DNA of 64,000 nt from Liolophura sinensis (taxonomy: Eukaryota > Mollusca > Polyplacophora > Chitonida > Chitonidae): positions 35,434,510 through 35,498,509 of the forward strand of contig NC_088295.1 in assembly GCF_032854445.1 (NCBI RefSeq), given 5' to 3'. The notes beneath the pieces were generated by a model, which was given only the letters and a program-made list of their open reading frames with translations, had not been told where the DNA came from and made no database searches. The translations under genes were made by a program, and so were the position numbers. This document shows positions 1-64,000 of the stretch, in pieces (the first letter of the stretch is position 1; the number at the start of each line of letters is the position of its first letter).

Positions 1-85
1 AACCCATAGTCTTGTATCTGGAATTACAATCCCAATGATCGTATTAATGCCCCTGGTTTTTCTGTGTTGTTTTTTTTTTTTTCAG

Positions 86-20286
<20,201 letters not shown>

Positions 20287-21459
20287 GGAGCCAGGGAAAG
20301 CAGCACAGTGTGACTGCAGCAAAACCGTGGAATATGGATCACAGAGACACCAGTTAAGGGTTGTGTTTGAGCTGAGAAACCATGGTTGTCAAGAACATTG
20401 TGGAGCCCGTTAGAATTATTTTTTCGTGTGATGGACTGCAAGTCCTTGCACAAGAACCAGTACACATTTAGGAATGTGTCGTCAGTTTTTACAAGGAAAT
20501 TTCTCTGACTTAATAGTGTTTTTGTGGGATGAAATTGGTAAAAAAATGAATAATGTTTATTGGAAATGAGGCCATGGGTCGCAGAAGTTTATCCTGAGGG
20601 ATTACTTTTGTGATAGCATGAAGAGAGTGGGCAGAGCTTAAGCAGAAGTGGAAAAGTTTCTTAACAGAGGAGTAAAAAGTGTCCGAGAATTGTGTGAAAT
20701 ACCATATTGTAGATGTGTGAATGTTGATGGCAGAAATTGTTCATCCAATGAGAACTGATCGACAGATTAAGAAGAATTATACAAGCATTGAGAAGAAGTG
20801 GACAGCTAGTCAGTTTTGTGTGTGGCTTGGAGTGCCAGGTGATATTGAAGGACGGAGACGTGTAACTGTTGTGCCAGTCACAGGTCATTCAAATGAGGAA
20901 TTGTGGACATTTGCATAAGGTACTGATATTGTTTCTTCGTTTGGAGTATGTAAATTCTTTTTCTCCAAGAGTATGCTCAAGACTGATCCCAGAACACCGT
21001 GATTTCCTGAATATGTCTTGTTTATACCTCGCTCAAATGTAACTTCCTGAGAAATGAACTTCAAAATCATTTAAGGCGAAGATAGTTACTGACTTGGTTC
21101 CAGACTTTTACTTGAGTTAAATGTAAGGAAGAGGTTGAATTCAGCAGGAGATGTTAAATGTGCAACCTGTCATAGGAGTAGTGTGTCTTTGTCTATTATC
21201 AGAACAGGAGTGAAATGACTGATGCATATTGCAGTCAGTTTTCAGGTACAGCTAATACCAGTTAAAGTTTTGGTGTCGAATGATACCATCATCAAGGAAA
21301 ACCAAATCTCTAATAGGTAAACCAGTCGTGAGGTGTAACCAAGGTTACACATGCAGCTATATGGTGCGACAAAGTGAAGAGTGCAGCGAAGACGGGCACA
21401 ACTGGCTGCATGGTACCACAAAGTGGATACTGCGACAAAGATAGGCACAGTCAGCATGG
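20287..21459. other. SUZ12 3' UTR / downstream flank
   Basis: Non-coding sequence after the SUZ12 stop. I see no AATAAA close to the stop, so the 3' end cannot be placed. Confidence 0.5.
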
Positions 21460-21900
21460 TACCCCCTAGTAAACAGTACAACCAAACAGGCATAACCATC
21501 TTAATGGTGCCGCCAGTTGAGGAGTAAAATCAGAGACAGACAACCAACAGCATGGTGCCCGCCAATCACACAGTACAACCAAACAGGCACAACCATCTTT
21601 ATGGTGCCACCAGTTGAGGAGTAAAATCAGAGAGACTAAACCAACAGCATGGTGCCCCCCAATTAGACAGTACAACCAAACATGCATAACCATCTTTATG
21701 GTGCCACCAGTTGAGGAGTAAAATCAGAGACAGACAACCAACAGCATGGTGCCCCCAATTAGACAGTACAGCCAAACAGGCACGACCATCTTTATGGTGC
21801 CACCAGTTGAGGAGTAAAATCAGAGAGACTTAACCAACAACATGGTGCCCCCCCAGTTAGACCGTACAACCAATCAGGCATAACCATCTGCATGGTTTCC
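21460..21900 (+). repeat. 97-bp minisatellite, about 4.5 copies
   Basis: The motif AACCATCTTTATGGTGCCAC starts, with variants, at 21494, 21591, 21688, 21784 and 21882 (steps of 97, 97, 96 and 98). Between them recur GTTGAGGAGTAAAATCAGAG and CCAACAGCATGGTGCCC. It may fall in the SUZ12 3' UTR or just beyond. Confidence 0.9.
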
Positions 21901-24900
21901 ACCACGTGGAGAAGACAAGTTTTGTGCTGGGATCTTGGACTTTAGAGCAAAGTTATGAGTTAAATTGAACCTGGGACTTAATATGCAAAAGAAGTGGTGT
22001 GATGGTTAATGCCTGGTGTTAATTCCATCAGCAAAATACCTCAACACAAACTGTGCCATACTGGGATCAGTTGTGTATTCGATGCGGCATTCCAGCAAAT
22101 CCTGCCATCGCTTATGACCACTGGCTGTGACTTCTCTGCTCTCATAGTTCATCCTCAAAATGGCATGCCCACACCTACATCACATTGTTCAGGTGGTAAC
22201 TCAGGAAGCAACACTTCCACCTTTAACCTTTGTCCTATTTTTTTAAATCACCCACATGTACAGGTTACATGGGTTTATAGTAGATGTGGTGGTACACTGT
22301 CATGGCTGACACAGCCTCAGTTTAATTTGTTTATTGACCAACATTACCAGTATATTGTACACATGATCATCATGAAGAAACGTTCATTAAGGGTTCAAGT
22401 TACACTTACAGTTAGCTGTGGCAAGCAGCTCTATAGGTCACCTGGTTGGTCAGTCTGTGTGTTGGTTGGACCAAATGTTGTGTTCTTGAATGCAAAACCA
22501 TGACTTTCTGTGGATGTCTTGAGTGTTGCAAATTTGCATTTTGTTTAAAAGTCTGACAAGTTTTTCTTCATCTTGTCTGGAATTCTTCATCAGATCTGCT
22601 GGTGTATGTATAGATATTTTGTGGGTTCATTTTACCTCTTGCCTGTCATTTTGCATTGGAAAATGTCTGCTATTTTCATGTATATCTACTTGATTGAAAT
22701 CAGATGTGACTAAGTCCATCTTTTTGTTAATCAGTCCAGTTTTTGACATCCTGTCTTTTAACATGGGCCCCATATCTTTTGGTATGGGCCATTCATTGGA
22801 CGAAGGGCTCGGTGAAAGGCGTAAAACAATAATGTCGTGGCTATTGCAGATTTATTCTTGATTTCCTAACAATGTTAAAAAAAAAAGAAGTGTGAGTTTA
22901 AGCACTGATTATTCCATACATGAATAAAGAAGGTCTGGTGTCAAACTATCAAATAATGGTTAAGTTTATGTAACACTGCTCTTACAAAGTTTAAGGTCAA
23001 ATTTTGTAAATCCACTTATAAATCAGTAAACCTCTGTCGAAAGCAAATTCCAGATATGCCCAATTTCCCACAGTGCAGATTGGCTGGTCAGAGCATCGTT
23101 GTGCAGATTAATGAAAAAAAATCTCCTCTGACATTTGTCATTTACAAAGGGTGTCTGCGTGGATCATTTTCAGAGGACATTGTCCTGGTTCATTTTCGGA
23201 GGGAACCTGCCAGGGTTATTTTGGGTGGTCATGTGGCAATGTCTGATATTTACCTGGCAGGATATACTCAGGGATGCTTGGTTCCTTGCCAAAAACAAAC
23301 CATTTGGTTAACAATCATGAACAGATATACATCTGAACATCCATATTCATGATAGGAGATGTAAGATCAGATTAGCCATTTTAAGATATTTTTTATCTCG
23401 TTTTTATATCTTTCTTACAGTACCAGATTGTCATATTATTATTTAATAGCACTTAAGATAACCTTTTTAGCTGTGAAAAGTAGGTAGGTGCACATTGTAT
23501 CATTCTGCATAAGGCTGAAAACTAACGAAGTTTTGTAAAAGTGGCTCCTGATATTGTTGCTTTGAAATCTGGGGAATGAAATGCCTAAGGATGATCTTGC
23601 ATTGAGTTCTAGATAATGACAGTATCTGATATTTTTAGGTACTAAAACCAACAAATTTAGAGCATGGCAATGTGCTGTAGATATTAAAGATTTGCAGCAT
23701 CTTGCACCTCTGCTTGCTCCCTACATTGACAAAGGCTAATTGTTTTATGAACATGTAGGATTTGGATATTGATTTATGTCTTTGATTGGTGTTTTTATGG
23801 TGTAATGGGTCAGGTTTGTGGGTGGAGATAGCTGGAGTAAACCAGCACTATTTACCAGAAATACCTAACAAACCTCATGTTTCCCAGCTGCAGCCAGACC
23901 AGTAAGCTGGTCACATGGTCACAATGGTTGATCTGTTGTTTCATGATGCTGTAGCGGACTAATCCAACAAGAAATCAGATGCGGATATTTATGTACACAA
24001 ATAATAATGCTAGATGCTATCGTGTAATATCTTAAAAAATATTTATTAATGTTTGCCTATGTCATACACTCATAAAAAAAGGATGCAGGCAATATGCAGA
24101 CCCTGCTCATCAAAGTGACTTTAACCCTTTATTAACTTGGACCACACTAATTTAAATTGGTGCTTTACAGACAGAATGAATCTTTTTTTTTTTTTCAATG
24201 TCAGAGGCAGGGGTATAAAAATAAAACTTAAAAATCATCTAATCTGTTGGAAGTGAGGACTGTTGTGATCATTTTTCTTGTTAAGGAAATACTTACATGA
24301 TCAGAAAGCCTTAACGTATAGGAACATCCTAAAAGCATTAAGATTGGACAGAAGAAAAAGGTGGATTTTCAGTGTTACATTTATTCCATATTTGTTCCAA
24401 AATTGTCGCTTTAGTCAAAATTGTAACATAATTAACATTATCCAAGTTCAATGTTTTATTCTGGTACTTAAGGTGGTCTTTGTGTCAGCGTCTTTGTATA
24501 ACAAGGCCTGCAATGAGAATGATACCTTAACAGGTACAGAAGGTTAATGTACGTAGTAATGTTAGTCGCGCATTACAACAGTTTACAAATTACAACTGCC
24601 AGTCAACTGTAGGTCTAATTGCTGTTACCTTGCAGAGTTATATGTTAGTTTTTTTTTTTTTCATGTTACAGTACATGTAATGGCATGGTTGCCTGAGTTT
24701 CATATAACATCACAAGATCACTGTACTTTCACTTGAGTCATGACTGATTCATTATTCATGCAAACTTCAGCACATGTACACGGCCGGCAATTTTACTCAG
24801 GAAAAACTCTGCGAGCAACAGTTTGATGGAATATGGTAGAGTATTGTATCGGTATAAACCTGGTACAAGTATAAGCTGAAAGTACTACACTTCTCACTAG

Positions 24901-27340
24901 TGTCAGAGTGAAGTGAAATCATCACCCAGGAAATAAGGTCTGGTGTAAGGGAAATGGTATGACTTGACTTAAGTGTTCAGGTTGTAGAGGTACAGCTCTT
25001 CTCACATGGAATAGAATGACTGTGTATATTACAGTAGCAGTATAACAATACCAGCTGCATGTATATCGTGGCTATAAAGGAGGAAGTGGAAAATGTTCAT
25101 TTTTGTCAAATATCCTCAGAATCGATTGGTCAGGTTGTGGTAAAGAAGCTAACACACCTCTTCTCCAAGATATGTCTGTCGTATTGCCAGTGTGATGTTA
25201 AACCCTTATGGTTCATCCATTATGTTTCTACGTGTTGAGCATTTCTCCTTAATTTCTGTCCGTCTTTACATAGGAATTGAGGATGACATAAGCTGGCATG
25301 ATAAATTGAAAAGATATACATTATGTGACTAATGTTCAACTACCTGCTTACAGTAGTAGTGTTAAACATTTTCAGATACATGTATCTGTCCTTTGTTAAG
25401 TAAATTTAGTGTAGTTATTTTTTGACACAATATCTAACCTGCTAGTTGTTTGTTGACCTGGAAAGTCCATGTTCTCTTTGGTCTTGTTGCTGTTTGGATT
25501 AATACACTTAATACAGATGTAAAGTCAGTGGTGAATCAACTAGTTTGCTAGTGGTGTGCTAGTGGTTTGCCAGTGGTTGGCTGGTGGTGTACCAGTGGTT
25601 GCTAGCAGTTTACCGGTAAATGCTATCAGCCACCTGCCACATTGTTGTACCAGGGCCGTCTTCTTATCACATAAAGGATATACACCACAGTATTTTTAAT
25701 GCAGACAAAGTGTATTGCAAAGTGTTAAATGTACAGGACACACAATTCATTGTTCACAGATGCCATGTATGCTTGTAATTTGATTTCTAGGGAATGTACA
25801 TTGTATATTTGAGTAACATTAGCATTTAATTTAATGCATATCTTTTGAATATGGCCTACTTGAGAAGGCCCTGTTTTATGCTTAACATGTTAGCACTGTT
25901 ACTATACTTTAAAATTTAAGAGAAAAGAATTCAGTTTGACATTGTAATCAGATGTCCAAACAGCTTTGGAGCTATGTATAAAGTGTATATAAATTATGAG
26001 ACCAGGGACCATTTGCATGCATCAGATCAGTTTGGTTTGGCATCACCAATTGCTGCTGTTTCTTCATTTTTATAGTCTGTTCTTATTATGGTCACTTGTG
26101 AATCTGTATGAAAAAAGAAATTTGCACATTTTCATTTTTGATATGTATATTTAAATAAGTATCTAAATGGAGGAGGCTTGTGTGATAGAGAGATAAGCTG
26201 ATAAGGTGGGAAGGGCCTGTAAATTGACAAAGTTTGTCAAAGTTTGAAAGTAAACATAAGAAGGGCAAAGTTATGGGTTGCTATTTTGAAATTGCAGAGG
26301 GGGAAGTGTACAGAGCTTAAAATATTTACATTTTATGATTTAGAATCCATGTGTGTTTGAGGGTTGTTTTATCATTTTATGCACAAACTGTAATCATTCA
26401 GAAATAAACAATTTGTGGCCAAGCAATATGAAGGAATGTGCAAGACTCAATTTTAGTTGATCAATCCTACTGAATTCAGTGCGCTGATCTGTATGTATAG
26501 ATTTGCCCGACAATATAGTTGATATAAGACATTCTCTCGTTATTAACCTCAGCCACTGCTAGCTGTAAAAAGACTGATTGCTTGAAATTTCTTTTGCCTT
26601 TCAACGTTATTGTATAGTTGAATCATACCAATCAAAATCCCTTTGCTCAGACAGCAGTACCTTCATCGGGAACTGGATGCTACATTGTGCACGTAGTAAT
26701 CACAAGTAAACGATACAAGGTACATCTGCCTGGTTTCCTCCACCATGATGCTGGCCGCTGTCTTAAAAGTGAAATATTTTTGAGCACAGTGTAAAACACC
26801 AATCAAATCCATCAAATCAAATCACATCTGACTGCCACTGTGTTATTGCCAAAAATTCGGAAAGTGACAGTATGCTGTCAGCACAGATCACTCACATTAA
26901 GCTCTATGGAAGCCATGGTGCCACTGATCTCCCATAACCAGTGGAAATGCATCCAAGGTCACCGGGGAATCCTTGCATTCCCTAAAAGGCATCAGACGCT
27001 TGTGTTCTGGGGTTAAGCTCTAGGTCCTCCTTTTAATGTCATCTTCTGGTGCCCAAGTTAACATTCCCATCCTTGCATTAAATAAATGAGAACCATGGTA
27101 TTAATACAGGAGACACACCATATTAAAAGTCACAATGAGAACTTATTCCGTAAAACTTTTATTCACTTCAATTCTGATGTAATAACAATTCGTTATTTGG
27201 GGGAAGCTGACAAGCTTGACCTGCATGAATGTGAAAATAGAATCGGCCCACTGCCTTCTCCTAAGAGAGGTGGCTTGAATAGTTTACATAGCCAACTTGT
27301 TTTTCCAACTGAAGTGCTGCCCATCAAGCAGATCCATATT
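21901..27340. other. Intergenic stretch between convergent SUZ12 and METTL22
   Basis: No gene supported. The open frame 22009-22503 has no recognisable domain. A short SINE fragment (26726-26808) and a small 11-bp GCTAGTGGTGT-type tandem (about 25545-25610) are present. Confidence 0.5.
26726..26808 (+). mobile_element. SINE 3' fragment
   Basis: CTGGTTTCCTCCACCATGAT, GGCCGCTGTC and AAACACCAATCAAAT match the SINE tail. Confidence 0.75.
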
Positions 27341-28610
27341 TACTGAACAAAAATGTGAATGCAACACTCAAAATCAACTGCATTATCAAATTCCTTTCAC
27401 TACCGTTTTTCGGTGGGGTGGCATGAAATGGGCTCTTAGCAATACATTTCCATAACTGATGGCAACGGACAACGGATTGTAAAGCTGAGTATGTCCGCCA
27501 TTTGCCTGCTGCACTGCTACACATCGTCGACGCATAGACCTGATGAGATGGTCAGTTGTGACTTGTGGAATGTTTTCCCACTCCTGTGAGAGGGCTTAAA
27601 CCGAACTCTGCGATGTTACCCAGAGATGGAAGTCGCCGATGAACATGCCGGGGCGAGGACATCTCGCAGGTGTTCGTTTGGAGACAGTTCAGGTGAATAC
27701 GCTTGCCAGTCCAGCACTGAGAGTACTGAGAAGTTGAGAGCGATGGCTTATCCTCGCCCACACAAGTACCCGACCACCTCCATATTGCACCCTGTGCATG
27801 AAGGCTGTGTTAGCACAGCGCTCACCGACCCACCACCAATACCGGCTGTCTCCCTTCAGCTCTGTTTTGATGCACACTGGATTCAGCTAAAAACATAACA
27901 TGCCGCCATTGTGTCAAAAGCTAACGAACATGAATGTTATGCCAGTGGTCTACGGGCTCGCAAATTCGCTTCTCTGAAGCGATTCCGAACTGTTTGAGTG
28001 GAATCCGGTTATTATGGAGCCCGTCTGTTTCATTAGCTGTGGCTGTCGCTGGCCTGAAATGGTCGCCGAAGAAGCGAATATGGCGTTCTTGGTCGGGGGT
28101 AGTTACACGCGGTCAGCGGGAATGCAGGCGATTAGCTGTCGTACCGAATTCTTCATGACGTCTTCTGAGACGACCAATCATTAATAAATTAAGTTTAAGG
28201 GCTCTGGCGATAGCTCTAAGGGTCATGTCAGCGTTGGCACAACCCGTTGGTTTTGTCGCACCTCTGGCGTTGTACCTTTTGACTGAACTTGTACCGTAGG
28301 GGTGGCCTTGTGTACACCTGAGGGTAAGAAGTGCCAGGGAAGACCTTACAGATAACTGAATACTACAGGTAGGGCCATACCTGTCTGACAGGTAAAAATG
28401 GTGAACAGACTTGAAGTCAACATTGGTTTTGGAGACTGGAATGTAAACTGGGTAAGGCGTAAAACACCAATCAGATAGATAAATAAATGAAAACTGGTGT
28501 AACATTTTGGTCTTAGCCATTCCTCCGGTATTATATTGACAAAAATCACAGCATTATCTTGTGAAACATCGCAAAAACAAGAGTGTTTGCATTTATATTT
28601 TTGTTCAGTA
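27341..28610 (-). mobile_element. Degenerate Tc1-like DNA transposon
   Basis: Inverted ends of about 27 bp: left 27343-27369 begins CTGAACAAAAATGTGAATGC, right 28581-28608 ends ATATTTTTGTTCAG, each bordered by TA (27341-27342, 28609-28610), the Tc1/mariner target duplication. Size is about 1.27 kb, normal for the family. The minus strand encodes transposase pieces in the right order: helix-turn-helix-like MTLRAIARALKLNLLMIGRL and RRRHEEFGTTANR (about 28140-28230), PRVTTPDQ (just below), RVQYGGGRVLVWARIS with preceding GDSRYWWWVGERCAN (27700-27860), and C-terminal WENIPQVTTDHLIRSMRRRC (about 27520-27590). Several stops and frameshifts make it dead. A SINE tail sits inside at about 28450-28490. 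Confidence 0.88.
28450..28490 (+). mobile_element. SINE tail nested in the Tc1-like element
   Basis: GTAAGGCGTAAAACACCAATC followed by ATAAATAAAT inside the Tc1-like 5' region. Only the tail is recognisable. Confidence 0.6.
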
Positions 28611-28917
28611 TATTTAACGAAAAGTCAAATGGGACAAACCTGCATTTGTCTGGTTGATTGAAACAAAAAGTAATTTTCATCACACTGTACCATTTGTGTG
28701 GATTTTTAGCTTTTTAATCAAATTTAAATGCTTGTGATGTCACTCTATTCAGAAACTCTAATTTATCTGTGAGGAAAGAACGGCAGCCTTACTTTCTTAC
28801 ATTCGTCTGGCAGATTAGGTAATACATGTCGCTGTACATAAAGAATCACAATTAAAACACATCCTCAGTGCTGTCTGTGCACTTCCTATTCCCTGCCACC
28901 CCTAAACACAGAAATGC

Positions 28918-28923
28918 TTTATT
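28918..28923 (-). terminator. Poly(A) signal AATAAA for METTL22
   Basis: AATAAA on the minus strand, 21 nt past the proposed METTL22 stop (28945). Its position supports the proposed last exon and implies a very short 3' UTR. Confidence 0.5.
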
Positions 28924-28944
28924 ATGTAACACTAATGCAACTGT

Positions 28945-31900
28945 TTAAGTGGCGGAAAGGCCTTGTAATTGTGGGTTCCTGGATAACTGTCCTCGGTGCT
29001 TTGTGCCTTGTATTTTGTCATCCAGGATTGTACAGTTACTTCTCCTTTCTCCACACCAGAACACCTTGAAAAACAGGCAAGTCATAAAAACATGAAGATC
29101 AGACAAAATAAATAGGTGGATTTTCAGTTTTCTTTTTATTTCATTTCTGGATTTTTTTTGTGTTGTCTTGCCGGTAAAAGTGAATACAAAATTGGTGTCA
29201 CATAATGAGAGACAAATAACTGTGCACAATATATCTCCATCAATGTCAGATAACCTTACTATGAGAAGTAAGAGTGACATCACACATTCTTACGGCCAAA
29301 GACATTTTCCATGTGACCATATATAATAACTACTCCATTAAGACAGAACAATTCGGTCCATATCAGCGCAAATAGTGAACTCCTATTCTTCCTCCCCTTG
29401 GTCAACTCAGAGTTATCTCCCCTTAGTCCACTTGAATTTGGTACACACGTGCATAGATAGATCTAACGTCTAAATGTTGATGAGATTTTCCAAATTTCCT
29501 GTGAAGTTTAAGATAGCATTGTTAATAATTATATTTTTATAACAAATAACTGCAAAGGATCTAAAATTTCGCCCCAAAATATTTAGAAGCAAATAAATGT
29601 CACAAAATACAATATAATATTTAGTGTGCCGAGCCTTACGCTTTCCAGTGGAATATCATCCTGCCTTTCAAATAAACCTCAAGATACCTTTCTAAGATGA
29701 ATGAAAATCTTAGAATTGGTAAAAATGGCCAACTGTGTCATGGTCAATATTTTGAGTTATTTAGAGTCAGTTCAGAGATGAAATAAAGATAATATTGTAC
29801 GAGTAATGACACATTCATGAAAGTTTTTAGTCTGCTTCAATACATACACATAGAACTACCTCATCACATACCTACCAGCTGAGGTGTTCTCTTATACTGG
29901 AAACACTGGGGGAAGTTTATCTCTACTTGTTCTACTTCATATCGCAGTCCGTTGTCTGTACACAAGTGCAGGTCCTTCAGACACTGCCTGAAGTGATCAT
30001 AGGCTGGACACACCACATCACAGTCAGTGATGGTGAAAACTAGCCTAAAAAGCAGAGAGAATATGCCCAATCCAAAGTAACTTTTTAAAAATATTTGTAA
30101 TAAGTGAAAACTACATTGGATGATGTTTATGCTTCTCGCCTAGTATTTTAAATTTTGGAAGATTTTGATAATGGCCAAGATATAGCAATGATCTGTGAAA
30201 AGAATTTGCCCAGTTATGGAGATGCACTTATCAGAAACTATGTGAGACGAAGCAAAATACTGAAGGAACACAAAGCTTTCTCCATTCACAACATTCAAAT
30301 GAAGCCATAACTCTAATAAATCATGGCTGACCATGTCTCCAACACAATGTGCTAAAAGCAAGCCTTATGATAGCAACCTATAGCAATACCTAAATATTGT
30401 CCACATCCTGTCTGTCACTGATAGCATCTTTAGCTATACTCTAAGTAAGCATAAAAATAGCTGCCAGACATTGACCTAAACTCACCTTTTCTCCAAACTC
30501 AGGTAGAGTACTTTAGCAGGTGGTTGTGACATGAAGTGATGGAAAGTGCGGAAAAAGCCTTCTGTGAGATCCTCGTCATATACAACTGTGAACGAACCAT
30601 ATGGCAGTGTAATGTGGCTTAGCTAATTACTGTGTCGTAAAGGATACAGGAAACATTTGGTGTTTACTTCATAATATTCAGCTTAAGATGTGCTATCATA
30701 ACATATAATTTATTCACTCATTCGATTTATCTGATTGGTGTTTTAAGCCATACTTAAGAATATTTCACTTATACGATGGTGGCCAGCATTATGTTGAGAG
30801 GAAACGTAGAAGTATACCGTGGCTCTCGAAACTCACTTATAAAAACATGCATATACACTACATACTGGGTAATAAATGTATATTCTTTTTATCAGTTACT
30901 ATTATTTACCAATATATTCTGTAACCCTCGCCTGTTTTAATATTGCATAAGACTCCCATTAGTGTGCATGCAAATCGCTTGTCTCATAGAACTGACAAGT
31001 CTGTTATAAAAAAGAATGTTGTTAATTATAGTCATTTACAGGTAGTAAATCTCAATGGCTTATGGCATCATTATGGTTATTTACATGTAGTAAATCTCAA
31101 TGGTTTATGGCATCATTATGGTTATTTACATGTAGTAAATCTCAATGGCTTATGGCATCATTATGGTTATTTACATGTAGTAAATCTCAATGGCTTATGG
31201 CATCATTATGGTTATTTACATGTAGTAAATCCCAATGGTTTATGGCATCATTATGGTTATTTACATGTAGTAAATCTCAATGGCTTATGGCATCATTATG
31301 GTTATTTACACGTAGTAAATCTCAATGGTTTATGGCATCATTATGGTTATTTACATGTAGTAAATCTCAATGGCTTATGGCATCATTATGGTTATTTACA
31401 CGTAGTAAATCTCCATGGTTTATGGCATCATTATGGTTATTTACATGTAGTAAATCTCAATGGCTTATGGCATCATTATGGTTATTTACATGTAGTAAAT
31501 CTCAATGGCTTATGGCATCATTATGGTTATTTACACGTAGTAAATCTCAATGGCTTATGGCATCATTATGGTTATATACATGTAGTAAATCTCAATGGTT
31601 TATGGCATCATTATGGTTATTTACATGTAGTAAATCTCAATGGCTTATGGCATCATTATGGTTATTTACATGTAGTAAATCTCCATGGTTTATGGCATCA
31701 TTATGGTTATTTACATGTAGTAAATCTCAATGGTTTATGGCATCATTATGGTTATTTACATGTAGTTAATCTCCATGGTTTATGGCATCATTATGGCCAT
31801 TTACATGTAGTAAATCTCAATGGCTTATGGCATCATTATGGTTATTTACATGTAGTAAATCTCCATGGTTTATGGCATCATTATGGTTATTTACATGTAG

Positions 31901-34900
31901 TAAATCTCAGTGGTTTATAGCATCATTATGGTTATTTACATGTAGTAAATCTCAATGGCTTATGGCATTATTATGGTTATTTACATGTAGTAAATCTCAA
32001 TGGCTTATGGCATCATTATGGTTATTTACATGTAGTAAATCTCCATGGTTTATGACATCATTATGGTTATTTACATGTAGTAAATCTCAATGGTTTATAG
32101 CATCATTATGGTTATTTACATGTAGTAAATCTCAATGGCTTATGGCATCATTATGGTTATTTACATGTAGTAAATCTCAATGGTTTATGGCATCATTATA
32201 ATGGTTATTTACATGTAGTGAATAATAAAATGATTTGATGGCATACACAAACATACACCGGCCATTTACAAAGGGGACAAACCATTTTGCAGACAGCTTT
32301 TTGTCAGAGGAGTTTCAAGATTTGTTTTCCTGTGTACAAGTCTGCTGAACACTTACTACACTTACCATCAGCGGCTGTCAGAACCTTGACTGCCTGGATG
32401 TCCTCAAGGTCAGTGCTAGTCCAGCCAAATTCATCCTCTGGATCTACACAGACAAACATAAGTGTTGTGTACAGCAATAGTTTGGGACCATATAAGCAAA
32501 TTTGATAAAGATGGTAGTGGTGAGGGAGGGTAGAGTCTGGAGCCAAAACGCTCTCTAACCTTTTACCAGTTAGGTGATCTGTTTAAGTCCAACACTGACA
32601 CATTCTCCAGAAACCTTTCATCAAGGGCCTAGGCTACTATTTATCAAGCAACTTGAGACTTAAGTCATACACTGCAAGTACTTAGAAAGATGTACATACA
32701 CTGTACTTAAAATAACTCACACATTGTGCAGAGATAATTATAATCTGTGTATACAATTGCAAACTTACTAGAGCAAAACCTTTTAAGTGTAGCTGTGTTC
32801 GTAGTTCTTTAGTATTTGCTGAATGTCAACTGAGGTAGTTCCAACACTGGCAATTTATTCATTAATATTTATTTATTTAATTAGAGTTGTGATCCGTACT
32901 CAAGAGTATTTCATTTATTTGATGGTGTGAACCATTACAGTGTGAGGAAACTTAACAGAGCCCGGGGCACACCCACAGGTTTCTAACATACATTCCCATG
33001 CATTAGCACTCCTATCTAGAGATTGCCTACCTCCAGATTCAGCAGTTTTTTCTTACTAACTACACCTGCATCATGCAATGTGAAGCAGACTCCATAGAAC
33101 TCCACATCACACAGCTAATAATTACCTTGATCAGCTCTGACAGGGAACTCCCAGTCCCTCATCCAGTCTAAGTGCCGCACTTTGACAGGTGCAATTCTCT
33201 CTGCCCTCAACAACAGCTGACTGTTTATACCTGCATTATGCTCAGCCAATCTCAGAATACTGTTATGGACATCTGCAAAACAAACTAACTTTATGATCTG
33301 ACATAACATATGGCCATCAACACACTAAAGGCCATCCACTTCTCAGTGGGCTTTTTATATTCAAGACAGAGAAACTTTTACAAGGGCCAGAGTTGAACCC
33401 ATAATCTGCACTTCTGAGGGGCTTCCCAAAATGCTGAGACCAGTGCATAAGTACTTGTTTAGTTGGAGAATTACTGACACAAGTAAACTACTGCTACAAG
33501 AAGGCTTACCTGTACAGAAGACCTGTTTAGCAAACAGAGCTGTGACAATGCTAGTCAGTCCCACCCCTGCCCCCAGCTCCAGTGTCACATGACCAGTAAA
33601 CAGATCTGCATTTCCAAGAATGTACTCGCATAGTAACAAAGCTCCTAACCAAACCTGCAAAGTGTACGGTAGATGAGGAGATTTACTTGGAAACTATGCA
33701 TGTACATGGACACAGGTATATTTATTTATTTACATGGTGTTTCACACCATACTCAAAATTTTTTCACCCCTATGATGGCAATTAGCTTATTAATGAAACT
33801 GACCCAAGAAAACCACTGCCCTTCAATATGCCAGATGTGTACCTGACAAACCTCCGGAATCAAACTATCACATATAACACACTGAATGCATATGTGGTAT
33901 CAATTAAAGACACTGACATGATTGTATCCACATTAATTCATGACAAAATATATGCAGAGGGCATTTAGATATAAATTATTTTCCCAGTTTAATCCAGTTG
34001 CAGGTAATAATCAGCTCCATCTTGAGTCTCTTCAAATGTAGCTTGTAAAATTTCACACTTACAGATGCAAATATCTCCTAGAGAAATAAGACTTTATTTT
34101 TTTAAACCTTCATATAAATGTGACATGGTTACACGTCACATGGAAATAATCAAAATAATTGAAAAAATGGAGGACAAATCTGTGGTATGAGAAGACCACC
34201 AAGACCACTAGGGAATGTAATAACATAACATAACAGCAAAGGTGTGGAAGTAGAGCGAGAGAGAGAACTGAAGTGGTAAACCTTTGGAAGCTTACCTGAT
34301 GCCCCACATCCCCTCTCTGTGTGGCTAAATGGTGAACTAAAACATAAACAGATTAATGATTTTATTCTGAAACTGAAGACAAAAACACTAGAACATGTCT
34401 TTTTCAGGATCCAGGATACATTTATTAATACTGAAATATAGTGATTATAACAATAACAGTATGGGCACTTAGCTTAATATTGCTTCTAATGAGCAACCAC
34501 TTATCTGGTAACCACATTCATGCCACACACAACAAAAATTGAAACCTGTCCTCAGGAAAATGACATTTGTTATTGTCTGACATTGTTTTAGGTTGTGTTA
34601 AATTAATTCCAGAGGTTTAATGTTAAAAGTAAACATCATGTATAAAACAGTTGTAACAGTAACTGATTGTGAAGAAAATAATTGATGTAACAGGTCGGGT
34701 CTGAAATGAGTTTACCAATTGTTATGACAGACGTGTTGGATGTATCAGACTGCAATGGTCGCTGCAGGATGAGGTCACCTTCCTCATCTTCCAAAGAAGC
34801 CGTCAGGCAGTGGGTCTGTTTTTTGAGGTTAGGGCTGACAAGATCTAAATCTTCACAAAGCCTCGGTTTCTTCACAGCTGTGTTCCCTCCTACATCTACA

Positions 34901-36582
34901 TGTACATCTGGGGTTGTCACATTTTGTGATTCATCCCTGTCAATTTCTCCTCTCTCGCTTGTAAAATATGAATTTTCTTGGTTATTTGCACATAAATTTA
35001 TGTTTCAAAATTTAACCAGCAAACAACTTTTCGTAGAATCATTTGCAACTTGCAAGTTGGTCATTTGCATATAAATTTATGTTTCAAAATTTAACCAGCA
35101 AACAACTTTACGTAGAAGAGCTTAATGACTACACACGCACATAAGATTAATTAACATCCTTATACCATGGTTCTGTTGTAAAAATAGTGAAAACTAAATT
35201 AAAAGCTAAAGCATTTCATTGTCATTATGACCATGGTGGGGCCGTACTAACACTGATGAGACTTTCCCTTCATTACTGCATGCTTGGTCTGTCTTGTCTG
35301 TAGCTGTCGGAGCATTCGCTATTGCACGTCCTGAGTAAGTTCTATGATTGTCGTCTCCAGATTCCCCAGGTCCTGCTGGTAAACCTTCTACACCAAATAC
35401 AGCTGCTGATACATCAAACCTGGACACTGCAAATTAAAACCGTCATAAGTTTAACAATATAAATATATATCTACAACAGACAACATAACATGGGAATCTT
35501 TACATCTAGATCTGCTGGCACTACTATCATAACGCTGGGTGCAGGTCGACTTGTGATTCTAAGTAACTGTGTCCAGCTTGACAGAGTCGACCTACGTGTT
35601 CGTCAAATAGTCTGATGAAGCCTTCTGAACATGAGCAATTAAACGTGACCATGCAACTGGTTGCACAGGTGCCTAGATCGGACACTAGGTACACAACTGG
35701 ATGTTACAAGAAAGTAGATCATGTTCAATTTCAAGGAACTGCTGAGTCAACAGTTGTTGGCGATCTCAAGCCCGCATGGATCGACTAGAAACAGCACCTC
35801 ATGGGATACCCCCTTCAAAGCTGATGTTTCCAGTTGCTTCTAGTCACCCAAAACCCAGCTGTTCCCCCTTCATAATGTCACTCTACACCCGACAGTATAA
35901 ACAGGAGGCTATTTTACAGGGCCTACCCATACAGTACATGCCAAATGAAACATGATTCAATTTGTTCTGGCTAAAGTTAATTATTTTTTTTTTAATCCAA
36001 AACTTACTAAACGACTATAATAAACAATATTTTGTTAGAAAATAAAATATTGGCATAAGGATTTCAACATTATTTGTAAATAGTTTTTCATTATCGTTTC
36101 TAACAGTAACATTGTGTGTTGGAAAGTAAATTGATACCGTATTGCTGGATAAGGCACAATTAATGAATTATTAGGTTATTATTAGAAATCTCTAGGTATT
36201 GGCTCTGTAGTTGCGCAACACTGTATGGTAGGCCTACAGGTGAGCTTTGCAGCTACCCATTAATTATAATACACTGTCGGCCTATATCCGATGAATAGCA
36301 GTGCTTGCTATCGTGTAATTTGGTGAACTACTCAGTAGTTACATGTAGCAATAGTAGGCCTACCGTACACGAGCTTCTGTTGGCCCTATTGATAGCGGTA
36401 CTGTCAACATTTATTTTTTATTTTATACCTGCTAAATTCTGTAATTCATCTGGAACTCCACTTTCAGCAGCCTTGTAACTGAATTGGGGATAAATAATAC
36501 AGGCAGACGATTCATTCTGGCTCAGGGTATTAAACGGTGTTGATATATGAACATCTGACAACACAACTTCATTCACTTCCAT
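28945..36582 (-). CDS. METTL22: METTL22-type protein-lysine methyltransferase, 10 coding exons
   Basis: METTL22 is a seven-beta-strand SAM-dependent methyltransferase known to methylate lysine on the DNA/RNA-binding protein KIN. Exons in transcript order: 36582-36429, 35426-35252, 34957-34716, 34336-34296, 33654-33510, 33272-33126, 32443-32366, 30585-30486, 30044-29876, 29064-28945; total 456 aa. Start ATG 36582 gives MEVNEVVLSDVHISTP, like the vertebrate N-terminus. Landmarks: DEEGDLILQRP (exon 3); VWLGALLLCEYIL and the SAM motif LELGAGVGL (exon 5); VRHLDWMRDW (exon 6); VVYDEDLTEGFFRTF (exons 7-8); CPAYDHFRQCL (exon 9). The donor of exon 2 and the acceptor of exon 3 (34957 or 34936) are uncertain. 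The last exon rests on a good acceptor, phase and a nearby AATAAA. Failure to splice it gives a four-residue LVGM ending with a stop at 29864. Confidence 0.93.
29580..29750 (+). repeat. Unnamed dispersed repeat, copy 2
   Basis: Shares GCAAATAAATGTCACAAAAT, a CCAGTGGAATAT-like core and ACCTTTCTAAGAT with 37725-37885; the second half also matches 2210-2345. It lies in the last METTL22 intron. Confidence 0.6.
30723..30803 (-). mobile_element. SINE 3' fragment
   Basis: GATTGGTGTTTTAAGCCATAC, GAATATTTCACTTATACGAT and GGCCAGCATTATG; in a METTL22 intron. Confidence 0.8.
31036..32208 (+). repeat. 45-bp minisatellite, 26 units in exact register
   Basis: The unit begins TTACATGTAGTAAATCTCAA and ends ATCATTATGGTTAT. 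Twenty-five successive starts fall at 31036 + 45n with no insertion or deletion up to 32161; unit 26 carries a 3-bp insertion, then a partial unit follows. Variants include GGCTTATGG versus GGTTTATGG and CTCAA versus CTCCA. Units 18-21 repeat the variant order of units 22-25, with TTTATAG at 31912-31920 and again 180 bp later. It lies in the METTL22 intron between exons 32366-32443 and 30486-30585. Since 45 is a multiple of three, long open frames on the plus strand are a by-product. Confidence 0.97.
32864..33006 (-). mobile_element. SINE fragment, diverged
   Basis: ATTTATTTAATTAGAGTTGTG, CCGTACTCAAGAGTATTTCA and CAGAGCCCGGGGCACACCCAC in reverse orientation. Confidence 0.65.
33719..33860 (-). 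mobile_element. SINE-related fragment, variant subfamily
   Basis: Tail ATTTATTTACATGGTGTTTC and CATACTCAAAATTTTTTCAC. Its inner part (AACCACTGCCCTTC..., TACCTGACAAACCTC) is shared with about 23840-23890 and 49800-49860, rather than with the full-length copy. Confidence 0.5.
34984..35116. repeat. Direct repeat, 79-bp period, two copies
   Basis: About 54 nearly identical bases at 34984-35037 and 35063-35116 (ATTTGCACATAAATTTATGT...). It lies just upstream of METTL22 exon 3. Confidence 0.9.
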
Positions 36583-36870
36583 TGGTACAGAGAGAGGAGT
36601 TACTTCCCCTCATCCTCCAAGTTTGATATAAAAGACCTCATTTCAAAACAGTTTCACATGGTCAAACAGTATTTAAAGATATGCTTATCACTGAATATCC
36701 TGCTCAAATTGCTTGCACTAAAAAATCACCAGCTGAGCCAAAGACAGAAGGTCTAGTCCTTTTGCCTCCTCTTAAGCGACTTCCCAGCTGCCGCCATTTT
36801 TTACCAGAGTTATCTCCCCATTGATTAGTTGCGATTTCGCAGGGAGAAGTACATTTTCAGTGGTACCGTG
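36583..36870 (-). promoter_or_regulatory. METTL22 5' UTR and probable promoter region
   Basis: Sequence directly upstream of the METTL22 ATG. CpG is more frequent here and up to about 37200 than in the gene body, fitting a promoter. No TATA box or other defined site is seen. Confidence 0.35.
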
Positions 36871-38250
36871 ATTATAAAAATAGAAAGTAAAATATCTCGA
36901 TGATCATTTATTCACAGCCTGTTAAAAAGGTATGCGCTTATGCACTTTTAATAACTTGAGTCATGCCCAGTGATGCCATTCTGTCGTCACGGTTCAAACC
37001 CAGATGCGGTCAAATATCCGACGTTCCAACATTTCAGTGTACCGGTAATAGTTTTCCTTTCTGGTGCACTTCATAAAATAATTGTAAGGTACATTGAACT
37101 AGTGCAGGCTTGAAATTACCTTCTGTACCACTTACATACAACATAATCAATGCTAGTCCGAATACCCGACGCCATGGACAACATATATTTCGTGCTGGGG
37201 TTGCCATTGGCCAATTCTATGTCAATGCTTTCCATTAGGCCTACAGAGGCCTAATTTATTTATTAGGCATATTTATTCTTCCGTGTGCAGACGATATCAT
37301 TTAAATTTTGTTTACAATCACCATGCAGCACAATGTTTGAACAGCTATATTCCTAACTTTTTCATCTCTGTGTTAAAATGACCACATTTCTTACTTTTCC
37401 ATGTCCGGTATATAGTTCAATACTGGACTATATAGTACCCATAACTCTCAGACGAATTGATGTTTCAAGGTTTGTAACCACCAGTCCAAACATAAACATC
37501 AGTTCTTTTACTTGGATAAAAAATATCCACTGAGTCTATTCCCAGTCCACTTACTGGTTATTCCCTGACCTCCCCAAATTCAACCAATATTTATATCCCA
37601 CACTTTTAAGCCTACAGCTATTGTACCATTTTGTACAGAGTTGCAAGGGCTCTTATAGACTGGGTGCTCATAAGTTCCTTATAGGGATTACCCTAAATGA
37701 CCTTAAATTTCACCCAAAACAGTGCATTTCTAGAGGCAAATAAATGTCACAAAATATTATATTTGGTGCTGAAATTAAACTTACAATTTCCCAGTAGAAT
37801 ATGTCCCATGTTCCAAGCAAACCTCAAAACACCTTTCTAAAATCAATAGAAATCCCAGAATCAGAAAAAATGGGCAAGTTGGTCATGGATGAAACTCATG
37901 ATGATTTAGGGCATGTACTCTCTCTCCACCAATATTTGCTTGAATGCTGCCTTATTTCAGATGCCTTGCAGGTACAAGGCAAGACAACCGTTTCTCTGGT
38001 AGGGCCCTGTCCAGTTTTTATTCTCTCAAACACCAGATCACGGTCATATTGTAGCAGATATTGTTGAGTGAAGAATAAAACTAACACATTATCAAAATTA
38101 TGTGCTGGTGTTTCATTGTTGTTTATTGCCATGCTCAAAATTTTTATTTATATCACAGCAGTCAGCTTTATGGTTGCAGGAAAGTGAAGCGTCTTGAGCA
38201 AACCACTACATGGTACTTCCACACCCAAGGCTAAGTTTATCTTCACAAAC
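36871..38250. other. Upstream of METTL22, no gene seen
   Basis: Contains copy 3 of the dispersed repeat (37725-37885) and a worn SINE-like piece (about 38105-38200). No coding signal. Confidence 0.5.
37725..37885 (+). repeat. Unnamed dispersed repeat, copy 3
   Basis: GCAAATAAATGTCACAAAATAT, CCCAGTAGAATATGTCCCA and AACACCTTTCTAAAATCAAT align in order with the copy at 29580-29750. Confidence 0.6.
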
Positions 38251-38254
38251 CTGG

Positions 38255-38665
38255 TCAATTTTACTCCCACATCTCCACAACCCATACCAACTTTACTCCC
38301 ACATCTCCACAACCCATACCAACTTTACTCCCACATCTCCACAACCCATACCAACTTTACTCCCACATCTCTACAACCCAGGGTAACTTTACTCTCACAT
38401 CTCCACAACCCAAACTAACTTTACTCTCACATCTCTACAACCCAGGGTAACTTTACTCTCACATCTCTACAACCCATACCAACTTTACTCCCACATCTCA
38501 ACAACCCAGGCTAACTTTACTCTAACATCTCTACAACCCAGGGTTACTTTACTTGCACATCTCTACAACCTAGAGTAACTTTACTCTCAGATCTCTACAA
38601 CCCAGGGTAACTTTACTTGCACATCTCTACAACCTCAACCAACTTTACTCCAACATTTTGTGTAC
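38255..38665 (+). repeat. 32-bp minisatellite, about 13 copies
   Basis: Unit AACTTTACTCCCACATCTCC plus ACAACCCATACC; successive starts at 38289 and 38321 give the 32-bp step, with CATACC/GGGTAA variants in later copies. Confidence 0.92.
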
Positions 38666-40460
38666 ACCATTCAGACTTTTGTCCCACAATCCCAGTATAA
38701 TCCTACACACATGTACTATACCTCCACAACGCATTACATTTATCTTCAACACCATAAAATCTAACTGTCTAACATTATTTATACCATAATACAGTAGAAG
38801 TACACAACGGTGTATCTTTTGCTGTTTAGGGTGTATGCTGTTGGAAAAAAATAACGCTTAGAACAATTCAAATTCAATATACAATCACACCAGCCTTTAA
38901 TCTTCAATTCTCTCAACACATGGCCAATACAATTTTCACATATACATGTAACAAATTCAAAATTTAAAAAGACAAAATTTAAAACAAACTTTCAAAAGAT
39001 CTTTATTTATACACATTTGGAAGATAATCCCAATGCAGTGATCAAATTTTGAACATATTTTCACAAAGAATAAAATAAAACTGTCGCACACACATACAGT
39101 ATGCCACATGAAACACTTCCCACAAATGTGTCCACTTTAAATCTGCATAAACATTTAGTCCACCATTCAGATAAAGCCTTAAAAATATATGGAAATAAAT
39201 AACAGCTTGCAGTATTGGCAGATGAACTGTAAGGTCATAGATTTGGTACTCTGAAATTGCATACTGGGGTGGTTGAGTTGATATAGTCAGCTGGCAGTTG
39301 TATAGCAATAATCCTGGTCATGGTACAGTATAAATCTGGTGGGAGTCATTCTTCTAACTTGGACAACTCCGTCTACATGTTTTATGATGTCAAATACTAT
39401 CAACGGTGAGTCACATGGTATCCCAGGCAGAATAGAACTGGCCGTATTTTGCACTACAGGCCACTGCCAGCTGTAGAAACCCTGCCACCCACTTGTACAT
39501 ACATGTATATATACTTATATATATATATATATATTACACTGATCTACACTACCCAGAAGTGAAACCGCATTGTGACAATGACGTACCCTTGAATATCGTT
39601 AATATTATCACAGTTACACATTAATCAAGAGGTCATTGGAGTTGAGCGTGGGGTTACAGGTGGACCAGCAACCAAGATGGTTAAATATCTGTATATGTAC
39701 TTATATATAGAGACCAGATGTATGCTACAAACTGCTTACACCTCTACTGAAGGCCAATAACACATGTCAATGGCCACAGAATTGTGAGAAGAATATACAT
39801 ATTTTTTCCTAGACATCCGTATAGCGTATGCCTTTAATGAACAACCACTGCTTTTATATGGGTACTAAATATACAAAATATACAACATTACTCACACGTC
39901 TCATCCTGACAGCCTTGTAAATCAACTAAAGTAAAGAATAATTTTACAAGTACTCACAGTAATACACAGTAAGACTATCACCTATAAACATGCCAGAAGA
40001 ATGGAGAAAACTCCAATACTAAAGGCATCATCCATGCTGAACAGACTTGTGCAATATTACTGCAACATCAGCAGTAATATGTCCACCACACCACAGAACT
40101 ACCAGACAAATATCCGAGGGTTAATGAAGAGAGTGTATAATAAAAACTAACAGCATAAATACAACACAACGCAGGTGTGAGATTACATTATCAAAAGTAG
40201 TAAATTCCTCATATAAATACCCTCCCTCAGAACAGGCCGTTTAATTCACTGAAAGCAATGTTATAAAAATTAGCTAGATTTAAATATGCCCGATTCTGAC
40301 TGGTCTCTCCATCATGGGAACTGTCGCTGTCTGGTCTATGCCAGCAGCCTATAGAATGACAACAGTCTTTATTCAAGACAAAGGCTCTAACCTAATATCT
40401 TTCAAATGAGTGTAATTGTTCGTGTTTGAAGCTAAGTTTCACTAAAAAGATCAACAGGTC

Positions 40461-40833
40461 ACACATAAACGAAATTACCAAGACTAAGTGACCCAAAAGT
40501 GAAAGAATAAGAACTCTGATCCAAGCATGTGATCTGGAATAAAGTGCCAGTGCATCAATAATACAGTTTTGTCCATTACCTGGTACATAATGAGGCTCAC
40601 CAGTCCCCTGCAAAGGGAAGCAAATGTTGTAACTGATGGAATAGCAGTGCCCTATCTGGTCGGGGCTTCTTGCATAAAATGATTGTAGGATAATTTGACT
40701 GTAATTACCATGTCCACACATGAACAAAATTACCAAGATTAAGTGACCCAAAAGTGAAAGAATAAGAACTTTGATCCAAACATGTGATCTGGAATAAAGT
40801 GCCAGTGGATCAATAATACAGACTTGTCAATTA
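40461..40833. repeat. Spaced direct repeat, about 117 bp per copy
   Basis: Copies 40461-40578 and 40716-40833, offset 255 bp, differ at only a few positions (shared core AAGTGACCCAAAAGTGAAAG). Confidence 0.9.
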
Positions 40834-42121
40834 CTTAAAGCCTCATTTTTTAAAATGTGTCTGCAGTTACAATCAACTTAGCCTATAATCGCCAATGTGC
40901 AAGAGACAATCATTTTCTGCACACCACAGTCTACATGTACACTGGACCAGCACTCGGCCAAAATCAGAACATGTTTGTTTTTCATATGTTAATCAGATTC
41001 TACTTTGGTTTAAGCCAACAATGTAAATCTGCCATATTAAAAGAATGGTGAATTGATCAATAATTTAGCTAATTATAGTACCCTCTTGTACTCTATTCAA
41101 GATGGCATCATTTACACAACTGTGGAGGAAACTATGCCAAGGCTAAGAGGCCAGGACTTTGTCGAGTATATGTAATCATTTTACAAAAATTCCTACCTCA
41201 ATTCCGTAAGTGTTTTCCCTACTGATTCAGCCTTCATGCCATTACAACAAAACAAAAAACAGCATTTAAGAAAAGTTGCAAAAAGATGGATTAAAGACAT
41301 TTTGTGAAGGTGACCCCAGCACTTCAGAGCCCTTGTAGTAGGAGAGCTCTAAAAAACCAGAGATTTAGGAAACATACCAGTGTCCATGTACGTCAATAAT
41401 ATGATCACATCTGAAAATTCCTACATCATGACCAACTTTCTTTTCAGCTGAGTGGAGTAGGGCACACATTACACATGAGTGATTTAATCAATCTGAACGC
41501 TAAAAGGGCTAAGTCAACCACATTGGTAATGCTAAGTTTCAGGATAAAAGCTGCGTTATGGAATACTGCAATGCAGTAATTTTGACTATTTGGAGACGAG
41601 GGGCCCATTTAAGGAAGCAATCCAATCGTGTCAGAACGTGTAACTTCCATGACATCACTTAGGTCCCAGAACAAATGACACTAAAGCCAATTATTTTTGC
41701 GTGCACACTGCAAATAGTGTAAACACCAGTGTCCTTCTCTTGTATATAAAAAAAAACAATATTTTTAATCTCATTTTAGGAAACACCACTGGTGTCAGGT
41801 CTGTCAAGCATGAACAGTCAGTTTTTCATTGTAATCCTTCAATGATTAGTCAGCCAAAGGTGACAAACACAGTGTTTCTACCAAATCATAAATGCCCTTC
41901 TCTTATTAAGACAATTGCTATATTTGACTGCAAATTGGACTCATGACTACATTACTCATTTAGCCCCATTTCTGGGAGTTTGCTTTGAAGGTAGGATAAT
42001 ATCTAACCAGAAAAATGTGTTACAACTATAAAAGTAATCTTTTATCAGCTTTTCGTGCTTCTAAGAATGCTTTTTTGGGAGAAGTATTAGAACAAATACA
42101 GTCCTTTGTTGCAGCCGTGGC

Positions 42122-42300
42122 CTGATTTTGCGGGTGTGATTTCAGACCTGACCCTCCTTACTGTCTTATTTTGCAGATGTGATTTTAGACCTGAGCCTTC
42201 TTGCTGTCTTATTTTGCTGATGTGATTTCAGACCTGACCTTCCTTGCTGTCTGATTTTGCTGGTGTGATTTCCGACTTGACCCTCCTTGATGTCTGATTT
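42122..42300 (+). repeat. 43-bp tandem repeat, about 4 copies
   Basis: TTTTGC starts at 42126, 42169, 42212 and 42255, each followed by GTGATTTCAGACCTGACC-like sequence. Confidence 0.9.
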
Positions 42301-43545
42301 ATAGGCTATTAGTATTTAATAATTCGATCACAAATTCTCAAACCAATACAATGCATAAAAAATGAAGCAACATTTAATGCCTTTGGTCAAACTGACAGAT
42401 TAGACAATGTCCCACACAGGATCAAACCATCAAGTCTCAGCTTGGATTGACAACAGGAAAGATGGGCCGCTAACTAAACATCAATTAAGACTAAGATAAA
42501 CAGCAAAACAAGCTGTACTCTAAAATTGCTATTTCTGATTATGTTTGATTACTAGATTGTCTACAACAGGCCTATGATTTTACATCGGTGAAATCCTTTT
42601 TTTAAATTTTTTTATAGTTTTACTCTTTTTTAAACTTGTACAATCATAAATATGTATGTACACACAATACTGTTGGGAGTCAATAAATTATGTATTCCCA
42701 ACTACAGACATGTGACCTATAAACCGATGTAGATATATTTACTAGCCCTGCTGTCACACAAAAAAAGCCACAACTGAAATGTAAATAAAAATAAAAATTT
42801 TTCTGATTGCTTTCCTGTTTTTTTTTTTTTTTCGAAAATGAAAATCCAAAAAATACACTTATCAAAATACACAGCCTCAATTTAAACCATATTCAAAGTC
42901 ATGTAATGTACTGACAGAAATACACAGACAAAGTACTCTTCTGTCTGGGTGAAATAGTGAACCACCAAACACAAAATAAATGTTTGTACACGTCATCCAA
43001 AATGAAGATACTAAATCACAAGAAAAACACAAAATTGAGGAAGGTAAGCACCAGTTAAACATACAGGTGGGATAAATAGTTGTCCTCTTCTTGAAGGACA
43101 ATATTCCTCTGGTAATACAAGCTATGCTAACCACCTCTCACAAGGAGAACTATACCTCATAGACACAGAATTGTCCAAGCTATTTCTCCAACAAAATATC
43201 AAAACAATATTCTGGGACATAAAGATATGTGTGGTAAACAAAGCCATAGATATCCCCTCAGTAGATCTGTCACAAAAAAAAACATAATAATAATATTTTG
43301 ACACCCTTTCTAAGCAACAGATATGTTAGAGGACTGGACATTTGTATCTCTGCGATTCTGTGTTTATTCTGTAAACAACAATTTACTGTATAAATCTGAT
43401 TTCATTAAGTACAATGTTAAAATGTGTGGACATTCCTGTTACTTAAGATCAATATCCCAGTAAAGCTTATTCTAACTTCATCCCTTTTTTTAAATACAGA
43501 TATCCTAAATGTGTCCATGTTCTCTTTGGATAAGCTTTATTGTAA

Positions 43546-43551
43546 GAGTCT
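43546..43551 (-). terminator. Candidate USP22 poly(A) signal
   Basis: AATAAA on the minus strand, 281 nt past the USP22 stop. Other AATAAA hexamers lie further downstream, so the site in use is not certain. Confidence 0.35.
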
Positions 43552-43831
43552 AGCCACAAAGCTCAATATTAAACACACATACATTTACCAGAGGTTAAAA
43601 TTGCACCATTGGTATTCAACCATACTGCATTACACTTGTACACATAGCCTGGCAAGCAGGGCCTCATCACACCCTGTGAGCCAAAATTAAGACTTGTAAA
43701 AAAAAACAAAAAAAAACCCAAAAACCCCTCCGGTTTAATTCTTTCATTTGTACAATTACCCAGACAAACTTGCCACACCTATTATGCTACCAAGATTAAA
43801 ACACACTACCAGATTTAAGCAGAGCTCAACC

Positions 43832-46800
43832 TCATTCATACTCCAGTATCTGTTTGTGGTAGAACAGCAAATACCTGAAAAATAAAGAATAGCAATTTCC
43901 CAACCTCATCTGGCAACAAAACATCGACAATTCACAGTCATATGTTTATAATGTCAACAACATTTGACTTGATACTTGTAATCTCTAACAAAGGCCATGT
44001 TTGTACAGTTAAGCCAAAAGATCAGAACTATTCCGTATTTGCCAGAGGCAGACATTCATATCTGTGCACATATGTTCAAGGAAACATGTTGCTCACCTAA
44101 AAAACACTTGGTACAAATCATGTCTGTCATTCCAAAAAAATAAATTTAAGTGAAATTTATATCAAGTATTGGTATTTATTTACTTGATGGTGTTTTTATC
44201 AAGTACTAACAATAGTAGATTATCTTAAAACTTCAAACTGATACTAGTGAACCTGTAACTTACCCTTCGCTGTTCAAAACTTCCTGAGGTACGGCCTTAG
44301 TGATCATATGGTCATCACACTTAAACCACTGGTTCTTGTGCTGACGAATGAAGCATGTGTAATGGCCGGCCTCAATGGTGCCACTGTGGTTGACCACAGC
44401 AAACAGTGAGTATCTGTTAGAAAATACAATCCACTTTTATGTTCTACATATGCCTCCCACACCTACCTACCTGCCTGATGCATTTATTCTTTCACTTTCC
44501 AATAAAGGTATACATAGATTGAAGCGCTGATTAATAGAGTGTCCTCAAAGGTTCATATGAGACTAATTTACATATTTATTTGACTGGTGTTTACGGAAAG
44601 CCAGATATTCTTTGTCCAGTGTCTTTAATGACAAAAGTAGCATTTCATAGAAAACAAATCACGCCCTCAAATTTTATCTACAAATTACAAATTAACAGAC
44701 TGATCAAATATTTTGCACCAAATGCCCTGCTTCAAATTTGTTAATATTTGTGAGAAATAGAACATGTACAAAGATATATAACAATGTGTTGTTAATCTAT
44801 TAAACTGAAACACAATTGTCCTGGTGAAGGGATTGGACACATGATTAGTATTACTGAAAAAGGAGTAACCTACTTGTTGTCACAGGACAGACTGTTGGTG
44901 GATTCTAGTACAATTTGATTAGAATATCCGTTGTTGTTGTTTCTGGAGGAAGACATGAAGGGTGTCATGTCCAGTTCCTCAGGGAATGAGACATATGTTG
45001 AGATCTTCTTGTGGTAGCCTGTGGAATGCTCAAATCTCTGAAAGTTATAACAAAACTTCAGCGGTAACAAGACTTACAATACATGTTTTAAAATTTCCTG
45101 TTTTAAAGTAAATACATAAAATCAAGAGACTGAAATATCACATGACATAAAGGTATCACATGTGATTTACAGGTCGTTAAAACACAAAACTTCAGCATTT
45201 AAAGGGTTATAACAGGGTAGAACTTTTCCTCATTAACCATCTTGCCTAACTAACTTACCTTCAAATGGAAACACACTACCACTGGAAGCTTTTTCATCGT
45301 TAGCTGCTTTGTGGACTCCTGATAACTGTGGCATTTGCTACATTTTATCTTGGATGAACTGCCCAGATGTTCAGGCTTTGTAAACCTAGAGAAATACAGG
45401 CAGGATTACGACTCAATGACCTTGCTTTAATGCCTTCAGTGACACATTACACTGCACTTACACTAAGCTGAACCAACTACAATTTCGGATTCATGTAGCT
45501 GACAAGTCTGTTTTTCATTTTAGCACATATCAACCAGGAAGAACATTCATAACACAATTTTTAGCAAATTCCCTTACCCAGAAAAAAGTATAATTCATCA
45601 AGAGATGTTTTCATGAAAAATAAATGCACAATAATTCAGCTTAAAACACAGTGTTAAAAAATATTCTTGGTTATCAAGTAAACTCTGTCAGGTTTAGGAC
45701 TAATTCCTTTTTTCTTGTGAATGTTACAATGAAGTAATGGAAGAAGTCAACACATAACACTATTACCAATATATATTAATAAAATTTGGATAGAATGTTG
45801 AAAAATAAAGGTCTAATTTTAACTTAGTTCCAGCAATAGTGTAAAAGTGGCCTTTAGCTTATTTTTGCAAATTCTTTTTTCTCATCAGTTATAGGTAATT
45901 CAGTGATCAACTTAACATTCGTTTAAGATGCTTAACTCGCATTACCTTTTCAAGCAGTCAACTAATGAGGTAGGTTCATAGTTGCCAGGACTGTTTGAGC
46001 TTCCTGTAACAAACAATCATTGTAATATACATTAAGAGCTTAAGTTTATAGTTATTTGTACGTTAAAGTAAAAATAGGAGAAGTTTATAATATCTATAGC
46101 GGATACAGATGAAACACATAAATATCAGCAGTTTGAACACAAAAATGAAAAGATTTAACTTCACAAAATTACAAATTTGTAGGTTTAGCCTTGGTCCATT
46201 GTCCTGCTAGGGTCATCACTTAACATATTCATGTCCAGGCTACACCCACTGCCTGTCTGCTGATTCATGGTATTGTGGGGATGGTATTGTGAGGATTAAA
46301 AACTTTAATGGCTCAGAACACACTAAGTTCCCAGGTAAGGTATGTGACCAGTATGGAATCATGATAAATCAATTCTAAAAGGCAAAATAAAAAAATCTGA
46401 TAAAAGGTACATGTAGGTGGTCCATGCAAAATGCCACATGACATGAAAAAGCATGTCACTTCAGTTACATAGCAGGCAACATGTTTGACATCGCACAAAA
46501 AAAAATTTGCGACGTTGAAGTCCTAATTCACTGCAGAGCCTGCTATTGTTACAGGAAAATCTGTCAGCATCCCATTTCCAAGCATCTGCAAGTGTGTTGT
46601 TTATTAGAGTTCAATACACATGCATCTGATACATGTTAAAGAACTGTAGCATATTGCATGAAAGTGTAGAGGGTTATGTACCAGATAGGATTTCCTTCAC
46701 TGATAAATCAAGACCAGTCAAAATACTGTATTTAGTGTGACTCAAACTTGTGAGTGAAACCATTCCCATGTGGTTAGACAGCTCAGTTGGTAGAGCAGTG

Positions 46801-49800
46801 GGGCACACACTGTAAGTCATGAGTTCGAGTATCACTTGAGCCAGTATTTTCGCCGGTCAGGATTTATCAATGATAGGAATTATGTACCAGATCCTGGAGA
46901 AGAATCACTGCCTGTTGTCGGAGGTCCAGGGCCCAGGTCTAAGGAGATGTCCCAGAACGGATCAATCGTCGTTGACACATTACTACCAAACAAATCAAAA
47001 AATAAACATATTCATATATGGGTTTTTATTTCTTATATTTATTTGATTGTTATTTAATGCCAAATTAAGAATTTTTCACATGTACGATGGCAGACTTTTT
47101 TATGGGCGGAGTAAATTATGGTCCCTGAACACATCCTTGACAAGAATTAAATTGCTAAATTTCCCCACGTCACATATCTCAACACTGCTGAAAGACCAAC
47201 AGTCTTCAATAAAGACCACACAAGAGAGCACTGTTGTCCACTTCTTGACACAATGTAGCCAAAAACAATGGAAATTGAGAATAATTGCAAATTCCCTATC
47301 AAAGACTGGGATTCAACCCACATCTTGAGTGAACTAGAGATTGAAAGGCCTTAAATTTAACACGCAGTCAATTGTAATACAAATTAAACCAAAGTAGTGT
47401 AAGCAGAATAATTTTCATTCACCTGAACATCAATTATGGCTACTCAACTTCATTTATCGTTTGTGTTTCTTCTGACTACAGATGTACTTATTCGTCTTAG
47501 AGGGGGTTACTAACATTTTCTGCATGCCCCCCAAAAAGGGGGAATATTATGTAGGACTTCTATCTACACGCTAAAGAATCAAGTCTGATTTATTCCTTCC
47601 TTCAATCAGAAATAGTGTTCTGGTCACAATATAACTGTTATCAATTAACTTAACACAAATAAATGTAAACACAGCCTTACTTGCACTGTTGACATGTGAC
47701 ATCTGATTGTAAGCCACCTGTGAAAATCTGGTCTATGATACAGTTACAATGGTGAGGATTCGTCGTAGACATGCCATTTGTTCCTGACAAATAAAATCAT
47801 CTTGCAGTTAACTAGGTATTTGGTATTTCATCAGATCAACTCACAAGTTGAGATCTTTATTTATCTGACTGGTGTTTTACGCCGTACTCAAGAATCAAGT
47901 TGAGATCTTTCAATATACTTGAAAACATATATTCTACAATTTACAGCATAAAACCAGAAGGCATTCAAACTCTGCGAACTCAGAATCAGTTTATAATCAA
48001 ACTTGCCCAACATCTTCACTGTATTTTTAATGCATTTATAGCCCATGTGCCAAATCAAACTAAAGCAATCATTTCACCCACTCAATTCTCAATGCTTATT
48101 CTTGCTGCCTTGATTCCTGAAACATTTTGAAACAAGATGACCAATGTTTGGAGAAAAGTTCTGAAAGCTGAGTTTGCAGGTGATGCCATTAAAACAAAGC
48201 TGGCTTGTAAACGACAGATTATGTCAGTCTATGCAGGGAAATACTCTCATAAGTTGCCTAAATGTGCATTAGGTTTCACATTTCTCAAGACAGAGAATTA
48301 AGACAGATGTAACATCCTGAACCTTCTGCATCACCACCAAATGTTACCTTTACAGTGTCTGTGTAGAACATCCAGGGCTGCGATGAGGAACTCATGAGCA
48401 TCCTGCTGCTCGTAGCCAGCCAGATGCCGTGCATTCGTCCACACAAGGTGCAGCAATCGGTATGGTATGTGAGGAGTACGTACACCCGAATAAAACTGCA
48501 CAACATGTGTTCACACATTTATTTTACACTCAACGATTTTCTTACTAATAATACACGTAAGTTACAGTAACAACTCATTTTGTTTAAACACCTGGGATCC
48601 AGTAAGAAAACATCAAGAGGCCTTTAGCCCCTTGAATGTACTTATTTCAACCCATGATTCCAGACAGACTGGCATTTTGAAAGAAATTCCATATTGAATA
48701 CTTGCATATTTGTTACACATTCACTTATGTACATGTGTAACTTCATTACATTACTCAAGTTTAATTATTACCACATAAACCATGGCAATCCATCAATATT
48801 TACACAAAGAATCATTCGGCAAAGTAGACTGCTGTACAAACCTCCTGGAATAAGCGGGCCATTTCACAAACAAGGCACTTTTGGGACTGAGTGGCTTGGG
48901 GGCAGTGATGTCTGTCAGCCAGAAAGAAGTCCCGCAGCAGTGGTGTATGAGTTAGGGCTTGGACTATACAGTTCATAAAGCAGGTGTTCCCAAGATTGAT
49001 TAAACCACGCAAACCTGCAAGCATTGCAGATCTTCATATCAAGGGACGACCAACAAAACATATGTCATGGGTGTTTTTATGGTGCAAGACAGAATGAACC
49101 AAAGGTAACAGGAAAATGTGGCCAGTATTATAAATCATGAATGAATAAATTATGAATAAATTATTGAACTCAGCAACTCTTCAGTCTAAATATGATCAGT
49201 GTATATATGTTACTCCCATACTTTATCAGATTGGCCTTTCAGAGGATTAAAAACAAGGAAACAGTCGCTTCTTGAAGTCATATCAAAACAAATTCATGCA
49301 CTTACAAACTCTTCTGGTAACAGATGAAAAAAAAACTGAATATCTGTAAATACAAACACTTTTGGTTTCTTTGGCAGGGCTTTGTAAGGTTGAAATCTAA
49401 GAAAATTGACATGTTTGTGAATGATACAGTCTAAACAGGGTTGAGCAGTGATGGAGCTTGTGGTACCACCTACCTACAGTAGAGGTGCCCTCAACCTTCC
49501 TTCGTTTGGGATGCTGAATCAGAAGGTCAACTTCTTCCTGTGTTGGTTCCCATGGAGATAGGCGGTGACCTATACCTTCACAAATTCAAAGTGTTTCAAG
49601 GTTATACAAACCTTAAATAGCTTGGAAAAGAGTGCATGGAGATTTATCAAACCGATGATTAACAGTTCAGAGGGACAATAGTCTTTTATATTTGTTCAGG
49701 GTGATGAATTCACATACAGCATCTTTACATGTACATGCATATGTTGTATTCAAAATCTCTTTACAGGTGTCAGGTTTGTGGGTTGAAAAGAAAAAACTGA

Positions 49801-51590
49801 AGTGACTTTAGTAAACCACTACCATTTGCCAGGTAGGTCTACCTGACAAACCTCAACGCTTAAAGCCACAGACGAAGCCATGGGAGATGGCTACTGAACA
49901 TGAATCATCAATGATCAAGAGCCTGACAGTTGCAGTCAGCCAATGGTTTAACTGTCTGAGCCAGTGAGGGCTCCTTTCTTCTCACTTCTTTGATAAGCAT
50001 CAAAAGAAACAGTTTGGCTTTAATTGTTGTTCAACATAGAGTAGCATTAAAGGATACCATAGAAAGAGTATATACCTGTAGTACCACTAAAGCTGCACTC
50101 ACGTTTGTTAATGGGTCCCACCTTGGGGACTGCTTGTGTGACCTGTTTTTGAGCAATATCTTCCAAGTCTGCATCGTAGACATAATCACCACAAGCTATA
50201 CAGAAAACAGCACCATATGTCAGGTCTACAGCTACAACAAAGGAAATCAACTTATTACTTCTCAGGAAGGTAAGATTTATTTATTTATTTGATTAGTGTT
50301 TTACGCTGTACTCAAGAATATTTCACTTACACAATGGTGGGCTGCATTTAAATTGACAAGACCAGGCAGAACCCAGGGGAAAACCATCACCATTAGGATG
50401 CTGGCAGACCTTCCCATGTATGGCCCGAAAGGAAGCCAGCATGATCTGGACTTGAATTTACAGCGACCACATTGGTGAGAGGCTCCTTGTGCCACGCTGG
50501 CACGCTAACCAGCTCGGCCATAGAGGCACCAGGGCTCTCTTAATGTTATGAGCTCGCAACTATCATGACGACATAATGCCTACACTAATGGTTGCCATGG
50601 TAGTTAAGTGAATGTAACATTAACAGTGTTTCGTGAAGCTGGGCCCAGAGAGATAAGAAAAAAGTACATTTTATGTGACTTACATTTTATTCCGCAACAT
50701 TTACAAGGGTTGACTTACCTAATGGATGTTTACTAGTTTTGGCATGATCGTGGATATGTCCAGCACCATAACATCCAAAGTATATACAGTGTAGGCAGGA
50801 GTGGAGGCGTGGCACTGGTTGATGACACGAGTAACACAGACAGGATTTTGCCTGAGATATGATAAAAAGCATGAGTTAAAGTAAGATACTGACAGAAAAT
50901 TATCAAATGAAAAGGTATGCTGAATAGTGACTAGTTTTTAAGACAAGTGCATATACAATGAAAGAATTTAACAACTGTAACATTAAAAAAACCTTTACAT
51001 CTCATATATTTCATGCACAGGTTGTACATGGGCTTAAGTTCGGGTGAGAGAAGCGATCTTGTATTACAATGTGTAATTTAGGCCTACACAAGTGAACCAG
51101 CTATCTTGGACCAGGCACATGTTTACTTGCTCAATAATTCAACGAGATAAAGGTGTAACGCAGGTCCTTAAACAGCTTTGACATTCTTTACAGAGATAGT
51201 GTTAACTTAACAATAGTACCGTTGCTGAACTAGTCTGAAATATATCATCACAAAGCCAATGGATAAGGTGTCTTAACAAGATCAAACTGGTTACACTGCC
51301 GTCTAAAACAAAACAAAAAAACGTAACAAAAAAAAAATAAATAAAAATAAAAAATACGCTAATGTGATGGATACATGTTGTAAGGGCAAACGACATCGAC
51401 ACAACTACAATATATTGTTTTGTTATCATTCTTCAAGTTAAAGCTCTGTGGCAATCAGACGCTATCACACCTTTCGTCGAAGAGCATCGGCTGACGTGCA
51501 GGCGATGAAGTGGGCATGAATTATTCGGAATGGTTCTGTTCCTTGGGCTGCTTTGAAGGCACTCAAATGCTGGCAGCCATTTGAAGTCAT
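43832..51590 (-). CDS. USP22: USP22/nonstop-type ubiquitin hydrolase, 13 coding exons
   Basis: The SAGA deubiquitinase, removing ubiquitin from H2B. Exons in transcript order: 51590-51471, 50851-50719, 50231-50103, 49569-49474, 49014-48842, 48495-48348, 47783-47681, 46982-46888, 46003-45946, 45385-45259, 45037-44874, 44413-44264, 43874-43832. All phases join, giving 512 aa (human 525). ATG 51590 starts [18 protein letters not shown] and the following Cys/His pairs ([18 protein letters not shown]) form the N-terminal ZnF-UBP. The peptidase runs from [16 protein letters not shown] (catalytic Cys171) through [30 protein letters not shown] and [11 protein letters not shown] to AGHYT (His466) and WFKCDD, ending [10 protein letters not shown]. 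For exon 3 I chose donor C|GTGAGT at 50103 over a weaker one 50 nt later. The gene is complete; vertebrate USP22, USP27X and USP51 share this ancestor. Confidence 0.97.
44570..44625 (-). mobile_element. SINE tail fragment
   Basis: ATTTATTTGACTGGTGTTTAC followed by a damaged copy of the SINE 3' motif; in a USP22 intron. Confidence 0.45.
46687..46879 (+). mobile_element. tRNA-like insertion with inverted arms and 13-bp target duplication
   Basis: TTATGTACCAGAT occurs at 46674-46686 and 46880-46892, framing a 193-bp insertion. The core (46770-46845) has a box A-like AGCTCAGTTGGTAGAGCA, a 5-bp stem CAGTG/CACTG with a 7-nt loop, and box B-like GAGTTCGAGTATC. The T-stem and acceptor stem pair badly, so it is not a working tRNA. 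On both sides lie about 35-bp inverted arms (TGATAAATC...AAAATACTG, with mismatches). The right duplication covers the junction of USP22 exon 46982-46888 and its intron. Confidence 0.65.
47032..47110 (-). mobile_element. SINE 3' fragment
   Basis: TATTTATTTGATTGTTATTTAATGCC and ACATGTACGATGGCAG-type match to the SINE tail, about 50 bp upstream of USP22 exon 46982-46888. Confidence 0.6.
47857..47895 (-). mobile_element. SINE tail fragment
   Basis: TTTATCTGACTGGTGTTTTACG and CCGTACTCAAGAA, in a USP22 intron. Confidence 0.6.
50277..50530 (-). mobile_element. Full-length SINE in a USP22 intron
   Basis: Reverse copy with tail (ATTTATTTATTTGATTAGTG), body (GGCAGACCTTCCCATGTATGG) and tRNA-like head (GGCACGCTAACCAGCTCGGCC). 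It sits 46 bp upstream of exon 50231-50103, between USP22 exons 2 and 3. Confidence 0.85.
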
Positions 51591-51865
51591 TTTTTGGAGA
51601 CCACCGAGTCTCTTCGATACACTTTCATCTCGAAAACCTGATCTCAGTAATCCTGCTCCGGTAGAAACACGACAAAGGCAGCCTGTTCAACCGTCCATTC
51701 ACAACGACAGCACCGCCAAAAGTTCCGTTTCCGGATAGTTTTCATACAACCCACCAGAGGGCGTTCAAGTGGGTTCTGTGGACAGCGTGACAACTACGAC
51801 ATCACAGAGGGACAGTTAAGCTCAGCTCGACCAGCAAACCCTTGGTATTTCCTAAATACGCTGCA
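51591..51865. promoter_or_regulatory. Bidirectional promoter interval, USP22 (-) and the Cys-rich gene (+)
   Basis: Only 275 bp separate the two divergent ATGs (51590 minus, 51866 plus). The interval and its flanks are richer in CpG than the gene bodies, with no TATA box on either side. Shared regulation is inferred from the spacing. Confidence 0.55.
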
Positions 51866-54800
51866 ATGTTTTACAGAGAAATTGAGTTTGTGTTTTGTGC
51901 TCTTTGTTTGATACAACTGTCATTACTTTCAGTATCGACAAATTCGCAAACTAGCAGCACAACACCTCCCGGGAAATACAATGTCACAGGGCCCAAGCCT
52001 TCAGGTATGACAATATACGAATGTTACTTATGTCACGTGTAGGAGTAAGAAATGATCCAGTGTGGCAGTAGTAGACATATTCAATTTGATCAACTAAACT
52101 ACATGGCATTGGACTAATATTCTTTATTTTATTTTTCTGATTCTTTTTTTAATGACACTGTACCACCATTTTACTTTTAGACATTGTATGCTCGTCTGAT
52201 TGGCTCGACTCTGTACATTTACTCTACTCTGTGCATTTACTCTTGTGTATACTTCTGATAAACCATACTTGTTCTCTCAAAGTTCTAATATTTTTGAACC
52301 GCCTCGAATAATATTAAATCCCTTACACGAAGGTACATGTACATATCAGATCTTGCTTCTGAGTGAAGGGAGATTCAAGTGATATCGCTTCTAGAGGATG
52401 GCAGACGGAGCGAAAACATTTTATTTAGACATTAATGTTTTAGATTGATGCTCTGTACCGAGGCTGACATGACCAAATTTTGAAACGAGATATGTGTTAA
52501 GATTTGTGCGTGGGATTTGTTTTGATTTGAGGCGGGTGAAAATACTGCAGACTTTGAGCGAAATATGACGCACATGTCTCGGTGACGAGTGGGAAAGGTG
52601 TACTCAAAATATTTTCGGTCTTGGGTTTTCCTCGGGCTCTGCCCGGTTTCCACCCACGATAATGCTGGCCGCCGTCGTATAAGTGAAATATTCTTGAGTA
52701 CGGTGTAAAACACCAATCAAATAAATAAATAAATAAACAAAATATTTTCACTAATGTGATGATGGCTATTTTTATGAGTGGAGCAAACTGAATCATCAGT
52801 GGCAAGTTACTGACCTTCCCCGGCTTCCGTGGCTTAGTTGGTTAGCGTGCTAGCGCAGCGTAATGACCCTGGAGCCTCTGACTGATCTGGTCGCTGTGAA
52901 TTCAGGTCCACCTCATGCAGGCTTCCTCAAGTCTGGCAGCAACCTGCAGATGGTCATGGGTTTCCTCCGGGCTCTGCCTGGTTTCCTCCCACCATAATTC
53001 TGGTCACCATCGTATAAGTGGAATATTCTTGAGTACGGTGTAAAACACCAATCAAATAAATAAATAAATGAATATTGACTTTCCACAAAAAGTATGGAGA
53101 TGTGTGCACTCGATTATTTGTGGAAGTTATACATGAGTGGTCTTTAATAACGTTATATTGTGCAACAGCCACATGAGCATCATTGAATGTTTTTTGTCAC
53201 CAAGGCCCTACTAAATGTGAGAAATTCCCTGTTTCAGGCCACTTTTGAACTTTGACTGTATGTGTCTTACAAAATGACCTGATACCTAAACTAGTATGAT
53301 GTACTTGGTGTTTTTAAAATTTAGCAGAGTTTATCTTGTGACATTTAAAATATGCTCATAACTGTGGGATTTTTAATGCCAGCGGCCAATATAGCTGTAG
53401 TAATATGGTTGACCTTTCAGTTAGGCAAGTTATTGACAAAACTTTCCACATGAAATGTACACATGTTCACACTTGTATATTGGTGAAAGATAGATTAAGT
53501 GGTCTTTAATGAATGTTAGATTGTGCAACATCTACATGAGCATCTTTGACCACTTAGTGTCACCAAGGTCACCAGGTAGATTGGGGAATTCTGCACCGTG
53601 AGTAATGTTGACTTCCAGCATAGGGAGTGATGTACATTGTCAGCATAGAAAGTAATGTGGACTTCCAGAATAGGGAGTGAGGTACATTGTCAGCATAGTG
53701 AGTAATGTGGACTCTCAGAATAGGAAGTGATGTACACTGTCAGCACAGTGATTAATGTGGACTTCCAGAATAGGGAGTGATGTACACTGTCAGCACAGTG
53801 AGTAATGTGCACTTCCATGAAGGATAGGGAGTAATGTACACTGTCAGTATTGTGAGTCATGTGGATTGTCAGAATAGGGAGTGATGTACACTGTCAGCAC
53901 ATTGAGTAATGTTGACTTCCAGAATAGGGAGTGATGTACACTGTCAGCATAGTTGGTAATGTGCACTTCCAGAATAGGGAGTGATGTACACTGTCAGCAC
54001 AGTGAGTAATGTTGACTTCCAGAATAGGGAGTGATGTACACTGTCAGCATAGTTCGTAATGTGCACTTCCAGCTTTCCACAATACTAGTTTGGCTGTTTG
54101 TGCAGTTTTTGAACCAATATGGTCTCCCTCCGTATTTTTCAGGTCCTCTTGTTCACTTTTATTTGTACCGTAGTATGGTTTTGTCAGGACATAGGAAAGC
54201 ATACACAGTTTGGTCTGTAATAAAAAGCCAAAAATATTGCTGTGATGTCACTGATACCCTCCTATGTTTTAAATGCATTTAACTCGGTTAGAAAAAAATT
54301 AAAAGAAATAAATGAAACTATTTTCCTGGACAGTGTTTAATGGTCCTTATTGTGTTTTTGAAATAACAAGTTCAGGAAATTTACAGTGTACATGTGATGG
54401 TGTACATGTTTTTATATTTTGATTTGATTTATATAATTGGTGTTTTACGCTGTACTCAAGACTTTCATATTTTGAACACCTTTAAACCAGCTATTGTGAT
54501 AGTATGTATTCAGTTTGTTGCTGAATGTGCATATGAAATGAAATTAAGAACATGTGTCTCCAAATTTCTGATTGCAGGTTTACAGCAGGTTGTGGACCCA
54601 AATGGAAACTGTTCTCTGAATACTTCTGATTATTCTGCAGTTTATAACGAGAGATGTGGATCTTCGAGACCACTACCACCCTTATTGCAATATTTCTGTG
54701 GGTATATTGTGAAGATTCTGCAAAAAGTTTGTACGGATCATAATCCACAGCTGAAAATAACTGTACCTTCTGATGAACCCTGGCCTGAATCTAGATGTGA

Positions 54801-57800
54801 GGACCTGAGAAAGCTTGCTGCAGAGATTGAACAAATTCATCCCTCAGAAACAAATATCACAGATTCAGATTATAGATATTGTCAGTTCATCTGTGCAGGT
54901 CAAGACGCATTCTGTCAGTTATTTCGTGGATCTTTGTTACTGTTGCAACATTCTGTTACAGGTAGTTATACATTTTCTTGCTTTGCAAAAATACTTTATA
55001 GACATTTACATGCTGTTTTATTTAGTAATTTATTGTTTTTGCTGTGATTCATTTTGTTTTTATGCACCTGCCATTAGGTGGCATTATGCTACAGCGATTT
55101 TGTCTGTCTGTCTGTCTATTGTCATGTCTGGCTATATCTCAGATTATTTTCCGTGTGCAGGTTTAATTTTTGGTTGCTACCTTGATACTGAGGTAATGAT
55201 GTGTACGACTCCAATCTGTTTTCCACGTTGAATTTTGAGTTTTGAGGATACATAGATACACAGATGACGATGTTTCACAACTCACATTCATCTATTTCCG
55301 CGATTGTCATGGTAACCGGATCGCCATTTTCCATATGTATACTATGTAAATAGATACGATTTTGTGTCCGAGCTACATGTACTACACCTAGTGTTTTCAC
55401 GTACGTAGATTTATTTATTTGTTTGATTGGTGTTTTACGCCAATGATGTATATGATGGCAGCCAGCATAAGAAACTGGGCAGAGCCCAGGAGAAACCCAC
55501 AACCATCCGCAGGTTGCTTGAAGACCTTCCCAGGTGTACCAATAGTTTTTTGTCACTATTGTAGCTATAGTTTAGACCGAAACAATCTGTAGGAACTGAC
55601 ACAATTTACAACCTGTTTTAACCATTGCATCGCTTTTCTTGGCAGCTGTATATTGTAGCTGATTTTCACATTCTGCTTTGCAGTTTGATCCCTTCAGTCA
55701 CTATCCACAACTAAACATACCTAGGAAACACCTACTCCTGACAAGAAAATGACTACTCCAACACTTACTACCCAAAACGCAACTGTTCCTTCCAAAATTT
55801 CAACCATTTTCCATTTGTATGCTATGTAGATAGATACAATTTCGTGTCGGAGCTACTACTCCAAGTGTTTTCACATACCAGTAGATTTATTTTTTTATTT
55901 GATTGGTGTTTTACACTGTACTCAAGAAAATAACTACTCCAACTGTTATTACCCAAAACACAACTGTTCCTTCCAAGAATTCAGGTGGTTAGCGGTTGCA
56001 GTAAAATAAACACTATAGGGACTTGGATTCTTATGGGCAGCTCATTTGAAGCGTTCATTCTATCCAACATTGTGCTGATACACATGTCCTATTACTAGAT
56101 GCGATGTACTAAAAATTGTTGCAAACTGCATGTTTATCGGGTAGCATGCTTACAATATTCATACATTCATCCTAGACATGAGAACATGATAAATGCATTA
56201 TATGGCATGTGGATCTACATGTAATGTGCCAAATAAAGTAAATTGTCGTTTGGATAATTTTTCCAGCACTGCAAGTTCTGCATTTATTCACACAGGTCAA
56301 CAATTTTCAGCACACATGCAGTACATACATAGCCCTTTGCCATTTTCAGCTTTACATGTGTAATGGTTTTCTGTCATGTGGCCTCCAAATGTGGGGATTT
56401 AGCGCTTTTACCAACTTTATTTGCAACCTGCGTCAAAACAATCCATCGCAGAAAAGAATAGAAAAGACCAGAGTCGTCATGAGAATATCAAACTTTGTCT
56501 GGTAGCATATGTAAAATATTTAAACTCCGGAAATTTTGGTTAGGTGACAAATTTGGTAATCGGTACATTTCAACAGTTTTGAATATATTGAACTGATTCT
56601 TTTATGCTTCATTTCCCCCAACATGTTCTGTCAGCATTCTGAAAATTAACAGTTGTGGATAAAAATATTTCCAAAGTGAGCTGGATTTGAACCTCAAATT
56701 GCTAAATATTGTATGCAAGAAAAACATAAAAAGGAAGAATGATGAGGAATAGACTGGACTTGAATCACAGACTGCTAGGACTGGTAGTGTAATATCTGTT
56801 AGTTTTGTGAGAATGAAAAAGAACAAAGTAAAAATATGGGCAAGAATTAACTGGATTTGAACCGCAGGTGACTGTCAGTTACAGCTTCTGTGAAGACCAG
56901 TGAATAGAAATTAAAGATTGTCCTCTGCTAACAGTGCTAGATTGCATGTATGAAGAGATTATGGCTTTGATCACGAGAGTGTTTCTTTAATTTACTTCCC
57001 CTGGCAGCAGACAAATTTAGAATACATGTCCTGTAGCTAGAAAAACTACATACAGTCTAGCAGGAAGCTCCCATTTTATTTCAAAGGTAAGGTTGGGTTG
57101 TCAAATTTTTGTTGCTTTTTTGGTGGATTATAACATGAAAATAATACAAAGTACATGTACAAAAACAATTCTGGTAGATTTGTAATCCTGATGTAGGGGA
57201 GCACCAGCCTGTGTGTTTTGTTAAAAGCATTGGTTTGTTGGCCTAGTTTGCATACCAAACCGAAAGTCTTTTTACCAGCAGAGTATGATGATAAGCGTGG
57301 AATCAGCAAGTGAAATTTTGTATTGAAAGCTTTTGCTGTTTTTGAGGAGAAAATTTTTTAAGCTTATGAGTAAAATTAAAAATTTGATATTTTAGTGTTA
57401 TCATATATATGGTCATCAGAAGCTGTTTCATGATCACAAAAGTCTAAGGCTTTCACTTTTTCTTTTTCAGGTAATGGAGGGACTAGTGAAAGTCCAGGTA
57501 ATCCCATTGCCTTGTGTTATGAAATAATGATAAATTGAAGCTGTTGCCATGGTTGCTGTCACTAGTCTTTTACCACTTCTGGTAGCCAGATGTATATAAA
57601 GCTCATGATAATTGAGAAAAAAATGTGGAACAAAGATGGTATTAATTCACCAGGTTTGAGTGGGAGACTCTTAAAATGTACATTCAAAACAGAAAGTTAT
57701 CAAAGAGGAAAGAAGATATATGTGAGCAAATTGTTGCAAACTACATGTTTATCGGGTAGCATGCTTACAATATTCATACATTCATCCTAGACATGAGATC

Positions 57801-60800
57801 ATGATAAATGCATTATATGGCATGTGGATCTACATGTAATGTGCCAAATAAAGTAAATTGTCGTTTGGATAATTTTTCCAGCACTGCAAGTTCTGCATTT
57901 ATTCACACAGGTCAACAATTTTCAGCACACATGCAGTACATACATAGCCCTTTGCCATTTTCAGCTTTACATGTGTAATGGTTTTCTGTCATGTGGCCTC
58001 CAAATGTGGGGATTTAGCGCTTTTACCAACTTTATTTGCAACCTGCGTCTAAACAATCCATCGCAGAAAAGAATAGAAAAGACCAGAGTCGTCATGAGAA
58101 TATCAAACTTTGTCTGGTAGCATATGTAAAATATTTAAACTCCGGAAATTTTGGTTAGGTGACAAATTTGGTAATCGGTACATTTCAACAGTTTTGAATA
58201 TATTGAACTGATTCTTTTATGCTTCATTTCCCCCAACATGTTCTGTCAGCGTTCTGAAAATTAACAGTTGTGGATAAAAATATTTCCAAAGTGAGCTGGA
58301 TTTGAACCTCAAATTGCTAAATATTGTATGCAAGAAAAACATAAAAAGGAAGAATGATGAGGAATAGACTGGACTTGAATCACAGACTGCTAGGACTGGT
58401 AGTGTAATATCTGTTAGTTTTGTGAGAATGAAAAAGAACAAAGTAAAAATATGGGCAAGAATTAACTGGATTTGAACCGCAGGTGACTGTCAGTTACAGC
58501 TTCTGTGAAGACCAGGGAATAGAAATTGAAGATTGTCCTCTGCTAACAGTGCTAGATTGCATGTATGAAGAGATTATGGCTTTGATCACGAGAGTGTTTC
58601 TTTAATTTACTTCCCCTGGCAGCAGACAAATTTAGAATACATGTCCTGTAGCTAGAAAAACTACATACAGTCTAGCAGGAAGCTCCCATTTTATTTCAAA
58701 GGTAAGGTTGGGTTGTCAAATTTTTGTTGCTTTTTTGGTGGATTATAACATGAAAATAATACAAAGTACATGTACAAAAACAATTCTGGTAGATTTGTAA
58801 TCTTGATGTAGGGGAGCACCAGCCTGTGTGTTTTGTTAAAAGCATTGGTTTGTTGGCCTAGTTTGCATACCAAAGTGAAAGTTATTTTACCAGCAGAATA
58901 GGATGATAAGCATAGAATCAGCAAGTGAAATTTTGTATTGAAAGCTTTTGCTGTTTTTGAGGAGAAAATTTTTTAAGCTTATGAGTAAAATTAAAAATTA
59001 CCGATAAATCACTTTTGCTAACAACACAATGAATACACAATCCATAAAATTGTACATTTGTGTCAAATTGGTTTTTGGTGTTGGGTTAAAAGAAGCGAGA
59101 TAGGTTTATACTTGATGGATTTAGCTATAGACTAGACTTTTCCTTAATTTTAAACATTTTGGGGTTTAAAAGTATTGACAAAATGAACTTGAAACAAAAA
59201 GTTCTTCAATTGAGTTTTGTGTGGTTTAAATTTTAAATAGGAGAACCACAATTTGCAATACATTTTAGTAGTGTAATTTTATTTTCAAACTGTTATGATG
59301 GTATATAGAAGTTGAGTTAAGCTATTTAAGTATTTATTCTTGTCATGTCAGTAGCCATTGAAATGAATATACTAGGTATTAGGTAGTATTGGTATTAAAC
59401 GATAAACTTTGCTATTTGATTTCTTGGTATTTTTTCTGTGGCATGTCAGTATGTAGGTATTCAAACAAGGAAATATACAATTCTGAAAATATATAAGTAT
59501 TTGTCCTTGCTATATGTGATTGGAAATTGGAATGATATGAGTTGATTTATTTTATTGTAAATTACGGTGCAACTTTGGGCATTAATCTTGATATTTTAGT
59601 GTTATCATATATATGGTCATCAGAAGCTGTTTCATGATCACAAAAGTCTAAGGCTTTCACTTTTTCTTTTTCAGGTAATGGAGGGACTAGTGAAAGTCCA
59701 GGTAATCCCATTGCCTTGTGTTATGAAATAATGATAAATTGAAGCTGTTGCCATGGTTGCTGTCACTAGTCTTTTACCACTTCTGGTAGCCAGATGTATA
59801 TAAAGCTCATGATAATTGAGAAAAAAATGTGGAACAAAGATGGTATTAATTCACCAGGTTTGAGTGGGAGACTCTTAAAATGTACATTCAAAACAGAAAG
59901 TTATCAAAGAGAAAAGAAGATATATGTGAGCGAATTGTTGCAAACTACATGTTTATCGGGTAGCATGCTTACAATATTCATACATTCATCCTAGACATGA
60001 GAACATGATAAATGCATTATATGGCATGTGGATCTACATGTAATGTGCCAAATAAAGTAAATTGTCGTTTGGATAATTTTTCCAGCACTGCAAGTTCTGC
60101 ATTTATTCACACAGGTCAACAATTTTCAGCACACATGCAGTACATACATAGCCCTTTGCCATTTTCAGCTTTACATGTGTAATGGTTTTCTGTCATGTGG
60201 CCTCCAAATGTGGGGATTTAGCGCTTTTACCAACTTTATTTGCAACCTGCGTCAAAACAATCCATCGCAGAAAAGAATAGAAAAGACCAGAGTCGTCATG
60301 AGAATATCAAACTTTGTCTGGTAGCATATGTAAAATATTTAAACTCCGGAAATTTTGGTTAGGTGACAAATTTGGTAATCGGTACATTTCAACAGTTTTG
60401 AATATATTGAACTGATTCTTTTATGCTTCATTTCCCCCAACATGTTCTGTCAGCGTTCTGAAAATTAACAGTTGTGGATAAAAATATTTCCAAAGTGAGC
60501 TGGATTTGAACCTCAAATTGCTAAATATTGTATGCAAGAAAAACATAAAAAGGAAGAATGATGAGGAATAGACTGGACTTGAATCACAGACTGCTAGGAC
60601 TGGTAGTGTAATATCTGTTAGTTTTGTGAGAATGAAAAAGAACAAAGTAAAAATATGGGCAAGAATTAACTGGATTTGAACCGCAGGTGACTGTCAGTTA
60701 CAGCTTCTGTGAAGACCAGGGAATAGAAATTGAAGATTGTCCTCTGCTAACAGTGCTAGATTGCATGTATGAAGAGATTATGGCTTTGATCACGAGAGTG

Positions 60801-61905
60801 TTTCTTTAATTTACTTCCCCTGGCAGCAGACAAATTTAGAATACATGTCCTGTAGCTAGAAAAACTACATACAGTCTAGCAGGAAGCTCCCATTTTATTT
60901 CAAAGGTAAGGTTGGGTTGTCAAATTTTTGTTGCTTTTTTGGTGGATTATAACATGAAAATAATACAAAGTACATGTACAAAAACAATTCTGGCAGATTT
61001 GTAATCCTGATGTAGGGGAGCACCAGCCTGTGTGTTTTGTTAAAAGCATTGGTTTGTTGGCCTAGTTTGCATACCAAACCGAAAGTCTTTTTACCAGCAG
61101 AGTAGGATGATAAGCGTGGAATCAGCAAGTGAAATTTTGTATTGAAAGCTTTTGCTGTTTTTGAGGAGAAAATTTTTTAAGCTTATGAGTAAAATTAAAA
61201 ATTGCCGATAAATCACTTTTGCTAACAACACAATGAATACACAATCCATAAAATTGTACATTTGTGTCAAATTGGTTTTTGGTGTTGGGTTAAAAGAAGC
61301 GAGATAGGTTTATACTTGATGGATTTAGCTATAGACTAGACTTTTCCTTAATTTTAAACATTTTGGGGTTTAAAAGTATTGACAAAATGAACTTGAAACA
61401 AAAAGTTCTTCAAATAAGTTTTGTGTGGTTTAAATTTTAAATAGGAGAACCACAATTTGCAATACATTTTAGTAGTGTAATTTTATTTTCAAACTGTTAT
61501 GATGGTATATAGAAGTTGAGTTAAGCTATTTAAGTATTTATTCTTGTCATGTCAGTAGCCATTGAAATGAATATACTAGGTATTAGGTAGTATTGGTATT
61601 AAACGATAAACTTTGCTCTTTGATTTCTTGGTATTTTTTCTGTGGCATGTCAGTATGTAGGTATTCAAACAAGGAAATATACAATTCTGAAAATATATAA
61701 GTATTTGTCCTTGCTATATGTGATTGGAAATTGGAATGATATGAGTTGATTTATTTTATTGTAAATTACGGTGCAACTTTCGGCATTAATCTTGATATTT
61801 TAGTGTTATCATATATATGGTCATCAGAAGCTGTTTCATGATCACAAAAGTCTAAGGCTTTCACTTTTTCTTTTTCAGGTAATGGAGGGACTAGTGAAAG
61901 TCCAG
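51866..61905 (+). CDS. Unrecognised secretory-pathway gene with Cys-rich exon and repeated micro-exons (3' end outside window)
   Basis: Exon 1, 51866-52004, starts at an ATG giving MFYREIEF, then a hydrophobic run (VFCALCLIQLSLLSVS), a likely signal peptide cut near VST/NS, and an NVT sequon. Exon 2 starts at 54578 after TTGCAG and ends at 54961 (or at 54898; both donors leave phase 1). It encodes about 127 residues with nine or more Cys (NCSLNTSD, RCGSSRP, YFCGYIV, KVCTD, SRCEDL, YCQFICAG, AFCQLF) and sequons NCS, NTS and NIT. After it come phase-1 micro-exons 57471-57497, 59675-59701 and 61879-61905, each coding GNGGTSESP. Other exons may lie in 54962-57470. The architecture suggests an extracellular or luminal head on a Ser/Thr/Gly stalk. 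I do not recognise the family. It is unfinished at the right edge; no transmembrane segment is visible. Confidence 0.6.
52622..52738 (+). mobile_element. SINE 3' fragment
   Basis: TCGGGCTCTGCCCGGTTTCC, GATAATGCTGGCCGCCGTCG and GAGTACGGTGTAAAACACC, then AAAT repeats; in intron 1 of the Cys-rich gene. Confidence 0.85.
52820..53075 (+). mobile_element. Full-length SINE
   Basis: Head with box A (GTGGCTTAGTTGGTTAGCGT), weak box B (GTGAATTCAGGTCC), body and AAAT tail. Flanks TGACCTTCC (52811-52819) and TGACTTTCC (53076-53084) look like a target duplication with one change. Confidence 0.87.
53084..53574 (+). repeat. Diverged direct duplication, about 120 bp per copy
   Basis: 53084-53206 and 53444-53574 share AGTGGTCTTTAAT, TTAGATTGTGCAAC-like and CACATGAGCATC segments in order. 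Confidence 0.65.
53600..54075 (+). repeat. 50-bp minisatellite, about 9 copies
   Basis: Unit AGTAATGTGGACTTCCAGAA then TAGGGAGTGATGTACACTGT and CAGCACAGTG; starts at 53651, 53701 and 53751. In intron 1 of the Cys-rich gene. Confidence 0.93.
54418..54466 (-). mobile_element. SINE tail fragment
   Basis: ATTGGTGTTTTACGCTGTACTC just upstream of the Cys-rich exon 54578-54961. Confidence 0.6.
55406..55540 (-). mobile_element. SINE fragment
   Basis: ATTTATTTGTTTGATTGGTG, GGCAGAGCCCAGGAGAAACC and ACCATCCGCAGGTTGCTTG; reverse orientation. Confidence 0.8.
55884..55929 (-). mobile_element. SINE tail fragment
   Basis: TTTATTTGATTGGTGTTTTAC and ACTGTACTCAAGAA only. Confidence 0.6.
57471..57497 (+). CDS. 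Micro-exon copy 1 (27 nt, GNGGTSESP)
   Basis: A CTTTTTCTTTTTCAG acceptor precedes GTAATGGAGGGACTAG... and CCAG|GTAATCCC follows as donor. Phase 1 at both ends, so inclusion or skipping keeps frame. The exon's own first bases (GTAATG) resemble a donor. Confidence 0.55.
59675..59701 (+). CDS. Micro-exon copy 2
   Basis: Same 27 nt, acceptor and donor as the copy exactly 2204 bp to the left. Not one substitution in the exon. Confidence 0.55.
61879..61905 (+). CDS. Micro-exon copy 3
   Basis: Identical to copies 1 and 2, again 2204 bp further on. A fourth would fall near 64083, past the window edge. Confidence 0.55.
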
Positions 61906-64000
61906 GTAATCCCATTGCCTTGTGTTATGAAATAATGATAAATTGAAGCTGTTGCCATGGTTGCTGTCACTAGTCTTTTACCACTTCTGGTAGCCAGATG
62001 TATATAAAGCTCATGATAATTGAGAAAAAAATGTGGAACAAAGATGGTATTAATTCACCAGGTTTGAGTGGGAGACTCTTAAAATGTACATTCAAAACAG
62101 AAAGTTATCAAAGAGGAAAGAAGATATATGTGAGCAAATTGTTGCAAACTACATGTTTATCGGGTAGCATGCTTACAATATTCATACATTCATCCTAGAC
62201 ATGAGATCATGATAAATGCATTATATGGCATGTGGATCTACATGTAATGTGCCAAATAAAGTAAATTGTCGTTTGGATAATTTTTCCAGCACTGCAAGTT
62301 CTGCATTTATTCACACAGGTCAACAATTTTCAGCACACATGCAGTACATACATAGCCCTTTGCCATTTTCAGCTTTACATGTGTAATGGTTTTCTGTCAT
62401 GTGGCCTCCAAATGTAGGGATTTAGCGCTTTTACCAACTTTATTTGCAACCTGCGTCAAAACAATCCATCGCAGAAAAGAATAGAAAAGACCAGAGTCGT
62501 CATGAGAATATCAAACTTTGTCTGGTAGCATATGTAAAATATTTAAACTCCGGAAATTTTGGTTAGGTGACAAATTTGGTAATCGGTACATTTCAACAGT
62601 TTTGAATATATTGAACTGATTCTTTTATGCTTCATTTCCCCCAACATGTTCTGTCAGCGTTCTGAAAATTAACAGTTGTGGATAAAAATATTTCCAAAGT
62701 GAGCTGGATTTGAACCTCAAATTGCTAAATATTGTATGCAAGAAAAACATAAAAAGGAAGAATGATGAGGAATAGACTGGACTTGAATCACAGACTGCTA
62801 GGACTGGTAGTGTAATATCTGTTAGTTTTGTGAGAATGAAAAAGAACAAAGTAAAAATATGGGCAAGAATTAACTGGATTTGAACCGCAGGTGACTGTCA
62901 GTTACAGCTTCTATGAAGACCAGGGAATAGAAATTGAAGATTGTCCTCTGCTAACAGTGCTAGATTGCATGTATGAAGAGATTATGGCTTTGATCACGAG
63001 AGTGTTTCTTTAATTTACTTCCCCTGGCAGCAGACAAATTTAGAATACATGTCCTGTAGCTAGAAAAACTACATACAGTCTAGCAGGAAGCTCCCATTTT
63101 ATTTCAAAGGTAAGGTTGGGTTGTCAAATTTTTGTTGCTTTTTTGGTGGATTATAACATGAAAATAATACAAAGTACATGTACAAAAACAATTCTGGTAG
63201 ATTTGTAATCTTGATGTAGGGGAGCACCAGCCTGTGTGTTTTGTTAAAAGCATTGGTTTGTTGGCCTAGTTTGCATACCAAAGTGAAAGTTATTTTACCA
63301 GCAGAATAGGATGATAAGCATAGAATCAGCAAGTGAAATTTTGTATTGAAAGCTTTTGCTGTTTTTGAGGAGAAAATTTTTTAAGCTTATGAGTAAAATT
63401 AAAAATTACCGATAAATCACTTTTGCTAACAACACAATGAATACACAATCCATAAAATTGTACATTTGTGTCAAATTGGTTTTTGGTGTTGGGTTAAAAG
63501 AAGCGAGATAGGTTTATACTTGATGGATTTAGCTATAGACTAGACTTTTCCTTAATTTTAAACATTTTGGGGTTTAAAAGTATTGACAAAATGAACTTGA
63601 AACAAAAAGTTCTTCAATTGAGTTTTGTGTGGTTTAAATTTTAAATAGGAGAACCACAATTTGCAATACATTTTAGTAGTGTAATTTTATTTTCAAACTG
63701 TTATGATGGTATATAGAAGTTGAGTTAAGCTATTTAAGTATTTATTCTTGTCATGTCAGTAGCCATTGAAATGAATATACTAGGTATTAGGTAGTATTGG
63801 TATTAAACGATAAACTTTGCTCTTTGATTTCTTGGTATTTTTTCTGTGGCATGTCAGTATGTAGGTATTCAAACAAGGAAATATACAATTCTGAAAATAT
63901 ATAAGTATTTGTCCTTGCTATATGTGATTGGAAATTGGAATGATATGAGTTGATTTATTTTATTGTAAATTACGGTGCAACTTTCGGCATTAATCTTGAT

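Follow-up and report, generated by a model that had tools for sequence, protein, structure and literature searches.

The micro-exon genes (MEG) of Schistosoma contain exons of 6-81 bp that mostly differ from one another; earlier papers on this group are those of Davis et al. (1988) and DeMarco et al. (2010). In these genes of the secretory pathway, runs of tiny, mostly symmetric exons are located between long introns, and 10-3/MEG-4 carries 81-base repeats (PMC10526429, PMC4015677). A closer counterpart to the locus described here is provided by the polymorphic mucins SmPoMuc of Schistosoma mansoni (Roger et al. 2008), where a 27-bp exon 2 is repeated together with introns in tandem genomic units of about 1 kb, with up to about 20 copies (PMC2576457; these mucins are also treated in PMC4015677). 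More than one version of the exon (r1, r2) is described, intron identity is higher than 93%, the repeats are present in cDNA, and the number of repeats differs between individuals, as inferred from Southern blots (PMC2576457). Another coding tandem unit is the kringle IV-2 VNTR of LPA, which is 5.6 kb long and present in 1 to about 40 copies, with the copy number altering the size of the protein (PMC11462820), and symmetric-exon duplication of the collagen type is a wider precedent (PMC4838654).

We analyzed a window of 64,000 nucleotides from the forward strand of Liolophura sinensis contig NC_088295.1 (C1), in which the sequence GTAATGGAGGGACTAGTGAAAGTCCAG was found exactly at positions 57471-57497, 59675-59701 and 61879-61905 (micro-exons 1, 2 and 3, all on the forward strand). 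As claimed in the initial annotation, these three 27-nt micro-exons, here called type A and encoding GNGGTSESP, are identical in sequence and are spaced by exactly 2204 bp. Their splice signals agree as well: all three copies share the 40 nt that precede the exon (with 3' end CTTTTTCTTTTTCAG) and the 20 nt that follow it (gtaatccc...). No further GTAATGGAGGGACTAGTGAAAGTCCAG-like site with up to 7 mismatches was present on either strand of the window. Self-identity at an offset of 2204 was 94-100% in the 100-bp bins starting at 57401 to 61701, that is, as far as the end of the window, of which positions 57471-64000 (+) are occupied by units of about 2.2 kb. The array is preceded by a truncated leading unit at 56113-57384 (+), which corresponds to unit positions 258-1529 and contains no micro-exon.

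The suspicion that the array is longer than the window was borne out. A 246-nt query yielded at least 15 matches, all on the same contig (C1, 35491893 to 35524625), and the total in the same assembly is 15 micro-exons instead of 3, with the array extending about 27 kb beyond the window to position 91206 (+; C1:35525715). For all features past 64000, window coordinates were simply counted onward. Micro-exons 4, 5 and 6 (type A) start at 64083, 66287 and 68491, micro-exon 7 (type B, 36 nt) at 70695, micro-exons 8 and 9 (type A) at 72907 and 75110, and micro-exons 10-15 (type B) at 78974, 81186, 83399, 85611, 87823 and 90036, all on the forward strand. Past the window, successive micro-exons lie 2203-2213 bp apart, except for one 3873-bp gap that is due to an insertion. 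Nine residues per copy, as originally proposed, is correct for the 8 type A copies (8/15), whereas the 7 type B copies (7/15) contain 36 nt and encode 12 residues, GDGKN[G/R]GTSESP; the 9-nt length difference between the types is in frame. All 15 micro-exons are open and in phase 1/1, with the same acceptor end (15 nt) and donor (8 nt) throughout.

The gene is organized in the order signal-peptide exon, 8-cysteine exon, array, transmembrane exon and tail exon. The coding part of exon 1 (51866-52004, +) starts at a putative ATG start codon, encodes a predicted signal peptide and a short Thr/Ser/Pro stretch, and ends in phase 1 at the donor gtatgaca. Exon 2 (54578-54961, +; 384 nt, phase 1/1), which had already been pointed out as the exon upstream of the array, fits the gene model and is predicted to encode a lumenal domain of 128 residues with 8 cysteines. 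The transmembrane exon (94572-94750, +, extended coordinates; phase 1 in, 0 out) was missed by the first automatic scan for downstream exons, spotted by eye in the list of reading frames and then confirmed with Pfam; it holds two 27-nt repeats of its own, which are 23/27 identical. The tail exon (97285-97428, +, extended coordinates) contains DYKLL and the stop codon. Exons 1 and 2 both end in phase 1, the transmembrane exon begins in phase 1, and the phases match at both sides of the array. Joining all 19 exons yields a model of 437 residues with no internal stop, in line with the claim that the symmetric micro-exons are added without disturbing the frame, and the array is predicted to contribute a Gly/Ser-rich stalk of 156 residues. 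The 19-residue mean hydropathy exceeds 1.4 in two stretches only, residues 3-27 and 361-387, with a peak of 2.07 at residues 6-24 in exon 1. Additional exons may be located between those listed.

The full model matched the Pfam family KCT2 (PF17818) with a score of 37.8 bits (cut-off 26.2, E 2.8e-9) at residues 363-436, and the C-terminal piece with a score of 41.5 bits (cut-off 26.2). The match spans positions 117-186 of the 187 positions in the profile and covers the membrane and tail part of the model only, reaching neither exon 2 nor the stalk. By hydropathy alone, the model has the type I layout of an N-terminal signal and one C-terminal membrane span, and the tail contains a YXX-hydrophobic motif, DYKLL. 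This combination assigns the predicted gene product to the type I membrane proteins of KCT2/TGN38 (TGOLN2) type. The recycling signal in the tail of TGN46 is YQRL, and the lumenal regions of TGN38 and TGN46 are poorly conserved, about 25% in bulk (PMC10928510); because these regions themselves diverge, lumenal likeness was not taken as family-defining. As in TGN38/TGN46 and KCT2 (PMC10928510), a lumenal region is followed by a matching membrane segment and a YXX-hydrophobic tail; unlike in those proteins, the stalk is encoded by an array of micro-exons and the Cys-rich N-terminal exon has no known relative. No domain identity emerged for exon 2: in Pfam no family was found (sole row E 8.8), among the PDB sequences only chain S2hlx_EX_19 was retrieved (E 0.27), and no second copy was present in the genome, where three other rows (E 1.4-3.5), each with an internal stop, were discarded as noise. 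DNA and protein searches of the genome place the gene at one locus. No paper on a KCT2/TGN38 gene with a micro-exon array was among the matches listed from the open-licence part of PubMed Central, and the tandem micro-exon design looks new for this family.

The architecture itself, which the initial annotation had considered unusual, cannot be called new, as the 27-bp exon in tandem units of SmPoMuc already has this design in the account given in PMC2576457. Both loci contain a 27-bp exon within a near-identical tandem genomic repeat that includes introns. As described there, SmPoMuc differs by its unit of about 1 kb, its multigene family, the polypurine microsatellites between units, the intronic hammerhead ribozyme and its nature as a parasite mucin (PMC2576457), while the L. 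sinensis gene has a 2.2-kb unit, one locus, a KCT2-type tail and a mixture of 27 and 36 nt. No Rfam match to a hammerhead ribozyme was obtained in the stretch scanned (57000-62000). The tiny symmetric exons between long introns are reminiscent of the MEG genes, with the difference that the exons here are near-identical, recent copies. The multi-kb coding tandem unit proposed here resembles that of LPA, although the latter comprises two exons of about 160 and 182 bp that encode a folded kringle, as compared to one micro-exon for 9-12 residues of low complexity (PMC11462820).

We also compared the units with each other. The full units other than u09 (n=13) are 98.4-99.95% alike, and u09, with its insert left out of the alignment, has 12 differences from the nearest unit. 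The units bear variants of their own and fall into two exon types, and one of them (unit 9) holds a private transposon insertion; apart from this insertion and the 9-nt difference between types A and B, the length differences seen are single intron bases (alignment columns 143 and 1972). In 11 of the 14 full units the nearest relative is 2 or 3 units away, for example in the pairs u01/u03 (5 differences), u04/u06 (3), u10/u13 (1) and u11/u14 (3), as compared to the adjoining unit in 1 of 14 (u12/u13, 2 differences). We take these distances as a sign of multi-unit duplications; in the mean of all pairs, units separated by 2 or 3 positions (16.1 and 16.8 differences) are only slightly closer than neighbours (19.1). 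The variable columns comprise 1 substituted column and the indel in the micro-exon and 67 of 2181 columns in the intron. Conservation of the micro-exon above the intron level was not detectable in this alignment, where about one variable micro-exon column is expected, so that the comparison for coding constraint has no power either way.

Segments of 9-60 nt with a pyrimidine-rich acceptor and an AG/GT(A/G)A donor were scanned for with filters that were set after the micro-exon had been seen. Outside the array (168.9 kb per strand), 8 candidates had at least 12/15 pyrimidines, of which 2 were open and symmetric in phase 1; with at least 13/15 there were 4 candidates (1 open and symmetric in phase 1), and with at least 14/15 none. 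Open, symmetric segments with splice borders are rare outside the array, where the loosest threshold gave 2 in 338 kb (an expectation of about 0.013 per 2.2-kb unit). Inside the array, every threshold gave 15/15 forward candidates that were open and symmetric, and its reverse strand gave no candidates in the same scan; the 15 copies have one common ancestor and therefore represent a single observation, not fifteen. We consider it very unlikely that we are dealing with a tandem repeat of an intron with a chance splice-like open segment of 27 nt, in which case the mRNA would join exon 2 straight to the transmembrane exon. Skipping of the array would preserve the frame, from phase 1 to phase 1, and the segment carries no conservation signal, but such segments are rare elsewhere, the exons differ in length by a multiple of three only, none of the 15 copies has lost its splice signals, and the adjoining transmembrane exon has 27-nt repeats of its own. 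We attach even less credence to the idea that the array is real and the count of 15 a product of the assembly: units this similar are of the type that assemblers miscount, yet the private variants, the two exon types and the private transposon insertion argue against it, although they do not prove the count, and no stray units on other contigs were among the matches listed.

Recursive splicing is the main rival reading, although we regard it as improbable that the array is a chain of RS-exons across the gap of about 40 kb, with the micro-exons wholly or partly removed and the stalk short or variable. The 27-nt exon begins with GTAATG and, when joined to the upstream ...CAG, rebuilds the 5' splice site CAG/GTAATG, which in the 8 type A copies matches 7/9 positions of the consensus by simple counting, equal to their own site CAG/GTAATC (donor gtaatc, 7/9, off at +5/+6). 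All 15 acceptors have at least 14/15 pyrimidines. RS-exons, in which the exon start likewise rebuilds a 5' splice site once joined, are known to compete in this way, with the exon junction complex protecting inclusion (PMC6224609, PMC8605326); unlike in the RS-exons described, the rebuilt site is here predicted in 8/15 tandem symmetric exons. A phase-1 exon with a split GGT first codon always begins with GT, however, and the motif thus comes free with the glycine. In the 7 type B copies the recursive site is less good (CAG/GTGATG, 6/9 versus 7/9 for their own site by the same count), and a pure ratchet would need neither an open symmetric exon nor an in-frame indel.

We consider it probable that the locus is a coding array in a single-copy gene of the KCT2/TGN38 group, with a stalk encoded in 15 micro-exons and lengthened by block-wise unequal exchange. 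The parts of this explanation that the sequence shows are the array, the phases, the open frame, both ends of the gene, the family match and the block-like relatedness of the units. The micro-exon of each unit of about 2.2 kb would lengthen a stalk between the Cys-rich head and the membrane, by 9 residues if it is of type A and by 12 if it is of type B. Unequal exchange of unit blocks, possibly with gene conversion, would have created the array and kept it uniform, and the copy number of the units would set the length of the stalk at no cost to the frame. We infer that the micro-exons are probably included in the mRNA and that copy number and stalk length may vary between individuals; by analogy with human TGN46, the stalk may have a role in trans-Golgi sorting. 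Rather speculatively, stalk length could be set at two levels, by germ-line unequal exchange of the 27/36-nt units and by the splicing machinery, which would either include a given type A micro-exon or remove it recursively. The length would then be polymorphic among individuals and adjusted from tissue to tissue, in a system that arose independently of the schistosome mucins and outside host-parasite conflict.

In this gene, a protein repeat appears to have been built by copying whole exon-intron units, not by repeats within one exon, and it is seen in a young, near-uniform state in a predicted membrane protein whose family is involved in Golgi sorting. This suggests that the design of the schistosome mucins extends beyond parasite surface antigens. 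If inclusion and copy-number variation are true, the locus would provide TGN38/46-type stalks in a natural series of lengths, as well as 15 near-identical micro-exons per transcript in which exon definition, recursive splicing and effects of the exon junction complex can be tested. No non-coding RNA or tRNA was found in the whole window with bacterial settings, or in positions 57000-62000, which were scanned separately. An interspersed repeat (GATTGGTGTTTTACGCC..), two stretches of which gave no paper in a full-text search, was also noted; it looks like one from molluscs.

The three copies of the 27-nt type A micro-exon, GTAATGGAGGGACTAGTGAAAGTCCAG, were located by exact sequence match at 57471-57497, 59675-59701 and 61879-61905 on the forward strand of the window (G000:C1:35434510-35498509), which lies within the 609-Mb assembly. 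They recur with a period of exactly 2204 bp, are preceded by 40 identical bases with a pyrimidine tract and CAG at the end, and are followed by the identical donor gtaatccc; compared with the first unit, the next two show 99.2% and 99.8% identity. The matches and their spacing confirm the three identical micro-exons 2204 bp apart described in the initial annotation, and its guess that more copies might lie beyond the window also proved correct, as 15 micro-exons were counted in DNA fetched from both sides. A query of 246 nt from the array matched at least 15 places in the assembly, every one on the same contig. Unit comparison placed the array at 56113-91206 on the forward strand (positions above 64000 are counted on beyond the window), with both the leading unit, which has no micro-exon, and the last unit truncated. 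Along the array, the micro-exons are ordered A A A A A A B A A B B B B B B, where type A encodes GNGGTSESP and type B is a 36-nt version, represented by GDGKNGGTSESP in two of seven copies and by GDGKNRGTSESP in the other five. The two types differ by one clean in-frame indel of 9 nt.

Unit 9 exceeds unit 1 by 1660 bases owing to an intronic insertion that has inverted ends (approximately 75582-77239; L010:1591-3248). In this insertion, a 324-residue open frame has hits to HTH_Tnp_Tc3_2 (E 5e-21) and to DDE_3 (E 5e-18), which identifies a Tc1/mariner-type transposon of about 1.66 kb that is private to this unit. The values for unit 9 (u09) in the identity matrix are falsely low, since it was aligned there together with the insert. 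For 11 of the 14 full units (u01-u14), the nearest relative is located two or three units away, with 5 differences for u01/u03, 3 for u04/u06, 8 for u05/u08, 1 for u10/u13 and 3 for u11/u14. Only u12 is closest to an adjoining unit (u13), and the nearest relatives of u02 and u07 are 4 and 5-6 units off. The trend shows weakly in the mean over all pairs, with 19.1, 16.1, 16.8 and 23.7 differences at distances of one to four units. Repeated unequal exchange that duplicated blocks of two and three units would produce this pattern of nearest relatives. The smallest divergence, a single base in 2.2 kb, suggests that such events were recent and that array length is likely to be polymorphic between individuals. 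In the unit alignment, one substituted column plus the indel in the micro-exon compares with 67 variable columns of 2181 in the intron; the micro-exons are not detectably more conserved than the introns, a comparison with no power since only about one exonic change is expected.

The gene model begins with exon 1 (51866-52004, forward strand), which supplies the hydrophobic start of the protein and ends in phase 1, followed by exon 2 (54578-54961, forward strand, phase 1/1), which encodes 128 residues with eight cysteines, has no match in Pfam and no second copy in the genome search. Downstream of the array are a transmembrane exon (94572-94750, forward strand), which is entered in phase 1 and codes for a membrane span, and a tail exon (97285-97428, forward strand) encoding a basic tail with DYKLL, and the stop codon; neither had another match in the genome search. 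The 19 joined exons yield 437 residues without internal stops, including a predicted stalk of 156 residues (47 Gly, 30 Ser and 15 Thr). The C-terminus of the model clears the Pfam cut-off for KCT2 (37.8 versus 26.2 bits), and the stretch SSHFLAYFLTACVICIAGYVLFHNKQK presumably resembles the membrane segment of TGN38/TGN46. The boundaries other than those of the micro-exons are each based on single splice signals, and the gaps in the model may hold further exons. Two head-to-tail 27-nt repeats (23/27 identical), with the period of the micro-exon, were seen in the transmembrane exon at 94591-94644. In the intron before the array (55735-55990), a Thr/Pro-rich open stretch, read by eye, occurs twice (..TTPTLTTQNATVPSK.., ..TTPTVITQNTTVPSKNSG); both copies resemble stalk exons that are decayed or alternative, with phases that seem not to fit the model.

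Every combination of included and skipped micro-exons keeps the frame, in agreement with the frame-neutral addition per copy proposed in the initial annotation, so that inclusion, partial skipping and full skipping are indistinguishable from sequence. Inclusion in the mRNA is nevertheless the favoured reading, because the segments are open and symmetric, and the sole length change among them is a multiple of three. We also scanned for segments that lie between a pyrimidine-rich acceptor and an AG|GT(A/G)A donor, measure 9-60 nt in multiples of three and are free of stop codons in phase 1. All 15 segments on the coding strand of the array qualified at all three settings (at least 12, 13 or 14 of 15 acceptor pyrimidines) and none on its opposite strand, as compared to two, one and zero segments, respectively, on both strands of the other 338 kb. 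As the filters were chosen after the micro-exon had been seen and the copies are not mutually independent, the result counts as a single rare coincidence rather than fifteen. All type A micro-exons start with GTAATG, which together with the upstream CAG rebuilds a 5' splice site with 7/9 consensus matches, equal to the 7/9 of their own donor; the rebuilt site in type B has 6/9. This layout corresponds to that of RS-exons, in which the exon start rebuilds a donor that competes with the exon's own, and inclusion depends on this competition and on the exon junction complex (PMC6224609, PMC8605326).

The initial annotation considered the duplication of whole units an uncommon way to arrive at a protein repeat, but there are clear precedents for it. 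The closest match is SmPoMuc of Schistosoma mansoni, in which genomic repeats of about 1 kb, in up to 20 copies, each carry one 27-bp exon, with two exon types (r1, r2) as in the chiton, more than 93% intron identity and repeats present in cDNAs (PMC2576457). The same paper names the spider silk and Coccidioides SOWgp genes as having repeated exon-intron units, and the human LPA KIV-2 is a coding repeat of 5.6 kb in 1 to about 40 units (PMC11462820). The schistosome micro-exon genes are similar in their tiny, mostly symmetric exons. In human TGN46, the tail carries a YQRL signal, and sorting of the protein into trans-Golgi carriers requires its lumenal domain, which is disordered and glycosylated (PMC10928510). 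What appears to be new is an array in a single-copy KCT2/TGN38-type gene, its mixture of 27- and 36-nt exons and their RS-exon-like start; among the matches listed in open-licence full texts, there was no report of a micro-exon array in a gene of this type.

Neighbouring genes are represented by a VEFS-box (SUZ12-type) exon at 20065-20286 on the forward strand and a ubiquitin hydrolase (UCH) exon at 48812-49033 on the reverse strand, the UCH gene being located upstream of exon 1 of the array gene. A 45-bp tandem repeat in 26.6 copies at 31025-32223 is open in more than one frame, one of 331 residues, and a simple repeat downstream of the array gene (104861-105880) is open in several frames, with NNPPTITP repeats.
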